64,000 nucleotides of DNA from NCBI RefSeq assembly GCF_013466425.1, contig NZ_CP059165.1:3348001-3412000 (forward strand), written 5' to 3'. The notes beneath the pieces are model-generated. The model ran no database searches, was not told the DNA's origin, and worked only from the letters and a program-made list of their open reading frames with translations. Position numbers and translations under genes: made by a program. Positions 1-64,000 of the stretch are shown one piece after another. Position 1 is the first letter of the stretch. Each line of letters begins with the position of its first letter. The stretch is from Mycobacterium vicinigordonae (lineage in GTDB: Bacteria; Actinomycetota; Actinomycetes; Mycobacteriales; Mycobacteriaceae).

Positions 1-623
1 CCCGCTGCGCACAATTCGTCGATTCGCGTGAACAGCGCCTGTTGGGCACCACCGTTGAGATAGGGCAGCAGACCCTCCACCGACCAGGCGCTGGGCTGCC
101 GCGGATCGAAGCCGGCCGCGCTCAACGCGGCCGCCCAATCGGCGCGCAAATCGGCGGCCACCTCGATTCGCCTGGCGGCCGGCACCACCCCCCGATCGGA
201 AAGCACCCGCGTTTTGAACTCCAGCACTTTCGGTAGGTCGACCTCGAAAACTGTTGTGCCAGAGATCCATTGCAGCCGATATGCGCGTGAGTCCAGGCCT
301 GCGGCGACGATTACCGCCTGTCGGATTCCGGCGTTGCCGGCGGCGGCGAAGAACTCGTCGAAGAATCGGGTCTGTACGCCGTAGAGCCGGGGAAAGGTCG
401 TCTCGTCGTGCGAGGTCCCCGGGTTGGCCAACAAACCGGTGAGATAGGGGTCGGCGGACGCCTCGATGAACAGGGCGGCGAAGTCGTCGGCAACCAGCGG
501 TTGCGCGCTTAGCGCGTGCAGCGCACGCCAGCCCGCCACCAACAGGGCGGTGTAGCCGACACCGCTGGCGATGTCCCACTGGTCGTCGTCGGAACGTAGC
601 GAGCCGAATTTGGGTGACGTCAT
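1..623 (-). CDS. SAM-dependent methyltransferase, 3' end outside the window
   Basis: The minus-strand frame opens with ATG at 621-623 and stays open to the left edge, giving about 207 N-terminal residues with no stop. The N-terminus ([20 protein letters not shown]) and the following GVGYTAL stretch match the mycobacterial class I methyltransferase family of the TIGR00027/LCM-like type, in which SD-D-WD--S-VG precedes the SAM-binding fold. A glycine-rich SAM loop ([13 protein letters not shown]) appears about 105 residues in, as expected. The substrate cannot be told; relatives are annotated as O-methyltransferases of unknown target. It corresponds to Rv1896c by synteny with dtd. The C-terminal third is missing only because the window ends. 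Confidence 0.85.
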
Positions 624-639
624 AGGGGCGAAGGTACTT

Positions 640-1071
640 TCACAGCTCGAGCAATACCGTCACCGGCCCGTCATTAACCAGCTCAACCTGCATGTGGGCC
701 CCGAACACCCCGGTTTCCACAATTGCGCCCAGCTGCACAAGAGCGTCGGCGAAGCTCGCCACCAACGGCTCTGCAACCGTACCGGGGGCCGCGGCGTTCC
801 ACGACGGGCGCCGGCCCTTTGCAGTGTCGGCGTAGAGAGTGAATTGACTGATCACCAGAATAGGTGCGTCAACGTCGGCTGCGGATTTCTCGTCGGACAG
901 GATGCGCAGGTTCCAGAGCTTCTCGGCCAGCCGCCGCGCCTGGTCGGGTCCGTCGTTGTGGGTGACACCGACCAGAGCCAGCAGGCCCTGCCGGCCGGGT
1001 TGGATCGCACCAACGACCTTGCCGTCCACCGAGACCGACGCCGATGTGACTCGCTGCACCAGAACCCGCAT
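640..1071 (-). CDS. dtd: D-aminoacyl-tRNA deacylase
   Basis: This 143-residue protein hydrolyses the ester between D-amino acids and tRNA, a cytosolic proofreading step. It starts MRVLVQRV, the standard Dtd beginning. It carries both active-site signatures: SQFTLYAD near residue 78 and the GPVT loop near the C-terminus ([11 protein letters not shown]). Length matches the family. A longer upstream frame exists, but the ATG at 1069-1071 is the family start. The gene ends 16 bp before the methyltransferase start and is divergent from the thiamine-binding gene at 1127, leaving 55 bp for both promoters. Confidence 0.96.
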
Positions 1072-1126
1072 GGGCTCCGATGGTGCCATCTGGACCGTTG
1101 AGACCGATGCTGGGTACCCTCCCCAG

Positions 1127-1432
1127 ATGTCTGTCTTGGTCGCTTTTTCGGTAACTCCGCTGGGCGTGGGGGAGGGTGTTGGCGAGATCGTCGCCGAAGC
1201 GGTTCGGGTAGTCCGTGCTTCGGGGCTACCCAACAAGACGGACTCGATGTTTACCGTGATCGAAGGCGACAGCTGGGACGAGGTGATGTCGGTGGTGCAG
1301 CGTGCGGTGGGGGCTGTCGCCGCCCGGGCACCGCGAGTCAGCACCGTTATCAAGGCGGACTGGCGAACCGGGGTCAACGACGCGATGACACGGAAGGTCG
1401 AGTCCGTCGAGCGGTATCTCGCCGACGATTAG
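1127..1432 (+). CDS. MTH1187/YkoF-type thiamine-binding protein
   Basis: A 101-residue protein of the small ferredoxin-fold family (MTH1187, PF01910), which binds thiamine or related ligands in the cytosol. The diagnostic pattern is visible: an N-terminal strand [22 protein letters not shown], then [16 protein letters not shown] and a C-terminal IKADWR strand. The ATG at 1127 (MSVLVAF) is preferred over an upstream in-frame start at 902, which would overlap dtd completely. It corresponds to Rv1898. Its role is inferred from structure-based family knowledge; no transport partner lies next to it. Confidence 0.9.
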
Positions 1433-1503
1433 CGCCGATTGAACTCGGGCCTGCGCGTAGCGTGGTGCGAGTTGACTCCCACCAGGCACAAGGAGGCCGT
1501 CCA

Positions 1504-1536
1504 ATGACCGCTCATCGATCCGTTCCGGCGTCATGA
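1504..1536 (+). CDS. 10-codon leader ORF before the collagen-like gene
   Basis: A near-perfect ribosome binding site AGGAGG (1491-1496) sits 7 bases before ATG 1504. The frame encodes MTAHRSVPAS and stops at TGA 1534-1536. The stop overlaps the next ATG (1533) in an ATGA arrangement, the usual signature of translational coupling. The collagen-like ORF has no comparable site of its own, so ribosomes probably reach it through this leader. No family can be assigned to so short a peptide. An alternative is that the SD serves the downstream ATG at long spacing. Confidence 0.5.
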   Translation: MTAHRSVPAS

Positions 1537-1910
1537 CCGACTACGAAGGCGGCGGCGCTGGCGGCCAAGGCGGCGCGGGCGGGCAAGGCGGTGCCGGCGG
1601 ACGAGGCGGCGCGGGTGGAGCCGGCGGCCGCGGCGGCGACGGCGGCCGTGGAGGTCGCGGCGGAGACGGTGGACGCGGCGGCGACGGCGGCGGTGGAGGC
1701 CGCGGCGGAGACGGTGGGCGCGGCGGGGACGGCGGTCAGGGTGGTCAGCCAGGCCGGGGCGGTCCCGGCGGTGCCGGTGGATTGCCCGGCCAGCCCGGCG
1801 AACCAGGCCAACCGGGACAGCCAGGGCAACCGGGAGAGCCAGGCCAACCAGGCCGACCGGGGCAGCCCGGCCAACCAGGAGAGCCAGGTCAGCCCAGCGC
1901 CACCCGTTGA
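1533..1910 (+). CDS. Collagen-like Gly-X-Y protein
   Basis: A 125-residue protein with two low-complexity parts. Residues 6 to about 75 are GGX repeats (GGQ, GGA, GGR, GGD), similar in flavour to PGRS domains. Residues from about 83 on contain 13 uninterrupted Gly-X-Pro triplets (GLP, GQP, GEP, GRP), a true collagen pattern, before the ending SATR. No signal peptide, cysteine or membrane segment is visible. It lies between the thiamine-binding gene and cinA, where H37Rv carries lppD and lipJ. Frames open on the other strand and in +1 because GC-rich triplets avoid stops; this frame is preferred because it alone gives a regular G-X-Y protein and is coupled to a leader ORF. Function is unknown. 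Confidence 0.6.
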   Translation: MTDYEGGGAGGQGGAGGQGGAGGRGGAGGAGGRGGDGGRGGRGGDGGRGGDGGGGGRGGDGGRGGDGGQGGQPGRGGPGGAGGLPGQPGEPGQPGQPGQPGEPGQPGRPGQPGQPGEPGQPSATR

Positions 1911-1985
1911 GCCCGGGCGTTCGCACCCGCCCGAACCTAGGGCGCTGCTTCGGGTTCACTCGCGACACTGCGTAGGCTCACGACG

Positions 1986-3281
1986 GTGAGCGCACGCGCA
2001 GGAATCGTGGTCACCGGAACCGAAGTCCTCACCGGACGTGTCCAAGATCAAAACGGCCCATGGATCGCCGATCGGCTCCTGGAGCTCGGCGTCGAGCTGG
2101 CCCACATCACTATCTGCGGGGACCGGCCCGCCGATATCGAGGCGCAGCTGCGTTTCATGGCCGGCCAGGGTGTGGACCTGATCGTCACCAGCGGCGGGCT
2201 GGGCCCGACCGCCGACGACATGACCGTCGAGGTGGTGGCCCGATTCTGCGATCGCGAGCTGGTGCTCGACGAAGAGGTCGAGGAGAAGATCGCCAATATC
2301 CTGAAAAAACTGATGGCACGCAATCCCGCGTTTCAATCCGCCTTGGACCCAGGCACTTTCGAATCTGTACGGGCCGCCAACCGCAAGCAGGCGATGGTCC
2401 CCGCCGGGGCGCAGGTGCTTGATCCAGTAGGTACCGCACCGGGCGTGGTGGTGCCCGGCAAGCCGACGGTCATAGTGCTGCCCGGCCCGCCGCGAGAGCT
2501 GCAGCCGATGTGGCACACGGCCATCGAAGCTCCCGCGGCGCAGGACGCGATCGCTGGCCGGACCGTCTATCGGCAGGAAATGCTGCGGATGTTCGGACTG
2601 CCTGAATCGGGATTAGCCGAGACCCTGCGGGAGGCCGAGACCGCCGTGCCCGGCTTTGCATCGCTGGAGATCACCACCTGCCTGCGCCGGGGCGAGGTCG
2701 AGATGGTCACCCGTTACGAGCCAGCCGCAGGCGAGGCATACGCGCAGCTCACCCAGCTGCTACGGGACAAGCACGGGCAACAGCTCTACTCCGAAGACGG
2801 TTCCAGCATTGACGATCTGGTCGCTCACCTGTTGAACGGGCGCCGCATCGCGACGGCCGAGTCCTGCACGGCCGGCTTGCTGGCTGCACGGCTCACCGAC
2901 CGCCCCGGATCATCCGACTACGTGATGGGCGGCGTGGTCAGCTACTCCAATCAGGCCAAGGCCGAACTACTGGGTGTCGACCCGGCGCTAATCGAAGAAC
3001 AGGGCGCCGTCTCCGAACCGGTCGCACGGGCGATGGCCGCCGGCGCCCTGAAGCGCTTCGGCGCCGACACCGCGGTGGCCATCACCGGGATCGCCGGGCC
3101 AGGCGGGGGGACACCCGAAAAGCCAGTCGGCACAGTCTGTTTCACGGTTATGTTGGCTGACGGTCGCGCCGACACCCGGACCATAAGGCTGCCCGGGAAC
3201 CGTTCCGACGTACGGGAACGCTCCACCACCGTCGCCATGCACATGCTGCTGCGTGCGCTAAGTGGGGATGCGGCGGGATAG
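1986..3281 (+). CDS. cinA: CinA-like protein (MoCF domain plus nicotinamide-nucleotide amidase)
   Basis: A 431-residue cytosolic protein. The N-terminal molybdopterin-binding-like domain (about 4-170) carries TGTEVLTG and [11 protein letters not shown]. The C-terminal CinA domain (about 265-425) carries [16 protein letters not shown] and ITGIAGPGG followed by KPVGTV. The C-terminal domain deamidates NMN to nicotinate mononucleotide in characterised relatives. The start is GTG 1986. The end is convergent with nanT, 29 bp apart. It corresponds to Rv1901. Confidence 0.95.
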
Positions 3282-3310
3282 CCCAGCCAAACGCCGGGCG
3301 TCATGTCGCG

Positions 3311-4588
3311 TCACTCAGTTGGCAGGAAGGAACTTTCGGCGCTGCCGAACCTGATCCCGGTGGCGTCCTTGCCGACGAACGTCAGTAACGCCACCATCGT
3401 CAACACCGGCACGATGGTCGCCGCCAGTGCGAACGGGTAGCCGTGGGTCGCGGCCAGGTGTTCCTGAATCGGTAAGTTGAACGCCGCCAACAAGTTTCCC
3501 AATTGATACGTCACACCCGGGTACAGACCGCGGATCGCGTCGGGCGACATCTCCGTGAGGTGCGCTGGAATCACACCCCACGCCCCCTGCACGAACAGCT
3601 GCATCAGAAACGAACCCAGGCACAGCATCGCCGCAGTTCGTGAATAGGCGAACAGCGGTACGATCGGCAGCGCTAAGACCGCACAGAACACAATGGTGTA
3701 GCGGCGCCCGAATCGTTGCGACAGGGTGCCGAAGATCAGCCCGCCGATGATGGCGCCGACGTTGTAGCCAACCACGATCCAGCGTGCGGTGGTGCTGGTC
3801 AGCCCGGCGCCGCCATCGGTGGCCGCGTTCAAGAAGGTGGGGTAGACGTCCTGGGTGCCGTGACTCATCCAGTTGAACGCGGTCATCAACAGCACCAGGT
3901 AGAAGAAACGCCGAATAACCTTGGCCTCGCGCAACACATCGCGCACCCGCGTTTTGGTGAGCCGCATCCGGTCCTGTGCGGCCTCCCACACCTCGGATTC
4001 CTCGACGCGATACCGGATGATAAGGCTGACCAGCGCCGGGATGATGCTCAACGCAAACAGCCATCGCCACGACAATCCGAAGAGGTCCATCACCACCAGA
4101 GACGCAAGGGTGGCCAGCAGGTAACCGAACGAATAACCCTCCTGCAGCAACCCAGAGAAAAATCCCCGCCGCTGCGGCGGCACCTTCTCCATGGCTAGCG
4201 CGGCGCCCAAACCCCACTCACCACCCATGCCGATGCCGTAGAGCAGGCGCAGAATCACCAGCACCGTGAAGTTGGGAGCGAACGCGCACAGAAATCCGAC
4301 AATTGAGTAGAACGCCACGTCGACCATCAACGGAAGCCGCCGGCCCACCCGGTCTGCCCACAACCCGAACAGCAGCGCCCCGACCGGACGCATTACCAGC
4401 GTGGCGGTGGTGACGAATGCGACCTCGGTCTTGCTGCGATGAAACGTCTGGGCAATATCCTGATAGACCAGTACGACGATGAAGTAGTCGAAGGCGTCCA
4501 TCGTCCAACCCAGGAACGCCGCGATGAACGAGTTTCGTTGGTCACTGGTCAGCCGCTGTCGTGTCACGACGTGAATCGTGCCGGACAC
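3311..4588 (-). CDS. nanT: MFS metabolite/H+ symporter, NanT-like
   Basis: A 425-residue inner-membrane transporter with about 12 hydrophobic segments. The MFS motif between segments 2 and 3 is clear ([11 protein letters not shown]), and [12 protein letters not shown] is typical of the MHS symporter branch. It is the syntenic match of Rv1902c, named nanT for similarity to sialic acid permeases; no sialic acid catabolic genes are nearby, so the real substrate is open. It is divergent from the amidohydrolase remnant, with 46 bp between starts. Confidence 0.85.
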
Positions 4589-4634
4589 TCCGCACTACCG
4601 CGAATTCGACGCACCGCGAGTATGTTGCCGATAT

Positions 4635-5701
4635 ATGCGGATCGTCGACGCCGATGGACACGTTGCCGAGAACCCGACCCTGGCGGCTGAAGCGCTGCGG
4701 CGCTGGCCTGATCATGTGAAAGTCAGCGCCGGTGAGCGGCCACGGCTGGTGATCGAAGGCCGCAACTATCCCGAAGACCAAGGTCCTGGCGCAGGTTGCC
4801 CGGTCGAGCACGGCATCACTGACGCCCCGACCTGCATTGCACAACCGCCGCCGGGATGCTCGACGACGCCGACCGCGATTACCTCGACACGATGGTGCTC
4901 TATCCCAGCCTCGGCCTGTGCGTGCCCACGCTCGAGGATCCAGAGTTCGCGGCGGGCTTCGCGCGCCTCTACAACCAGTGGATCGCGGACTTCTGCGCAC
5001 CGACGGAGGGCCGGCTGTGGGGTGTGGCGGCGACACCGATCGAACATGGGCAGGTCGCCATCGACGTCATGGCCGAGGCCAAAGACCTCGGGCTGGTCGC
5101 CACCCACCTGCCCCCGGCGCTGCGGACGCGCAATCTCGACCACCCCGACCTCGACCCGTTCTACGCCGCCGCGGTCGAACTGGATATGCCGCTGGGAATC
5201 CATGGTGCCCCCGGGATGCACCTGCCGAAGATCGGCGTGGACCGGTTCAGCAACTACATCCAGGTGCATTGTGTGAGCTTCCCGTTCGACCAGATGACGG
5301 CGATGACCGCGATAGTGTCCGGCGGTGTATTCGATCGCCATCCCGGGTTGCGGGTCGCTTTTCTGGAGGCGGGCGTCGGCTGGGTTCCGTTCTTCATGGA
5401 TCGGTTGCACGAGCACTACGAGAAGCGTGGTGGGTGGATCGAGCGGGGTTGGCGACGCGACCCGAACGAGTATCTGAGCGCTGGCAACATCTGGGTGACC
5501 TGCGAACCGGAAGAGCCGATCCTGCCTGGGGTGATCGACGTGCTCGGCGACGACTTCATCATGTTCGCCAGCGACTACCCGCACTGGGACGGGGAATGGC
5601 CGGAGAGCACCAAGCATTTGCGCACCCGGCCCGATATCAGCGAACGGTCTAGAGAAAAGATCGGCGGACTCAACGCGCTCCGCTTCTACACGCTGACTTG
5701 A
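4635..5701 (+). pseudogene. Amidohydrolase (PF04909 type) broken by a one-base frameshift
   Basis: Frame 1 from ATG 4635 gives MRIVDADGHV, the usual metal-site start of this TIM-barrel family, and is good to about residue 63 (ITDA). The correct reading then moves to the frame of ATG 4856, which holds the rest of the enzyme: a GIHGAPG histidine loop and the metal aspartate in FASDYPHWDG. Adding one base to the CCCC run at 4825-4828 restores a continuous protein through DA-PDLHCTTAAGMLDDAD, so a C5-to-C4 contraction explains the break. The rest of the coding sequence looks undamaged, so it is either a recent pseudogene or a sequencing error. Relatives are metal-dependent hydrolases or decarboxylases. 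Confidence 0.8.
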
Positions 5702-5737
5702 ACCGCGCCGGACCGCTGAGAATGGCATTATCAGCGC

Positions 5738-6124
5738 ATGGCGCCTTTTCTGCTGCGCGCGGCTCTGACCGGTGTCGCGCTATGGGTGGTGACTCTTTTC
5801 GTTCGCGGGATCAACTTCGTCGGCGGTGGTTCGACTTTGCAGCGGATCGGGATAATCTTCTTCGTCGCAGTGATTTTCGGTTTGGTCAACGCGATCATCA
5901 AGCCGATCGTGCAGATCTTGTCCATCCCGATGTACATCCTGACGCTGGGACTGTTCCACATCGTCATCAACGCCTTCATGCTGTGGATTACGGCACGGAT
6001 CACCGAGCACACGACGTGGGGGCTGCAGATCGACCACTTCTGGTGGACGGCCATCTGGGCGGCGATCCTGCTGTCCGTGGTCAGTTGGTTTCTGTCCCTG
6101 CTGACGCGGCGCGCAACTCGATAG
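5738..6124 (+). CDS. Four-helix membrane protein, phage-holin-like family (PF04020)
   Basis: A 128-residue integral membrane protein with four hydrophobic segments at about 2-24, 35-62, 64-85 and 96-118. The pattern FGLVNAIIKPI between segments is the hallmark of the PF04020 family. Despite the family name these chromosomal proteins are not known lysis factors; their role is unknown. It corresponds to Rv1903 by position and size. Confidence 0.85.
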   Translation: MAPFLLRAALTGVALWVVTLFVRGINFVGGGSTLQRIGIIFFVAVIFGLVNAIIKPIVQILSIPMYILTLGLFHIVINAFMLWITARITEHTTWGLQIDHFWWTAIWAAILLSVVSWFLSLLTRRATR

Positions 6125-6309
6125 TCCGGCCCGGAAATTCGGTCTTACGCCTAGGCTGCCTCGCCTGTTAGACATATGCTGATTAAGCCCGTAATCACGA
6201 AACCCCTCGCCGAAACCGGCAGGCACTTACGCTGTCTCTCGGCAGGACGAGACCTGGCTGCCTCCGGACCGAGGTCGGCCCTAACCAAGACGACGGGACA
6301 TTGCGAACG

Positions 6310-6732
6310 ATGAAGACTGTCGCGATCGGATCTTCTCCTGCTCCGGCGGGCACGCGGCTCAATTCGCAGATCAATGATCCGAACGGCACGTTGACGGCGG
6401 TCACCGAGTGCACTGGTTCGGCCGTTGTCGTTCATGTCAGCGGCGATATCGACGCCAGCAACGAGACGATCTGGCAGCGCCTGGTGAACAGGAGTGCGGC
6501 CATCGCAATCGCCCCGGGACCGTTCGTCATCGACATTCGCGAACTCGACTTCCTCGGCTCGTGCGCCTACGCGGTGCTGGCCCAGGAGGCGGTGCGCTGC
6601 CGGCGGCGCGGTGTGAACCTACGGCTCGTCACCAGTCAGCCAATCGTGGCGCGCACCATTGCTGCGTGTGGGCTTCGCCGCCTGCTGCCGATGTACACCA
6701 CGGTCGAGACCGCGCTAGCCCCGCCGGCCTAG
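6310..6732 (+). CDS. STAS-domain anti-anti-sigma factor
   Basis: A 140-residue cytosolic protein of the SpoIIAA/RsbV family, which binds anti-sigma kinases in a phosphorylation-dependent way. The STAS core is visible: VVVHVSGDIDASN, then DIRELDFLGSCAYAVLAQEA, where the serine of GSC sits at the usual phosphorylation position, then a C-terminal LRLVTSQPIVARTIAACGL helix. ATG 6310 is chosen over TTG 6301. It corresponds to Rv1904. No anti-sigma partner is adjacent. Confidence 0.85.
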   Translation: MKTVAIGSSPAPAGTRLNSQINDPNGTLTAVTECTGSAVVVHVSGDIDASNETIWQRLVNRSAAIAIAPGPFVIDIRELDFLGSCAYAVLAQEAVRCRRRGVNLRLVTSQPIVARTIAACGLRRLLPMYTTVETALAPPA

Positions 6733-6763
6733 CGCACGCGAGCGCTTCTTGACGCTGCCCGGG

Positions 6764-7264
6764 TCAGTTGGGCGGACGCGGACCGTTGGGTGCCAGCAAC
6801 CCGTTGAGTATGCCGAGCGTTCCCTGCACCTGCGCGGTAGGCGCTTCAGGTGGCGGCGCATCGGTTGTCGGCTGCCACGGTTGGCAACCATTGGTCTTGA
6901 ATGCCTTGTCGGTGGGCTCGATCTGCACCACCTGCGGCTTCTTGGTCATGGCATTGTCGATGAGTGCGCCGTCCGGGTTGGCGGTTCGCTTCCAGTAACA
7001 GGTGCCGCTGCCGACCGGCCCCGCCGAGCTGTAGACACCGGGAACAATGTCTTTGCCGACCAGATACGTCCCGTCGTGGTCGATCGTCGTCTTCGGCGCT
7101 CCCGCCGCTGCCGGAGCTCCCGCTGGCGCAGGTCCCGGCGGTGCAGGGGAGGGCGACGGCTCCGGGTCGGCGGAGGCGACACCCGCGGTGGCGGCCCAAC
7201 CGGCGGTGAGCAGCACCGCGACGCCGAGGCGCACAGCACAACGCGCTGTTTCCTTAGAACCCAT
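6764..7264 (-). CDS. Secreted mycobacterial protein of Rv1906c type
   Basis: A 166-residue exported protein. ATG 7262-7264 begins a Sec signal peptide (charged start, hydrophobic VRLGVAVLLTAGWAATAG) with a likely cleavage after ASA. A Pro/Ala-rich linker follows, then a compact domain with DGTYLVGKDIVPGVYSS and two cysteines (GTCYWKR, NGCQPW), a pattern seen in many small mycobacterial secreted proteins. The function is unknown. It corresponds to Rv1906c. In H37Rv katG follows about one gene upstream; here it does not. Confidence 0.85.
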   Translation of the reverse strand: MGSKETARCAVRLGVAVLLTAGWAATAGVASADPEPSPSPAPPGPAPAGAPAAAGAPKTTIDHDGTYLVGKDIVPGVYSSAGPVGSGTCYWKRTANPDGALIDNAMTKKPQVVQIEPTDKAFKTNGCQPWQPTTDAPPPEAPTAQVQGTLGILNGLLAPNGPRPPN

Positions 7265-7332
7265 AACTAAAAAGAGTACCTCCCTGCGCAATTTGTTCCG
7301 AATCTCCGGCGTGACTGGTCACGGGGACGAGT

Positions 7333-7737
7333 TCAGTTCTCTTGGCTCGCCCGCTCGCGGACCAGCAGTGCACGGGCGTAGCCAAAGCAGAACGTCGTCC
7401 CGATGATCAGTGACGGTGCGAGCGTCTGGGCGATGTGCGGCGTGCCGTTTACCACGTGCCCCGCCGTCAGGACCGCCGCGGCCAACGACGATGCACCGAG
7501 CGAGGACAACCAGAAGCCCCGAGCTGGGGTACGCGCCCAGTAAAACAGACGCATGAGCAGTAGCTGCAGTAATAGGGAAGCGATAACGCTCGACGACATC
7601 TGCGTTACCGCCGCGCGCAGCGCTGCCGTAGTCCCGGCGCCGTGATTGACGAATGCTGCCCAACTCCCGTACAACGCCCCGATTCCCACGGCGAGCAGCA
7701 GCGGTCGCCCGCCGAGAGCCGCGCGACCTGCGATCAT
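7333..7737 (-). CDS. Small membrane protein coupled to the gene upstream
   Basis: A 134-residue protein with four hydrophobic stretches (about 12-31, 48-67, 73-96, 104-123) and no recognisable family motif. ATG 7735-7737 overlaps the TGA of the upstream gene in an ATGA junction, so the two are translated together. A longer in-frame start at 7806 lies inside the neighbour and is unlikely. Its partner carries no membrane segment, so the pair may act as a cytosolic enzyme with a membrane subunit, which is inference. Confidence 0.65.
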   Translation of the reverse strand: MIAGRAALGGRPLLLAVGIGALYGSWAAFVNHGAGTTAALRAAVTQMSSSVIASLLLQLLLMRLFYWARTPARGFWLSSLGASSLAAAVLTAGHVVNGTPHIAQTLAPSLIIGTTFCFGYARALLVRERASQEN

Positions 7738-8516
7738 CGCTGCAGAAGCAGTCGAATCTGGCGATGGATGCCCCCCGCGATAGTCGCCATGTTGAGCGGT
7801 ATCCACACCAGCAGCGCCTCCCCGTCGGTGTAATTGGGGTTTCGCTCGCGGTAGAACTGCACGTTGGGATGGCCGTCCAGCCGACGCATCCGGGAGACGT
7901 CATGCGGAACTGCGTCCGAGCGCACGATCCAGGGGTCGTCATTGACCGGGATGTAGTCGCGACCCGCGCTGAACTTGCGCACCAACGCTTCGACATCGGG
8001 TGGGGTTGACCGGGTTGGGCTTGGATAGACGCGCGGCATGGTACGCGCGAATAGGTGGTAAGCAACCGGCGACGACGTGCGAGCCAGGTAGCCCAATGCC
8101 ACACCCGGGTGACGAAGTTTGAATCGGAGCGCTTCGCGCAGACCGTAGCGCATGCCCGGAACGCCACAGTCGCGATACTCCGGGCGAAAGAAGCCGCCCC
8201 CGGAAAACGCCGCGAAGGTTGTGCCCCGGTGCTCGACACACTGGATTCCGATGAAGGCAAAGCCCGCGATCTCGCCGGCGATTCCGTAATAGAGCGCCAA
8301 ATGCAGGTTGCCGCTCCCCAACAGATGGTGTTCGAATTGTTCGCGGGTGTGACCGTACATGGTGGCGCGGTAGACGTCGTAGATGCCGTCGAATATCTCG
8401 GACAACCGCGCCCCGGACAGCGAGTCGGACTCGAAAAATTCGTGTCCGGTGATTCGCGGCGTGTCTATTGTGCGCTTTTTTCGGCCTGTTCGAGAGCGCA
8501 AAGACATCGTCGCCAT
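7734..8516 (-). CDS. Hypothetical protein, possible acyltransferase (GNAT-like) fold
   Basis: A 260-residue protein. Residues about 45-110 alternate hydrophobic strands and helices (LHLALYYGIAGEIAGFAFIGIQ), followed by FFRPEYRDCGVPGMRYGLREAL, which resembles the acetyl-CoA-binding segment of GNAT proteins where an R/Q-G-G loop precedes a helix. The match is weak and no catalytic residue can be named. The start is ATG 8516, with an internal ATG at 8507. It forms a two-gene operon with the membrane protein that follows. Confidence 0.6.
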   Translation of the reverse strand: MATMSLRSRTGRKKRTIDTPRITGHEFFESDSLSGARLSEIFDGIYDVYRATMYGHTREQFEHHLLGSGNLHLALYYGIAGEIAGFAFIGIQCVEHRGTTFAAFSGGGFFRPEYRDCGVPGMRYGLREALRFKLRHPGVALGYLARTSSPVAYHLFARTMPRVYPSPTRSTPPDVEALVRKFSAGRDYIPVNDDPWIVRSDAVPHDVSRMRRLDGHPNVQFYRERNPNYTDGEALLVWIPLNMATIAGGIHRQIRLLLQR

Positions 8517-8913
8517 GACAACTCCTCGCCGTTCCTGTGCTACTGCGCGTTTGATGTCGACAACGACACCCGATCCCGCGAATAAGCTAACAAAGGAGTA
8601 ACAAACAATCGAGGAAACGGGATTCTAGAATCGCTTTTCAAATCTGACCGCCACTTTATCGAATTGCGAATGCACCCCTATACAAACCGGCATCTTGAAA
8701 TTGCATATTCACCCGTGATTCACGCGCCTGCGCCGGCTGTCGCGTCAGCAGGACCGCCTCCACAACACCCGGCGGTGCTGCTGCTGTCCGAGCGCTCAGC
8801 CAACCGTATATTGACGTAGGCGTAGATCGCAGTTTGGAGAGGACCGGGCTGTCCGGTTAACGTCCAGGCAAACCTGAAACGAAGGCGTTCGGGCGGCCGC
8901 GCCGCGGGAGGTT
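8517..8913. other. Intergenic region, AT-richer, promoters in both directions
   Basis: This 397-bp stretch separates two divergent genes and must hold both promoters. Its middle (about 8580-8720) is clearly AT-richer than the flanks. No ORF here carries a family motif. An AAAGGAG at about 8594 looks like a ribosome binding site, but no start codon follows at useful distance. Confidence 0.4.
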
Positions 8914-9618
8914 GTGCCATTGCTGTTCATGCACGAAGTGCACACAGTGCGGGGACGCGCTGAGGACGAATTCGAAGCTGCGTTCCGTGATGGCTGGATG
9001 CCTATGCTCGCCGCCGGCGAAGAAGCCCGGCTGCTGTGGTACACCAACCAGGCGCAGGGCAGCGGACCCGCGTACACCGTCATCACCGTGACCGCAGTGC
9101 GCGACGGGGCAGCGTGGGAGCGGTTGACCAAGCGCGTGCAGCAAGGCGATCTGCGGGACTGGATGCATCACACTGACGAACTTCGCCACAGCGTCGACGC
9201 CAAGCTTATGGTGCCGCTCACCTGGTCACCCATGCAGGAGGTGTCTTTCGACGAAGTCCCCGTCGACGGACGTGAACACGACGTCAGCCTGTACATGGAA
9301 GACACCATGTGGCCTTACGAGGACAAATTCGACGAGTACATCGTGCGGTGCGGCGAGGTATACGCGCGCAGTCTCGAGCAGCCGTCGTCCATGCTCAACA
9401 TGCACGCATCGTTCCAACCCGCCCTGGGTAGTCACCTGCGCCGCGAGGTGATCCTGATGCAACGAATCAGCCGGCCGGAGGCGTTGCTCGACTTGTTGCG
9501 CACCCATGTCCCGGCCGAATACCGCACCCCCGGCACCTGGTTGCACGACGCACTGGACCTGCGCGATCAATGGATCAGCAGGCTGCTGCGAACGTCTACC
9601 TGGTCACCGCTTTACTGA
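8914..9618 (+). CDS. Double alpha/beta-barrel (NIPSNAP-like) protein
   Basis: A protein of about 234 residues made of two similar halves. An N-terminal strand and helix (LLFMHEVHTVRGRAEDEFEAAF) is echoed at about residue 125 (VSLYMEDTMWPYEDKFDEYI), as in tandem dimeric alpha/beta-barrel domains of the NIPSNAP/ABM kind. The start is uncertain: GTG 8914 is only 2 bases from the GGGAGG at 8906-8911, while in-frame TTG 8920 has ideal 8-base spacing. It precedes an acyl-CoA ligase by 5 bp, so it probably helps the same pathway. The reaction is unknown. Confidence 0.6.
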   Translation: MPLLFMHEVHTVRGRAEDEFEAAFRDGWMPMLAAGEEARLLWYTNQAQGSGPAYTVITVTAVRDGAAWERLTKRVQQGDLRDWMHHTDELRHSVDAKLMVPLTWSPMQEVSFDEVPVDGREHDVSLYMEDTMWPYEDKFDEYIVRCGEVYARSLEQPSSMLNMHASFQPALGSHLRREVILMQRISRPEALLDLLRTHVPAEYRTPGTWLHDALDLRDQWISRLLRTSTWSPLY

Positions 9619-9623
9619 AGATC

Positions 9624-11069
9624 ATGAACCTCGGCACGATCATCGACGCCGCCGCGACGCACGATCCGCAGCGCACCGCCCTGATCATCGACGGACATTT
9701 CGTCAGCTACGGAGAACTTGGCGGGGCTGTCCGCACGTGTGCCGCCGGTTTGGCCGCGCACGGCGTGGTGTCCGGCGACCGGGTCGCCGTCATCGACACC
9801 GCCAGCCCGCTGGCTATCGCATCGCTGCTGGGTGCGGCGCGTCTGGGTGCAACCGCCACGCTGATGAATCCCGCCCTCACCCCGCACGAGCTACGCGCGT
9901 TGCTCGACAACGCGGGTTGCGTTGACGCAGCGGTGGCCGGGCAGGCCTACGCGGACCGGGTCCGCGCGGCGAGGGTAGCCACGGTGTTGACCGACGCGCA
10001 GCTGCTCGGCAATCAGCGTTACGAATCCGCCGTGCCCGCCGATCACACCGACTCTCTTCCCGCGATGGTCTTGTTCACCAGCGGCACGACGGGACTGCCC
10101 AAGACGGTCGAGATCGGTCGCCGCCAGCTCGCCGCGCGGCTGGACAGAACGTCACAACCGTTCTCTCCAGACAGGCCGCCCGTCGCGGTGATGATGTGCG
10201 TCCCGTACTTTCACGTCGGCGGTTCCCTCGGGCTGCTGGCCAGCCTGTACTCCGGTAACACCTTGGTGGTGCAGCGGCGATTCGACGCCGGCGAGTGGTT
10301 GCGGCTGGTAGCTGAGTACCGGGTGACCGGCATGTTCCTGGTGCCGACGATGCTGCACCGGATTCTGGAACACCCCGAGTTCGCCGACACTGACCTGTCC
10401 TCGCTGGCCGCCATCACTTATGGTGCGGCTGCCGCACCAATCACGTTGATGCGCAAGGCAATCGCTGCGTTGCCGCACGTAGGGTTCACCAACGTCTTCG
10501 GCCAGACCGAAACCTTGGGCACCTATGCCCAATTGCTGCCCGAGGATCACTACGATCCGGCGCGCGCGGGTTCGGTGGGCCGGCCCCTGCCCGGCGTTCA
10601 GGTACGGGTGGTCGACCCTGATACCGGTGCAGACGTCGTTGCGGGGGAGGTCGGCGAACTGTGGGTCAACAGCCCGCTCAACACCGCCGGAGGATGGCTA
10701 CGCACCGGCGACCTGGGCCGACAAGACCCCGACGGCTACCTCTATCCGAGCGGTAGGCTGCGCGACACGATCAACCGCGGCGGTGAGAAATTCGGCCCGA
10801 TCGAGGTGGAGGAGGCGTTGCGGTCCCACCCGGCGGTGCGTGACGTCGCGGTAGCTGGAGTCCCTGACGAGGAACTGGGACAGCGGGTGGGAGTGGCAGC
10901 GGTGACTCGGGCGCCGTTGACGCTGGAGGATCTGCGGTCGCATTGTCGGCAGGCGATCGCGTACTTCAAGTTGCCCGAACGGCTCGCAATCGTCGACAAC
11001 ATCCCCTACAGCGCTACGGGCAAGATCAACCGCAGCCTGCTTGCCGCACTGATCGCCGAACGCTGCTGA
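9624..11069 (+). CDS. Fatty acyl-CoA ligase (FadD, ANL superfamily)
   Basis: A 481-residue cytosolic enzyme that would activate a carboxylic acid with ATP and pass it to CoA. ANL motifs occur in order: FTSGTTGLPKTVEI (A3, about 152), YGAAAAP (A4), FGQTET (A5), GWLRTGDLG (A7), the hinge GRLRDTINRGGEKF, and the catalytic lysine in ATGKINR (A10). ATG 9624 is 5 bp after the preceding stop; a longer frame starting at 9570 would overlap that gene. It ends 18 bp from the convergent TetR gene. The substrate is not evident. Confidence 0.9.
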   Translation: MNLGTIIDAAATHDPQRTALIIDGHFVSYGELGGAVRTCAAGLAAHGVVSGDRVAVIDTASPLAIASLLGAARLGATATLMNPALTPHELRALLDNAGCVDAAVAGQAYADRVRAARVATVLTDAQLLGNQRYESAVPADHTDSLPAMVLFTSGTTGLPKTVEIGRRQLAARLDRTSQPFSPDRPPVAVMMCVPYFHVGGSLGLLASLYSGNTLVVQRRFDAGEWLRLVAEYRVTGMFLVPTMLHRILEHPEFADTDLSSLAAITYGAAAAPITLMRKAIAALPHVGFTNVFGQTETLGTYAQLLPEDHYDPARAGSVGRPLPGVQVRVVDPDTGADVVAGEVGELWVNSPLNTAGGWLRTGDLGRQDPDGYLYPSGRLRDTINRGGEKFGPIEVEEALRSHPAVRDVAVAGVPDEELGQRVGVAAVTRAPLTLEDLRSHCRQAIAYFKLPERLAIVDNIPYSATGKINRSLLAALIAERC

Positions 11070-11087
11070 GCCCTCTCGGCGCCGGCG

Positions 11088-11690
11088 TTAACTCAGTGGC
11101 GCCAGTCCCGAACGCACCAGCTCCAGGCTGGTGGCCACGAGTTCACCCAGATCGTCCGCGCACCCGTTTCGTCCCCAATTCTCTACTGCCACAACCAAGG
11201 CAGCGGCGATCACCGAACCCGCAACGTCTGCCGCCAGGCCGGCGGCCTCGGGGCGCCGGTCGCGAACGAAGTCGCCGAGCACCGTGGCGAACGACGACTG
11301 CACCACCCGCAGGTGTGCGGCGACGCGCTCGGCACTGATCAGTTCAGCACGAGCTGTGGCAGCCTGCCGGACCACCTCGAGGTCGTGCGGGAACGTGGCG
11401 ACTGCGCCCAGCACCGCCTCGAACAGTGACTCGCCGGGCGGCCGCTGGGCGAGCGCGTCGGCCAGCCAATCCAGCTGGGTCTCGTAGTCCTGGAACAGGA
11501 CGGCTTCCTTGGTCGGGAAATGCCGGAAGAAGGTCCGCTCGGTGACGCCCGCCTCACGCGCCAATTCCGTCACGGTCACATTGCCGAATCCCTTGTGGGC
11601 AAAGCATTTTAGCGCTGCCTGACGCAGTGCCTCGTGGGTCGATCGGCGACGAAGTTCGTGACCATTCGTCGAATCAGTCAGTACTGACAT
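11088..11690 (-). CDS. TetR-family repressor
   Basis: A 200-residue regulator. The N-terminal HTH spans about 20-68, with VTVTELAREAGVTERTFFRHFPTKEAV closing in the family's T--R-FF-HF-TKE--L pattern. The C-terminal ligand domain has no named relative. It is divergent from the FAD oxidoreductase at 11752. A palindrome overlapping its own start codon and a second copy in the intergenic gap suggest that it represses both itself and that oxidoreductase. Confidence 0.9.
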   Translation of the reverse strand: MSVLTDSTNGHELRRRSTHEALRQAALKCFAHKGFGNVTVTELAREAGVTERTFFRHFPTKEAVLFQDYETQLDWLADALAQRPPGESLFEAVLGAVATFPHDLEVVRQAATARAELISAERVAAHLRVVQSSFATVLGDFVRDRRPEAAGLAADVAGSVIAAALVVAVENWGRNGCADDLGELVATSLELVRSGLAPLS

Positions 11691-11714
11691 CTTTTGATTA
11701 TGTCAGTACTGACA
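11677..11714. promoter_or_regulatory. Twin palindromic operator for the adjacent TetR protein
   Basis: The perfect 14-bp palindrome TGTCAGTACTGACA lies at 11701-11714. A 12-bp core copy, GTCAGTACTGAC, lies at 11677-11688 and runs into the start codon of the repressor gene (11688-11690). The centres are 25 bp apart. Two copies of a self-complementary site between a TetR gene and its divergent neighbour are the expected layout for autoregulation. Binding is inferred. Confidence 0.8.
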
Positions 11715-11751
11715 TATTCTTGTCACGGACTCACCGGAGGAGGCCAACACC

Positions 11752-13323
11752 ATGACTGACTACGACGTGATCGTTGTCGGGGCCGGACACAACGGACTGA
11801 CTGCGGCAACCATTCTGCAGCGCGCCGGACTGCGCACGGTGTGCCTGGAGGCCAACACCTATGCCGGCGGCATGGCGGCCACGGTCGAGCTGATCGACGG
11901 ATTTCGTTACGAAATAGCGGGTTCCGTGCAGTTCCCGACCGCGAGCCAGATCACCAAGGACCTCGGCCTGGACACACTGCCCACGGTCGAACCTGAGGTG
12001 ATGTCGACCAACATCGGCGAGAACGGCGAAGAGGCCATGGTCTTCTACCGCGATCCCGTGCAATTGATGACGCACCTGGGGGACAAGCACGGCTCTGCTG
12101 CCGTAACCGGCATGGCTGAACTGATCGGCTGGAGCCTAGGGCCAGCAAAAGCATTGGGGCGCTTCGATGTTCGCACCCCACCCAAGACCTTCGACGAGAT
12201 GTACGCATGCGCGGCCAACGACGCCGAGCGCCGTGCGATTCACGAGATACTGTTCGGTTCGGCGATGGACGTGATCGACCGCTATCTACCCGATCGCGAC
12301 CGTCACGCCGTGATCCGCGGGATGTTGGCGTTTCTGGCGGTCAACTCCACCTACCGCGGACCCTACACCCCAGGCAGCGCCACTTGCCTGGCCTTCGCCC
12401 TGGCGGTGCCCGACAACAGCACCGCGATGATGACCAAGCTCAAGGGCGGCATCGGTGCCCTCACCGAGCATCTGCGCGAACTCTTCGTCTCCCACGGGGG
12501 TGAGATGCGGTTCCGCGCCAAGGTCGAGCAGATCCTCGTCGAGCATGATGCGGTGACTGGGGTACGACTGCGTGACGGATCAACCCTCACCGCGCCGATC
12601 GTGGTGTCCAACCTGTCGCCGGATCTCACCCTGACCGGGCTGATCGCCGCCGAACACGTTCCCGCCGAACTCATCTCACGGTTTTCCGGACGCGATCACC
12701 GAGCCTCGTTCGTGCAGATGCACTTCGCGCTGGACGGACTACCGGAGTTTTCACCGCCCTACGAGCTGCTGAACGAACCGGGAATGCAGATGTCGATCGG
12801 CATTTTCGGTTCACCCGAAGAGCAGCAACGACAATGGGAGAACTGCCGCCGTGGCATCGTCCCCGACAACCCGTCGATGGGTATGCAGATCCCCTCGGTG
12901 CACGACCCCGGCCTGGCGCCACCAGGCAAGCACGCCGCCAGCGCCTATGCATACGCTTTCCCGGTGGAAGCTAGCCGCGACCGACACGGCCACTTGAAAA
13001 ACGAGATGGCCCAGCGTGTTATCGAAAAGATCAGCAGCTACGCACCCAACTTCAAGGACATCGTGCTGCGTCACATCACTTTCGCCCCGTACCACATGAA
13101 TACCATGTTCGCGGCGCCGGCCGGCGACTTCTGCCACGGTCTGCTACACCCGGACCTGATGGGCCCCAACCGCCCAGGGCCCAAGGGATTTCTCGACTTT
13201 CCCATCCCCATCGAAGGCCTCTACCTCGGCGGTGCGGGATGTCATGGCGGACCGGGCATCACCTTCACGCCGGGCTACAACGCCGCCTATCAAGCACTCG
13301 ACGACATCGCCGCGCGGGCTTAG
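11752..13323 (+). CDS. FAD-dependent oxidoreductase, phytoene-desaturase/PYROXD2-like
   Basis: A 523-residue flavoenzyme. The Rossmann FAD motif is at the N-terminus (YDVIVVGAGHNGLTAA), followed by the acidic strand end in CLEANTYAGGMAA. The C-terminal FAD-contact region reads GLYLGGAGCHGGPGITFTPGYNAA, typical of carotenoid desaturase-like amine oxidases. The substrate is unknown. It is divergent from the TetR gene and separated from it by a twin operator. Its TAG overlaps the TAA of the convergent SRPBCC gene. Confidence 0.85.
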   Translation: MTDYDVIVVGAGHNGLTAATILQRAGLRTVCLEANTYAGGMAATVELIDGFRYEIAGSVQFPTASQITKDLGLDTLPTVEPEVMSTNIGENGEEAMVFYRDPVQLMTHLGDKHGSAAVTGMAELIGWSLGPAKALGRFDVRTPPKTFDEMYACAANDAERRAIHEILFGSAMDVIDRYLPDRDRHAVIRGMLAFLAVNSTYRGPYTPGSATCLAFALAVPDNSTAMMTKLKGGIGALTEHLRELFVSHGGEMRFRAKVEQILVEHDAVTGVRLRDGSTLTAPIVVSNLSPDLTLTGLIAAEHVPAELISRFSGRDHRASFVQMHFALDGLPEFSPPYELLNEPGMQMSIGIFGSPEEQQRQWENCRRGIVPDNPSMGMQIPSVHDPGLAPPGKHAASAYAYAFPVEASRDRHGHLKNEMAQRVIEKISSYAPNFKDIVLRHITFAPYHMNTMFAAPAGDFCHGLLHPDLMGPNRPGPKGFLDFPIPIEGLYLGGAGCHGGPGITFTPGYNAAYQALDDIAARA

Positions 13324-13760
13324 CCGCTTTTGGTCTGCAGCACCCGCTTGCGCAGGCCGTCGGTGGCGGTCTCCATGAGACCTTTGGCTCCCCTCTTGAT
13401 CAGGAAACCGGGGACGGGCACGCCGAGGTCGACGGTGAGCTCGAAGTGCACGCGGGTGGAATCACCTTCCCGTGTCAAGGTATAGCGTGCGTTCTGACCG
13501 CGCTGCTGCTTGGCGCTGACCAGCGTCCAACTGATGCCGTCATCATGAATCGAGTACTGGAGCACCTGCTCGTCCGTGACGCCGACGACTTTGACCACCT
13601 GCCGGGACTTTGTCGGATGTCCCTGTTCGTCTCGCTCGAGGATTTCGATCTTGCGATGCGCCGGCGACCACTCCGGCAGGGACTCCAGGTCGAACAGGAC
13701 ACCCAAGATCTCTTCCGGCGTCGCATCAATGACCACTTCTCTGGACTCGGTGACAGCCAT
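13320..13760 (-). CDS. SRPBCC/polyketide-cyclase-like lipid-binding protein
   Basis: A 146-residue START-like protein. The opening SREVVIDATPEEILGVLFDLESLPEWSP is the usual first strand and helix of actinobacterial SRPBCC proteins, and the long C-terminal helix (GFLIKRGAKGLMETATDGL) closes the hydrophobic pocket. The ATG at 13758-13760 is chosen over a longer frame reaching 13964, which would overlap fadB5. Such proteins bind lipids or aromatic ligands; the ligand here is unknown. Stop codons overlap those of the convergent oxidoreductase. Confidence 0.8.
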   Translation of the reverse strand: MAVTESREVVIDATPEEILGVLFDLESLPEWSPAHRKIEILERDEQGHPTKSRQVVKVVGVTDEQVLQYSIHDDGISWTLVSAKQQRGQNARYTLTREGDSTRVHFELTVDLGVPVPGFLIKRGAKGLMETATDGLRKRVLQTKSG

Positions 13761-13792
13761 GCACGCTACCTTGCCATGAATTGGGCTTGATT

Positions 13793-14797
13793 TTAGGGCA
13801 CCAGCACGACCTTTCCGATGTTCTCCCGCGCCGCAAGGATCCGATGCGCTTCGGGTGCTTGCGAAAATGGAATCGCCGCGTGCACGATCGGCGCGACGAT
13901 GCCGTCGTCGAGCGCTTTTCGCAGCGGGGTTATCCAGCGTTCCAGGGTGCCGCGGTCGTCCCACAACTTCAACATGTTCAGCCCGATCACCGTCTTGGAT
14001 TCGGACAGTTGATCCATCAGGTTAAAACCGCGCAGCATCGCCAACGCCTGTGGCGCCACTCGGCGAAGCGACCGCGTCTCGCCCTCCTGCAGGTTCGAAA
14101 TACCGTAACCGACAACACGACCGCCGGGCCGCAGCATACGGTAGGACCGTCGCAGGGATGTGCCGCCCAGCGCATCGAGGACCAAATCGTAAGGCGGTAG
14201 ACCCTTCCACCAGTTGTCACGTCGATAGTCGATCGCGCGGTCAACCCCCAGCTCGGCCAGCGTCTGGTGCTTGCCGGGCGAGGCGGTGCCGTGAATCTCG
14301 GCCCCGGCGGCCTTGGCGAACTGAATCGCCGCAATACCCACCCCGCCGCCCGCGGCGTGAATCAGCACCCGCTCGCCGGTGCTAAGCGATCCGTAGCCAT
14401 GTAGCCCTGCCCAGGCGGTTGCATAGTTGACCGGTACAGCGGCACCCTGTTCAAAGCTGACCGACTCCGGCAGCCGCACGGAGTCCGCTTCGGCGACGTT
14501 GACGATCTCGGCATAGCCACCGAATCGTGTTCCGGCCAAGACTCTTTCGCCGATGTGTCCGGAATCCACGCCGGCGCCGACGTCCACCACCGTGCCGGCG
14601 ACTTCATAGCCGACCACGGCGGGCAGCCTGGGCGCGTCCGGATACAGGCCGACGCGGGCGAGGTGGTCGGCGAAGTTGACACCGGACGCCTTCACCTCGA
14701 TGCGCAGCTGGCCGGGAGCGGGCGGCGGCGGATCGGGACGTTGCTGCACCTGCAGAACCGACGGGTCGCCGTGTTTGGTGATGACCACTGCGCGCAT
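13793..14797 (-). CDS. fadB5: Zinc-free MDR oxidoreductase, FadB5-like
   Basis: A 334-residue medium-chain reductase of the quinone-oxidoreductase type. The N-terminal catalytic domain has GVNFADHLARVGLYP and VGYEVAGTVVDVG. The NADPH motif is GERVLIHAAGGGVGIAAIQFAKAAGAE at about 145-170. No structural zinc cysteines are present, as expected for this branch. Size and position match Rv1912c (fadB5). It is divergent from the PucR-type regulator. Confidence 0.85.
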   Translation of the reverse strand: MRAVVITKHGDPSVLQVQQRPDPPPPAPGQLRIEVKASGVNFADHLARVGLYPDAPRLPAVVGYEVAGTVVDVGAGVDSGHIGERVLAGTRFGGYAEIVNVAEADSVRLPESVSFEQGAAVPVNYATAWAGLHGYGSLSTGERVLIHAAGGGVGIAAIQFAKAAGAEIHGTASPGKHQTLAELGVDRAIDYRRDNWWKGLPPYDLVLDALGGTSLRRSYRMLRPGGRVVGYGISNLQEGETRSLRRVAPQALAMLRGFNLMDQLSESKTVIGLNMLKLWDDRGTLERWITPLRKALDDGIVAPIVHAAIPFSQAPEAHRILAARENIGKVVLVP

Positions 14798-14907
14798 TGC
14801 GTTCCTCCCTGGTATTTATCTCGTCATACACGGTCCTCATCACGGCACGACGACAGCCTGCCTGGTTCCGTGTCCATCGGCGGCTGCCGGCATCTAACGT
14901 TCCGGGT

Positions 14908-16209
14908 GTGACTGCTGTGTACGACTCCTACGACATCGGCACCCCAGGCTGCGTCGTCATGATTGTGACCCGGCTGCAGAAGCAGACGGAAGAGATCAGC
15001 ACGACGATGCGGAAAGCACTCGAAGAGCAGATCCCCGAACTGGGCGCAGACGCGCGGATGAGCGAGATGCTGGCGGCGGGGATCCAGGCCAACATCGAGA
15101 CGATCTTCGACGCCCTGCTGCGCAACATCCCAGTCGCAGGATTGTCCGCGCCGCCGGCAGCGTTGGATTACGCGCGGCGGGCCGCACAGCACGATCTGCC
15201 CGTTACTGTTCTAATCCGTGGCTATCGACTCGGCCAGCGGAATATGACCCAGCGGGTGTTCGCCGAACTGCAGGCACTCGACATCCAAACCAACACCAAG
15301 GTCGCGGTCATCGAGGCGATCACCACGAAAGTGTTGGAATACGTCGACCGGGTGTCACAGCTGGTAGTCGCCGAATACGAAGCTGAACGATCTCACTGGT
15401 TGGAGAATCAGGACAGCATTCGCGCGATGCGAGTACGCGACGTGCTCATCGACAGCGCTGACGTTGACAGCGAGAAGGCGTCTGCCACAATCGATTACCC
15501 GCTTCACGAGCGGCACCTGGCGCTCATCGGTTGGTATCCTGAACGGGCGGCCCCTGCTGACGCGTTGTCCCGGATCCAGCGCTTCATCCGAGTCCTCGCC
15601 AGCACCGTGGACACCTCTTCCAACCCCCTTTTTGCGGTCGCCGACCACACCAGCGCCTGGATTTGGCTGCCGTTCCGGTCGGCGCCGAGTCGCGTCGTCG
15701 CCGATATTCGCGCCTTCGCGCGCGGTCGGGCAGATTCGCCGCACATGGCACTGGGTGCGGTGGGGACCGGGGTCGCGGGATTTCGGCGCTCTCATCGTCA
15801 GGCGCAGCGGGTGCGGGCGGCGGTGTTGGCGCGCGGTTGGGAACAACCCTCGGCGCAACCCATTCCGGATCGGACGATCGCCGCAGCCACCGATCCAGAC
15901 ATGGTGGCCGCGGCCCTGCTGGGCACGGGTGCCGCCGAGATTCGCGGCTGGGTGGCTGACGTGCTGGGCGCCTTGGCTTCGGATACCGCCGACGACGCTC
16001 GGCTACGGGAGGCCCTGCGGGTATTCCTGCAGAGCGGCTCGCTACACGAGGTCGCCGCCCGCGAACTCAATGTCACGTTCACTGCCCTGAAGAGCCATCT
16101 AGAGCGGGCCGTGGCACGGCGCGGTCGGCCGATCGATGACCGGCTCGATGTTGAGCTGGCGCTGTTCACCTGCCATAGGTATGGCCCAACTGTACTGCGC
16201 CCAACCTGA
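14908..16209 (+). CDS. PucR/CdaR-type transcriptional regulator
   Basis: A regulator of about 433 residues starting at GTG 14908; a longer frame from 14797 would run into the fadB5 start. The N-terminal helical part (about 25-165) resembles the RsbRD-like sensor found in mycobacterial Rv1194c/Rv1453 proteins. The C-terminus carries the PucR helix-turn-helix (LREALRVFLQSGSLHEVAARELNVTFTALKSHL). DNA-binding targets are unknown, but it lies 12 bp before the MBL hydrolase gene and probably shares its transcript. Confidence 0.8.
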   Translation: MTAVYDSYDIGTPGCVVMIVTRLQKQTEEISTTMRKALEEQIPELGADARMSEMLAAGIQANIETIFDALLRNIPVAGLSAPPAALDYARRAAQHDLPVTVLIRGYRLGQRNMTQRVFAELQALDIQTNTKVAVIEAITTKVLEYVDRVSQLVVAEYEAERSHWLENQDSIRAMRVRDVLIDSADVDSEKASATIDYPLHERHLALIGWYPERAAPADALSRIQRFIRVLASTVDTSSNPLFAVADHTSAWIWLPFRSAPSRVVADIRAFARGRADSPHMALGAVGTGVAGFRRSHRQAQRVRAAVLARGWEQPSAQPIPDRTIAAATDPDMVAAALLGTGAAEIRGWVADVLGALASDTADDARLREALRVFLQSGSLHEVAARELNVTFTALKSHLERAVARRGRPIDDRLDVELALFTCHRYGPTVLRPT

Positions 16210-16221
16210 GTCCAAGCGACC

Positions 16222-16932
16222 GTGCACTACGACTGGGAACAGCTGACCACCACGGTGCATCGTTGCCGCTTGCCCTTCTGCGATGTCACTGTCGGGCTGG
16301 TGCGGGGACACAACGGCAGCTTGCTGGTGGACTCCGGTACCACGCTGGAAGAGGCCACGTTCCTCAACGCGGACATCGATGAGCTCGGCGGCGCTCCGGT
16401 GACCGACGTTGTGCTGACCCACCAGCACTTCGATCACGTCCTTGGGTCGTCGGTGTTCGCCGACGCTGAAATCCACTGCGCGCCAGAAGTTGTTGACTAT
16501 ATGCGGGCGGGTGCTGCGCTGCTGAGGGCCGATGCCCTTACTCATGGTGCCGACCCGATACAGATTGACCGCGCACTCCAGGCGCTTCGCCTCCCGCGGC
16601 AGGGAATCCGCCACGGTGTCGTCGATCTCGGTGACCGCACGGTCAGCATCGGCTACCTAGGCGCGGGCCACACGGCCTCGGACCTGGTCGTACTGGTGCC
16701 CGCACGCGGCAGCGACCCGGCGGTGGTGTTCACCGGGGACCTCGTCGAGGAATCCGGCGACCCCGAAATCGATGCCGATTCCGACGTGACGGCCTGGCCG
16801 CAAACGCTCGATCGTCTTCTGAAGATCGGGGGACCGGAGGCTATCTACGTTCCAGGACACGGACGCGTGGTCGACGCGGCATTCATTCGCGGTCAGCAAG
16901 ATTGGTTACGGTTTCACGGCGCCGGTCAATGA
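16222..16932 (+). CDS. Metallo-beta-lactamase-fold hydrolase
   Basis: A 236-residue hydrolase starting at GTG 16222. The zinc motif THQHFDHVLG is intact, the later metal histidine is in GAGHTASDLV, the bridging aspartate is in FTGDLVEE, and the last histidine is in YVPGHGRVVD. The substrate is not predictable. It corresponds to Rv1913 and follows the PucR-type gene closely, so both are likely one unit. Confidence 0.88.
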   Translation: MHYDWEQLTTTVHRCRLPFCDVTVGLVRGHNGSLLVDSGTTLEEATFLNADIDELGGAPVTDVVLTHQHFDHVLGSSVFADAEIHCAPEVVDYMRAGAALLRADALTHGADPIQIDRALQALRLPRQGIRHGVVDLGDRTVSIGYLGAGHTASDLVVLVPARGSDPAVVFTGDLVEESGDPEIDADSDVTAWPQTLDRLLKIGGPEAIYVPGHGRVVDAAFIRGQQDWLRFHGAGQ

Positions 16933-17081
16933 TTCTGGCGAAACGATGTTGACCGCCGTGGCGCACGCTAGGCAGGCCCCGGACCCCTCCGCGATGACCT
17001 CATCCGGTGACCCAGCTCACTATCCGGGGGCATAGACTCACTGGCGTCAGGGGAATCAGGGCTGAGGAGGAGCGAAAGGCC

Positions 17082-19370
17082 ATGGCGATCGCCGAAACGG
17101 ACAATGCGGTCCATTCACAGTTCGAACAAGAGGTTGCCGCCACCGAGCGGTACTTCGCCAGCTCGCGATTCGACGGAATCACGCGCCTCTATACCGCGCG
17201 ACAGGTTGTCGAGCAGCGCGGCACCATTTCCGTCGATTACACCGTGGCACGTGAGGCAGCGACCGCCTTCTATCCACGCTTGCGTGAACTCTTTGCCGAG
17301 AAGAAGAGCATCACCACCTTCGGCCCGTATTCGCCGGGGCAAGCCGTGAGCATGAAACGGATGGGCATCGAGGCGATCTATCTGGGCGGTTGGGCGACCT
17401 CGGCCAAAGGGTCCATCACCGAAGACCCTGGACCAGATCTCGCCAGCTACCCGCTGAGCCAAGTGCCCGATGACGCCGCGGTTCTGGTCCGCGCCCTGCT
17501 CACTGCGGATCGCAATCAGGAGTACCTCCGCCTGCAGATGAACGAAAAGCAGCGCGCCGCAGCTACCGTTTATGACTTTCGGCCCTTCATCATCGCCGAC
17601 GCCGACACCGGCCACGGAGGAGACCCACACGTGCGCAACCTGATTCGGCGTTTCGTCGAGGTAGGTGTGCCGGGCTACCACATCGAGGACCAGCGCCCGG
17701 GGACCAAGAAATGTGGTCACCAGGGCGGCAAGGTTCTGGTGCCGTCCGATGAGCAGATCAAGCGACTCAACACCGCCCGCTTCCAACTCGACATCATGAA
17801 CGTGCCCGGCATCATCGTTGCGCGTACCGACGCCGAGGCGGCAAACCTCATCGACAGCCGCGGCGACGAACGCGACCAGCCTTTCCTACTCGGCGCCACC
17901 AACCTGAACATCCCGTCCTACAAAGGATGCTTCTTGGCCATGGTCCGGCGCTTCTATGACCTGGGGCTCGAGGACATCAACGGCCACCTGCTCTATGCGC
18001 TCAGCGCCGGTGAATACGCGGCGGCTGACGCGTGGCTGGAACGCCACGGCATCCACGGGCTGATCTCAGACGCGGTCACCTCGTGGAAATCGGAAGCTGC
18101 GGAATCGGTTGACGACCTGTTCGACCATGTCGAATCGAAGTTCGTGGCGGCGTGGGAGGAAGACGCCGGCGTGATGACCTACGGCGAGGCGGTGGCCGAG
18201 GTGCTGCAGTTCGGCGAAAGCGAAGGCGAACCGAGCACCATGAGCCCCGACGAGTGGCGTGAGTTCGCCGCGACCGCGTCCCTGTACTCGGCCCGGGCAA
18301 AGGCCAAAGAGCTTGGTGCCGAAGCTAGCTGGGATTGCGAGCTGACCAAGACGCCGGAGGGCTACTACCAGATCCGCGGCGGGATCCCCTATGCAATCGC
18401 CAAGTCGTTGGCCGCGGCACCATTCGCCGACATTCTCTGGATGGAGACCAAGACCGCAGACTTGGCCGACGCCAAGCAGTTCGCCGACGCGATCCACGCC
18501 AAGTTCCCCGACCAGATGCTGGCCTACAACCTCTCGCCGTCGTTCAACTGGGACACCACCGGCATGAGCGACGACGAGATGAAGCAGTTCCCGGCGGAAC
18601 TCGGCAAGATGGGCTTCGTCTTCAACTTCATCACCTACGGCGGACACCAAATCGACGGTGTCGCCGCCGAAGAGTTCGCCACCAACCTCAGGCAGGACGG
18701 GATGCTGGCGCTGGCCCGGCTGCAGCGCAAGATGCGTTTGGTCGAGTCGCCGTATCGGACCCCGCAGACTCTGGTCGGCGGACCGCGCAGCGATGCGGCG
18801 CTGGCCGCCTCCTCGGGCCGCACCGCCACCACAAAGTCGATGGGCAAGGGCTCTACGCAGCATCAGCATCTGGTGCAGACCGAGGTGCCCAAGAAGCTGC
18901 TCGAGGAATGGCTGGGGCTGTGGAGTGACCACTACCAGCTCGGTGAGAAACTGCGTGTCACCTTGCGCCCCCGCCGGGCCGGCAGCGATGTGCTCGAACT
19001 CGGTATCTACGGCGAAGGCGAAGACCAGCTAGCTAACGTCGTCGTCGACCCCATCAAGGACCGACACGGCCGCAGCATTCTGCAGGTTCGCGATCAAAAC
19101 ACCTTCGCCGAGAAGCTTCGGCAAAAGCGGCTGATGACGTTGATCCATCTGTGGCTGGTGCATCGGTTCAAGGCCGACGCGGTGTACTACGTCACGCCGA
19201 CCGAGGACAACCAGTATCAGACCGAGAAGATGAAGTCGCACGGCATCTTCAGCGAGGTTTACCAGGAGGTCGGCGAGATCATCGTCGCTGAGGTCAACAA
19301 GCCTCGTATCGAGGAGCTGTTGAAGCCTGACCAAGAAGCGCTGCGGAAATTGATCCTCAAACAGGACTGA
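17082..19370 (+). CDS. aceA: Isocitrate lyase 2, full length
   Basis: A 762-residue glyoxylate-shunt enzyme that splits isocitrate into succinate and glyoxylate. The catalytic loop [11 protein letters not shown] is present with Cys at about 211. The Mg-binding DADTGHGG lies upstream, and the C-terminal ICL2-specific extension is complete to KLILKQD. ATG 17082 follows a purine-rich stretch GAAAGG; an in-frame start at 17007 is less likely. In H37Rv this locus is split into aceAa/aceAb; here the reading frame is continuous, so an active ICL2 is expected. A 16-bp-stem hairpin follows. Confidence 0.96.
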
Positions 19371-19392
19371 TTGCCGAAACCTAGCCCCGTCA

Positions 19393-19435
19393 AACGTAAT
19401 TCGCGCCCGTCCCGAGGATGGGCGCGAATTACGTT
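19393..19435. terminator. Bidirectional terminator between aceA and the PPE gene
   Basis: A perfect 16-bp inverted repeat (left arm 19393-19408, right arm 19420-19435) with an 11-base loop lies 22 bp after the aceA stop and 10 bp after the convergent PPE stop. There is no long T tract, as is common in mycobacteria. Confidence 0.85.
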
Positions 19436-19445
19436 GAGATGAGGC

Positions 19446-22400
19446 TTATGTCGTTCCCTGGAAGAATAGGCCCGACAGGTTGTTACCGATGTTGGCCAGG
19501 CCTGAGACGAAGTTGGTTACTGCTACGCCCAGTGCACCGGTGTTGGCGAAGCCGGAGATGCCGCTGCCAATGTTGTTGAATCCGGAGATCAGGCCGCCGT
19601 AGTTCTGAGATCCCGATCCACCGAGCAGGCCCGGTCCGTTGGAGTTCCACCAACCCGACAGACCCGCGCCGTTGTTGGCAAAGCCCGAGTTCCCGCCGAT
19701 GCCGGAATTGAAGAATCCCGACGATGGATTGACGCTCGAATTCAGGTAGCCCGGTGCCGGGGGGAACGAGATCGAGGCGATAGTCGTGCTCGGCAGGTGG
19801 ATGCTCGGGATGGTGATCGGTGGTGTGGTGAACGGCGACAAGCCGAACGGAGGAATGCTCAGGGCCGGGGTGGTGAATGCCGCGGTGGTGATGTCGGGCA
19901 ACGTGAAGCTGCTCAGCCCGATCGGGCCAACCGTCAACGGCGGCGTCGAGAACGCCGGAGTCGTGATATCGGGCAACGTGAAGCTGCTCAACCCAATCGG
20001 GCCAACCGTCAACGGCGGCGTCGAGAACGCCGGAGTCGTGATATCGGGCAACGTGAAGCTGCTCAACCCAATCGGGCCAACCGTCAACGGCGGCGTCGAG
20101 AACGCCGGAGTCGTGATATCGGGCAACGTGAAGCTGCTCAACCCAATCGGGCCAACCGTCAACGGCGGCGTCGAGAACGCCGGAGTCGTGATATCGGGCA
20201 ACGTGAAGCTGCTCAACCCAATCGGGCCAACCGTCAACGGCGGCGTCGAGAACGCCGGAGTCGTGATATCGGGCAACGTGAAGCTGCTCAACCCAATCGG
20301 GCCAACCGTCAACGGCGGCGTCGAGAACGCCGGAGTCGTGATATCGGGCAACGTGAAGCTGCTCAACCCAATCGGGCCAACCGTCAACGGCGGCGTCGAG
20401 AACGCCGGAGTCGTGACACTCGGAAGAGTGAACGCCTGGACCGAAATGGGGTTGATCGTCAAAGGCGGCGTCGAGAACGCCGGAGTCGTGATATTCGGAA
20501 GGCTAAATGCTCCCGCCCCGATCGGGTTGATTGTCAACGGCGGCGTGCTGAATGCCGGTGTGGTGATACTCGGGAGGCTAAAGCCAGCCACGCTGATCGG
20601 GGACACATTGATACCGGGGATCGTGAAGTCGGGGAGCGTGAAGCCGCCTACCGTGATAGGGGCGGATAGCGAGTACGGATAGATCCTGAGATAGGGCAGG
20701 AAGAAATTATCCACCGCGAAAGCACCGCTTATATTAGCGGGTTCGAGGTTAAGCGGCGCCTGCAGCGTAAGTACGTTAGTCCAGTAAGAGAGAGTAAACG
20801 GGACAGCAAAGCCGCTAACTTCAATCAAAGGTGTGCTGATGATACTGGACCAGCCGATGCTAGGTAACGTGAATTGGCCAGTCGAAATACCGTTGACATG
20901 AATTGACGGCGTACTAATTGCGGGCAGATTGAATCCACCGATCGCGGTGCCCGCCGGAATAGAAATCGATGGCACGCTGATCGCCGGAATGCTCAACGCC
21001 GGCAGATTGAACCCGCCCAGGGCCGTGCCCGCCGGAATCGATATCGGCGGCACACTAATCGCGGGAATACCTAACCCGGGCAGCTCGAACCCACCGATCA
21101 ACGTCCCCGAGGGAAGGGTGAACGACGGCACGTTGATCGCCGGAATGCTCAGCTTGGGCAAGTTGAACGCCCCCAACGCCGTACCCGCCGGAATCGAGAT
21201 CGGCGGCACGTTGATCGGCGGAATGCTCAACGTCGGCAGATTGAACGCCCCCAACGCCGTACCCGCCGGAATCGAGATCGACGGCACATTCAGCGCCGGA
21301 ATACTCAACGTCGGCAGATTGAACGCCCCCAACGCCGTACCCGCCGGAATCGAGATCGACGGCACATTCAGCGGCGGAATACTCAACGTCGGCAGATTGA
21401 ACGCCCCCAACGCCGTACCCGCCGGAATCGAGATCGACGGCACATTCAGCGCCGGAATACTCAACGTCGGCAAGTTGAACGCCCCCAACGCCGTACCCGC
21501 CGGAATCGAGATCGACGGCACATTCAGCGCCGGAATACTCAACGTCGGCAAGTTGAACGCCCCCAACGCCGTACCCGCCGGAATCGAGATCGACGGCACA
21601 TTCAGCGCCGGAATACTCAACGTCGGCAAGTTGAACGCCCCCAACGCCGTACCCGCCGGAATGGAAATCGGCGGCACATTGATCGGCGGAATGCTCAGTG
21701 CCGGAAGGTCAAAGCCGGGAATTGAGATGCCGGGTATCTCCAGCGGAGGGAGCGTCAAGTCGGGTGTGGTGATCGCGAATTGGAGGCTGCCCTGTCCGAC
21801 ACCACGATAGAAGATGCCGTTGTTGGCTTGGCCCGTGTTGAAGAGGCCGTTGTTCATGTCACCAAGGTTCCAAAGACCGGTGTTAATGTTGCCGGAATTG
21901 AAGAACCCAGTATTGGTGGAGCCGGTGTTGAAGGAGCCAGTGTTCGAGGCTCCCGGATTGAAGTTTCCCATGTTGAAGTTACCGACGTTGAAATTGCCGG
22001 TATTTGCATCCCCGACATTCACGGCGCCAGTATTGAACGAGCCGGCATTGAACAAACCCGTGTTACCCGAGCCAGAACTCCAGAAGCCTGTGTTGAAGCT
22101 GCCCGAATTCCCAATACCGAAATTGCCGTTGCCCGAGTTGAAGAATCCGATGTTTCCGTTGCCCGAGTTGAACAATCCGATATTGCCGGAGCCCGAGTTC
22201 AGTCCGCCAATACCGATCTGCCCCGTACCGTTCAGCCCGAAGCCGATATTGTTGGTACCGGTATTCCCAAAGCCGATATTGCCGGTGCCGATATTTCCGA
22301 AACCGAAGTTCCCGTTGCCGAGGTTCGCCAGACCAAAGTTGCCACCGCCCAAGTTGGCGAGGCCAAGATTCCAGGCGCCGGAGTTTCCCCAGCCCAGGTT

Positions 22401-23108
22401 CATCTCGCCGAGGTTGCCACCACCAAAGTTGCTGTAGCCGAAGTTGCCGTTGCCGACATTGCCGCCACCGAGATTGGCCAACCCGAGGCTAATGGTGAGC
22501 AGCCTGCTCGCTGTTAATGCGGGTGTGGCGGCCGCGGCCGGTATGTCCGCGGCCATACCGGCGATCTGGCCGGGAAGGTTGACAAGGCCTTGCAGCGAAG
22601 GCGCGAACGGCGCCAGTGCGGAGGCGACCGCCGAGGCGCCGGCGTGGTAAGCCGCCATTGCCGACACGTCGAGCGCCCACATTTCCTCGTAGAGGAACTC
22701 GGCGGAGGCGATAGCCGGAGCGTTCTGTCCGAAAATGTTGGACAGCACCAGCGAGACGAACGCCTGCCGGTTGGCGGCCACGAATTCCGGGTGCACCATC
22801 GTCGCGCGGACCGCTTCGAACTCGGCAGCCATGGCACCCGCCTGCGCCGCGGATCGCCCTGCCAGCGATGCCGCGGCACTGAGCCATCCCGCATAGGGAG
22901 AGGCGGCGGCCGTCATCGCTGCCGCAGCCGGACCCTGCCACGCCCCATTGATCAAATTGGACGTTATAGACCCGAAAGAATTTGCGGCAGTGGCGAGTTC
23001 TTCAGCGAGGGCATCCCAGGCCGCCGCGGCGGCCAGCATCGGTTCCGATCCAGCGCCGGCGTAGATGAGGGCCGAGTTGATCTCTGGGGGCAGCACAGCA
23101 AAGTTCAT
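19446..23108 (-). CDS. PPE-MPTR family protein
   Basis: A 1,220-residue PPE protein. [11 protein letters not shown] begins the roughly 180-residue PPE domain, with the W-x-G turn in [10 protein letters not shown] near 58. Next comes an MPTR region of NxGxGNxG pentapeptide-like repeats (about 215-440), seven near-identical 26-residue units centred on [14 protein letters not shown], a non-repeat segment, and then seven 25-residue units centred on [20 protein letters not shown]. The C-terminus returns to GxxN repeats. PPE proteins are exported by type VII secretion with a PE partner, but no PE gene is adjacent. Position after aceA matches PPE34/PPE35 (Rv1917c/Rv1918c). ATG 23106-23108 is preferred over an upstream in-frame codon at 23189. 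Confidence 0.92.
19936..20416. repeat. Perfect 75-bp tandem repeat in the PPE gene
   Basis: Six consecutive 75-bp units start at 19936, 20011, 20086, 20161, 20236 and 20311, and a partial unit starts at 20386. No substitutions were seen between the full copies. Each unit encodes 25 residues in frame. A more divergent copy precedes the array on the left and diverged copies follow to about 20580. Confidence 0.95.
21166..21662. repeat. Near-perfect 78-bp tandem repeat in the PPE gene
   Basis: Units start at 21166, 21244, 21322, 21400, 21478, 21556 and 21634 (the last is partial), each encoding 26 residues. Differences are confined to a few positions, such as AGATTG versus AAGTTG at unit ends. 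Older diverged copies extend toward 20930. Confidence 0.93.
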
Positions 23109-23891
23109 TGCCAAGACCTCTTTCAGATTGGCGTGCACCGATAGCAGCTCACGGGAACCCAACCGGCCACCCGGGCCCTTGGTCGCCATCCAGCTGCTGA
23201 CGTAGCGGTCAAGCTACGGGGTCACCCGCAGACAGAAGTGTCGTACTGATCAGAACGAGATTTAAACGTTACCAAACCGTTATAATTATATAAAGCAAGC
23301 TGACTATTTACTTTACAAACGAAAAATGGAGCGCAGGTTCCGGCATTCGTGTCAACGAGCCATAACGGTCGGTACATCGACTTCGTTGCATGCCAATGAA
23401 TCTCGGCAGCCGCCACCGACCTCGGCCCGCAGAACGGGGATCTTCGGATGCAGACACCTTCCGTCCCATACAAGACTCAGATGTCGCGCAAATAAGTTCG
23501 ATAAAGCAGGTTTATCGTTTTACCAGAATTCTCTCGAATCGTTCATTTGAGGTGGCACCAGCCGGCGAGAAGATCTCTGACCCAGTAGCCCACTCTGCTG
23601 CCGCAGTCCCGACGCCTGTAGTCATGGTCGCTCGGCCCGATGCGAGCGATGCGGAGGCCACCCAAGAGATCGGCCGAATTCCGGAATTCTCGGCGGAGGT
23701 GGCCGGTAGGCCAGCAAATCGGTCAACTCCGTACGTGAGTGTCGCTTCAGCCAAAACTATTGCCTCCGCACATGATTCGATCAGAGGACGTCGATCAATC
23801 ATCAACCCGAACGCGCTCACCTGCATCGCGCCGGATATCACCGTCCTGGAATCGGAAGCCGCCGAAGCCCACGTGCGGCAGGATTACCGGG
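23109..23891. other. Long intergenic region with AT-rich island, no gene recognised
   Basis: Nearly 800 bp between the PPE start and the next gene. An AT-rich patch at about 23255-23335 contains TATAAT (23281-23286) on the plus strand and, a few bases away, TATAAT on the minus strand, so it may hold divergent promoters. Open frames such as 23390-24040 (+) and 23512-23841 (-) have no family resemblance, no good ribosome binding site, and overlap each other. Confidence 0.45.
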
Positions 23892-24404
23892 ATGTACGCC
23901 AGGCTCGGCGAGTTTCATTTGGCGGTATGCCGGCGGTTCTCGTCGGCGGTGCAAGCCGCAGAAGGAAAGTGGGAGCGAGCCACGCCATGCCCCGACTGGG
24001 ATGCCCGAGCAATCGTGGAGCATGTGATCGGCTTCCATGATGTGCTGCTGTTGCGCCCACTGGGTTTGAAGCCAGAACGGCCACGTGACGATCCGCGGAA
24101 GCGCTGGCAACTCACGTATGAGCGGCTCGAATTGGCCCTTGGGCCTATCGCAGCGCTCGACGAACGGTCCGATCTATTGCCGCGGCTGACCCAGGACGTC
24201 CTGATCCACGCGTGGGACCTGGCGCGCGCGGTCGGGGCCGACGACGTTCTCGATCCCGGTTGGTGCCGGCACTTCTTGGACCACCCGCCTGCCGACGCAG
24301 CAGCCCTGAGCGCCTCGGGGATGTTCGGGCCGCTCGTCGTGGTAGACCCCGGCAGCAACCCACAGTCGCAGCTGCTCGCTCGGCTCGGCCGTGACCCTCG
24401 GTAG
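23892..24404 (+). CDS. DinB/MDMPI-like mycothiol-dependent enzyme family protein
   Basis: A 170-residue protein of the maleylpyruvate-isomerase/DinB four-helix family (TIGR03086 kind). Diagnostic stretches are TPCPDWDARAIVEHVIGFHDVL, with the first metal histidine, and DVLIHAWDLARAVGAD, with the later one. ATG 23892 is chosen because similarity begins at MYARLGEFHLAV; the longer frame from 23739 adds unrelated sequence. The exact substrate is unknown. Confidence 0.78.
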   Translation: MYARLGEFHLAVCRRFSSAVQAAEGKWERATPCPDWDARAIVEHVIGFHDVLLLRPLGLKPERPRDDPRKRWQLTYERLELALGPIAALDERSDLLPRLTQDVLIHAWDLARAVGADDVLDPGWCRHFLDHPPADAAALSASGMFGPLVVVDPGSNPQSQLLARLGRDPR

Positions 24405-24472
24405 AGCAAGTTTCCACCCACGAGTCAGGGGGTATGCGATGCGCGCCCCAATCGAGTCGAGAGTGGAGTTTG

Positions 24473-24898
24473 GTGAAACTGATGAGATCTGAAGCCAGGA
24501 CGGCCTTCGCAGTCTTCGGCGGGGGAGCCATGCTGGTTATGGCCGTTGCCTGCGGCCACAATGACAACAAGTCGCCCGGCAGCAGCACCACCCCGACGAC
24601 TCCGGCGTCGGTTACGTCGACGTCCGCGCCTGCCGGCACTCCTGGACCGTCGGAAACCTCGCCCGCGCCTACGGGACCCAGCGGCACCGGTGGTCCGGGC
24701 GGCGGAGGCGGCAGCGTCCCAGGCGGCCCCACCGGTGGCGGTGGACCCAACGGCGGTGGCGGCAGCATTCCCGGCGGCCCCACCGGCGGCGGCGGCCCCG
24801 GCGGCGGCAGCGGATCCATTCCGGGTGTTGGCGGAGGTGGTGGCGGACCAGGCGGCGGCGGCGGCTGCGTCGGCAACCTCTGCGGCGGCTTCCCGTGA
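24473..24898 (+). CDS. Glycine-rich putative lipoprotein
   Basis: A protein of about 141 residues. The N-terminus is a lipoprotein-like signal: charged start, hydrophobic FAVFGGGAMLVMAVAC, with Cys as the likely lipidated residue (lipobox AVAC, somewhat off consensus). The rest is a Ser/Thr/Pro linker and then GGG/PGGPTGGGGP repeats, ending with two cysteines (GGCVGNLCGGFP). GTG 24473 has a GTGGAG 4 bases upstream; ATG 24482 is an alternative. No enzymatic domain is visible. A strong hairpin follows at 24924. Confidence 0.65.
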   Translation: MKLMRSEARTAFAVFGGGAMLVMAVACGHNDNKSPGSSTTPTTPASVTSTSAPAGTPGPSETSPAPTGPSGTGGPGGGGGSVPGGPTGGGGPNGGGGSIPGGPTGGGGPGGGSGSIPGVGGGGGGPGGGGGCVGNLCGGFP

Positions 24899-24923
24899 TC
24901 GTCCACAGTCGTTGAGTCTGCGT

Positions 24924-24956
24924 AGTCGAGGGCCGGTAACTACCCGGCCCTCGACT
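24924..24956. terminator. Hairpin terminator after the glycine-rich lipoprotein gene
   Basis: A perfect 13-bp stem (24924-24936 with 24944-24956) and a 7-base loop lie 25 bp after the stop. It is followed by TATTT rather than a long U run. Confidence 0.8.
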
Positions 24957-24977
24957 GCTATTTGGTGGGGATTGGTC

Positions 24978-25181
24978 CTCAGCCCACCGTTCCGGCGAGC
25001 ATCGTCGTCGGGCTAAGAACACCGGCCCACTCCTCAGCCCACCGTTCCGGCGAGCATCGTCGTCGGGCTAAGAACACCGGCCCACTCCTCAGCCCACCGT
25101 TCCGGCGAGCATCGTCGTCGGGCTAAGAACACCGGCCCACTCCTCAGCCCACCGTTCCGGCGAGCATCGTCGTCGGGCTAA
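24978..25181. repeat. 55-bp intergenic tandem repeat (VNTR)
   Basis: Three complete identical 55-bp units start at 24978, 25033 and 25088, and a 39-bp partial unit starts at 25143. The array ends 34 bp before the ATG of the next gene, so it lies in that gene's promoter or leader. Each unit has a short AGCCC/GGGCT inverted match. Copies abut directly without spacers. Confidence 0.95.
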
Positions 25182-25215
25182 AGTTCGGTCAAAGCCGATC
25201 GCAAGGGAGACCCCG

Positions 25216-26379
25216 ATGGCCAAGCTCAGGTTCGGGTATTTCATCGCACCATTCCACCGCGCCGGCACCAATCCGACCCTCGCGCTGCAGCGTGACCTGG
25301 AGTTCGTCGAACACCTCGACGCGCTCGGCTACGACGAGGCGTGGATCGGCGAACATCATTCGGCAGGCAGCGAGATCATCAGCTCCCCTGAGGTGTTCAT
25401 CGGCGCAGCGGCGCAGCGCGCCAAGCGAATTCGGTTCGGCACCGGCGTCATCTCGCTGTCGTACCACAACCCGCTGTGGGTCGCGGACCGGCTGATGTTG
25501 CTCGACCACCTCACCCACGGCCGCATCATCGGCGGCATGGGACCCGGCTCGCTACCCACCGACTCGTCCATGATCGGGCTAACGCCCACCGACACCCGTG
25601 AGCTACTCGAGACCAATCTCGACATCGTGGTCCGTCTGCTGGCGGGGGAGACGGTAAGCGCCAAGACCCCCACCCATCAACTCGTCGACGCCAAGCTGCA
25701 ATTGGCCCCGTATTCGGATGGCGGAATTCCGCTGGCCGTCGCGGCTGTCGCGTCCCCGACCGGCGCGCGGCTGGCGGGCAAGCACGGCATTGGGCTGTTG
25801 TCCATTGGCGCCACCCTGGTGATCGAGGGCTTCGACGCACTCGCCTATCACTGGGGCATAGTGGAGGAGCGCGCCGCGAAATTCGGGACCACCGTCGACC
25901 GAAGCAACTGGAGCCTGGTCGGGCCGATGCATATCGCAGAGACTGACGAGCAAGCTCGCGCCGACGTGAAATTCGGTATCGAGCCGTGGTTCCGCTACTT
26001 CCAGAAGATCGCCGCCTTCCCGCAAATGACCATGCCGGGCGACCATCTCGACGAAATGATCGACATGATCAACGCGAACGGCGCCGGGGTCATCGGCACC
26101 CCCGAACGCGCCCGCGAACAGGTACAGCGGCTGTGGGAACAATCCGGCGGCTTCGGTTGCATGCTGCAAATGGGCCACGAGTGGGCCAACCCCGCGGCAA
26201 CCCGGCGTTCGGCAGAACTGTTTGCCGCGGAAGTGATTCCGCATTTCCAGGGCCAGGCCCAGCCAACTTTGGACGCTGCGGGGCGAGCCGGTCAGATGCG
26301 CGACGACCTGGCCGCGACCCAAATAGAGGCCATAGAGCACATGACAAAGAAGTACCAGGACGAGGTTGGCGCGAATTAG
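25216..26379 (+). CDS. LLM-class flavin-dependent monooxygenase
   Basis: A 387-residue bacterial-luciferase-like enzyme using reduced FMN or F420. Family marks include FGYFIAPFH at the start, GYDEAWIGEHHSAG at about 40, IRFGTGVISLSYHNPLWVADRLMLLDHLTHGR, and GTPERAREQVQRLWEQSGGFG near 295. A purine-rich AAGGGAGA sits 7 bases upstream of the ATG. It lies immediately after the 55-bp VNTR. The substrate is unknown. Confidence 0.9.
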   Translation: MAKLRFGYFIAPFHRAGTNPTLALQRDLEFVEHLDALGYDEAWIGEHHSAGSEIISSPEVFIGAAAQRAKRIRFGTGVISLSYHNPLWVADRLMLLDHLTHGRIIGGMGPGSLPTDSSMIGLTPTDTRELLETNLDIVVRLLAGETVSAKTPTHQLVDAKLQLAPYSDGGIPLAVAAVASPTGARLAGKHGIGLLSIGATLVIEGFDALAYHWGIVEERAAKFGTTVDRSNWSLVGPMHIAETDEQARADVKFGIEPWFRYFQKIAAFPQMTMPGDHLDEMIDMINANGAGVIGTPERAREQVQRLWEQSGGFGCMLQMGHEWANPAATRRSAELFAAEVIPHFQGQAQPTLDAAGRAGQMRDDLAATQIEAIEHMTKKYQDEVGAN

Positions 26380-26396
26380 CGTTGCGCGGCAACGGG

Positions 26397-26861
26397 TTAA
26401 ACTTTTGCGGCCTCGCGCTCAGCCGCCTGCACCAGCTTGCCGGCGAAAAACTTGACCGCACCGCCCATCGCCGCCTTTGCCGCGGCACCGGTGCCGCGGG
26501 CCTTCTCGGTGAACGACCCACTCCAGCGGATGTCGGTGCCCCCGGAGGCGGTCGGGGTCAAGACAACCTCGCCGAAATAGTCGTTGACGGGCTGGCGCGG
26601 ACCCACCAGCTTGTACTTGTGCCGTCGGTCCTGTTCGTACTCGACGGTCTCCTCCTGCACGAACACTGGAAACATGCCGAGCTTGCGAACGGCGCCGACG
26701 CCTCCGGGGGCCGGGTCGCCCTCGCGAGCCCAGCTGGATTGCACGACGATCGGCTTGGCCCAGTCTTTCCAGTTGGCACCATCGGCCACCAGGCGGAACA
26801 CGATCTCGGGCGGTGCGCTGGTGGTCTTATTGACCTCGAAAGAGAACGTGCGTCCCGTCAT
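26397..26861 (-). CDS. SRPBCC-fold protein
   Basis: A 154-residue START-like protein with SFEVNKTTSAPPEIVFRLVADGANWKDWAKPI at the N-terminus and a C-terminal pocket helix (KAAMGGAVKFFAGKLVQAAE). Relatives bind hydrophobic ligands or act as polyketide cyclases. It is convergent with the LLM gene, 17 bp apart. No ligand can be inferred. Confidence 0.8.
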   Translation of the reverse strand: MTGRTFSFEVNKTTSAPPEIVFRLVADGANWKDWAKPIVVQSSWAREGDPAPGGVGAVRKLGMFPVFVQEETVEYEQDRRHKYKLVGPRQPVNDYFGEVVLTPTASGGTDIRWSGSFTEKARGTGAAAKAAMGGAVKFFAGKLVQAAEREAAKV

Positions 26862-26962
26862 GGCTGACTCCCCAATATGCCGACTGCCCGAGTTGGTGCT
26901 GCCGGGTACCCTACCGCGCAGCGTCCGAGTGTTCGGTCGCGGTACCTGACCTGCGCAGATGA

Positions 26963-28600
26963 TCAGGTCCGAGTCGCGATGACCCGGAGTCGTCCACCCT
27001 CCAGCAACAGCCGCCGATCGAGGTCCAGTTCGTGCAGGAACCGCTCGTCGTGGCTGACGATCACGAGTGCGCCTTGGTAGGCGGTCAGCGCACTCTGTAG
27101 TTGCGCGACGCTCGGTAAGTCCAGGTTGTTGGTGGGTTCGTCGAGCAACAGCAGCTGCGGAGGTGGTTCGGCACTGAGCAGACAGGCCAGGGTCGCCCGC
27201 AACAGCTCGCCGCCGGAGAGCGTGCCGACAGTCTGGTGTGCCCCCGGACCGGGGAAGAGAAAGCGCGCCAGCCGCGTCATGCGGTCGGCTTGGGACATTG
27301 CGGGTGCGTACGCGGCGAGGTTCTCGGCGACGGTCTGCTCCATGCTCAGGACATCCTGCCGCTGCGGCAGGTAGCCGACCGGACCGAACACCGCACGAGA
27401 GCCCTGCACGGCAACCTGGCCGCTGATCGCCCGCAGCAAGGTGGATTTGCCGGCGCCGTTGGGGCCGGTCAGCGCGATCCGCTCGGGACCGCGAATCACC
27501 AGGTCGACGCCCGGCTCGGCAAATAAGGGTGTCCCGTCAAGCAAAATCTGGATACCTGAGCCGGCAAAGACTGTGCGGCCGGCCGGCACCTGGGTATCGG
27601 GCAAATCGACGACGAGGACCGGTTCAGCCCGCAGCTCACGTTCAACCTCGTCGACTCGCGCGGAGGCGGCTTCGATGCGGGCCGTGTGCGTCTGGTATGC
27701 CCGGCCCGCAGATTCTTGGGCGCTGCTCTGTCGTTTGTCGAGTAGCGCCTTGGGCAGGCCAAGGTCTCGGCGATTTCGCACCGCGTTTCGGTTCCGTCGA
27801 GCGGCACGTTCGCGAGCGCTCTGCCTGGCCCGTTTCTGCCGTTCCAAGTCGAGTTCGGCATTGCGCAGTCCCTGCCGAGCGACCTCCCGATCCCGCTCTA
27901 CCACCCTCTCGTAGAATGTGAAATCGCCGCCGTACAAACGGATCTCGTCGACCCGCAACTCTGCGATTCGATCCATGCGGTCCAGTAGCGAGCGGTCGTG
28001 GCTGGCCAGCACCAGGCAACCGGTGTAACCGTCGAGCACCCGGTAGAGGCGCTGCCGCTGGTCCACGTCGAGGTTGTTGGTGGGCTCATCGAGCACCAGC
28101 ACATCGGGTCGGCGCAGAAGCTGTGCCGCCAAACCCAGTGCAACGATCTCGCCGCCGGAAATGGTCCGTAACGGACGATCCAGTGCGAGATGGCCGAGGC
28201 CGACACGTTCCAATTCGACGCCAACCCGCTCGCCGACATTCCAGTCGTCACCGATCGCAGTGAACACCTCGTCGCGGACGTCTCCGGCATCCAGCGCGTC
28301 CAGTGCCGCCAAAACCGGTGCAACGCCCAGCACTTCGGCCACGGATAGATTCGAGGAAGGCTCCGCGGCGAACGGCAGGCGCTGCGGTAGATAACCGAGC
28401 ACTCCATGCACCGACACGACTCCTTGATCGGGTAGCAGGCGCCCGGCGATCAGTTCCAGCAGCGTGGTCTTGCCCGCACCGTTGGGTGCGACAAGGCCGG
28501 TGCGGCCGGTGTCGAAAGTGAACGACATGTGCTCAAGCACTCGGGTGCCGTCGGGCCAGGAGAACGACAGGTTGGAACAGACGACGCGGGCGTCAGACAT
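26963..28600 (-). CDS. ABC-F family ATPase
   Basis: A 545-residue soluble protein with two ABC domains and no membrane segments. Domain 1 has APNGAGKTTLLEL, TISGGEIVALGLA and VLVLDEPTNNLD. Domain 2 has TGPNGAGKSTLLRA, TLSGGELLRATLA and LLLLDEPTNNLD. A basic linker of about 230-320 residues, rich in Arg and Glu, joins them. ABC-F proteins act on the ribosomal E site and include antibiotic-protection factors; which group this belongs to cannot be decided from sequence alone. ATG 28598-28600 has GAAGGG 7 bases upstream. Confidence 0.9.
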   Translation of the reverse strand: MSDARVVCSNLSFSWPDGTRVLEHMSFTFDTGRTGLVAPNGAGKTTLLELIAGRLLPDQGVVSVHGVLGYLPQRLPFAAEPSSNLSVAEVLGVAPVLAALDALDAGDVRDEVFTAIGDDWNVGERVGVELERVGLGHLALDRPLRTISGGEIVALGLAAQLLRRPDVLVLDEPTNNLDVDQRQRLYRVLDGYTGCLVLASHDRSLLDRMDRIAELRVDEIRLYGGDFTFYERVVERDREVARQGLRNAELDLERQKRARQSARERAARRNRNAVRNRRDLGLPKALLDKRQSSAQESAGRAYQTHTARIEAASARVDEVERELRAEPVLVVDLPDTQVPAGRTVFAGSGIQILLDGTPLFAEPGVDLVIRGPERIALTGPNGAGKSTLLRAISGQVAVQGSRAVFGPVGYLPQRQDVLSMEQTVAENLAAYAPAMSQADRMTRLARFLFPGPGAHQTVGTLSGGELLRATLACLLSAEPPPQLLLLDEPTNNLDLPSVAQLQSALTAYQGALVIVSHDERFLHELDLDRRLLLEGGRLRVIATRT

Positions 28601-28652
28601 GGGCGAGCCCTTCGAGGACGAAGTGATGCGAGAAACCGGTGCGAGCCGAAGC

Positions 28653-28682
28653 TCACGCTGAGATGCCGCTGCTCCTGTCCAT
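28653..28682 (-). CDS. Possible 9-residue leader peptide of the ABC-F gene
   Basis: On the minus strand an ATG at 28680-28682, 8 bases after AGGA, opens a frame MDRSSGISA that stops 52 bp before the ABC-F start. Antibiotic-responsive ABC-F genes in other bacteria often have such leaders. No convincing alternative hairpin was found, so this is tentative. Confidence 0.25.
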   Translation of the reverse strand: MDRSSGISA

Positions 28683-28806
28683 GGCTGTATTCCTAACAGC
28701 CCCGCTGAGTACCCGCAAACGATTTTTGGCGCCGTCGCCGGCGATCGCATCGGAAAATCGTCATTCCGGTGCGATGAGCACGGTGGTGGCTGTAATCATT
28801 CACGTT

Positions 28807-30084
28807 ATGGCGCAATCGTCTCTTCTCACCACCGACAACGGCTTACCTTCTGGCGTTCAAGGTGCATGCGATCCGCATTTCCTGAACGTCATCCGCGCGT
28901 TCGCCGGGCTGTATCCGGGACGCAAGTTCGGCGGCGGGGCGCTGTCCGTTTACGTCGAGGGCCGTCAAGTGGTCGACGTGTGGACGGGATATGCCGACCG
29001 CAAGGGCGAGGTGCCGTGGACCGCCGACACCGGGGCCATGGTGTTCTCGGCCACAAAAGGCTTGGCGGCCACTATCATTCACCTTCTCGTCGACCGCGGC
29101 CTGCTGTCCTACGACGCACCGGTCGCCGACTACTGGCCGGAGTTCGGCGTGAACGGCAAGTCCGAGATCACGGTCAGCGATATGTTGCGGCACCGCGCCG
29201 GCCTGTCGCATCTCAAAGGTGTCGACAAGGACACCATCATGGATCACCTGCTGATGGAGAAGCGACTCGCCGCGGCGACGGCGGGCCGCGCCCACGGCAA
29301 AATGGCCTACCACGCGATCACCTACGGGTGGTTGCTGTCGGGCCTCGCCCGCGCGGTGACCGGCAAAGGGATGCGCGAGCTGTTCCGCGAAGAGCTGGCC
29401 AGACCGCTAAACACCGACGGTCTCCATCTCGGCCGCCCGCCGGGCGGCTGTCCGACGACGGCGGCGCAGACCTTACTGCCACAAGCCAAGATTCCGACAC
29501 CGCTGCTGGACTTCATCGCTCCGAAGGTGGCTGGGCTGTCGTTTTCCGGGCTGCTCGGCTCGATCTACTTCCCCGGCATCATGTCGATGCTGCAGGACGA
29601 CATGCCGTTCCTGGACGGCGAACTGCCGGCAGTCAACGGCGTGGTGACGGCCCGCGCGCTGGCCAAGACCTACGCGGTGCTGGCCAACGACGGCGTCATC
29701 GACGACACCCGGCTGCTGTCCTCGGAGGCGGTAGCCGGAATGAAGGGAAAGTCCGAGTTCTGGCCGGATCTGAACCTGGGTCTTCCTTTCACCTATCACC
29801 AGGGCTACCAATCTTCGCCCGTACCGGGCTTTTTGGAGGGTTACGGTCACATCGGACTGGGCGGCACGGTCGGGTGGGCGGACCCGGAGACTGGCAGTGC
29901 GTTCGGTTATGTGCACAACCGCCTATTGACGTTGCTGTTGTTCGACGTCGGATCCTTCGCCGGCCTGGCCCCGTTGCTCACCAGCGCCGTCTCGGCTGCG
30001 CGCAGGGACGGCCCCGTGCAGGTGCCGCATTTCGGTTCGGCCTACCACGACCCGGATCACCACGAGCCCGCGGCCGGCGAATAG
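28807..30084 (+). CDS. lipD: Serine beta-lactamase-like esterase LipD
   Basis: A protein of about 425 residues of the class C beta-lactamase/esterase fold. The nucleophile motif SxxK is FSATKGLAA near residue 82, the Tyr motif is YHAITYGW, and the later G-G/HxG position is represented by GHIGLGGTVG. Relatives hydrolyse short-chain esters; M. tuberculosis LipD is Rv1923. ATG 28807 starts MAQSSLLTTDN; ATG 28774 is an in-frame alternative. A hairpin at 30098-30121 closes the unit. Confidence 0.88.
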   Translation: MAQSSLLTTDNGLPSGVQGACDPHFLNVIRAFAGLYPGRKFGGGALSVYVEGRQVVDVWTGYADRKGEVPWTADTGAMVFSATKGLAATIIHLLVDRGLLSYDAPVADYWPEFGVNGKSEITVSDMLRHRAGLSHLKGVDKDTIMDHLLMEKRLAAATAGRAHGKMAYHAITYGWLLSGLARAVTGKGMRELFREELARPLNTDGLHLGRPPGGCPTTAAQTLLPQAKIPTPLLDFIAPKVAGLSFSGLLGSIYFPGIMSMLQDDMPFLDGELPAVNGVVTARALAKTYAVLANDGVIDDTRLLSSEAVAGMKGKSEFWPDLNLGLPFTYHQGYQSSPVPGFLEGYGHIGLGGTVGWADPETGSAFGYVHNRLLTLLLFDVGSFAGLAPLLTSAVSAARRDGPVQVPHFGSAYHDPDHHEPAAGE

Positions 30085-30097
30085 TCGTCGTTTTAGC

Positions 30098-30121
30098 CCC
30101 CGACCCTTGACGGTGTCGGGG
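30098..30121. terminator. Hairpin after lipD
   Basis: CCCCGAC (30098-30104) pairs perfectly with GTCGGGG (30115-30121) around a 10-base loop, 14 bp after the lipD stop and before the fadD31 promoter region. Confidence 0.65.
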
Positions 30122-30173
30122 ACCACACCGTTGCTTATCCGGTTCGGCAGGCACCGGTTTATAGACTGCGCGT

Positions 30174-32000
30174 ATGAATGGCGGTGCCGGGTCGAGACCT
30201 GCGGTGCGCGACGGCCTGCTGCAAATCGAGGATTGCCTCGGCGTCGACGGAAACATCGTATTGCCGCCGGATACCACCTTGATCTCGTTGATCGACCGCA
30301 ACATCAGATGCGTAGGCGACACAGTCGCCTATCGTTTCCTGGACCACAGTGGGGCGGGGGAGGGCCGCGCCAAGGAAGTTACGTGGGCCCAGTTCGGAGT
30401 CCGGCTGCGTGCCGTCGGCGCACGTGTTCAGCAACTCGCTGGCCCGGGGGAGCGGGTTGCGGTCCTGGCACCGCAGAGCATCGACTGGGTGGTCGGCTAC
30501 TACGCGGCGATCAAGGCGGGCACGATTGCGGTGCCACTGTTCGCCCCTGAACTGCCTGGACATGCCGAGCGCCTCGAAACGGCGCTGCGCGATTCGCAAC
30601 CAGCGGTGGTCCTGACCACGACCGCGGCCAAACGCGCCATCGAAGACTTTCTGGGCACACTTCCGCGGCTGAACCAGCCGCACGTCCTGGTCATCGACGA
30701 GATTCCCGACGCGGCCGCCGACCGGTTCTCCGCTACCCACCTGGACATGGACGCAGTCTCGTATCTGCAGTACACCTCGGGTGCCACGCGACCGCCGATC
30801 GGCGTGGAGATCACCCACCGCGCAGTCGCCACCAACCTGGTCCAGATGATCCTGTCGATCGACCTGTTGAACCGGAACACCCACGGAGTCAGCTGGTTGC
30901 CGCTGTATCACGACATGGGGTTGTCGATGATCGGCTTCCCGACGGTGTACGGCGGTCATACCACATTGATGTCGCCGACGGCATTCGTGCGCCGACCGCT
31001 GCGCTGGATACAAGCCCTGTCGGAGGGTTCGCGGACCGGGCGAGTGGTCACCGCCGCGCCGAACTTCGCCTACGAGTGGGCGGCCCAGCGCGGCCTGCCG
31101 GCATCCGGCGACGACGTCGACCTCGGCAATGTCATCCTGATCATCGGTTCCGAGCCGGTCAGCATCGATGCGGTGACGTCATTCAATAATGCGTTCGCGC
31201 CCTTCGGATTACCGCGTACCGCGTTCAAGCCGTCCTATGGCATCGCCGAGGCGACCCTGATGATCGCCACCATCGACCACGCCGCCGAGACATCGGTCAT
31301 CCACTTGGACCGCGAGCGGCTGGGTGCTGGATACGCAGTGCGGGTGAGCGCTGAGGACCCCACCGCCGTAGTGCAGGTGTCGTGCGGCCAGGTGGCTCGC
31401 AGCCTGTGGGCCGTGGTGGTGGACCCTGACACCGGAACCGAGCTGCCGGACGGCCGGGTCGGTGAAGTGTGGTTGCAGGGCAACAACGTTGGGCGCGGAT
31501 ATTGGGGGCGGCCCGAGGAAACGAAGCTGACGTTTGGCGCCAAGTTGGGGGTAACGCGCGATGCCGGCAGTCACGCGGTCGGCGCCGACCTCGACGGCGA
31601 CTGGCTGCGTACCGGCGACCTGGCCGTGTACCTCGACGGCGAGCTGTACATCACCGGCCGGATCGCCGACCTGGTGACCATCGACGGACGAAACCACTAT
31701 CCGCAAGACATAGAGGCTACCGTCGCCGAGGCCTCGCCGATGGTGCGCCGCGGATATGTCACCGCTTTCGCGTCGCCGGACGGTTTGGTGGTGATCGCTG
31801 AGCGCGCCACCGGCACCAGTCGCAGCGACCCAGAGCCGGCCAAGAACGCCATCCGTGCGGCAGTGCTTGCCAGACACAGGGTTTCGGTTGCCGACGTGCG
31901 TTTCTTGCCGGCCGGCGCCATCCCACGCACCACCAGCGGCAAGCTCGCTCGGGTCGCCTGCCGCGCCACATACCTGGACGGCACCCTGGGTGTGCACTGA
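30174..32000 (+). CDS. fadD31: Fatty acyl-AMP ligase FadD31
   Basis: A 608-residue adenylating enzyme. The AMP-binding motif is YTSGATRPPIGVEITH at about 198, followed by WLPLYHDMGLSMIGF, typical of FAAL/FACL enzymes of lipid synthesis. Later motifs are KPSYGIAEATL, DWLRTGDLAVYLDGELYITGRIADLV and the C-terminal TTSGKLAR lysine. FAALs transfer acyl-AMP to polyketide or peptide synthases, but none is nearby. It corresponds to Rv1925. The stop lies inside the start of the DUF2071 gene, so the two are probably co-expressed. Confidence 0.92.
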   Translation: MNGGAGSRPAVRDGLLQIEDCLGVDGNIVLPPDTTLISLIDRNIRCVGDTVAYRFLDHSGAGEGRAKEVTWAQFGVRLRAVGARVQQLAGPGERVAVLAPQSIDWVVGYYAAIKAGTIAVPLFAPELPGHAERLETALRDSQPAVVLTTTAAKRAIEDFLGTLPRLNQPHVLVIDEIPDAAADRFSATHLDMDAVSYLQYTSGATRPPIGVEITHRAVATNLVQMILSIDLLNRNTHGVSWLPLYHDMGLSMIGFPTVYGGHTTLMSPTAFVRRPLRWIQALSEGSRTGRVVTAAPNFAYEWAAQRGLPASGDDVDLGNVILIIGSEPVSIDAVTSFNNAFAPFGLPRTAFKPSYGIAEATLMIATIDHAAETSVIHLDRERLGAGYAVRVSAEDPTAVVQVSCGQVARSLWAVVVDPDTGTELPDGRVGEVWLQGNNVGRGYWGRPEETKLTFGAKLGVTRDAGSHAVGADLDGDWLRTGDLAVYLDGELYITGRIADLVTIDGRNHYPQDIEATVAEASPMVRRGYVTAFASPDGLVVIAERATGTSRSDPEPAKNAIRAAVLARHRVSVADVRFLPAGAIPRTTSGKLARVACRATYLDGTLGVH

Positions 32001-32766
32001 TAATCACAATCCCGCCGCAGCAGATCCCGGCGACGCTGCGGAGTTATCGGGCTATCCCGTTACACCGCCGGCGCTCCCGCGCCCGGTCACCTTCGATCAG
32101 CACTGGGCCGACCTGACCTTCGTGCACTGGCCGGTGCACCCGGAGAGCATCGCTCATATGTACCCGTCGGGCACCCGCCCCGACGTGTTCGCCGACGGGA
32201 TGACCTATGTCGGTCTGATCCCGTTCGCGATGTCCTACACCAAAGTCGGCTCCGCAGTGCCGCTTCCGTATTTCGGGCGGTTCCTGGAGACGAACGTGCG
32301 ACTGTACTCGGTCGACGCCGCCGGGCACCACGGCGTACTGTTCCGGTCGCTGGAAACCGCTCGGCTAGCGGTGGTACCCGTTACCAGGATCGGCCTCGGC
32401 GTCCCGTACACCTGGGCGAAAATGCGAATGTCCAAGTCCAGCAACGAGATTACATATCACAGCATTCGCCGCTGGCCTCGGCGCGGGCTGCGCACTCTGA
32501 TGACGGTCACCGTCGGCGACGTGGTCACGCCTACCCCCTTGGAGGTGTGGCTGACCGCGCGCTGGGGCGCACATACCCGCAAGGCGGGCCAAACCTGGTG
32601 GATTCCCAACGAACATGTGCAATGGCCGCTGCAGGTGGCGGAGGTCCACGAACTGCACGACGAACTGGTGGAGGCGGCCGGCGTGCACCGCTGCGGTAAC
32701 CGGCTGCGCGCACTCTATTCGCCTGGCGTACGAACCTACTTCGGCAGACCCTGCCTTATTCACTAA
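31990..32766 (+). CDS. DUF2071-family protein
   Basis: A protein of about 258 residues related to YqjF/DUF2071 proteins, with FDQHWADLTFVHWPVHPESIAHMYP and GLIPFAMSYTKVG as the family core and VRLYSVDAAGHHGVLFRSLE in the middle. It corresponds to Rv1927. GTG 31990 overlaps the fadD31 end by 11 bases and gives a family-like length; the exact start is uncertain. H37Rv has mpt63 between fadD31 and this gene, but here they touch. Confidence 0.75.
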   Translation: MCTDNHNPAAADPGDAAELSGYPVTPPALPRPVTFDQHWADLTFVHWPVHPESIAHMYPSGTRPDVFADGMTYVGLIPFAMSYTKVGSAVPLPYFGRFLETNVRLYSVDAAGHHGVLFRSLETARLAVVPVTRIGLGVPYTWAKMRMSKSSNEITYHSIRRWPRRGLRTLMTVTVGDVVTPTPLEVWLTARWGAHTRKAGQTWWIPNEHVQWPLQVAEVHELHDELVEAAGVHRCGNRLRALYSPGVRTYFGRPCLIH

Positions 32767-32782
32767 TGTCGCGCGGTCGAAC

Positions 32783-33550
32783 TCACGGCAGGCAGTAACC
32801 ACCGTCGATCACCAAGTCGGAGCCGGTCATGTAACTGGATGCCGCGCTGGCCAGATACAAATAGAGGCCGGTGAGTTCTTCGGACCGGCCGATGCGTCCC
32901 AGCGGGATTTTGGGCTCCCACAGCCGGTGATACTGTGCGAGCGGTTCGACTAGCTCGGTCATAATGTAGCCCGGGCTGATGCTGTTGACCCGGATGCCGT
33001 GCGGCGCGAACTCCACCGCCATGGCCTTGGTCAGGTGAATCACGGCCGCCTTGGACGTGCAGTAGTGGCCCACCTGCTGCGGAATGTTGACTATGCGACC
33101 CGACATCGATGCGGTGGTGATGATCGACCCACCCCGCCCCTGCCCGACCATCGCCTTGGCCGCTGCCTGCGCGGTGAGGAAGACGCCGATGACATTGGTG
33201 TTCTGGACGCGCTCGAACTCCTCGAGCGGCATATCCAGCAGCGGGGTGACCGAGACGATGCCGGCGTTGCAGACCGCGATATCGATGCCGCCCAACTGCT
33301 CGGTCGCCCGGGCGACCATAGCGGTCACCTGGTCCTGCCGGGTGACGTCGCAGGCAATCGGGACGGCCCTGCCACCTGCCGCGGCAATCTCCTCAGCCAA
33401 CACCTCCAAAGTATCCAAGTTCCTTGCGGCAATGGCTAATTCGGCTCCGGCTTCGACATAAGCCAGGGCAACACTCCTACCGATACCGCTGGACGCCCCA
33501 GTCACTAGGGCCCGCTTGCCGCGCAGGTCGAACAGCTCCATGACGCTCAT
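32783..33550 (-). CDS. Short-chain dehydrogenase/reductase
   Basis: A 255-residue classical SDR. The cofactor motif is TGASSGIG, NAG occurs in VCNAGIV, the catalytic serine is in TTASMSG, and YCTSK carries Tyr and Lys. The C-terminus DLVIDGGYCLP is standard. ATG 33548-33550 is used; ATG 33541 is also possible. It corresponds to Rv1928c. The substrate is unknown. Confidence 0.92.
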   Translation of the reverse strand: MSVMELFDLRGKRALVTGASSGIGRSVALAYVEAGAELAIAARNLDTLEVLAEEIAAAGGRAVPIACDVTRQDQVTAMVARATEQLGGIDIAVCNAGIVSVTPLLDMPLEEFERVQNTNVIGVFLTAQAAAKAMVGQGRGGSIITTASMSGRIVNIPQQVGHYCTSKAAVIHLTKAMAVEFAPHGIRVNSISPGYIMTELVEPLAQYHRLWEPKIPLGRIGRSEELTGLYLYLASAASSYMTGSDLVIDGGYCLP

Positions 33551-33570
33551 AGGTTCTAGTGTGTCCGTTT

Positions 33571-34071
33571 ATGGGCAAGTTCTCCAAAGCTGAGATCGAA
33601 GAAGCCGTTAAGCACTACACCACCGTTGTCGAGGGGTGCTCCGCCTCCGGCGACTGGCGCCCGTTCGCTGACCTGTTCACCGAAGACGTCGTCTACACCG
33701 AACACCACTATGGTGTTTTCCACGGCCGCGAGGCGGTGCGGGAGTGGATCGTCGATGTCATGGCACCGTTTCCACACATGCGGTTTCCTTCGGACTGGAC
33801 GGCCTACGACGAGGACAACGACGCTGTCGTCGTCATGATCAGGAACTTGCTCGACCATCCCACCGATCCGGACGGCGAGCCATTCTGGTTCCCGAACTGG
33901 ACCCGGCTGGTCTACGCCGGCGACGGCCTGTTCTCGTCCGAGGAAGACATTTACAACCCGAATCGCGACGCGCCGCGAGTGGTGGGTGCCTGGCTGCGCG
34001 CGGGCGGCAAGCTCGCCACGGATACCGTCCCGCAGCCCCGTGGCGATCACCAGCGCGACACTGCGCCGTGA
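33571..34071 (+). CDS. NTF2/SnoaL-like protein
   Basis: A 166-residue protein of the nuclear-transport-factor-2 fold, with VEGCSASGDWRPFADLFTEDVVYTEHHYGVFHGREAVREWI as the first helix-strand unit. Such proteins are hydratases, isomerases or ligand binders. ATG 33571 (MGKFSK) is chosen over GTG 33559. It is divergent from the SDR by 20 bp. Confidence 0.78.
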   Translation: MGKFSKAEIEEAVKHYTTVVEGCSASGDWRPFADLFTEDVVYTEHHYGVFHGREAVREWIVDVMAPFPHMRFPSDWTAYDEDNDAVVVMIRNLLDHPTDPDGEPFWFPNWTRLVYAGDGLFSSEEDIYNPNRDAPRVVGAWLRAGGKLATDTVPQPRGDHQRDTAP

Positions 34072-34132
34072 TGCCGAGGGGGATATGTACTTGCTCTTAA
34101 CGCTTTTCGCGCATCGGCTCCACGTTCGGCGA

Positions 34133-34864
34133 CTAGGCCAGTTGGCGCTTGCGTCGGGCCGGGCGGGCCGCCGCCAGGGCCCGCTCCCAGGCCAGTAGCG
34201 TGACGGACTTCAGGGTTGCCGGCGTGACGCTGTCCTTCGACAGCAATGCAGTGGCAGCAGCTTTGGTGGCGGGCGAGGCCTTGGACATGTGCCCAGAGTC
34301 GAACGGCGGCTGCGGGTCGTACTCGATGGCCAACTGGATCGCCTTCGCCCGGCCTTCACCGCCGATCTGACCGGCCAGCCAAATTGCCAGGTCGAGGCCC
34401 GCGGATACCCCGGCGCTGGTAATAACGCTGCCTTCGCGCACAATTCGCTCATCGCCGACGGGCGTGGCGCCGAACATCTTCAGCGCTTGCAGACAGATCC
34501 AGTGCGACGTGGCACGTTTGTCCTGTAGCAGACCGGCCGCGGCCAAAATCACCGATCCCGAGCACACCGACGTCGTCCAGCTGGCGGTCCGGTGCGCCTG
34601 ACGCAGCCAGTCGAGCAGCTTCTCGTCGCGGGCGTGGACCGGCGTGGCCGGCCCCCCGGGCACCAGAATCACGTCGGGAGCGGGTGTTTCGGCCAACGAA
34701 TGTGTCGCGCCGAGCACCAGCACACCGGAGTCCGCGGTGATCGGCCCGGATTCGTGCCAGACGAACCGCACATCGGCGTCCGGCAGCTGCCGCAGGACTT
34801 CGTAGGGGCCAATCATGTCCAGGGCGGTGAAGCCCGGGTAGGCCACAAACGCGATTTGCGTCAT
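34133..34864 (-). CDS. DJ-1/PfpI-family protein
   Basis: A 243-residue glutamine-amidotransferase-like protein. The nucleophile-elbow cysteine is in TTSVCSGSVILAAAGLL, and VPGGPATP and GVSAGLDLAIWLAGQIGG are further family marks, as in isonitrile hydratases. It corresponds to Rv1930c. It ends the unit started by the AraC/DJ-1 fusion gene, 20 bp downstream, and the two share sequence, suggesting gene duplication. Confidence 0.85.
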   Translation of the reverse strand: MTQIAFVAYPGFTALDMIGPYEVLRQLPDADVRFVWHESGPITADSGVLVLGATHSLAETPAPDVILVPGGPATPVHARDEKLLDWLRQAHRTASWTTSVCSGSVILAAAGLLQDKRATSHWICLQALKMFGATPVGDERIVREGSVITSAGVSAGLDLAIWLAGQIGGEGRAKAIQLAIEYDPQPPFDSGHMSKASPATKAAATALLSKDSVTPATLKSVTLLAWERALAAARPARRKRQLA

Positions 34865-34884
34865 CACTATCCTCTCTAGCCTGT

Positions 34885-35835
34885 CTAGGCGAAGACGTTG
34901 CGGTACTGGTCCGGCGGGATGCCGACCCGACGAATGAAGTTGCGCCGCATGGTTTCCGCAGTGCCGAAGCCGCAGCGCGACGCGATGGCGACGACGGTGT
35001 CGTCAGTCTCTTCCAGCTGACGGCGCGCGGCCTCGGTGCGGATCCGTTCCACGTACTGGCCGGGCGCCTCGCCCACCTCCTCGGTGAATACCCGGGTGAA
35101 ATGCCGCGGGCTCATCGCCGCGCGTCGCGCCAGATCCTCGATGCTGTGTGCCCCGCCGGGCTCGGACTCGATGGCTTCCTGCACGTGGCGAATCGGGGTT
35201 CGCTTGGCGCGGGGCATCCATACCGGCGCGGCGAACTGCGTTTGACCGCCGGGCCGGCGCAGGTAGAGCACCAGCCAGCGGGCCACCGTCTGGGCCACCT
35301 CGGTGCCGTGGTCGTCCTCGACCAGTGCGAGGGCGAGGTCGATACCGGCGGTGACGCCGGCGGCCGTCCACACTTGTTCGCTGCTGCGGATGAAGATCGG
35401 GTCCGGGTCGACCTCGATGTCCGGGAATTCGCTGGCCAACCGTTCTGCGAAGGCCCAGTGGGTGGTTACGCGAAGGCCCTCGAGCAACCCCGCTTCGGCG
35501 GCCAGAAATGCACCCGTGCAGACGCTGACCACGCGGCGCGCGGAGGGTGCGATCGTCCTGATCCAATTCAAGAACTGCGTGTCGGTTCGCGCCTCGTTCA
35601 CACCGGCGCCGCCGGGCAGGACGACGGTGTCGATCCCGTCACTAGGGTCGGGCAGCGAGGTGGCGACGAAGCCCAGACCTCCCGGGGTGGTGATGGGTTG
35701 CGCATCGCGCGATGCCACCACCACCTCATAATTGCCCTCGGTCAGCAGCGACGCTCCGGTGAAGACTTCGTAGGGGCCCACCAGGTCGAGCCCCTGCACG
35801 CCGGGGAAGCCGGCGATCACTACTTTGCGTGCCAT
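34885..35835 (-). CDS. AraC-family regulator with DJ-1 sensor domain
   Basis: A 316-residue transcription factor. Residues about 3-165 form a DJ-1/PfpI domain with the cysteine elbow SVCTGAFLAAEAGLL. Residues about 215-312 are an AraC double HTH (IEDLARRAAMSPRHFTRVF and VVAIASRCGFGTAETMRRNF). ATG 35833-35835 starts MARKVV; in-frame upstream codons add no homology. It corresponds to Rv1931c, a redox-associated regulator in M. tuberculosis. It is divergent from tpx with 130 bp between them, so it may control tpx. Confidence 0.9.
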   Translation of the reverse strand: MARKVVIAGFPGVQGLDLVGPYEVFTGASLLTEGNYEVVVASRDAQPITTPGGLGFVATSLPDPSDGIDTVVLPGGAGVNEARTDTQFLNWIRTIAPSARRVVSVCTGAFLAAEAGLLEGLRVTTHWAFAERLASEFPDIEVDPDPIFIRSSEQVWTAAGVTAGIDLALALVEDDHGTEVAQTVARWLVLYLRRPGGQTQFAAPVWMPRAKRTPIRHVQEAIESEPGGAHSIEDLARRAAMSPRHFTRVFTEEVGEAPGQYVERIRTEAARRQLEETDDTVVAIASRCGFGTAETMRRNFIRRVGIPPDQYRNVFA

Positions 35836-35965
35836 TTGGACAGTCTCTGCCCGCCGCAACATGTCGTCTACGCCAGGTATCCCACAAATTAGGACAAACG
35901 CAGCTTGGATCCGGTTTAGCGGACCTGGTCGACGACCGCGATTCGGGCGTTGGCAGACTGTGTAC

Positions 35966-36463
35966 ATGGCACAGATAACCTTGCGTGGAAATGCGATCAA
36001 CACAGTCGGCGAGCTTCCCGCGGTCGGGTCCCCAGCCCCCGCCTTCACCTTGACGGGCGGCGATCTGAGCCCGCTCAGCAACGAGCAGTTCACGGGTAAG
36101 CCGGTGTTGCTGAACATCTTTCCGTCCATAGATACCCCCGTATGCGCGTCCAGTGTGCGCAAGTTCAACGAGCGAGCCGGCGCGAGCGGTGCATCGGTGG
36201 TATGCGTCTCCAAGGATCTGCCGTTCGCCCAGATGCGGTTCTGCGGCGCCGAGGGCTTGGAGAATGTGGCGGTAGCATCGGCGTTTCGCGACAGTTTCGG
36301 CGAGGACTATGGCGTCACGCTGGTCGACGGGCCGATGGCCGGATTGCTGGCGCGGGCCGTCGTGGTGATCGGTGCGGACGGCAAGGTCGCCTACACCGAG
36401 CTGGTGCCCGAGATTGCCCAGGAGCCGGATTACGACGCGGCATTGGCCGCGCTGGCCGGATAA
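35966..36463 (+). CDS. tpx: Thiol peroxidase Tpx
   Basis: A 165-residue atypical two-cysteine peroxiredoxin that reduces H2O2 and organic peroxides. The peroxidatic Cys60 is in SIDTPVCASSVR and the resolving Cys93 in AQMRFCGAEG, at the exact family positions. It corresponds to Rv1932. The AraC/DJ-1 gene lies divergently upstream. Confidence 0.97.
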   Translation: MAQITLRGNAINTVGELPAVGSPAPAFTLTGGDLSPLSNEQFTGKPVLLNIFPSIDTPVCASSVRKFNERAGASGASVVCVSKDLPFAQMRFCGAEGLENVAVASAFRDSFGEDYGVTLVDGPMAGLLARAVVVIGADGKVAYTELVPEIAQEPDYDAALAALAG

Positions 36464-36503
36464 ACCTCGGTCCACCGTTCGGGCCCCGTCACAAGTTGGG
36501 CTT

Positions 36504-36647
36504 TCAGCGGACCACCACGTCGGTGGCGCGCGGCTGGAGGGGCTGCCCGGCATCGACCGGGCAGCCTGCCAGCATCATCGCTCCCATCGCCGTAATCAGC
36601 GCCGCCAGTGCCACGCGGACCGCCAGGATTCTGTGTCTATCCGTCAT
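36504..36647 (-). CDS. 47-residue putative lipoprotein
   Basis: A short frame below usual ORF cut-offs. Two ATGs (36650, 36647) follow AAGGAG; the second has ideal 6-base spacing. The protein starts MTDRHRILAVRVALAALI, is hydrophobic through about residue 27, and has a textbook lipobox MLAGC at about 25-29. Only some 19 residues remain after the lipidated Cys, ending TDVVVR. It is convergent with tpx, 40 bp apart. No family was recognised. Confidence 0.6.
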   Translation of the reverse strand: MTDRHRILAVRVALAALITAMGAMMLAGCPVDAGQPLQPRATDVVVR

Positions 36648-37024
36648 CATGCGCTCCTTGCATTGGCCTTGATGCCGAAATGCTATCGGTGTGGTAGCCG
36701 ATTGGGGAATATCTCCTTTTCGAGAAGGCTATCCAGCGATTTAATTTCATGGCGCTCAAGGGGAGGAGCGCCTGACCCCCGCTGAAATACGTTGTTATGC
36801 AGTGCTTCTCATCTGCCATTTGAGCCAGATGCGCTTTGTCGACCCGGTTGACACTACTAAAATTGTTCGGCACTTTGGCGCCCTTGTGTCAACTCTTCAA
36901 AACTTTTCGATGCAAGGCACCCAAAATTTCTCGCTGCCCCGAACACCGCAAAGACACTGATAATCCGGTACGCGTCAGAAGCGGAATACCAACACTTCGC
37001 GGTCGTTTCCTGACAGCCTGTCAG
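36648..37024. other. Intergenic, AT-richer, no gene recognised
   Basis: This 377-bp stretch contains a clean hairpin: GGCGCTC (36751-36757) pairs with GAGCGCC (36766-36772). It lies upstream of the small lipoprotein on the minus strand and could be part of its leader or a terminator for fadE18 read-through. Minus-strand frame 36637-36873 overlaps the lipoprotein start and has no motif. Confidence 0.4.
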
Positions 37025-38104
37025 CTATAAGCCTGCCCGGTCGGCAAGTAGTGCCCGGTTCGCCGCGGTACTGCCAAACAAGGCCTCGCTGGTCTTTGCC
37101 CGGCGAAAATAGCGGTGCAGGTTGTGCTCCCAGGTGAAGGCGATCCCGCCGTGAATCTGGATCGCGGATTCGACGCACCGGACGAAGGTCTCCGCCGCCT
37201 GGGCTTTCGCCAAGGGTGCGGCGACGCTCAAATCGTCGTCGTCGGCGGCACTCATCGCCGCGAACATCACCGCCGCACGGGTAGCGTCAACCTCGATCAT
37301 CATGTCTGCGCAGAGGTGCTTGATCGCCTGAAACGAGCCGATGGCACGACCGAATTGCCTTCGGCTGCAGGCGTATTCGACGGTGCGCTCAAGGCAGGCC
37401 TCGGCACCGCCGAGCATCTCGGCGGCCAATAGCACCCGAGCAGTGTCCAGTACCCGCTCGAGGCCAGTGATGCTGCTCGCGGCCAAGAGTTCCGCCCGGA
37501 CCCTGTTCAACCGCAACCTCGCCACGGGCCGGGTGGTGTCGAACGACGGCAGCCGCTCCGCGACGATACCCGAGGCGTCAGCTGCTACTACGTACAAACG
37601 CACTGTCCCTCGGTCGGCCGCCGGCACTACGAACACGTTGGCGACGTGGCCGTGTAGTACGGGTGCGCACTCACCGGTCAGCACACTGTGGCGACCGCTG
37701 TGGTCAGCTCGTACGGTTGCGCTCGTCGCTGCGTTGGGACCGCAGGCGGCGAACGCTGCGATCAGTTCGCCGCCGAGCAGGCCGGCGAGGAGGTCTTTGC
37801 GCTGTTCGGAGTCTCCCGCGCGCAGGACCGCAGCTATCGCAAAGATGTGGGTGGCGAACGGAACTGGTGCCAGTGATCGTCCAAGCTCATCGAACGCTAT
37901 CGCGGTCTCGACGAGCGTTGCGCCCGCACCGCCAAACTCCGCCGGGACGTGCAAGCCGGGCAGTTCCATCTCGGTGCTCAGCCGCTTCCAGAGCTTGGGG
38001 TCGTGACCGTTGGCCCAGTCAGCGGGCTGCGGGGTGTCCTCGCGCAGTAGACCGCGCAGCGATGCGCGGAAATCGTCTTGTTCGGTGCTATACCGAAAAT
38101 CCAT
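37025..38104 (-). CDS. fadE18: Acyl-CoA dehydrogenase FadE18
   Basis: A 359-residue acyl-CoA dehydrogenase subunit. The N-terminal helix bundle (MDFRYSTEQDDFRASLRGLL), FGGAGATLVE and a C-terminal domain with CSRRQFGRAIGSFQAIKHLCADM and ESAIQIHGGIAFTWEHNLHRYFRRAK are typical. It starts 1 bp after the fadE17 stop. Adjacent FadE pairs in M. tuberculosis form alpha2-beta2 enzymes, with FadE17-FadE18 as a known example. It is last of the echA13-fadE17-fadE18 operon. Confidence 0.93.
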   Translation of the reverse strand: MDFRYSTEQDDFRASLRGLLREDTPQPADWANGHDPKLWKRLSTEMELPGLHVPAEFGGAGATLVETAIAFDELGRSLAPVPFATHIFAIAAVLRAGDSEQRKDLLAGLLGGELIAAFAACGPNAATSATVRADHSGRHSVLTGECAPVLHGHVANVFVVPAADRGTVRLYVVAADASGIVAERLPSFDTTRPVARLRLNRVRAELLAASSITGLERVLDTARVLLAAEMLGGAEACLERTVEYACSRRQFGRAIGSFQAIKHLCADMMIEVDATRAAVMFAAMSAADDDDLSVAAPLAKAQAAETFVRCVESAIQIHGGIAFTWEHNLHRYFRRAKTSEALFGSTAANRALLADRAGL

Positions 38105-38105
38105 C

Positions 38106-39335
38106 TCAGTGCGCCGCCTCGGGTCGGGGCTCACGGGGCAGACCCAGCAGTTGCTCGCCGATCACATTGCGCTGGATCTGTGAGCTGCCCGCGTAGATCG
38201 TTGCCGCACGGGAATAGAGCAATTCGTCCATCCAGCACGAAGGCGAATTAGGTGTGCCCGCCTCGGGGACCACCCGCGCGCCGCCGTTGCCCGGCCCAGA
38301 CGGACTCAGGAGTTCGAGTCCGAGGATCTCGACTGCCAGATCGGTGTAACGGCGGAAGTATTCACTCCAGATGACCTTGCTGATGGCGGCATCCGCGCCG
38401 GGCGACGCTCCATGTAGTGCCGACGTCAGGGCACGGTAGCCGCGGTATCGCATGATTTGGACGCGGGAATAGCACCACGCCAACTCGTTTCGGATTCGCG
38501 GTTCGCTGTTCAGTGCGTGTTGATCGGCAAGTTCGCATAGCCGCCGTAGGTCGCGCCCGAATTCGATGGCGGCCGTGGTGATCTGAAATCCGCGTTCGAA
38601 ACCCAGCAGGGTCATGGCCGTTCGCCACCCGCATCCAACACCACCCAGCACGTTGCCGGCCACGGCCCGGGCCTCGGTCAGAAAAACCTCGTTGAACGAG
38701 GAATGGCCGGCCGCGTTGACGATCGGCCGGACCACCACGCCGGGTTGGTTCATCGGCACCAGCAGCATCGACAGCGCCCGATGCTTCGGTGCGTCGGGGT
38801 CGGTGCGCGCCAGCAGGAAGATCCAGTTCGCGGTCGACCCAGCCGACGTCCAGACCTTCTGTCCGTTGATCACCCATTCGCCCGCCTCGAGCACCGCCCT
38901 GGTTCGCACGGACGCCAGATCGGAACCGGCCTCGGGTTCGGAGAATCCCTGGCACCAGCGGTCCTCGCCGGACAGAATGCGCGGCAGCAAGTGCCGCTTC
39001 TGCTCCGCTGTGCCCAGCGCGATGACGGTGTTGCCCAGCAGCTCGATTCCGAAGAGATCGTTCTCCGAGCGCTCCGGCGCACCGGCGCGGGCGAACTCCT
39101 CGGCGAGCACCAACTGCTCGACGGGTGATAGTCCGCCGCCGCCATACTCTTTCGGCCAGCACACGGCTACCAGGCCGTTCTGGGTCAACGCCCGTCGCCA
39201 CCTTCGCGCGAACGCGTCCCGGTGTCTAGGCGTGAGTGCCCCGGGTCCCGACCAGTCAGCCGGCAGGTGTTCGGCCAGGAAGGCCCGGGTCCGGTCACGA
39301 AACGCTTCCGCTTCAAACGGGTAAGTAATATCCAC
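38106..39335 (-). CDS. fadE17: Acyl-CoA dehydrogenase FadE17
   Basis: A 409-residue partner subunit. Motifs include the FAD/substrate segment [55 protein letters not shown] and the C-terminal [27 protein letters not shown] 39335 ([12 protein letters not shown]) fits relatives; GTG 39344 is nearer a possible ribosome site. It starts just after echA13 ends. It probably dehydrogenates an unusual or steroid-like acyl-CoA together with FadE18. Confidence 0.93.
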
Positions 39336-39349
39336 GCTCGACACCGGCC

Positions 39350-40300
39350 TCAGGGGCGTTGCTTGAGCGCGGGCAGGATCGCGGGCGCGTCCCGCCAGTC
39401 GTCGAGGCCGTACTCGACTGTCCCATAGGACAACTTTCCACCGGTCACCTCGGACCAATGCGCATGATTGAGCTGATGGATCTTGAAGCACCCGTCGAGT
39501 GCTGTCGAGAACCCCATTGCATCGACGGTCTGGTTAACCGACTCCTTGATCAGCAAGGCCGCCATCGTCGGCATCTTGGCGATCCGGCACGCGAACTCGA
39601 CTGTGCTGTCCGCAAGTTCGCCATCCGGAAAGACCTTGCTGACCATTCCCAGTGCGTGGGCTTCGTCGGCGCCGATCGAGTCGCCGGTCAACAGCAGCTC
39701 CTTGGCCTTACGCGGACCGAACTCCCACGGATGGCCGAAGTACTCGACGCCGCACATGCCCAGGCGGGTGCCCACCACGTCCGCGAAGACGGTGGTCTCG
39801 CCCGCCACGATCAAGTCGCAGCACCACGCGAGCATCAGCCCCGCTGACAGGACATTTCCGTGCACCTGCGCGATGGTGATCTTGCGCAGATTGCGCCACC
39901 GCCTGGTGTTCTCGAAGTAGTAGTGCCATTCCTGTCGGTTGCGGGATTCCACTCCGCCGTAGCTGCCGCCGTTGCACTGGTAGGTCGGGTGCTGGCCGGG
40001 CCCTGGCGTGCGTTCGCGGACGTCGTCCGCCGAGCCCAGGTCGTGCCCCGCCGAGAAGGTCGGTCCCGAGCCGCGCAGGATGACCACCCGCACCGTGTCG
40101 TCGGCCTCCGCGAAATCGAACGCTATCCCCAACTCCACGAGTAGCCCACGCGTCTGGGCATTGCGTTGACTAGGGCGCTCAAGGGTGATTACCGCGATCA
40201 GGCCCTCGGCGATCGTCTCGTATTTGAGGAACGAGAACGCTTTCTCCGAACGCTGGCCGTTGGACACGCGTCCGGCCGAACCGGCCCCGATGGCACTCAT
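39350..40300 (-). CDS. echA13: Enoyl-CoA hydratase/isomerase EchA13
   Basis: A 316-residue crotonase-fold protein, first gene of the operon with fadE17 and fadE18. Crotonase marks are [17 protein letters not shown], the oxyanion loop [12 protein letters not shown], and [24 protein letters not shown] 40298-40300 follows AAGGAG at good spacing. Rv1935c is the counterpart. The promoter region upstream shares a 49-bp composite element with yrbE3A. Confidence 0.93.
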
Positions 40301-40404
40301 GATGGCTCCTTGCTGCCCAGGAACGGGTGACCCGTGCGAGGCTACCCGGCGATCTACAAATATGTCCATAGGCGATACGCTATTTCGCAAGATATGTTCG
40401 CATC

Positions 40405-40453
40405 AAAGTACGAGTTGAAATGGTACTTGTAACTCGAGAAGTATCTTGATAGT
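40405..40453. promoter_or_regulatory. Candidate Mce3R composite operator, echA13/mel2 side
   Basis: Read on the minus strand, this 49-bp block starts ACTATCAAGATACTTC and ends in CGTACTTT. It aligns without gaps to 53559-53607 upstream of yrbE3A with 33 of 49 identical bases, strongest at both ends. It also contains an AAGTAC/GTACTT inverted pair (40406-40411 and 40423-40428). It lies 105 bp from the echA13 start and 74 bp from the mel2 start. In M. tuberculosis Mce3R represses both of these units. Confidence 0.7.
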
Positions 40454-40526
40454 ACTGTGGTATACCTACTGACGCCGCATCAGCGTGCCGGTTCACCGGC
40501 CCTGGCCCAACCAAGAAGGGTTAACG

Positions 40527-41641
40527 ATGGAGATCGGAATATTCCTCATGCCGGCCCATCCACCGGAGCGCTCCTTGTACGACGCGACCCAGTGGGACCT
40601 CGACATCATCGAGTTAGCCGACCAACTGGGGTACGTGGAAGCCTGGGTCGGCGAGCACTTCACCGTGCCCTGGGAGCCTATCTGCGCTCCCGATCTGTTG
40701 CTGGCCCAAGCGTTGTTGCGTACCAAGCACATCAAGCTCGCACCCGGCGCGCATCTCTTGCCCTACCACCACCCAGTCGAATTGGCCCATCGCGTAGCCT
40801 ATTTCGATCACCTCGCGCAAGGCCGGTTCATGCTCGGCGTCGGCGCCAGCGGCATCCCGGGCGACTGGGCGCTCTACGACGTCGATGGTAAAAACGGCGA
40901 GCACCCCACCGCGACATGACGCGTGAAGCACTTGAAATCATGCTGCGCATCTGGACTGAAGATGCACCTTGGGAGCATCGCGGAAAGTACTGGAACGCCA
41001 ACGGAATTGCACCAATGTTCGAAGGATTGATGAAGCGTCACATCAAGCCGTTCCAGGAACCGCACCCGCCGATTGGTGTCACAGGGTTCAGCGCAGGATC
41101 CGAAACACTCAAACTGGCCGGCGAACGTGGTTATCTGCCAATGAGTTTAGATCTCAACGCCGAATACGTCGCCACCCACTGGGATGCGGTCTTGGAAGGG
41201 GCAGAACGTAGTGGGCGAAGGCCCGATCGACGCGACTGGCGATTGGTACGCGAGGTGTTGGTAGCTGAAACCGATGAGCAGGCATTCCGCTATGCGGTTG
41301 ACGGCGCTATGGGCCGTGCTATGCGGGAGTATGTGCTGCCGACGTTCCGAATGTTTGGCATGACCAAGTTCTACAAGCACAACCCCTCGGTGCCCGACGA
41401 CGACGTCACGGCGGAGTACCTCGCCGAGAACACCTTCGTGGTCGGCTCGGTGGAAACGGTCGTGGACAAGCTCGAGGCGACCTATGACCAGGTGGGCGGC
41501 TTCGGTCACCTGCTGGTGCTCGGGTTCGACTACCGGGAGCACCCCGGGCCATGGAAGGAGTCGTTGCGGTTGCTTGCCGAGGAAGTGATGCCCGCGCTCA
41601 ACGCCCGAATCGCCAAGAAGCCGGTAGCCCTGGTCGTGTAG
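40527..41641 (+). pseudogene. melF: LLM monooxygenase MelF-like (Rv1936), frameshifted
   Basis: ATG 40527 opens the family N-terminus (MEIGIFLMPAHPPE, VEAWVGEHF), which runs to GKNGEH and then hits TGA 40917-40919. The correct frame resumes at ATG 40916 (MTREALEIMLRIWTED) and continues to 41641 with all later motifs. Five extra bases at 40905-40909 (CCCAC) explain the break; removing them restores GEHRDMTREALEI, close to the remembered Rv1936 sequence. The stop and the second ATG overlap as ATGA, so the two pieces could be translated in tandem. It is the first gene of mel2 and is followed by the Rv1937 homologue 25 bp on. Confidence 0.85.
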
Positions 41642-41666
41642 CCGTCGTCTGGAAAGGGGCGCCGAG

Positions 41667-44189
41667 ATGTCGGTTCGTCAGGTCACCGTCAGCTATTCGG
41701 ACGGCACACAAAAAACCATGCCGGTCCGGTCGGACCAGTCAATCCTGGATGCTGCCGAAGAACACGGTGTGGCCATTGTCAACGAATGCCAAAGCGGCAT
41801 CTGTGGTACTTGCGTGGCCACGTGTGCCTCCGGTCGCTACGACATGGGACGCACCGAGGGGCTCTCCGATGTCGAGCGCGCGGCGCGAAAGATTCTGACC
41901 TGCCAGACATTTGCGACCTCGGACTGCCAGATCGAGCTGCAGTACCCGGCCGACGACAACGCCGCGATGCTGGTCAGTGGCGACGGGGTGGTGACTGGAG
42001 TCGACCGGGTGTCACCCACCACCGCCATCCTGCGGGTAGAGATCTCGGCTTTGGGTGCTGGATTGCGTTATCGGGAGGGCCAGTTCGCGCAGCTACAGGT
42101 CCCTGGCACCGACACCTGGCGCAACTACTCCTACGCCGATCCTGCTGACGGCCGCACCGAGGTGGAGTTCATTATCCGTCTGCTGCCCGACGGGGTGATG
42201 TCAAACTATCTGCGTGACCGCGCCAAACCGGGCGATCGGATCGCCATGCGATGCAGCAAGGGCAACTTCTATCTGCGTCCGGTGGTGCGGCCGGTAATAC
42301 TGGTCGCCGGCGGCACCGGCCTATCGGCGATCCTGGCCATGGCATCGAGCTTGAATGCCGACCTCACCCAGCCGGTTTACCTCCTCTATGGGGTCACTGG
42401 TGCACAGGACGTGTGCAAGCTCGACGAACTAAGCGCGCTGCGCCGCCAAATCCCCGGACTCGAACTGCAAGTAATCGTCGCGGATCCCGACGACGACTGG
42501 GAGGGGCGAACCGGACTCGTCACCGACCTGCTGGACGAGCGGATGTTGGCCGGCGGCGATGCGGACGTCTACCTATGCGGCCCCGCCGCGATGGTCGAAG
42601 CAACCCGAACTTGGTTGGAGAACAACGGCTTCCATCGAGTTGGCCTCTACTACGAGAAGTTCGTGGCCAGCGGGGCGGCGCGGCGGCGCACCCCGATACA
42701 CATTGACTGCACCCAGCTCGATCTCGGCGAGATACGCCGTTGCGGCCGCGGTACCGCGGTGGTGATCGGCGGCAGCATCGCCGGCATCGCCGCGGCGAAG
42801 GTGTGCAGTGAGACTTTCGAACACGTCATTGTGCTGGAGAAGGACGATCCGCATCGCCGCCGCGAGGGCCGGCCGGGTGCGGCCCAAGGCTGGCACCTCC
42901 ATCACTTGTTGACCGCTGGACAGATCGAGCTGGAGCGGTTCTTTCCCGGCATCGTCGACGATATGGTGCGCGAAGGTGCGTTTAAGGTCGACATGGCCGA
43001 GCAATACCGGATCCGGCTGGGCGGCACCTGGAAGAAGCCCGGAACCAGCGACATTGAGATCGTCTGCGCAGGAAGACCGCTACTGGAATGGTGTGTGCGG
43101 CGCCGGCTGGACGACGAACCGCGCGTCGAATTCCGCTACGAGTCCGAGGTTACCGACCTTATATACGACCGGGTGAACAACGCGGTCACCGGCGTAGTGG
43201 TCGGCGGGGACGATGGGTTTGCGGTGATCCCAGCCGAATTCGTCGTGGACGCTTCCGGGAAGAACACCCGCATCCCAGAATTCTTGGAGCGCGTCGGTAT
43301 CGGGGCTCCCGAAGTCGAACAAGACATCATCAATTGTTTCTATTCGACCATGCAGCACCGGGTTCCACCGGAACGGCAATGGCAGGACAAGGTGATGGTG
43401 ATCTGTTACGCCTACCGGCCGTTCGAGGACACCTATGCGGCGCAGTACTATATCGACAGCTCTCGCACCATATTGTCCACCTCGCTGGTGGCCTACAACT
43501 GCTACTCACCGCCACGCACCGCCAAGGAGTTTCGCGAGTTCGCAGACCTGATGCCCTCGGCGGTGGTGGGGGAGAACATCGACGGTCTGGAACCGGCCTC
43601 GCCGATCTATAACTTTCGCTACCCCAATATGCTGCGTCTGCACTATGAGAACAAGCGCAATCTACCGCGTGCGCTAGTGGCCGTCGGCGACGCCTATACC
43701 AGCGCAGACCCCGTATCCGGCCTCGGAATGAGCCTGGCACTCAAAGAGGTTCGAGAGATGCAGCTGCTGCTGGCCAGGTACGGTCCCGAACATCGGGATC
43801 TGCCGCGTCGCTACTATCGCAGGATCGCGAAGATGGCCGATACGGCGTGGTTTGTGATCCGCGAGCAGAACCTGCGCTTCGACTGGATGCAGGATGTGGA
43901 CAAGAAGCGCCCGGTCTACTTCCGCGTCCTCACCTGGTACATGGACCGCCTGCTGGAGTTGGTGCACGACGACCTGGACGCCTATCGCCAGTTCCTGGCC
44001 GTGGTGCACCTCGTCAAACCGCCACTGGCGCTGATGAAGCCGGGAATCGCGAGTCGTGTGATAGCCAAGTGGGCGCGAACCCGACTTTCGGGTGAGAAGA
44101 CGTTGATCGTCCGCAATTACGAGAATCGTTCGATACCAGACCAACCGCTGAATCACCTGGTCGGCGCGGTCGCCGGTGACGGCAACTAG
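41667..44189 (+). CDS. melG: Multidomain ferredoxin-reductase/flavin oxygenase (MelG-like)
   Basis: An 840-residue fusion. Residues 1-95 are a plant-type 2Fe-2S ferredoxin (CQSGICGTC then CQ). Residues about 100-340 are an FNR-type reductase with FAD (RNYSYADP) and NAD sites (VAGGTGLSAILAM, YLCGPAAMV). From about 365 a second Rossmann FAD domain follows (TAVVIGGSIAGIAAAKV), with GDAYTSADPVSGLGMSLAL as the later FAD contact of halogenase/oxygenase-like enzymes. It could carry electrons from NADH to its own oxygenase domain. It corresponds to Rv1937. Confidence 0.92.
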   Translation: MSVRQVTVSYSDGTQKTMPVRSDQSILDAAEEHGVAIVNECQSGICGTCVATCASGRYDMGRTEGLSDVERAARKILTCQTFATSDCQIELQYPADDNAAMLVSGDGVVTGVDRVSPTTAILRVEISALGAGLRYREGQFAQLQVPGTDTWRNYSYADPADGRTEVEFIIRLLPDGVMSNYLRDRAKPGDRIAMRCSKGNFYLRPVVRPVILVAGGTGLSAILAMASSLNADLTQPVYLLYGVTGAQDVCKLDELSALRRQIPGLELQVIVADPDDDWEGRTGLVTDLLDERMLAGGDADVYLCGPAAMVEATRTWLENNGFHRVGLYYEKFVASGAARRRTPIHIDCTQLDLGEIRRCGRGTAVVIGGSIAGIAAAKVCSETFEHVIVLEKDDPHRRREGRPGAAQGWHLHHLLTAGQIELERFFPGIVDDMVREGAFKVDMAEQYRIRLGGTWKKPGTSDIEIVCAGRPLLEWCVRRRLDDEPRVEFRYESEVTDLIYDRVNNAVTGVVVGGDDGFAVIPAEFVVDASGKNTRIPEFLERVGIGAPEVEQDIINCFYSTMQHRVPPERQWQDKVMVICYAYRPFEDTYAAQYYIDSSRTILSTSLVAYNCYSPPRTAKEFREFADLMPSAVVGENIDGLEPASPIYNFRYPNMLRLHYENKRNLPRALVAVGDAYTSADPVSGLGMSLALKEVREMQLLLARYGPEHRDLPRRYYRRIAKMADTAWFVIREQNLRFDWMQDVDKKRPVYFRVLTWYMDRLLELVHDDLDAYRQFLAVVHLVKPPLALMKPGIASRVIAKWARTRLSGEKTLIVRNYENRSIPDQPLNHLVGAVAGDGN

Positions 44190-44202
44190 GCGAGAGGCAC
44201 AA

Positions 44203-45258
44203 ATGTCGCAGCTACATCGCATGCTGAACTGCCGAGGTACGCGCATCCACGCGGTGGAAGACGGCGAGGGCCCGCTGATCGTCCTCATCCACGGCTTTCC
44301 CGAGTCCTGGTACTCCTGGCGTCACCAGATTCCTGCGCTGGCCGCGGCAGGCTACCGGGTGGTGGCCATCGACCAGCGTGGCTACGGGCGTTCGTCGAAG
44401 TATCATCTCAATTCCGCTTACCGCATAAAGGAATTGGTGGGCGACATCCTCGGCGTCGTCGACGCCTACGGGCAAGAGCGCGCCTTCGTGGTCGGCCACG
44501 ACTGGGGCGCACCTGTCGCCTGGACCTTCGCCTGGCTGCACCCGCAGCGGTGTGCGGGGGTGGCTGGAATCAGCGTCCCGTTCGCGGGACGCGGTGTAAT
44601 CGGTTTGCCCGGAAGCCCCTTCGGTGAGCACCGGCCGAATGACTACCACCTCGAACTCGCCGGCGTGGGGCGAGTCTGGTACCAGGACTACTTCGCCGCC
44701 CAGGACGGAATCATCGCCGAGATCGAAGAAGATGTGCGCAGTTGGCTGCTCGGGCTGACCTATACGGTCTCCGGTGAGGGCATGATCGCCGCGACCAAGG
44801 CGGCCGCCGACGCCGGGGTGGACCTGGCCGCGATGGATCCGATCGACGTCATTCGCGCCGGCCCACTATGCATGGCCGAGGGTGCCCGGCTCAAGGACGC
44901 ATTCGTTTATCCCGAGACGATGCCGACCTGGTTCACCGATGCCGACGTCGACTTCTACACAAACGAATTCGAGCGTTCCGGCTTTGGCGGCCCACTGAGC
45001 TTCTACCACAATATCGACAACGACTGGCATGATCTGGCCGAGCAGGAAGGCAAACCACTTACCCCGCCGGCGCTGTTCATCGGCGGCCAGTATGACGTCG
45101 GCACCACCTGGGGAGCCGAGTCCGTGCAACGAGCCGAGGAGGTCATATTGGACTTCCGCGGCACGCATCTGGTTGCCGACGTCGGACACTGGATACAACA
45201 GGAGGCGCCCGAGGAGACCAACCGGCTGCTGCTGGAATTCCTTGCTGGGCTTCGATGA
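44203..45258 (+). CDS. ephB: Epoxide hydrolase EphB (MelH)
   Basis: A 351-residue alpha/beta-hydrolase. HGFPESWYSW holds the oxyanion HGxP, the nucleophile Asp100 is in VGHDWGAPVAW, the ring-opening tyrosines fall in the lid, and the catalytic histidine is in VADVGHWIQQEAPEETNR. It opens epoxides to diols. Rv1938 is EphB. Its TGA overlaps the ATG of the following remnant ORF. Confidence 0.95.
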   Translation: MSQLHRMLNCRGTRIHAVEDGEGPLIVLIHGFPESWYSWRHQIPALAAAGYRVVAIDQRGYGRSSKYHLNSAYRIKELVGDILGVVDAYGQERAFVVGHDWGAPVAWTFAWLHPQRCAGVAGISVPFAGRGVIGLPGSPFGEHRPNDYHLELAGVGRVWYQDYFAAQDGIIAEIEEDVRSWLLGLTYTVSGEGMIAATKAAADAGVDLAAMDPIDVIRAGPLCMAEGARLKDAFVYPETMPTWFTDADVDFYTNEFERSGFGGPLSFYHNIDNDWHDLAEQEGKPLTPPALFIGGQYDVGTTWGAESVQRAEEVILDFRGTHLVADVGHWIQQEAPEETNRLLLEFLAGLR

Positions 45259-45407
45259 TCGTGAGCACGGCCTCCCTCGACCCAGCGCTGGTGTCCGTGT
45301 GCATACCGCTCAGCGAGATCTGTTCTCTGCGAGCCGAACCCCAAGCTGTGCCGCTGGTCTTTCACGCCAGCCGTTTTCGCCGGCTCGCAGTGGAGGAACA
45401 GGCATGA
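45255..45407 (+). pseudogene. 50-codon remnant of flavin reductase MelI (Rv1939)
   Basis: The frame starts at an ATGA overlap with ephB and ends at an ATGA overlap with ribA1. It encodes MIVSTASLDPALVSVCI, which is the flavin-reductase (PF01613) S-LDPPLV-VC strand, then jumps to PLVFHASRFRRL, which is the family's C-terminal PLVFHRG-YRRL strand. The roughly 100 residues normally between them and the N-terminal 40 are gone. The deletion preserved the frame and both couplings. An FMN reductase activity is not possible from what remains. Confidence 0.75.
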
Positions 45408-46468
45408 AAACCACCGATGTTCGGGTGCTGCGTGCCGTTACTGCGATCACCGCAGGCCAAGCCGTCGTCCTCACCGACGGCACCGACGGCGATGGCTCCC
45501 TGGTCTTCGCGGCCGCTGCCGCCACCCCCCAGCTGCTGCACTTCACTATCCGCCACACCGCGGGCTATGTGCGAGTGGCGTTGTCGAGCGACGAGTGCAA
45601 GCGCCTCGACCTACCGCCCATGTGTCACGGGGACAGTCCGCAATGTGTGTCGGTCGACGTCCGCGGGACCGGCACCGGGATCTCGGCGGGGGATCGGGCC
45701 CGGACCATCGCCGCCCTCGCCTCCCCGCACACCGTCGCGACGGATCTGCAGCGCCCCGGCCACGTGGCGCCGGTGCGAGCCGAAACGGGTGGGGTGCTCA
45801 AGCGACGCGGCACCGCTGAGGCGGCCGCCGACCTAGCCCAACTGGCGCAGCGGGGACGAGCCGCGGCGCTCTGCGAGATCGTCTCGCGCCGCAGCCCGAC
45901 CGGAATCGCGCGTGGCGCCGAATTGGTCGAGTTCGCGGTCGAACATGGACTTGCCGTGGTCTCCATGACCGAACTCGTCGAGTACCGGCGACGGACCGAG
46001 CCACAGGTCGTTCGACTGGCCGAGACCACCCTGCCGATCTGGGCCGGCGACTCCCGCGTGATCGGGTTCCGTGATGTGCACGGCGATGGTGAGCATCTGG
46101 CGTTGATCATTGGAACGGCCAGTTCCGGCATACCGGTACCGTTGCATGTTCACGTCGAGTGTCTGGCCGGAGATGTGTTCGGCTCCAAGGCCTGCCACTG
46201 CGCCGGCGAACTCAACGCGGCGTTGGCCAGGATGTCGGCGCAAGGCAGCGGCGTGGTCGTGTACCTGCGACCGTCCGGACCGCCACGCGCATGTGGCCTA
46301 TTCACACCCGGTGCGGCCGGTAACCCTACCGCCGAATCCGTGGCTTGGATCCTGCGCAATCTCGGGGTGTATGCCTTAAAACTCTCCGACGACATGCCAG
46401 GATTCGGATTAGTGCTATTCGGCGCCATTCGGGAGCACGGCAGTCAAACCTGGGCTGCTGCCGGTTAA
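45404..46468 (+). CDS. ribA1: Degenerate RibA-like protein RibA1 (MelJ)
   Basis: A 354-residue homologue of bifunctional DHBP synthase/GTP cyclohydrolase II, matching Rv1940. The RibB-like part keeps HTAGYVRVAL and VEHGLAVVSMTELVEYRR, but the catalytic acidic RE-EGD loop is replaced by DGTDGDGSL. The RibA-like part keeps three zinc cysteines (ECLAGDVFGSKACHCAGEL) but lacks RQEGRGIGL, reading LRPSGPPRACGL, and is shortened at the end. It is unlikely to make riboflavin precursors. ATG overlaps the preceding remnant's stop. Confidence 0.85.
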   Translation: MKTTDVRVLRAVTAITAGQAVVLTDGTDGDGSLVFAAAAATPQLLHFTIRHTAGYVRVALSSDECKRLDLPPMCHGDSPQCVSVDVRGTGTGISAGDRARTIAALASPHTVATDLQRPGHVAPVRAETGGVLKRRGTAEAAADLAQLAQRGRAAALCEIVSRRSPTGIARGAELVEFAVEHGLAVVSMTELVEYRRRTEPQVVRLAETTLPIWAGDSRVIGFRDVHGDGEHLALIIGTASSGIPVPLHVHVECLAGDVFGSKACHCAGELNAALARMSAQGSGVVVYLRPSGPPRACGLFTPGAAGNPTAESVAWILRNLGVYALKLSDDMPGFGLVLFGAIREHGSQTWAAAG

Positions 46469-46502
46469 TCGAGCAGTGGCGCAAACGTATTCGTGAGGAC
46501 AA

Positions 46503-47273
46503 ATGACCTATTCCGACCTGGCTGGTAAAGCGGCAATCGTCACCGGAGCAGGAGCCGGGATAGGACTGGCAGTCGCAAAGCGGCTCGCCGCCGAAGGCTG
46601 CCGGGTGCTGTGCGCGGACATCGATGCCATCGCCGCCGAGGCCGCCGCTAGGAAGGTCGGCGCCGGCGCGGTCGGTCATCGCGCCGATATCAGCGACGAA
46701 GAAGAGGTCATCGGCATGGTCGAGGCCTGCGTCGCAGCGTTCGGTGGCGTCGACAAGCTAGTCGCCAATGCCGGGGTGGTGCATATGGCTTCGTTGTTCG
46801 ACACCACCGTCGAGGACTTCGACCGGGTCATCGGCATCAACCTGCGGGGCGCATGGCTGTGCACCAAGCACGCCGCGCCCAGGATGATCGAGCGGGGCGG
46901 CGGAGCAATCGTGAACATGTCGTCACTGGCCGGTCACATCGGCGTCGCCGGCACGGGGGCCTACGGCATGTCGAAGGCCGGAGTCGGTCATCTGAGCCGG
47001 ATCGCCGCCGCGGAATTGCGGTCATCCAACATCCGCGCCAACGCGGTGTTGCCGGCGTTCGTAGACACGTCGATGCAGCAGGCGGCAATGACGATGTTCG
47101 ATCAAGCACTCGGGCAAGGTGGTGCGCTTACCATGATCGGCCGGTTGCAGGGCCGGATGGCCGCACCCGAGGAGATCGCCGGCATCGTGGCGTTCCTGTT
47201 GTCCAACGATGCATCGATGATCACCGGTACCACGCAAATCGCCGACGGCGGAACCATCGCTGCACTCTGGTAA
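46503..47273 (+). CDS. melK: Short-chain dehydrogenase MelK-like
   Basis: A 256-residue classical SDR, the counterpart of Rv1941. TGAGAGIG is the cofactor loop, ADI and NAG follow in order, the catalytic serine is in NMSSLAG, and YGMSK has Tyr and Lys. AGGACAA precedes the ATG. It is the last gene of the mel2 locus and probably acts on the same lipid or steroid-like substrates as MelF-MelH. Confidence 0.92.
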   Translation: MTYSDLAGKAAIVTGAGAGIGLAVAKRLAAEGCRVLCADIDAIAAEAAARKVGAGAVGHRADISDEEEVIGMVEACVAAFGGVDKLVANAGVVHMASLFDTTVEDFDRVIGINLRGAWLCTKHAAPRMIERGGGAIVNMSSLAGHIGVAGTGAYGMSKAGVGHLSRIAAAELRSSNIRANAVLPAFVDTSMQQAAMTMFDQALGQGGALTMIGRLQGRMAAPEEIAGIVAFLLSNDASMITGTTQIADGGTIAALW

Positions 47274-47308
47274 GCCAGTCAGACCCCGCTCCAACGGTAT
47301 CCGGTCGG

Positions 47309-48388
47309 CTAGGTCAGTAGCGGAGGTTCCGGGGCCGGATGGTGGCGAACCCCGTTGCCCCCGGCACGTTTGGCCTCGTACATGGCCGTGTCGGAAGTCC
47401 GGATGAGATCGTCGATGAGTTCTATGTCTCGCAGTACCCGGCGGCCACCCAGTGGGACGCCGGTGGTGCCGATGCTCGCGGTGATGCCGAACGGCAGGGC
47501 GGCAACCGCCAGGCGCAGCCGCTCGGCCCTCTCGGTGGGGTTTGACATCGTATCGGCATCGGCGATTACAAATTCCTCCCCACCTACCCGCGCGATCACG
47601 GCTGTGGGACGGCAAACCTGCTCGAACGCCGCCGCCACGGCGACCAAAGCCTCGTCGCCCACCGCGTGGCCCCGAGTGTCGTTGAGGTGTTTGAAGTTGT
47701 CGAGATCGATCACGGCGACGGTCAGGTGCATGCCTGTGCGACGTTGGGCAAGCGCAATCAGTTGGCAGACCGAGTCGTAAAACGAGCGCCGATTGTGCAG
47801 CCCAGTGAGCGAATCGCGATCGGACGTGCGCAAATCGGTTCGCAGGGAGTGCACCAAGTATTGAATTCCGAAGGGCACGCCGACGTTGAGCGATGCCACC
47901 GTGATCACACTGGAGATGACCAGCGCCGCGTCACCGGAGGAGACCAGAAGTCGGTACGCCAGAATCGCGGTGCACACGGTGGCCACTGCAAAGTTGGCGA
48001 CCACATAGCGTGGGGCGTGGAAGTAGCCGAGGAAGCCACCGAGGGCGGCGAACGTCGTACATCCCACCAAACCCGAATACGGGTTCGACATGGACAGCAG
48101 GAGCGCCGCGATCGCCATACTTGACGTGATCGAAAAGGCGATCGACTGCTGCCGTGTCGGCCAACACACCAACCATAGGATTGCGGCCGATGCGCCGGCA
48201 GCTGATGCGGCAACCGCCACGGCCCGGGTTAAGGCATGGTCGGGCCCAAACGGGCTGCTCAGCAACACCAACGGTAGGGCAGCCTGGACCGCTGTGACGC
48301 CAAATATTGCCCCGCGCCAGATGACCTGGAGGTCGCGCGCCTTCAGATAGGCACTGATCCAGTCAAACTGATCGGACGGTGTCACCAC
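47309..48388 (-). CDS. Membrane-bound diguanylate cyclase (GGDEF)
   Basis: A protein of about 359 residues with six hydrophobic segments in its first 185 residues, then a GGDEF domain. DRDSLTGLHNRRSF begins the domain, VIDLDNFKHLNDTRGHAVGDEAL has the Mg/GTP aspartate, and RVGGEEF is the intact active site. The inhibitory RxxD site is replaced by RPTA, so product inhibition may be lost. GTG 48388 is chosen as start, though upstream TTG 48502 is in frame. In H37Rv a toxin-antitoxin block occupies this place. Confidence 0.82.
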   Translation of the reverse strand: MVTPSDQFDWISAYLKARDLQVIWRGAIFGVTAVQAALPLVLLSSPFGPDHALTRAVAVAASAAGASAAILWLVCWPTRQQSIAFSITSSMAIAALLLSMSNPYSGLVGCTTFAALGGFLGYFHAPRYVVANFAVATVCTAILAYRLLVSSGDAALVISSVITVASLNVGVPFGIQYLVHSLRTDLRTSDRDSLTGLHNRRSFYDSVCQLIALAQRRTGMHLTVAVIDLDNFKHLNDTRGHAVGDEALVAVAAAFEQVCRPTAVIARVGGEEFVIADADTMSNPTERAERLRLAVAALPFGITASIGTTGVPLGGRRVLRDIELIDDLIRTSDTAMYEAKRAGGNGVRHHPAPEPPLLT

Positions 48389-48785
48389 CGAAATGCCAAC
48401 TGAATCATGCGGCCCTTCCCAGCCCTGCCCACGTGACGGGATTTCAGCATCTGCTGCAGGCTGATGGCGCTTAACGTGCCAGATTGCCCCCGAATATTGC
48501 AACCAGGGTGCCTGGTTACGGACACAGCGCTTCGATCAGCCGGCGGCCAACCAGGCACCGGCAGCCCAAACTCGGCGGCCCAAGAACTCCGCCGCAAACC
48601 GCTGATTCGGGCGACTGATGGCGACCTGGCTTTCAGTTTCGACACACCCAGGCGGCCCGCCTATGCCGACTAAGCCCCTGGTATGACAACTGATTGACTT
48701 CCGATCCGCAGCCGGTCTCGGTAACCCACGTGCGGCGCGGGTGATCAGTTTGGTGTGCTGCCAGGTTGCCGACGGAGACAGAGCG
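48389..48785. other. Intergenic with a perfect palindrome
   Basis: About 400 bp between the cyclase start and the mce3R end. AACCAGG (48501-48507) and CCTGGTT (48511-48517) form a perfect 7-bp inverted repeat with a 3-base centre, 113 bp upstream of the cyclase start; this could be an operator or small hairpin. A plus-strand 69-codon frame (48464-48673) has no motif and is not called. Confidence 0.4.
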
Positions 48786-49988
48786 TTACGCCCGACTGGT
48801 CAGGATGGCCATCGCAACTGCGGCGATCTCGTCAGCAATACCGGCGTAACGCGTGAGATGCCATGTGCGAGCGACATCTTCGATAAAGCTGAGCGCCGCG
48901 GCGACCAACAGTCGAGCCTGGACCGCGGTGGTTTCCGGAACCACCTCGGCGATGAGGCCGATCCACACCCCCTCACGGTCCGCTTGGTTGCGTAGATAGC
49001 CGTCGTGCACTTCGCCGGATGCATGTGAGAGTTCAGTGATACTGGCGGCCACCAGGTCGGGGGCATCCAAACTGATCCGGACGTGCCCTTTTACCAGCCC
49101 ACTCAGTCGTTGCGCTGGTTCAGAATTCGCGCGAAGCGCGCGAATGGCCTCCAGGCTGTGCCACTCGTCAAGACGTCGGATGAGCGCGTCGAGGATCGCC
49201 TGCTTGGACGAGAACGAGCGGTACAGACCCGGCCCGGCGATGTTGGCGCCCTTGGCGATTTCATTGGTGCTGACTGCGGGATAACCCCGCGCCCGGAACA
49301 GCTTGGCCCCGGTTGCCAGCAGCGTTTCGTACCGCGAAAACAGCACGTCGTCACCATCGACAGTTTGCAGGGGCTCCAAATTGGCAACCGGCGGTGTTCG
49401 GGCCGCAGCCATGCATGCTTGGTACAGAAGAACTTTGAGATCTTCAGCCGGCGGCATCAGATTGTGCCGACCCAAACTTGTCAGCGTGCTGGATACGGCC
49501 CACGCCCGCACTTCGGAATGCTGCGGGCTCAGACGAGGCACCTCCAGCAGCACGCTGTCGCGCATGCCTGACACGATCGCGTTGATTCGGCGGCGCACCT
49601 CGGCGCGGTCGTCATCCCCCAGGTAGCGGGCCTCGCGCTGCCACAACACCGTCAGGGACCGCGACGCGATGGCTGCGGCGATCAAGTCCGGCAGGTCAAC
49701 ACTCAGCTTTCGAGGCCGCCGCGCGTCGCGGCCTTCGGCCTGGTCCTCGGTGAGACGACGTGCGCTCTGGTACTGGTTCTGCCCGGTCCGGATGGCTTCG
49801 GCGAGCAACGCCTGCTTGTTGTCGTAGTGACGGTACAGCGCGCGTGCGGTGACCCCGGCAGCCTCGGCGATATCCTCCAGCTTGACCGAATGGAAGCCCC
49901 GGTCGATAAACATCCCGACAGCCTGATCCAAGATTTGTTGCTTGCGGTCCTTGGGACGGCGCTTCACGGGTTGGACGGCGGTATCCAT
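48786..49988 (-). CDS. mce3R: Double-TetR repressor Mce3R
   Basis: A 400-residue protein with two tandem TetR units, a layout diagnostic of Mce3R (Rv1963c). HTH 1 is near 20-65 ([26 protein letters not shown]) and HTH 2 near 215-265 ([26 protein letters not shown]). In M. tuberculosis it represses the mce3 operon, Rv1933c-Rv1935c and Rv1936-Rv1941. All three units are in this window and carry a shared motif. ATG 49986-49988 is chosen. A 29-codon leader ORF lies 29 bp upstream. Confidence 0.94.
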
Positions 49989-50017
49989 CGACACAAATCC
50001 TGCCAGAGTCGGCGAGG

Positions 50018-50107
50018 CTAGGGCTTCAACCCGCTCCGCGCCGCGAAATCGGCGAAACCGGTGCAGTCCCTGACGAGGCTCGCGCCGGCTTCTTTGGTAT
50101 CGGTCAT
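50018..50107 (-). CDS. 29-residue leader ORF upstream of mce3R
   Basis: On the minus strand GAGGAG (50117-50122) lies 9 bases before ATG 50105-50107. The frame reads [20 protein letters not shown] and continues to GLKP, stopping at TAG 50018-50020. The mce3R ATG follows 29 bases later. Ribosome site and spacing are better than those of mce3R itself. No family is recognised; it may be a regulatory upstream ORF or a small protein. Confidence 0.5.
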
Positions 50108-50147
50108 ACGAAACCACTCCTCAAGTCAGGACATTCATCAGTGCCGA

Positions 50148-50181
50148 ACTACCAAAATACATCATGCGGCTGATAGTCAGC
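50148..50181. promoter_or_regulatory. Candidate Mce3R autoregulatory site
   Basis: ACTACCAAAATACATC at 50148-50163 matches the 16-bp core of the composite elements at 40438-40453 (minus strand) and 53559-53574, 13 of 16 with each. It is followed by the perfect palindrome GCTGA-TAG-TCAGC (50169-50181). The site is 41 bp upstream of the leader ORF start. Confidence 0.6.
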
Positions 50182-50368
50182 TATGACACAGGATTTCAAC
50201 CGATTTCTGATGGGGACACGCGTACTAGCTATAGACATCAACGCAGCCTGACGGTCCAGTTGACCACCACAGATGACAATCGTGCAGATCAACGATGCAC
50301 GCCAAATCCATCACCCGCCGTCCCTTGGCCAGTAGCGGCCGATCAGGAACGCCGATTCGACCCGGTCC

Positions 50369-51580
50369 TCAACTGCTTCCCGGCGCACTCGCCAGACGCA
50401 CGTAGGCCGATGCCGCCTCGGCGCGGTTGGTCGCGTTGAGCTTGCGTAGCACGCGTTTGACGTGCGACTTGACCGTACCCGCCGAAATCACCAACTCATC
50501 GGCGATCTGCTGATTGGTGCGCCCGGCCGCCATCAACCGGAGCACCTCGACCTCGCGGCGAGTCAACACGGTCATCACTTTGGTCTGCACCTCGGCCAGC
50601 GACCGGGCGGCGGGGCTCCGCGCGATCGGTTCGATCTTGCGTAGATCGAGGTCGGCGTCCTGTAAGGCCCGTGCCGCCTCGTCCGCCGATGCCAACGCCC
50701 GGCGCACCTCCGCGTGCTGCCGACGCATCCGCTCCAGCAGCACCGTGCGCTCGTAGGCATAGCCGAAGCCCTCGGCAAACGCCCATACCGTATCGCGGTC
50801 GATCTCGTCGACCGTGCGACCCGAATACAAGCGGTCGGCATGCAGAAATCCGATTACCTTGCCTGTCGGCATCACGGGCGCGGCCACGTAGGAGTGTGTC
50901 AGCGAGAAATCGATGATGGGCCGGTTGACGCGCGGGTCGTTGCGGGCGTCGCGCACGATGGCGGGCGCATGGCGGCGGATCATCTGCGTTTCCAGCAACA
51001 TGTGGTCCAGCAATGGGGCCACTGCCTGGGCGAAGGCGACCATCTTCTCGGCCCCGGCGCTGTCCTCGCCGAAATATGCCGATTCCATCACCATTCGACC
51101 CTCGTGCACCCGGAAGAGCACGGCCCGGTCAAACCCGCACGACTCCACCAATTCTCTTGGCGCCCGGTCCACGACAGTCGCGACATCCTCGACAGCGCGT
51201 AGCTTGCTCAGGCCCTCCTGTACCTGTAACAACGCGAGTGTGCGCCGTTTGGCTCCGTCCTCGATGAGGTCGCGCTCCAGCGATGACAAATCCAGCACCG
51301 CCTCGAGTGCGTTGAGAGCCCGGGCATCCCCGAGTTCCTCCAGCGCGGCCCGCACGATGCCCGCGTTGGTATCGACCGCCTCTGCCACCATCGCCGTCGG
51401 GTCATCGGTGGGATCGACTCCCCAGCCGGCGAATGCCTCCCGGTAGTGAAGCTCGGCGGCGGACTCCCGTACCGGTCGCGACGCCCAACCGGGATGGTCG
51501 CCCTCGGCCAGCGTGGCGAGCGATGCGGGATCTGGCAAATCGCTGACATCGATCACGTTCCCACTGTCCACCCTCGGCAC
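50369..51580 (-). CDS. GAF-LuxR transcriptional regulator
   Basis: A 403-residue regulator starting at GTG 51578-51580. The middle (about 115-265) resembles a GAF sensor domain ([26 protein letters not shown]). The C-terminus is a LuxR HTH ([43 protein letters not shown]). It is divergent from the P450 gene, with palindromes between them, so it probably controls that operon. It is not part of the H37Rv mce3 locus. Confidence 0.87.
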
Positions 51581-51604
51581 GACGGCCGGGGCGAAAAGCC
51601 GAAA

Positions 51605-51644
51605 CTGCCCTCCTTAGGGGGCAGTAGTCCTCCCCATCGGGGGA
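51605..51644. promoter_or_regulatory. Inverted repeats between LuxR regulator and P450 gene
   Basis: CTGCCC (51605-51610) and GGGCAG (51619-51624) form a perfect inverted repeat around TCCTTAGG. TCCCC (51631-51635) and GGGGA (51640-51644) form a second. Both lie in the 100-bp divergent promoter and are candidate operators. Confidence 0.5.
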
Positions 51645-51680
51645 TCGCTTTATCTCCCCGGCTGACAGAGGCTGGTCGCC

Positions 51681-52928
51681 ATGCCAGTCACGACCGCTTC
51701 CCGCCTCGAAATGCTCACCACCCCGCAGGGCATCGCCAACCCGTACCCGCTGTACGACGAGCTACGTGATGCCTCTCCCGTTGCGGGATACCGAGATTGG
51801 CCGCCGGGAACTATTCCCGGCGCCGACGAGCCGGTCACCGCCTGGGCGCTCTTCCGGTACGACCAGGTCCACGAAGCCGCGCGGGACAGCGCGACCTTCT
51901 CATCCCGAGACCCATTGCAGGAGGCCTCCTCGGCGCCCAGCCTGATGCTGGTCAACACCGATCCGCCCAAGCATGAGGTTGAACGAAAACTGGTGAGCCA
52001 GGCGTTTTCTCCGCGCCGGGTCAAGCGCCTCGAGGGTTGGCTCAACGAACTGGTGCCGCAGTTACTCGAGGACCTCGACAATTCGTCCCGGCAAAGCCGG
52101 GTCGAAGTGATGGAGTTCGCCGCCGAGGTGCCGACTCGGGCCATGGTGCGCCTGCTGGGACTGCCCGACGGCGACCACGTCCGCTTCCGCCGCTGGGCCA
52201 ATGCATTCATGCTGTCCTCCTCGCTCACCCCGGAAGAACGAATCGCCAGCAACCAGGAGATGGTCGCGACATTCGCCAACCGGCTGGCGGAGCACACAAT
52301 ACGACTGGCCGAGAGCGCGCCCGGCGACGACGTCGAGGACGCCGAAGATCTCATCTCAGCCCTGTTGCGCGCCGAAGTGGACGGGCAGCGCCTCACACCT
52401 GAGGAGATTGTCCGGTTCTGCGTCACCCTCGTCGTCGCGGGCAGCGAGACCACCACCTTCCTGATCGGCAATCTGCTGCACGCGCTGGCACGCGAGCCCG
52501 AGGTGACCGCACGCATTCGCGCCGACCGCACCCTGCTGAATCTCTTTGTCGAAGAGACACTTCGGCTCGACGGTCCACCGCAACGGCTGTTCCGCATCGC
52601 CACCCGCGATGTCGAGGTCGGCGGCAAGATGATCCGGAAAGGAGAGTGGGTTGCCCTGTTCTTCGGTGCGGCCAACCGCGACCCCGCGGTATTCCACGCC
52701 CCCGCGATACTGGACATCGACCGGCCTAACATTCGCCAGCAACTCTCGCTGGGCCACGGTCTGCACTTCTGCCTCGGCGCGTCGCTGGCGCGCCTGGAGG
52801 TGATCGCGGTGCTCAACGCCGTGTTGGATCGCTATCGGACGATAGCGCTGACCGACGACCCGGGCACCAAACAGACCGCCAGCCTGCTCACCCACGCCTA
52901 CGTCCGGCTGCCGCTGCACCTGTCATGA
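51681..52928 (+). CDS. Cytochrome P450
   Basis: A 415-residue soluble bacterial P450. The I-helix oxygen motif is AGSETTTF, the ExxR is in EETLRLDG, and the heme thiolate loop is LGHGLHFCLGASLARLE. It would hydroxylate a small hydrophobic substrate, receiving electrons from the ferredoxin encoded two genes on. Its TGA overlaps the next ATG. The family number is not recognised. Confidence 0.93.
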   Translation: MPVTTASRLEMLTTPQGIANPYPLYDELRDASPVAGYRDWPPGTIPGADEPVTAWALFRYDQVHEAARDSATFSSRDPLQEASSAPSLMLVNTDPPKHEVERKLVSQAFSPRRVKRLEGWLNELVPQLLEDLDNSSRQSRVEVMEFAAEVPTRAMVRLLGLPDGDHVRFRRWANAFMLSSSLTPEERIASNQEMVATFANRLAEHTIRLAESAPGDDVEDAEDLISALLRAEVDGQRLTPEEIVRFCVTLVVAGSETTTFLIGNLLHALAREPEVTARIRADRTLLNLFVEETLRLDGPPQRLFRIATRDVEVGGKMIRKGEWVALFFGAANRDPAVFHAPAILDIDRPNIRQQLSLGHGLHFCLGASLARLEVIAVLNAVLDRYRTIALTDDPGTKQTASLLTHAYVRLPLHLS

Positions 52929-53320
52929 CCCGCAATATCGAAGCAACACAGGCGATTTACGCCGCGGTGCCCGCCGGAGATCTCAACACGGTGCTTGCAC
53001 ATCTCGATCCAGAGGTGCGCATCACCTACTACGGCACCGAAAAGATCCCGTACGCAGGTGATTACCGAGGTATCGACGAGGCGATCACTTTCCTCGGCAA
53101 GGTGGGAAATGCTGTCGAGATCATCGCCATGGAGGCGTGGAAGTTCATCGAACAGGGCGACGACCTGGCGACCTGGGGCAGCCAACGTTTCCGTCGACTC
53201 GAGACCGGACTGGAGTGGGAAACCGAGTTCGCACATATCATCACGTTGCGCGACGGTCGCTGGCTGCATTTCCGCGACTTCGCCAATTCGGCTGCGGCGC
53301 TTGAGGTATTCGACACATGA
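52925..53320 (+). CDS. SnoaL-like protein of the P450 operon
   Basis: A 131-residue NTF2/SnoaL-fold protein (TRNIEATQAIYAAVPAGDLNTVLAHLDPEVRITYYGTE) ending with WLHFRDFANSAAALEVF. It is coupled to the P450 by ATGA (52925-52928) and to the ferredoxin by ATGA (53317-53320). It may bind or isomerise the P450 product; this is inference from position. Confidence 0.82.
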   Translation: MTRNIEATQAIYAAVPAGDLNTVLAHLDPEVRITYYGTEKIPYAGDYRGIDEAITFLGKVGNAVEIIAMEAWKFIEQGDDLATWGSQRFRRLETGLEWETEFAHIITLRDGRWLHFRDFANSAAALEVFDT

Positions 53321-53511
53321 AGGTCGAGGCCGACCGCGAGGTCTGCATCTCCGCAGGCACGTGTGTGATGACCGCAGGTGCGGTCTTCGACCAGGACACC
53401 GACGGAATCGTCCGGCTTGTCGGCGCCGAAGTGCCCGTGGGCGAGGAACTCCGGGCGCACAACGCCGTCAAATTGTGTCCCTCCGGAGCGCTGCAAGTGG
53501 CGCGGGAGTAA
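53317..53511 (+). CDS. 3Fe-4S ferredoxin of the P450 operon
   Basis: A 64-residue ferredoxin. The cluster motif is C-x2-A-x2-C (CISAGTC) with a distal CP (LCPSGAL). Alanine replaces the usual second cysteine, as in P450-partner 3Fe-4S ferredoxins. It is translationally coupled to the upstream gene and is the natural electron donor to the P450. Confidence 0.93.
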   Translation: MKVEADREVCISAGTCVMTAGAVFDQDTDGIVRLVGAEVPVGEELRAHNAVKLCPSGALQVARE

Positions 53512-53558
53512 CCGCTGAGCATGCGCAAGCAAACGTCGTCAACGCCCCACATGCAGTT

Positions 53559-53607
53559 ACTGGCAAGATACATCACCAATCGCAATAACTACTTAACTTT
53601 GTACTTT
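53559..53607. promoter_or_regulatory. Candidate Mce3R composite operator, yrbE3A side
   Basis: The block begins ACTGGCAAGATACATC and ends TTTGTACTTT. It matches the minus strand of 40405-40453 over 49 bases without gaps (33 identical). It lies 131 bp upstream of the yrbE3A GTG, in the 227-bp gap after the ferredoxin gene, the right place for mce3 operon control. Confidence 0.7.
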
Positions 53608-53738
53608 ACTGGCCTTGAGGAAACGAATTCGCGTATTGCCTATGGACATGTTGGGCGTGGTCCGCGTACCCTCACCGGTGTCACTCGTCCAACTCGACCC
53701 GCCCGGGGGATCGGCGTGAACATTTCCGCGGAGTCACG

Positions 53739-54521
53739 GTGACCGCGATCGGCCAGGTGGCCCTTCCGGTCGCCAAGCCGGTACTCGCACTGGGCGACTT
53801 CTTCGCGACCACATTGGACACCTTCGTCGCAATGTTTAGGCGGCCCTTCGCGTGGCGCGAATACTTGCTGCAATGCTGGTTCGTGGCTAGAGTCTCGACG
53901 CTGCCCGGGATATTGATGACCATCCCGTGGGCGGTGATCTCGGGATTCCTGTTCAACGTCCTGCTGACCGACATCGGTGCCGCCGACTTCTCCGGCACCG
54001 GCTGCGCCATTTTCACAGTCGACCAGAGCGCACCCATTGTCACCGTCCTGGTCGTCGCGGGCGCCGGCTCCACCGCCATGTGCGCAGACCTGGGAGCGCG
54101 GACCATCCGTGAGGAACTCGACGCATTGCGGGTGATGGGCATCAATCCGATTCAGACGCTGGCAGTTCCGCGAGTCCTGGCCGCGACCACTGTGTCGCTG
54201 GCACTCAGTTCGGTCGTGACCGCGACCGGTCTACTCGGCGCGTTCTTCTGCTCGGTATTCCTGATGCATGTCTCGGCCGGCGCGTGGGTTACCGGCCTGA
54301 CCACCCTGACCCACAGCGTCGACGTGGTCATCTCGATGATCAAGGCGACGCTGTTCGGACTGATGGCTGGCCTGATCGCCTGCTATAAGGGCATGTCGGT
54401 GGGCGGCGGGCCGGCCGGGGTGGGTCGCGCGGTTAACGAAACAGTGGTTTTCGCCTTCATCGTCTTGTTTGTCATCAACATCATCGTCACTGCCGTCGGC
54501 ATGCCGTTCATGGTGTCCTGA
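53739..54521 (+). CDS. yrbE3A: YrbE3A, MlaE-type permease
   Basis: A 260-residue inner-membrane permease of the MlaE/YrbE family that forms the Mce transporter core with YrbE3B. Hydrophobic segments fill the second two-thirds, and the conserved LGARTIREELDALRVMGINPI loop is clear. GTG 53739 follows a GGAG. It is the first gene of the mce3 operon, which imports lipids with an Mce tunnel. Confidence 0.95.
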   Translation: MTAIGQVALPVAKPVLALGDFFATTLDTFVAMFRRPFAWREYLLQCWFVARVSTLPGILMTIPWAVISGFLFNVLLTDIGAADFSGTGCAIFTVDQSAPIVTVLVVAGAGSTAMCADLGARTIREELDALRVMGINPIQTLAVPRVLAATTVSLALSSVVTATGLLGAFFCSVFLMHVSAGAWVTGLTTLTHSVDVVISMIKATLFGLMAGLIACYKGMSVGGGPAGVGRAVNETVVFAFIVLFVINIIVTAVGMPFMVS

Positions 54522-54530
54522 GGGGAAGTC

Positions 54531-55346
54531 GTGACGATAGCGAAGACACTCACAGGCGGATGGAATCGGCTGGGGTCACAGATGCGGTTCTACGTAAGCA
54601 CCTTGACCGGGATCCCCGATGCCGTCGGTAACTACCGCGGCGAGCTGCTGCGAGTAATCGCCCAAATGGGCTTGGGCACAGGTGTTCTCGCGGTGATCGG
54701 TGGGACCGTTGTCATCGTCGGGTTCCTGGCAATGACCACCGGCGCGATCGTCGCCGTGCAAGGTTACAACCAGTTCGCCTCCGTCGGTGTAGAGGCGTTG
54801 ACCGGATTCGCGTCAGCCTTCTTCAATACCAGGGAAATTCAGCCCGGAACCGTGATGGTCGCACTGGCGGCCACCGTGGGTGCCGGCGCCACCGCGCAAC
54901 TGGGCGCGATGCGGATCAATGAGGAAGTCGACGCGCTCGAGGTGATCGGTATCCACAGTGTCAGCTACCTGGCAAGCACCCGCGTGCTCGCTGGGGTGGT
55001 AGTGGCGGTTCCGCTGTTCTGCGTGGGGTTGATGACCGCGTACCTGGCCGCCCGGCTGGGCACTACCTCCGTCTACGGCCAGGGCTCCGGCGTGTACGAC
55101 CACTACTTCAACACCTTCCTGCAGCCCACCGACGTGCTCTGGTCATCCTTCGAAGTCGTCGTGGTGGCGCTGATGATCATGCTGGTTTGCACCTACTACG
55201 GTTACACCGCGCACGGCGGTCCGGCCGGAGTCGGCGAGGCAGTGGGCCGGGCCGTGCGCGCCTCGATGGTGGTCGCATCGATCGCCATCGTGATCATGAC
55301 GTTGGCGATCTACGGCCAGTCGCCTCACTTTCATCTGGCGAGCTAG
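54531..55346 (+). CDS. yrbE3B: YrbE3B, MlaE-type permease
   Basis: A 271-residue second permease, with the matching loop LGAMRINEEVDALEVIGIHSV and several membrane segments. It starts at GTG 54531, 9 bp after yrbE3A, and ends 4 bp before mce3A. It pairs with YrbE3A in the membrane. Confidence 0.95.
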   Translation: MTIAKTLTGGWNRLGSQMRFYVSTLTGIPDAVGNYRGELLRVIAQMGLGTGVLAVIGGTVVIVGFLAMTTGAIVAVQGYNQFASVGVEALTGFASAFFNTREIQPGTVMVALAATVGAGATAQLGAMRINEEVDALEVIGIHSVSYLASTRVLAGVVVAVPLFCVGLMTAYLAARLGTTSVYGQGSGVYDHYFNTFLQPTDVLWSSFEVVVVALMIMLVCTYYGYTAHGGPAGVGEAVGRAVRASMVVASIAIVIMTLAIYGQSPHFHLAS

Positions 55347-55350
55347 TGCG

Positions 55351-56694
55351 ATGAGTCGCGGGCCCGCTCGACACCGCCTTCACGACGCGTGGTGGACGCT
55401 GATCCTGGTCGCTGCCGTCGTAGCGGTCGTCGCGGTGACCGCGGCATCGTTCACCGGAGCCCTGCGGTCTTATGTGCCGGTGACCCTGACATCCGAGCGC
55501 TCGGGCCTGGTGATGGATGCCGGCGCCAAGGTGATGATGCGCGGAGTTCAGGTCGGCAAGGTCAGCCGGATTGGCTCCGACCGGCGTGGTGCCAGCCTGC
55601 GGCTGGAGATCGAGCCCAACCAGATTCGCTACATCCCAGCCAATGTGGAGGCGCAGATCAGCGCCACCACCGCTTTCGGCGCCAAGTTCGTGGAGCTTGT
55701 GTTGCCGCAGACTCCGAGTCCCGCAAGACTTTCCGCGGGTGCCGTGTTGCACTCGAAGAATGTCAGCGCCGAAATCAACACTGTCTTCCAGAATGTCGTC
55801 GACCTGCTCGACATGATCGACCCGCTCAAGCTCAACGCGGTGCTGACCGCCCTTGCCGACGCCGTACGCGGCCAGGGCGAGCGGATGGGACAGGCCGTCA
55901 GCAGCCTCAACGAGGTATTGGCGGCCCTCAATGCGCGCCGCGGAACCCTGCGCGCCGACTGGCGATCGCTGCGAAACTTCAACGACACGTATCACGCGGC
56001 CGCCCAAGACATCTTGACGATCCTCGACGCTGCCAGCACCACCGGTGCCACCATCGTGAATCATTCGGCGCAACTGGATGCCCTACTGCTCAACGTCATC
56101 GGATTGTCGACCAGCGGCACCCAACTCCTCGGGCAGAGCCGGGATAGCCTAGTCGCCGCGATCAATACCCTCGAGCCCACCACCGATCTGCTGTTGAGGT
56201 ACAGCCCGGAGTACACCTGCTTTCTGCAGGGCACCAAGTGGTACCTCGACAACGGCGGCTACGCGGCCTGGGGTGGCGCCGACAGCCGGACCCTGCAACT
56301 CGACGTTGCGCTGCTACTGGGCAACGATCCCTACACCACTCCCGACAATCTTCCGATCGTCGGCGCCAAGGGTGGCCCAGGTGGTAGGCCCGGCTGCGGG
56401 TCGCTGCCGGATGCCAGCAAGAATTTCCCCGTTCGCCAACTCATCACCGACACCGGTTGGGGGACCGGGCTCGATATCCGGCCCAACCCGGGGATCGGGC
56501 ATCCCTGCTGGGCGGACTACTTCCCGGCAACCCGTTCCGACCCGCAACCACCCTCGGTGCGGCAATGCATCCCAGGACCGGCAATCGGCCCGAACCCCAC
56601 CGGGCCACCGTACGGGGCGCCGCTCTACGGCCCGGGCGGGGTGCCGCTGTGGCCGGAAGTCCCTGCGCCACCAACGCCTTCACCGCCGCCATGA
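55351..56694 (+). CDS. mce3A: Mce3A substrate-binding protein
   Basis: A 447-residue MCE protein with an N-terminal membrane anchor (LILVAAVVAVVAVTAASF). The MCE domain (about 35-120) has SERSGLVMDAGAKVMMRGVQVGKV and INAT-like ATTAFGAKFVELV. Helices and a Pro-rich C-terminus follow. Cysteines near the end (TCFL, PGCGS, HPCW, RQCIPG) are as in other MceA proteins. Mce A-F build a periplasmic tunnel for lipids. Confidence 0.94.
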   Translation: MSRGPARHRLHDAWWTLILVAAVVAVVAVTAASFTGALRSYVPVTLTSERSGLVMDAGAKVMMRGVQVGKVSRIGSDRRGASLRLEIEPNQIRYIPANVEAQISATTAFGAKFVELVLPQTPSPARLSAGAVLHSKNVSAEINTVFQNVVDLLDMIDPLKLNAVLTALADAVRGQGERMGQAVSSLNEVLAALNARRGTLRADWRSLRNFNDTYHAAAQDILTILDAASTTGATIVNHSAQLDALLLNVIGLSTSGTQLLGQSRDSLVAAINTLEPTTDLLLRYSPEYTCFLQGTKWYLDNGGYAAWGGADSRTLQLDVALLLGNDPYTTPDNLPIVGAKGGPGGRPGCGSLPDASKNFPVRQLITDTGWGTGLDIRPNPGIGHPCWADYFPATRSDPQPPSVRQCIPGPAIGPNPTGPPYGAPLYGPGGVPLWPEVPAPPTPSPPP

Positions 56695-56725
56695 CGACAC
56701 CGGCAAAGACCAAGAGGAGGATGCG

Positions 56726-57754
56726 ATGAAGCAGAACCTACGCGGCCCCTTGCTGCGCCTGGGAATCTTCCTGACGGTGTGTCTACTGACCGCGTTCGTG
56801 CTGTTCGCGGTATTCGGTGAGGTGCGGTTCGGATCTGGCAAGAGCTACTTCGCCGAATTCACCAACGTGTCGAATCTACGGGTGGGCAAGCTGGTTCGCA
56901 TCGCTGGTGTCGAGGTCGGCAAGGTCAAGAAGATCTCGGTAAATCCCGACGCCACCGTACGGGTCGAGTTCACCGCCGACGACTCGGTCGTCCTCACCGA
57001 GGGAACAGTTGCCGTCATTCGCTACGACAACCTGTTTGGCGACCGCTATCTCGCGTTAGAGGAGGGCACCGACAGATCAGCCGTCCTCCCTCCCGGCCAG
57101 ACGATTCCGTTGTCTCGCACCAAACCGGCGCTGGATCTGGACGCCCTGATTGGTGGATTCAAGCCGCTGTTCCGCGCCCTGAATCCCGACCAGGTCAACG
57201 CGCTGAGCGAACAATTGCTGCAGGCATTCCAGGGGCAGGGTGCCACCATCTCCTCGTTTCTGGAACAGACCGCCGCCGTCACCAACACCTTGGCCGACCG
57301 CGATCAGCTCATCGGACAGGTAGTGGACAACCTCAATGTGGTTCTGGGTTCGCTTGGCGGACAAAGCGATCGGCTGGATCAGGCGGTAACATCGCTGGCA
57401 CAGTTAGTCCGTGGCCTCGCCGAGCGCAAGACCGAAATCAGCAACGCGGTGGCCTATACCAACGCCGCCGCCGGATCGGTCGCCGACCTTTTGACCCGGA
57501 CCCGAGCACCCTTTACAAAAGTGCTGCACGAGACGGACCGGGTGGCGGGTATCGCGGCTGATGACCACGACTATCTCGACAATCTGCTCAACACCCTGCC
57601 CGATAAATACCAAGCGCTGTACCGACAGGGCATGTACGGCGACTTCTTCGCCTTCTACCTGTGCGACATCGTGCTCAAGGTCAACGGCAAAGGCGGCCAA
57701 CCGGTGTATGTCAAACTGGCCGGCCAGCCCACCGGACGGTGCGCGCCGAAATGA
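56726..57754 (+). CDS. mce3B: Mce3B substrate-binding protein
   Basis: A 342-residue MCE protein, the same length as Rv1967. Anchor at about 9-29 and MCE domain with FTNVSNLRVGKLVRIAGVEVGKV and DNLFGDRYLALE. ATG 56726 is preferred over a longer frame from 56273 overlapping mce3A. GAGGAGG lies 9-10 bases upstream. The stop overlaps mce3C. Confidence 0.94.
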   Translation: MKQNLRGPLLRLGIFLTVCLLTAFVLFAVFGEVRFGSGKSYFAEFTNVSNLRVGKLVRIAGVEVGKVKKISVNPDATVRVEFTADDSVVLTEGTVAVIRYDNLFGDRYLALEEGTDRSAVLPPGQTIPLSRTKPALDLDALIGGFKPLFRALNPDQVNALSEQLLQAFQGQGATISSFLEQTAAVTNTLADRDQLIGQVVDNLNVVLGSLGGQSDRLDQAVTSLAQLVRGLAERKTEISNAVAYTNAAAGSVADLLTRTRAPFTKVLHETDRVAGIAADDHDYLDNLLNTLPDKYQALYRQGMYGDFFAFYLCDIVLKVNGKGGQPVYVKLAGQPTGRCAPK

Positions 57755-58983
57755 AGTCATTCGCTGAACGCAACCGGTTGGTCGTCGGCGGTGTCGGCAC
57801 CGCGGTGGTGGCCGCAATCATGTTGGCAGCCTTGCAATATCAGCAGTTGCCATTCCTGGATCAAGGCAAGCGTGTGGCCGCCTACTTCGTCGACGCGGGC
57901 GGCCTGCGCGCCGACAACACCGTAGAGGTATCCGGCTATCCGGTCGGCAAGGTGTCCAGCATCGAGCTCGACGGTCCCGGCGTGCTGGTGAAATTCAAAG
58001 TGGACCAAAATATTCGGCTCGGTGACCGAACGGAGGTGGCGATCAAGACCAAGGGTCTGCTGGGTAGCAAGTTCCTCGAGGTACTGCCCCGCGGCGAAGG
58101 CCAACTCGGCGGGCCGATCCCGATCGAGCGAACGACGTCGCCCTACCAATTGCCGTACGCTCTAGGCGATCTGGCCAGCACGATCAGTGGGCTCGACACC
58201 AACCGGCTGTCCGAGTCGCTGGGCACCCTGGCCCGGACATTCGCCGACACACCGGCCGATTTCCATAACGCGATGACGGGGGTGGCGCGCCTAGCGCAGA
58301 CCCTCGATCAGCGTGACGCCCAATTACGCGGCCTGCTGGACAAGGCCGCCAGGGCGACGGGAGTGCTGGCCAAGCGCACCGACCAGATCGTCGGCCTGGT
58401 GCGCGATACCAACGCGCTACTGGCGCAGCTGCGCACCCAGAGCGCCGCCCTGGACCAAATCTGGGGAAACATCTCGGCGGTCTCGCGGCAGCTGCAGGGC
58501 TTCATCACCGAGAACCGGCAGCAAATGAAGCCTGCGCTGGACAAGCTGAACCGGGTGCTCTCGATCGTCGACAACCGCAGAGATCGCATCAAGCAGGCCC
58601 TTCCACTGCTCAACTCCTACATCATGTCGCTGGGCGAATCCGTCTCGTCCGGACCGTTCTTCAAGGCATACGTCGTCAACCTGCTACCCGGCCAGTTTGT
58701 ACAGCCGTTTATTAACTCGGCGTTCTCAGATCTGGGACTGGACCCGGCCACGCTGCTGCCCTCGCAGCTGTCCGACCCACCGACTGGGCAGCCCGGAACT
58801 CCGCCGCTACCGGTCCCGTACCCGCGTACCGGACAGGGCGGCGAACCGCGGTTGACGCTGCCCAATGCAATCACGGGCAACCCTGGCGATTCGCGCTATC
58901 CCTACCGACCCGAGCCACCGGCGCAGCCGCCCGGCGGACCACCGCCCGGTCCACCAGCGCAGCCGCCGGGGGGCCAGCCATGA
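57751..58983 (+). CDS. mce3C: Mce3C substrate-binding protein
   Basis: A 410-residue MCE protein with an anchor at about 10-30, MCE domain (VDAGGLRADNTVEVSGYPVGKV, KTKGLLGSKFLEVLP) and a long Pro-rich tail (PPGGPPPGPPAQPPGG), a known MceC trait. ATGA joins it to mce3B. Confidence 0.94.
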   Translation: MKSFAERNRLVVGGVGTAVVAAIMLAALQYQQLPFLDQGKRVAAYFVDAGGLRADNTVEVSGYPVGKVSSIELDGPGVLVKFKVDQNIRLGDRTEVAIKTKGLLGSKFLEVLPRGEGQLGGPIPIERTTSPYQLPYALGDLASTISGLDTNRLSESLGTLARTFADTPADFHNAMTGVARLAQTLDQRDAQLRGLLDKAARATGVLAKRTDQIVGLVRDTNALLAQLRTQSAALDQIWGNISAVSRQLQGFITENRQQMKPALDKLNRVLSIVDNRRDRIKQALPLLNSYIMSLGESVSSGPFFKAYVVNLLPGQFVQPFINSAFSDLGLDPATLLPSQLSDPPTGQPGTPPLPVPYPRTGQGGEPRLTLPNAITGNPGDSRYPYRPEPPAQPPGGPPPGPPAQPPGGQP

Positions 58984-60260
58984 CGACCAAGCTGCGCCGC
59001 GCCCGTTCCGTGTTGGCGACCGTTCTCGCCTTGGTACTCACTGCCGGTGTCGTTATGGCAATGCGTGGCGCGGGGGAGTCTGCGCGAACGTTCGTCGTCG
59101 CCTACTTCGACAACAGCAACGGCGTGTTCGCCGGCGACGACGTACAGATCCGCGGAGTGCCGGTGGGCAAGATCCTCAAGATCGAACCGCAACCGCTGCA
59201 GTCCAAGATCTCGTTCTGGTTCGACCACAGGCACAAGGTCCCCGCCGACGCCGCCGCGGCCATCTTGTCGCCGCAGCTGGTGACCGGGCGAGCCATCCAG
59301 CTGACACCGCCCTACACCGGTGGCCCAACTATGACCAGCGGGGCCGTCATTGCGCGGGAACGCACTGTAGTCCCCGTGGAGTGGGACGACCTGCGCACCC
59401 AGCTGCAACGCCTCACCGAACTGCTGAAGCCGGCCGAGGACGGGTTCAGCACGCTTGGCGCCCTGATCAACACGGCCGCCGACAACCTACGTGGGCAGGG
59501 GCCGACCATCCGCGACACGATCATCAAACTGTCCCAAACGGTTTCGATGCTAGGGGACCACAGCAGCGACATCTTCACCACTGTGAAGAATCTGTCCACG
59601 CTGGTCTCGGCGCTCAAAGACAGCGCCGATCTGCTCGAGCAGCTGAATCACAACCTGGCCGCGGTGACCTCGGTGCTGGCCGACGATCCCGGCAAAGTTG
59701 GCGTAGCCGCCGACGACCTCAACGCGGTGGTGTCCGATGTGCAGAGTTTCGCTTCGGAGAACAGCGACGCGATCGGCACCACGTCGGACCGGCTGACGTC
59801 GATCAGCACGATGCTGGTCGAAAGCCTTGATGACATCAAACAGACTCTGCATATCAGTCCCACGGTGCTGCAGAACTTCAACAACATCTTCGAACCAGCC
59901 AACGGGGCGCTGACCGGTGCGCTGGCTGGGGTCAATATGGCTAATCCGCTGGCTTTCCTGTGCGGGGCGGTCCAGGCTGCATCCAGATTGGGCGGTGAGC
60001 AAGCGGCCAAACTCTGCGTGCAGTACCTCGCGCCGATCATGAAGAACCGACAGTACAACTTCCCGCCGTTAGGGGAGAACCTCTTAGTCGGAGCCCAGGC
60101 CCGGCCCAACGAAGTCACCTTCAGCGAAGAGTGGATGCGTCCTGATTTTGTACCGCCGGCACCCAATATACCTGGGGTGCAACCCGTCCCGGGCCGCCCG
60201 CTGTCCACCGACCCGGCGGCAGGATGGCGTGGCCTATTGCTACCACCGGGTGGCGGCTGA
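58980..60260 (+). CDS. mce3D: Mce3D substrate-binding protein
   Basis: A 426-residue MCE protein. The anchor is about 8-27 and the MCE domain includes FDNSNGVFAGDDVQIRGVPVGKI and LSPQLVTGRAIQLTP. The C-terminal part has the MceD cysteine pair (FLCGAVQ, KLCVQYL). ATGA overlaps mce3C; TGATG links it to mce3E. Confidence 0.94.
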   Translation: MTTKLRRARSVLATVLALVLTAGVVMAMRGAGESARTFVVAYFDNSNGVFAGDDVQIRGVPVGKILKIEPQPLQSKISFWFDHRHKVPADAAAAILSPQLVTGRAIQLTPPYTGGPTMTSGAVIARERTVVPVEWDDLRTQLQRLTELLKPAEDGFSTLGALINTAADNLRGQGPTIRDTIIKLSQTVSMLGDHSSDIFTTVKNLSTLVSALKDSADLLEQLNHNLAAVTSVLADDPGKVGVAADDLNAVVSDVQSFASENSDAIGTTSDRLTSISTMLVESLDDIKQTLHISPTVLQNFNNIFEPANGALTGALAGVNMANPLAFLCGAVQAASRLGGEQAAKLCVQYLAPIMKNRQYNFPPLGENLLVGAQARPNEVTFSEEWMRPDFVPPAPNIPGVQPVPGRPLSTDPAAGWRGLLLPPGGG

Positions 60261-61408
60261 TGCGGGTAGGCAGGTGGTGCGTGGGCCTGGCGACGATCGT
60301 CGTCATGGCCGGAATCTCCGGCTGTGGCTGGCGCGGGCTGAATTCGCTGCCCCTGCCGGGCACCGAAGGCAATGGCCCCGGGTCCTTCGTAATCCAGGCC
60401 CAGCTGCCTGACGTGAACAATATCCAGGCGAACTCGCGGGTACGCATCGCCGACGTGACGGTCGGGCACGTGACGAAGATCGAACGTCAGGGTTGGCACG
60501 CGTTGGTGACCATACGCCTGGACGGTGACGTCGACCTACCCGCCAACGCCACCGTCAAGATCGGCACCACCAGCTTGCTCGGGTCCTACCACATCGAACT
60601 CGGAATCCCGAAAGGTGAAGCTGCGCAAGGAAAGTTGCACGCTGGTTCACTGATCCCGCTGTCCCGCGGCGGAGCCTACCCGAGTACCGAGCAGACACTG
60701 GCTGCCCTGTCACTGGTCCTCAACGGCGGCGGTCTGGGCCAGGTACAGGACATCACCGAAGCGCTGAGCACGGCGTTTCGCGGACGCGAGCACGATCTAC
60801 GCGGCCTGATCGGGCAGTTGGATCGATTCACTGAATACCTCAAGGACCAGTCCGCCGACATCATCGCGGCCACCGAAAGCTTGAACCGTCTAGTCGGCAG
60901 ATTCGCTGCCCAGCAGCCCGTTCTGGACCGTGCTCTGGCGACCATTCCCGACGCGCTGACAGTGCTCAACGGCAACCGGCACCTCCTAGTCGAGGCCGCC
61001 GATCAGCTCAGCAAGTTCAGTGCGCTGACCGTGGACACGGTCAACAAGACAAAAATCAATCTATTCAACGAATTGCGACAACTCGGGCCGGTGCTGGAGT
61101 CGCTGGCCAACGCCGGACCCGCCCTGACACGCTCGCTGTCGCTGCTGGCGACCTTCCCATTTCCGAACGAGACTTTCCAGAATTTTCAACGCGGCGACTA
61201 CGCCAACCTGACCGCCATCATCGACCTCACCTTGAGCCGCATCGACCAGGGCCTGTTCACTGGCACCCGCTGGGAGTGTCATCTCACTCAACTGGAGCTG
61301 CAGTGGGGCCGAACCATCGGTCAATACCCCAGCCCTTGCACCTCCGGTTACCGAGGCACACCCGGCAATCCACTGACCGCTCCCTATCGCGATGACCAGG
61401 GGCCCTAG
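60260..61408 (+). CDS. lprM: Mce3E lipoprotein LprM
   Basis: A 382-residue Mce lipoprotein. The signal is short (VGRWCVGLATIVVMAG) and the lipobox ISGC is good. The MCE domain carries VNNIQANSRVRIADVTVGHV and TTSLLGSYHIELG. ATG 60260 shares one base with the mce3D stop. Position five and lipidation identify MceE. Confidence 0.94.
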   Translation: MRVGRWCVGLATIVVMAGISGCGWRGLNSLPLPGTEGNGPGSFVIQAQLPDVNNIQANSRVRIADVTVGHVTKIERQGWHALVTIRLDGDVDLPANATVKIGTTSLLGSYHIELGIPKGEAAQGKLHAGSLIPLSRGGAYPSTEQTLAALSLVLNGGGLGQVQDITEALSTAFRGREHDLRGLIGQLDRFTEYLKDQSADIIAATESLNRLVGRFAAQQPVLDRALATIPDALTVLNGNRHLLVEAADQLSKFSALTVDTVNKTKINLFNELRQLGPVLESLANAGPALTRSLSLLATFPFPNETFQNFQRGDYANLTAIIDLTLSRIDQGLFTGTRWECHLTQLELQWGRTIGQYPSPCTSGYRGTPGNPLTAPYRDDQGP

Positions 61409-62848
61409 ATGCTGCAGCTACCGCGACGAGTCTTACTGCAACTGACCATCTTTGCCGTAATCGCGGTTGGCGTGGTGGCGGTCACGTATCTACATTTCGC
61501 CAAGCTGCCCGCGACTCTGTTCGGCGTCGGGCGCTACACGGTGACCGTGCAGCTGCGGGAAAGCGGCGGGCTATACGACACCGGCAACGTCACCTATCGT
61601 GGCTCCGAAGTCGGCCGGGTCCAGTCGGTACGACTCACCGACACCGGCGTCGAAGCGGTGCTGTCGCTCAAATCGGGCATCGACATTCCCTCCAGCCTGC
61701 GGGCCGAGGTGCACAGCCACACCGCGATCGGCGAAACATATATCGAATTGCTGCCTCGGAATGCCACCGCGCCGCCGCTGAAAGACGGCGACGTCATCGC
61801 CTTGACCGACACCTCGGTGCCACCCAATATCAACGCCCTGCTCAGCGCCGCGAACACCGCTCTCGCCGCGATCCCGCGCGAAAACCTGCGCACGGTCGTG
61901 GACGAGTCGTATACAGCCGTCGGCGGGCTCGGCCCCGAACTCTCGCGACTGGTCGCCGGCTCGGCGACCCTGGCGATCGACGCGCGCAACAACCTGGACC
62001 CGCTGCTGGCGCTGGTGGACCACACGCCAGTGGTGCTGGACTCGCAGAGCCGGAGCGCGGCAGCCATCACCGAATGGGCATCGCACCTGGCGACCGTGAC
62101 CCGGCAGCTCCAGAACCACGATGTGGCCGTCGGCGGCGTCGTCGATCGAGGTGGCCCCGCGCTGGCCGAGCTGCGCCAGCTCGTCGAGCGCGTGCAACCG
62201 GCACTGCCGACTCTGCTGGCCAACCTGACCAGCGTGGGCCAAGTGGCACTCACCTACCAGAACGACATCGAGCAACTGCTGGTGGTGTTCCCCATGGCAA
62301 TTGCCGCCGAGCAAGCCGGCATCCTGGCCAACCTGAACACCAAACAGCCCTATCGGGGTCAGTATCTGAGCTTCAATCTCAACCTGAACCTACCGCCGCC
62401 GTGCACAACCGGGTTCCTGCCGGCACAGCAACAACGCGTCCCGACGTTCCAGGACGCACCGGACCGTCCACCGGGTGATCTGTACTGCCGGGTGCCGCAA
62501 GACTCGCCGCTCAACGTGCGGGGCGCTCGGAACATCCCGTGCGAAACGGTTCCCGGCAAACGCGCGCCCACCGTAAAGCTCTGCGAAAGTGCCGAATCGT
62601 TCATACCGCTCAACGGGGGCAATAACTGGAAAGGTGACCCGAACGCAACCCTGTCCGGTCAAGATATTCCGCAATTGCCACCACCCGCGACACCCCTGAT
62701 GCCGGCTCCGATCACCGTCACGCAGTACGACCCGGGCAGTGGGACGTTCGTCGGACTCGACGGGCAGCCCTACCCGCCGACCGACCCGACGGGAACCGAA
62801 CCGGGAGACAAGACCTGGCAATCGATCCTGCTGCCGACGGGCCGCTGA
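61409..62848 (+). CDS. mce3F: Mce3F substrate-binding protein
   Basis: A 479-residue MCE protein starting directly after the lprM stop. Anchor about 10-29; MCE domain with LRESGGLYDTGNVTYRGSEVGRV and SHTAIGETYIELLP. The C-terminal tail is long and Pro-rich with several cysteines. H37Rv has Rv1972-Rv1975 after it; here a convergent hydrolase follows at once. Confidence 0.94.
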   Translation: MLQLPRRVLLQLTIFAVIAVGVVAVTYLHFAKLPATLFGVGRYTVTVQLRESGGLYDTGNVTYRGSEVGRVQSVRLTDTGVEAVLSLKSGIDIPSSLRAEVHSHTAIGETYIELLPRNATAPPLKDGDVIALTDTSVPPNINALLSAANTALAAIPRENLRTVVDESYTAVGGLGPELSRLVAGSATLAIDARNNLDPLLALVDHTPVVLDSQSRSAAAITEWASHLATVTRQLQNHDVAVGGVVDRGGPALAELRQLVERVQPALPTLLANLTSVGQVALTYQNDIEQLLVVFPMAIAAEQAGILANLNTKQPYRGQYLSFNLNLNLPPPCTTGFLPAQQQRVPTFQDAPDRPPGDLYCRVPQDSPLNVRGARNIPCETVPGKRAPTVKLCESAESFIPLNGGNNWKGDPNATLSGQDIPQLPPPATPLMPAPITVTQYDPGSGTFVGLDGQPYPPTDPTGTEPGDKTWQSILLPTGR

Positions 62849-62862
62849 ACCTCACGGCATCA

Positions 62863-64000
62863 CTACGGCAGCACGATTCCGGTGGCCTGCCCGAGAATGA
62901 TCTGCTGGCCGCCCGGCGGTACGTAGTTGCGGAACGTGCCGTACACGCCGTATATCGGGTTCTCCGGGCTGGCGCCGGCGTAGATGTCGTTGATCCAGCC
63001 GGACGCCAATGTGTAGACGGCGGCGGTGTTGCCGGGCGGGGAAAACCCGGTGAGCAGCTGCGCAGCGAAGTCGACGACCGGATTTCCGCCCAGCATCGAG
63101 TCAACATGCGAGCCATTGACGAGGGTCACCCCGACGAACTGGCCGGGGTTCATACTGACGAGTTGATTCGTCGTGGCGCCGAAGGCATTCCACGGCTGCG
63201 GTGGTGCCGCCACCACGTAGACGGGAACCTGCGCGGCCTTGAGGCTGGCCACGGCTGCACCGAACGCGCCGGCGTCGTTGGCGACCCCATCGAACATCAC
63301 CACGCCGCGAAGGTGACTGCTGGCGATATTGCCCCCGAGGTCCGCAAGGTAGTCGCCAGCGGCGATAGTGGCCAGGCCACCGCCCGCGGAGTGCCCGGAC
63401 AGGATGAAGTCCTGCGGCAGTACGCCCTGATAGCCGGCCTGGCTCGCGCTGATGTTCAGCGCCGTCTGGTTGCCCAGGAACAACGACGCCACGCCCTGCT
63501 GCATCTGCGGGCTATTGAGCCAAAGACCTAACGGCAACGGAATCGACGGGATGGTGGGAACGACTACGACGCTGTTGGTCTGTTGGGCCAGTTGCATCGC
63601 CAGCGGTTGGTAGAACCAACCGATTGCACCGAAGCCGTGCTGCAGATAGACCACGCCGTTGGCGTGCACCGTTCCATCGGCCTGCGTCGGGAAGTACCAA
63701 AGGGTGGGTGCGGGGTAGGTGATGGAAGGGATCGGAATACCGAGGAAGGACTGTGGTGGAAGGGTGATGGGCAGGAAAGAGAACCCGACCCGCACACCGG
63801 TCACCGTGTTTGTGGCCGGAGCCGAAAGCACACTACTTGCGGTGTTGACCACGGTCCCGCCGGTGGGGGCGGGAATGCTGCCCGCCCCGCCGCCGGCATT
63901 GCCGGAGGCGAACAACTGGTGCCCGATCGACCTCTCGAATGGCGAGAAAAACCCCAGACTCTCAGCTTGTTCCAGGAGTCCCCGCAGCGGCTGTTCCAGG
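62863..64000 (-). CDS. Secreted alpha/beta hydrolase, PE-type linker, N-terminus outside window
   Basis: An open frame runs from the stop at 62863 through the right edge (at least 378 residues). The hydrolase part has YLQHGFGAIGWFY (oxyanion HG), the nucleophile in LSGHSAGGGLATIAAGDYLADLGG and a late histidine in VNGSHVDSMLGG. The N-terminal segment (LEQPLRGLLEQAESLGFFSP, then NAGGGAGSIPAP) resembles the linker of PE-family proteins. It is probably an exported lipase/esterase. It is convergent with mce3F, 14 bp apart. Confidence 0.75.
   Translation of the reverse strand, partial: LEQPLRGLLEQAESLGFFSPFERSIGHQLFASGNAGGGAGSIPAPTGGTVVNTASSVLSAPATNTVTGVRVGFSFLPITLPPQSFLGIPIPSITYPAPTLWYFPTQADGTVHANGVVYLQHGFGAIGWFYQPLAMQLAQQTNSVVVVPTIPSIPLPLGLWLNSPQMQQGVASLFLGNQTALNISASQAGYQGVLPQDFILSGHSAGGGLATIAAGDYLADLGGNIASSHLRGVVMFDGVANDAGAFGAAVASLKAAQVPVYVVAAPPQPWNAFGATTNQLVSMNPGQFVGVTLVNGSHVDSMLGGNPVVDFAAQLLTGFSPPGNTAAVYTLASGWINDIYAGASPENPIYGVYGTFRNYVPPGGQQIILGQATGIVLP

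What the first reader, a model, noticed from the sequence alone, without database searches (positions are those of the whole stretch)
40405..40453. A 49-bp composite element shared by the echA13/mel2 and yrbE3A promoters
The minus strand of 40405-40453 and the plus strand of 53559-53607 align without gaps over 49 bp with 33 identities, counted by hand. Similarity is highest at the two ends: core ACTNNCAAGATACWTC and end GTACTTT. The two regions sit 13 kb apart in unrelated promoters. Both belong to the set of operons that Mce3R represses in M. tuberculosis, so a two-site operator read by the two HTH domains of Mce3R is a plausible explanation. It would link lipid import (mce3) to FadE17/18-EchA13 and mel2 enzymes.
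Basis: partly seen in the sequence, partly recalled or inferred. Interest (0 to 1): 0.85.

Follow-up and report, generated by a model that had tools for sequence, protein, structure and literature searches.

The report
Two-box Mce3R repressor operator, three copies
The shared DNA stretch is one half of the likely landing site of Mce3R, a known mycobacterial repressor of lipid-import and lipid-breakdown genes; the full site is two spaced copies of the same short word and occurs at three promoters in this genome.

Summary
The 49-bp match is real: 33 of 49, above the best of 1000 shuffled pairs (30). It is the upstream half of a ~95-bp two-box operator. A second box (CGTATYGCCTATGGACAT) starts 76-77 bp after the first in both promoters, and a third operator lies before mce3R at 50145-50241. 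A profile trained without this window finds exactly these three places in 6.27 Mb at E<=10. In 198 genomes of the genus, own included, the two-box pattern occurs in 34, the same 34 that encode Mce3R. Best explanation: Mce3R operators. The regulon, the yrbE3A operator and the Mce3R-DNA structure (9b7y) are published for M. tuberculosis (PMC11667970), so the core claim is known. Not in the paper text I read: the boxes are direct repeats of one word (79 of 83), and box B covers the likely -35 of the echA13-side and yrbE3A promoters, with TANNNT exactly 18 nt on in 50 of 51. No binding to these sequences was tested.

The parts
40362..40456 (-). two-box operator of the echA13 (fadE17/18) | mel2 divergent promoter region
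40436..40456 (-). box A (AGTACTATCAAGATACTTCTC)
   Evidence: the box PWM finds no consistent third box here
40359..40379 (-). box B (CGTATCGCCTATGGACATATT)
40363..40368 (-). candidate -35 (TGGACA) of the echA13-side promoter, inside box B
   Evidence: TANNNT at exactly 18 nt in 28 of 28 mel2-type operators
40339..40344 (-). candidate -10 (TAGCCT), 18 nt after the -35
53556..53652 (+). two-box operator of the mce3 operon (yrbE3A)
   Evidence: profile hit 53558-53649, 47.5 bits, E=9.1e-12
53556..53576 (+). box A
53632..53652 (+). box B (CGTATTGCCTATGGACATGTT), starts 107 bp before the yrbE3A start codon
   Evidence: the published high-affinity site is about 100 bp upstream (PMC11667970)
53643..53648 (+). 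candidate -35 (TGGACA) of yrbE3A inside box B
53667..53672 (+). candidate -10 (TACCCT), 18 nt after the -35
50145..50241 (+). third two-box operator, in the promoter region of mce3R itself (box A 50145-50165, box B 50221-50241)
   Evidence: profile E=1.1e-5
48786..49988 (-). mce3R: double-TetR repressor, 400 aa; matches 9b7y over residues 3-399, E=6.6e-200
   Evidence: 18 of 19 DNA-contact residues named in PMC11667970 identical, one R to K (counted by hand)
53739..54521 (+). yrbE3A, first gene of mce3
39350..40300 (-). echA13-like enoyl-CoA hydratase, downstream of box B
40527..41641 (+). mel2 first gene, luciferase-like monooxygenase, in two overlapping reading frames (40527-40919 and 40916-41641)

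Best explanation
The shared element is part of an Mce3R operator. Each operator is two direct copies of one asymmetric ~18-21-bp word, consensus by eye (C/A)GTAYTRGCWAKRKACAT, 76-77 bp apart, with a conserved middle element between. One Mce3R chain (two unlike TetR halves folded as one pseudo-dimer) reads one box with both HTHs; two boxes take two chains, probably cooperatively. Box B overlies the likely -35 hexamer TGGACA of the echA13-side and yrbE3A promoters, so bound Mce3R would exclude RNA polymerase. Box A faces the divergent gene (mel2 or mce3R) and probably blocks that promoter. An inducer would release all three operators together, coupling lipid import (mce3), acyl-CoA oxidation enzymes, mel2 and autoregulation. 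Shown here: sequence, spacing, specificity, co-occurrence, overlap with a -35/-10-like pair. Published for M. tuberculosis: repression, footprints, affinities, structure. Inferred: binding and repression in this organism, occlusion, joint release.
For: Profile built from 75 operators of other mycobacteria, window excluded, hits exactly 3 places in the 6.27-Mb genome at E<=10; all 116 first-look candidates were scored. Two-box pattern: 3 places, reversed control 0. 39 of 39 mycobacterial mce3R loci hold at least one operator, 0 of 2 Pseudonocardia double-TetR loci do. 34 of 198 genomes of the genus, own included, have Mce3R; the same 34 have the pattern and the profile hit; 85 of 86 profile hits lie within 13.6 kb of mce3R, the other on another contig. 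The box B PWM's best non-self place is box A, same strand and register, in 79 of 83 operators; 0 of 500 column permutations match. TANNNT exactly 18 nt after box B GACA: 28 of 28 mel2-type, 22 of 23 yrbE3A-type; background 53 of 9537 positions. Published: two 25-bp asymmetric sites 53 bp apart, the high-affinity one about 100 bp upstream of yrbE3A, structure 9b7y.
Against: No binding, footprint or expression was measured for these sequences. The published probe letters (Fig. 3B, Table S3) and the M. tuberculosis genome were not held, so identity of the boxes with published regions 1 and 3 rests on spacing, position and description. Single boxes are not specific: the box B core with up to 2 mismatches gives 19 hits against 21 control hits. 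The mce3R-type operators are weaker (window copy E=1.1e-5) and mostly lack the 18-nt -10 (18 nt in 3 of 28, 17 nt in 12 of 28; 4 of 32 had no GACAT and were left out). L033 shows no mce3R-side operator at the threshold although its mce3R is far from yrbE3A. The middle element is conserved but unexplained. Pattern and profile were designed after seeing the named loci, and many of the 198 genomes are probably the same species as those loci.
Confidence: 0.93

Rival explanations
1. One reading: a single 49-bp composite in which the two ends are two half-operators, one read by each HTH domain of Mce3R.
For: Identity peaks at the two ends of the 49 bp; both ends lie in columns conserved in relatives.
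Against: The published structure has both HTHs in one ~27-bp site. The GTACTTT end is not a copy of the box: the box PWM finds no consistent place in the middle. The second box starts 76-77 bp after the first, outside the 49 bp.
Confidence: 0.04
2. The boxes are mainly promoter elements (-35/-10) kept by RNA polymerase, not repressor sites.
For: Box B contains TGGACA with TANNNT 18 nt away in 50 of 51.
Against: Box A repeats the same word in the same orientation. The exact match with Mce3R in 198 genomes and absence elsewhere in the genome are not expected of a promoter. mce3R-type operators keep box B while mostly lacking the 18-nt -10.
Confidence: 0.02
3. The similarity only reflects duplication of a promoter, without selection on the boxes.
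For: Some loci carry tandem operators (L007, 222 bp apart), so duplication probably occurred.
Against: Most flank and spacer columns are near background while the boxes stay alike across 39 mycobacterial loci.
Confidence: 0.01

Closest known systems
Mce3R operator upstream of yrbE3A in M. tuberculosis (Panagoda et al. 2024, PMC11667970, PDB 9b7y; Santangelo et al. 2009, not held, known here only through that paper)
   Same: Two asymmetric sites, published 25 bp each and 53 bp apart, so about 78 bp start to start (here 75-78); the high-affinity one about 100 bp before yrbE3A (here 107); a conserved middle region; double-TetR Mce3R with 18 of 19 named contact residues identical.
   Different: Different species; luxR-type, P450 and ferredoxin genes lie between mce3R and yrbE3A, with a separate operator for each; a full two-box operator at echA13/mel2, where the paper reports predicted motifs only; the direct-repeat and -35 readings are not in the text I read.
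Classical TetR-family palindromic operators (KstR, KstR2, BkaR; named as palindromic in PMC4482099, section 11 read)
   Same: TetR-type HTH repressor, autoregulated.
   Different: The two boxes relate as direct, not inverted, copies (mean identity 0.511 direct in register, best inverted 0.355).

Membership tests
Mce3R operator (as in PMC11667970) | two ~25-bp asymmetric sites separated by ~53 bp | tested here: met
Mce3R operator (as in PMC11667970) | downstream site about 100 bp before the yrbE3A start | tested here: met
   box B starts 107 bp upstream
Mce3R operator (as in PMC11667970) | Mce3R ortholog with the DNA-contact residues in the genome | tested here: met
   P0001 against 9b7y, E=6.6e-200; 18 of 19 listed residues identical, R9 is K
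Mce3R operator (as in PMC11667970) | operator present only where Mce3R is present | tested here: met
   same 34 of 198 genomes, own included; Mce3R was not searched in the larger sample (69 of 396 with a profile hit)
Mce3R operator (as in PMC11667970) | letters equal to published probe A regions 1 and 3 | not tested
   figure and Table S3 letters not held; M. tuberculosis genome not found in the sample (nearest in size G165, Mce3R about 90% alike by eye)
Mce3R operator (as in PMC11667970) | protein binding, nM affinity | not testable with these tools
   needs EMSA or footprint
palindromic TetR operator | inverted repeat read by a symmetric dimer | tested here: not met
   box A and box B are direct repeats; weak inverted symmetry inside one box (GTA...KAC) was seen by eye only

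The most novel reading that the evidence does not exclude
The three operators act as one bridged repression hub. Mce3R is a C2 dimer with one box-binding face per chain, and in the published cryo-EM 63% of particles held two duplexes. The two boxes of an operator are direct repeats, so one dimer cannot by symmetry fill both on unbent DNA (inference). Each bound dimer then has a free face that can hold a box of another operator, and the near-constant 76-77-bp spacing at all three promoters would let two dimers zip two operators together, tying mce3, echA13/mel2 and mce3R into one switch. Looping between operators is already suggested in PMC11667970; the direct-repeat and equal-spacing argument is added here.
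Probability: 0.2. Interest if true: 0.65.

Novelty: new member of a known kind. Interest (0 to 1): 0.42.

Why it matters
It gives Mce3R an explicit, genome-searchable recognition word and operator grammar (two direct asymmetric boxes, 76-77 bp, box B on a likely -35). It shows that echA13/mel2, mce3 and mce3R promoters share it in mycobacteria with Mce3R, and that in this genome no further place reaches the profile threshold. That turns a loosely described non-palindromic operator into a testable model of how a single-chain double TetR reads DNA and couples lipid import to lipid breakdown.

Tried and rejected
Single-box searches: the box B core with up to 2 mismatches is at background in the own genome (19 hits, 21 control); box A with up to 1 mismatch gives only the 3 known places, and 3 more at 2 mismatches against 4 control hits. 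A first, stricter two-box pattern hit only the mce3R copy. BLAST of the operator as DNA in relatives mostly fails: 8 of 148 genomes, own included, at E<=0.1. No plasmid match. A third Mce3R box in the middle element: no consistent place. Inverted relation of the boxes: weaker than direct. The leftward -10 of mel2 and mce3R: several candidates seen in the print, none decided. Rows dropped: the L013 spacing-66 hit (83 of 84 kept); for the profile 75 of 83 used, without the window's 3, four weak mce3R-type operators and one tandem copy in L007. The 83 include the window's three.

Full report
Observation. In 1000 pairs of first-order Markov sequences made from the two intergenic regions, searched in both orientations, the best 49-mer averaged 25.1 and never exceeded 30. 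The same scan showed a better-matching neighbour: 36 of 49 starting at 40386(-)/53625(+), one base out of register.

Anatomy. Box A is AGTACTATCAAGATACTTC from 40456(-) and GTTACTGGCAAGATACATC from 53556(+). Box B is CGTATCGCCTATGGACAT from 40379(-) and CGTATTGCCTATGGACAT from 53632(+), 77 and 76 bp after box A. A third pair, 76 bp apart, lies at 50145 and 50221(+), in front of mce3R. The window does not have the M. tuberculosis gene order: a luxR-type gene, a cytochrome P450 and a ferredoxin lie between mce3R (48786-49988, minus) and yrbE3A (53739, plus). The species was not identified. Mce3R here matches the solved M. tuberculosis Mce3R (9b7y) over residues 3-399. Of 19 DNA-contact residues named in PMC11667970, 18 are identical and R9 is K (counted by hand on the alignment).

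Specificity. A sequence profile built from 75 operators of other mycobacteria, with none of the window's three, was run on the whole 6.27-Mb genome. It returned exactly three places at E<=10: 3.5e-12 (echA13/mel2), 9.1e-12 (yrbE3A) and 1.1e-5 (mce3R). A pattern of both boxes with 40-70 bases between gave the same three places and no hit for the reversed control. Box B alone with up to two mismatches is at background (19 hits, 21 control hits), so specificity comes from the pair.

Conservation. One scan with Mce3R fetched 41 loci: 39 mycobacterial (a few from the same species) and 2 Pseudonocardia. All 39 mycobacterial loci hold at least one two-box operator and neither Pseudonocardia locus does; the best score over one shuffle of each of 42 sequences was -2.9, against 24 to 78 for the hits. 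The PWM was refined on these same loci, so this count is partly circular. The 83 operators kept, the window's three included, were assigned by nearest gene start to three promoter types: echA13/mel2 (28), yrbE3A (23) and mce3R (32). Box start to box start is 75-78 bp in all 83, 76 or 77 in 79. In a sample of 198 genomes of the genus, own included, Mce3R (E<=1e-60) occurs in 34, the two-box pattern in 34 with zero control hits and the profile in 34. The three sets are identical. Of 86 profile hits, 85 lie within 13.6 kb of mce3R and the other is on a different contig. Many of these genomes are probably the same species as the named loci. In a larger sample the profile hit 69 of 396 genomes; Mce3R was not searched there. 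Against a uniform picture: L033 shows no mce3R-side operator at the threshold, and species with mce3R next to yrbE3A often share one operator.

Direct repeats. A PWM made from the box B copies was scanned over each operator with box B left out. Its best place is box A, same strand and same register, in 79 of 83 operators. Mean identity of box A and box B is 0.511 in register, at most 0.375 at the other direct offsets tried (-7 to +7), and at most 0.355 inverted. Column permutation of the matrix never reached the observed similarity (0 of 500). The consensus, combined by eye, is (C/A)GTAYTRGCWAKRKACAT. The middle element is not a third box by this test.

Promoter overlap. Box B ends in TGGACA plus T. 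Exactly 18 nt after GACA a TANNNT hexamer follows in 28 of 28 mel2-type and 22 of 23 yrbE3A-type operators; the exception is the second tandem copy in L007. The background frequency of TANNNT in the 200 nt downstream is 53 of 9537 positions. In this window the pairs are TGGACA-N18-TAGCCT on the echA13 side and TGGACA-N18-TACCCT before yrbE3A. Box B therefore probably sits on the -35 of these promoters. In the mce3R-type operators this geometry is mostly absent (18 nt in 3 of 28, 17 nt in 12 of 28, four of 32 left out for lack of GACAT), while box B is kept. No transcription start was measured. Box A faces mel2 or mce3R, but the leftward promoter is not resolved.

What is known. Of PMC11667970 I read abstract and introduction, part 1 of 2 of Methods, all three parts of Results and Discussion, and passages. 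Mce3R is a single-chain double TetR. Santangelo 2009, as told there, found two protected regions of about 33 and 32 bp between mce3R and yrbE3A and predicted motifs there and between Rv1935c and Rv1936. The operator is two 25-bp asymmetric sites separated by 53 bp, the better one about 100 bp upstream. Kd is 2.4 nM for the whole probe, and 49 and 59 nM for the two probes without native region 1. Both HTHs of one chain bind region 3, and 63% of particles were a dimer on two duplexes. The words 'repeat' and 'RNA polymerase' do not occur in its main text. The authors suggest looping between operators. PMC2277422 (abstract and passages) shows repression of mce3 and autoregulation, and proposed sites in both promoter regions of an 880-bp intergenic region. 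PMC11036813 (passages) states that Mce3R controls mel2 genes. PMC4482099 (passages and section 11) calls the Mce3R motif large, complex and not palindromic. PMC10843139 (abstract and passages) is on physiology. In the listings of my searches (40 of 64, 14 of 14, 4 of 4, 10 of 961) I saw no other title on this operator's structure. Most subscription papers, Santangelo 2009 among them, are not held.

Verdict. The reading of the 49 bp as two half-sites, one for each HTH, is not: each box is a complete site for one chain by the published structure, and the partner box lies outside the interval. The core is known in M. tuberculosis. What this adds is the full operator at echA13/mel2, a third operator at mce3R in a rearranged locus, the direct-repeat grammar with near-fixed spacing, the -35 overlap, and the exact match between operator and regulator in the genus sample. 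Binding in this organism, occlusion of RNA polymerase, and bridging of operators are inferences.

Noticed in passing
window 50018-50107 (-): A 29-aa reading frame with an AGGAG before it, upstream of mce3R, looks like the remnant of a ~130-aa limonene-epoxide-hydrolase/SnoaL-like gene seen at that place in L005, L006, L008, L013, L016 and L017 (Pfam run on the L013 copy only).
   Followed up: partly
window 40527-41641 (+): The first mel2 gene (luciferase-like monooxygenase) is split over two overlapping reading frames here; both pieces match the same Pfam family. Related loci align to both pieces.
   Followed up: partly
operators; window 40402-40428 (-) and 53584-53610 (+): A middle element (about TTTGCWTGGNNATTTAC, by eye) is conserved at nearly fixed distance from box A in relatives, with CAAG invariant only in the mel2 type; it is not an Mce3R box by the PWM test and its role is unexplained.
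   Followed up: partly
L007:9234-9549; L150:696-1102: Tandem operators 222 bp (L007) and 315 bp (G165) apart between mce3R and yrbE3A. G165's Mce3R is closer to the M. tuberculosis protein than the window's is (727 against 667 bits), so M. tuberculosis may also have a second operator nearer mce3R.
   Followed up: partly
window 50369-53514: A luxR-type gene, P450 and ferredoxin sit between mce3R and yrbE3A with one same-orientation operator at each end; other loci have a similar, partial or no island.
   Followed up: no
G185:C1 near 12965 and 5936830: One congener shows the mce3R-operator cluster near both ends of its single contig, one mce3R match only partial; may be an assembly overlap.
   Followed up: no
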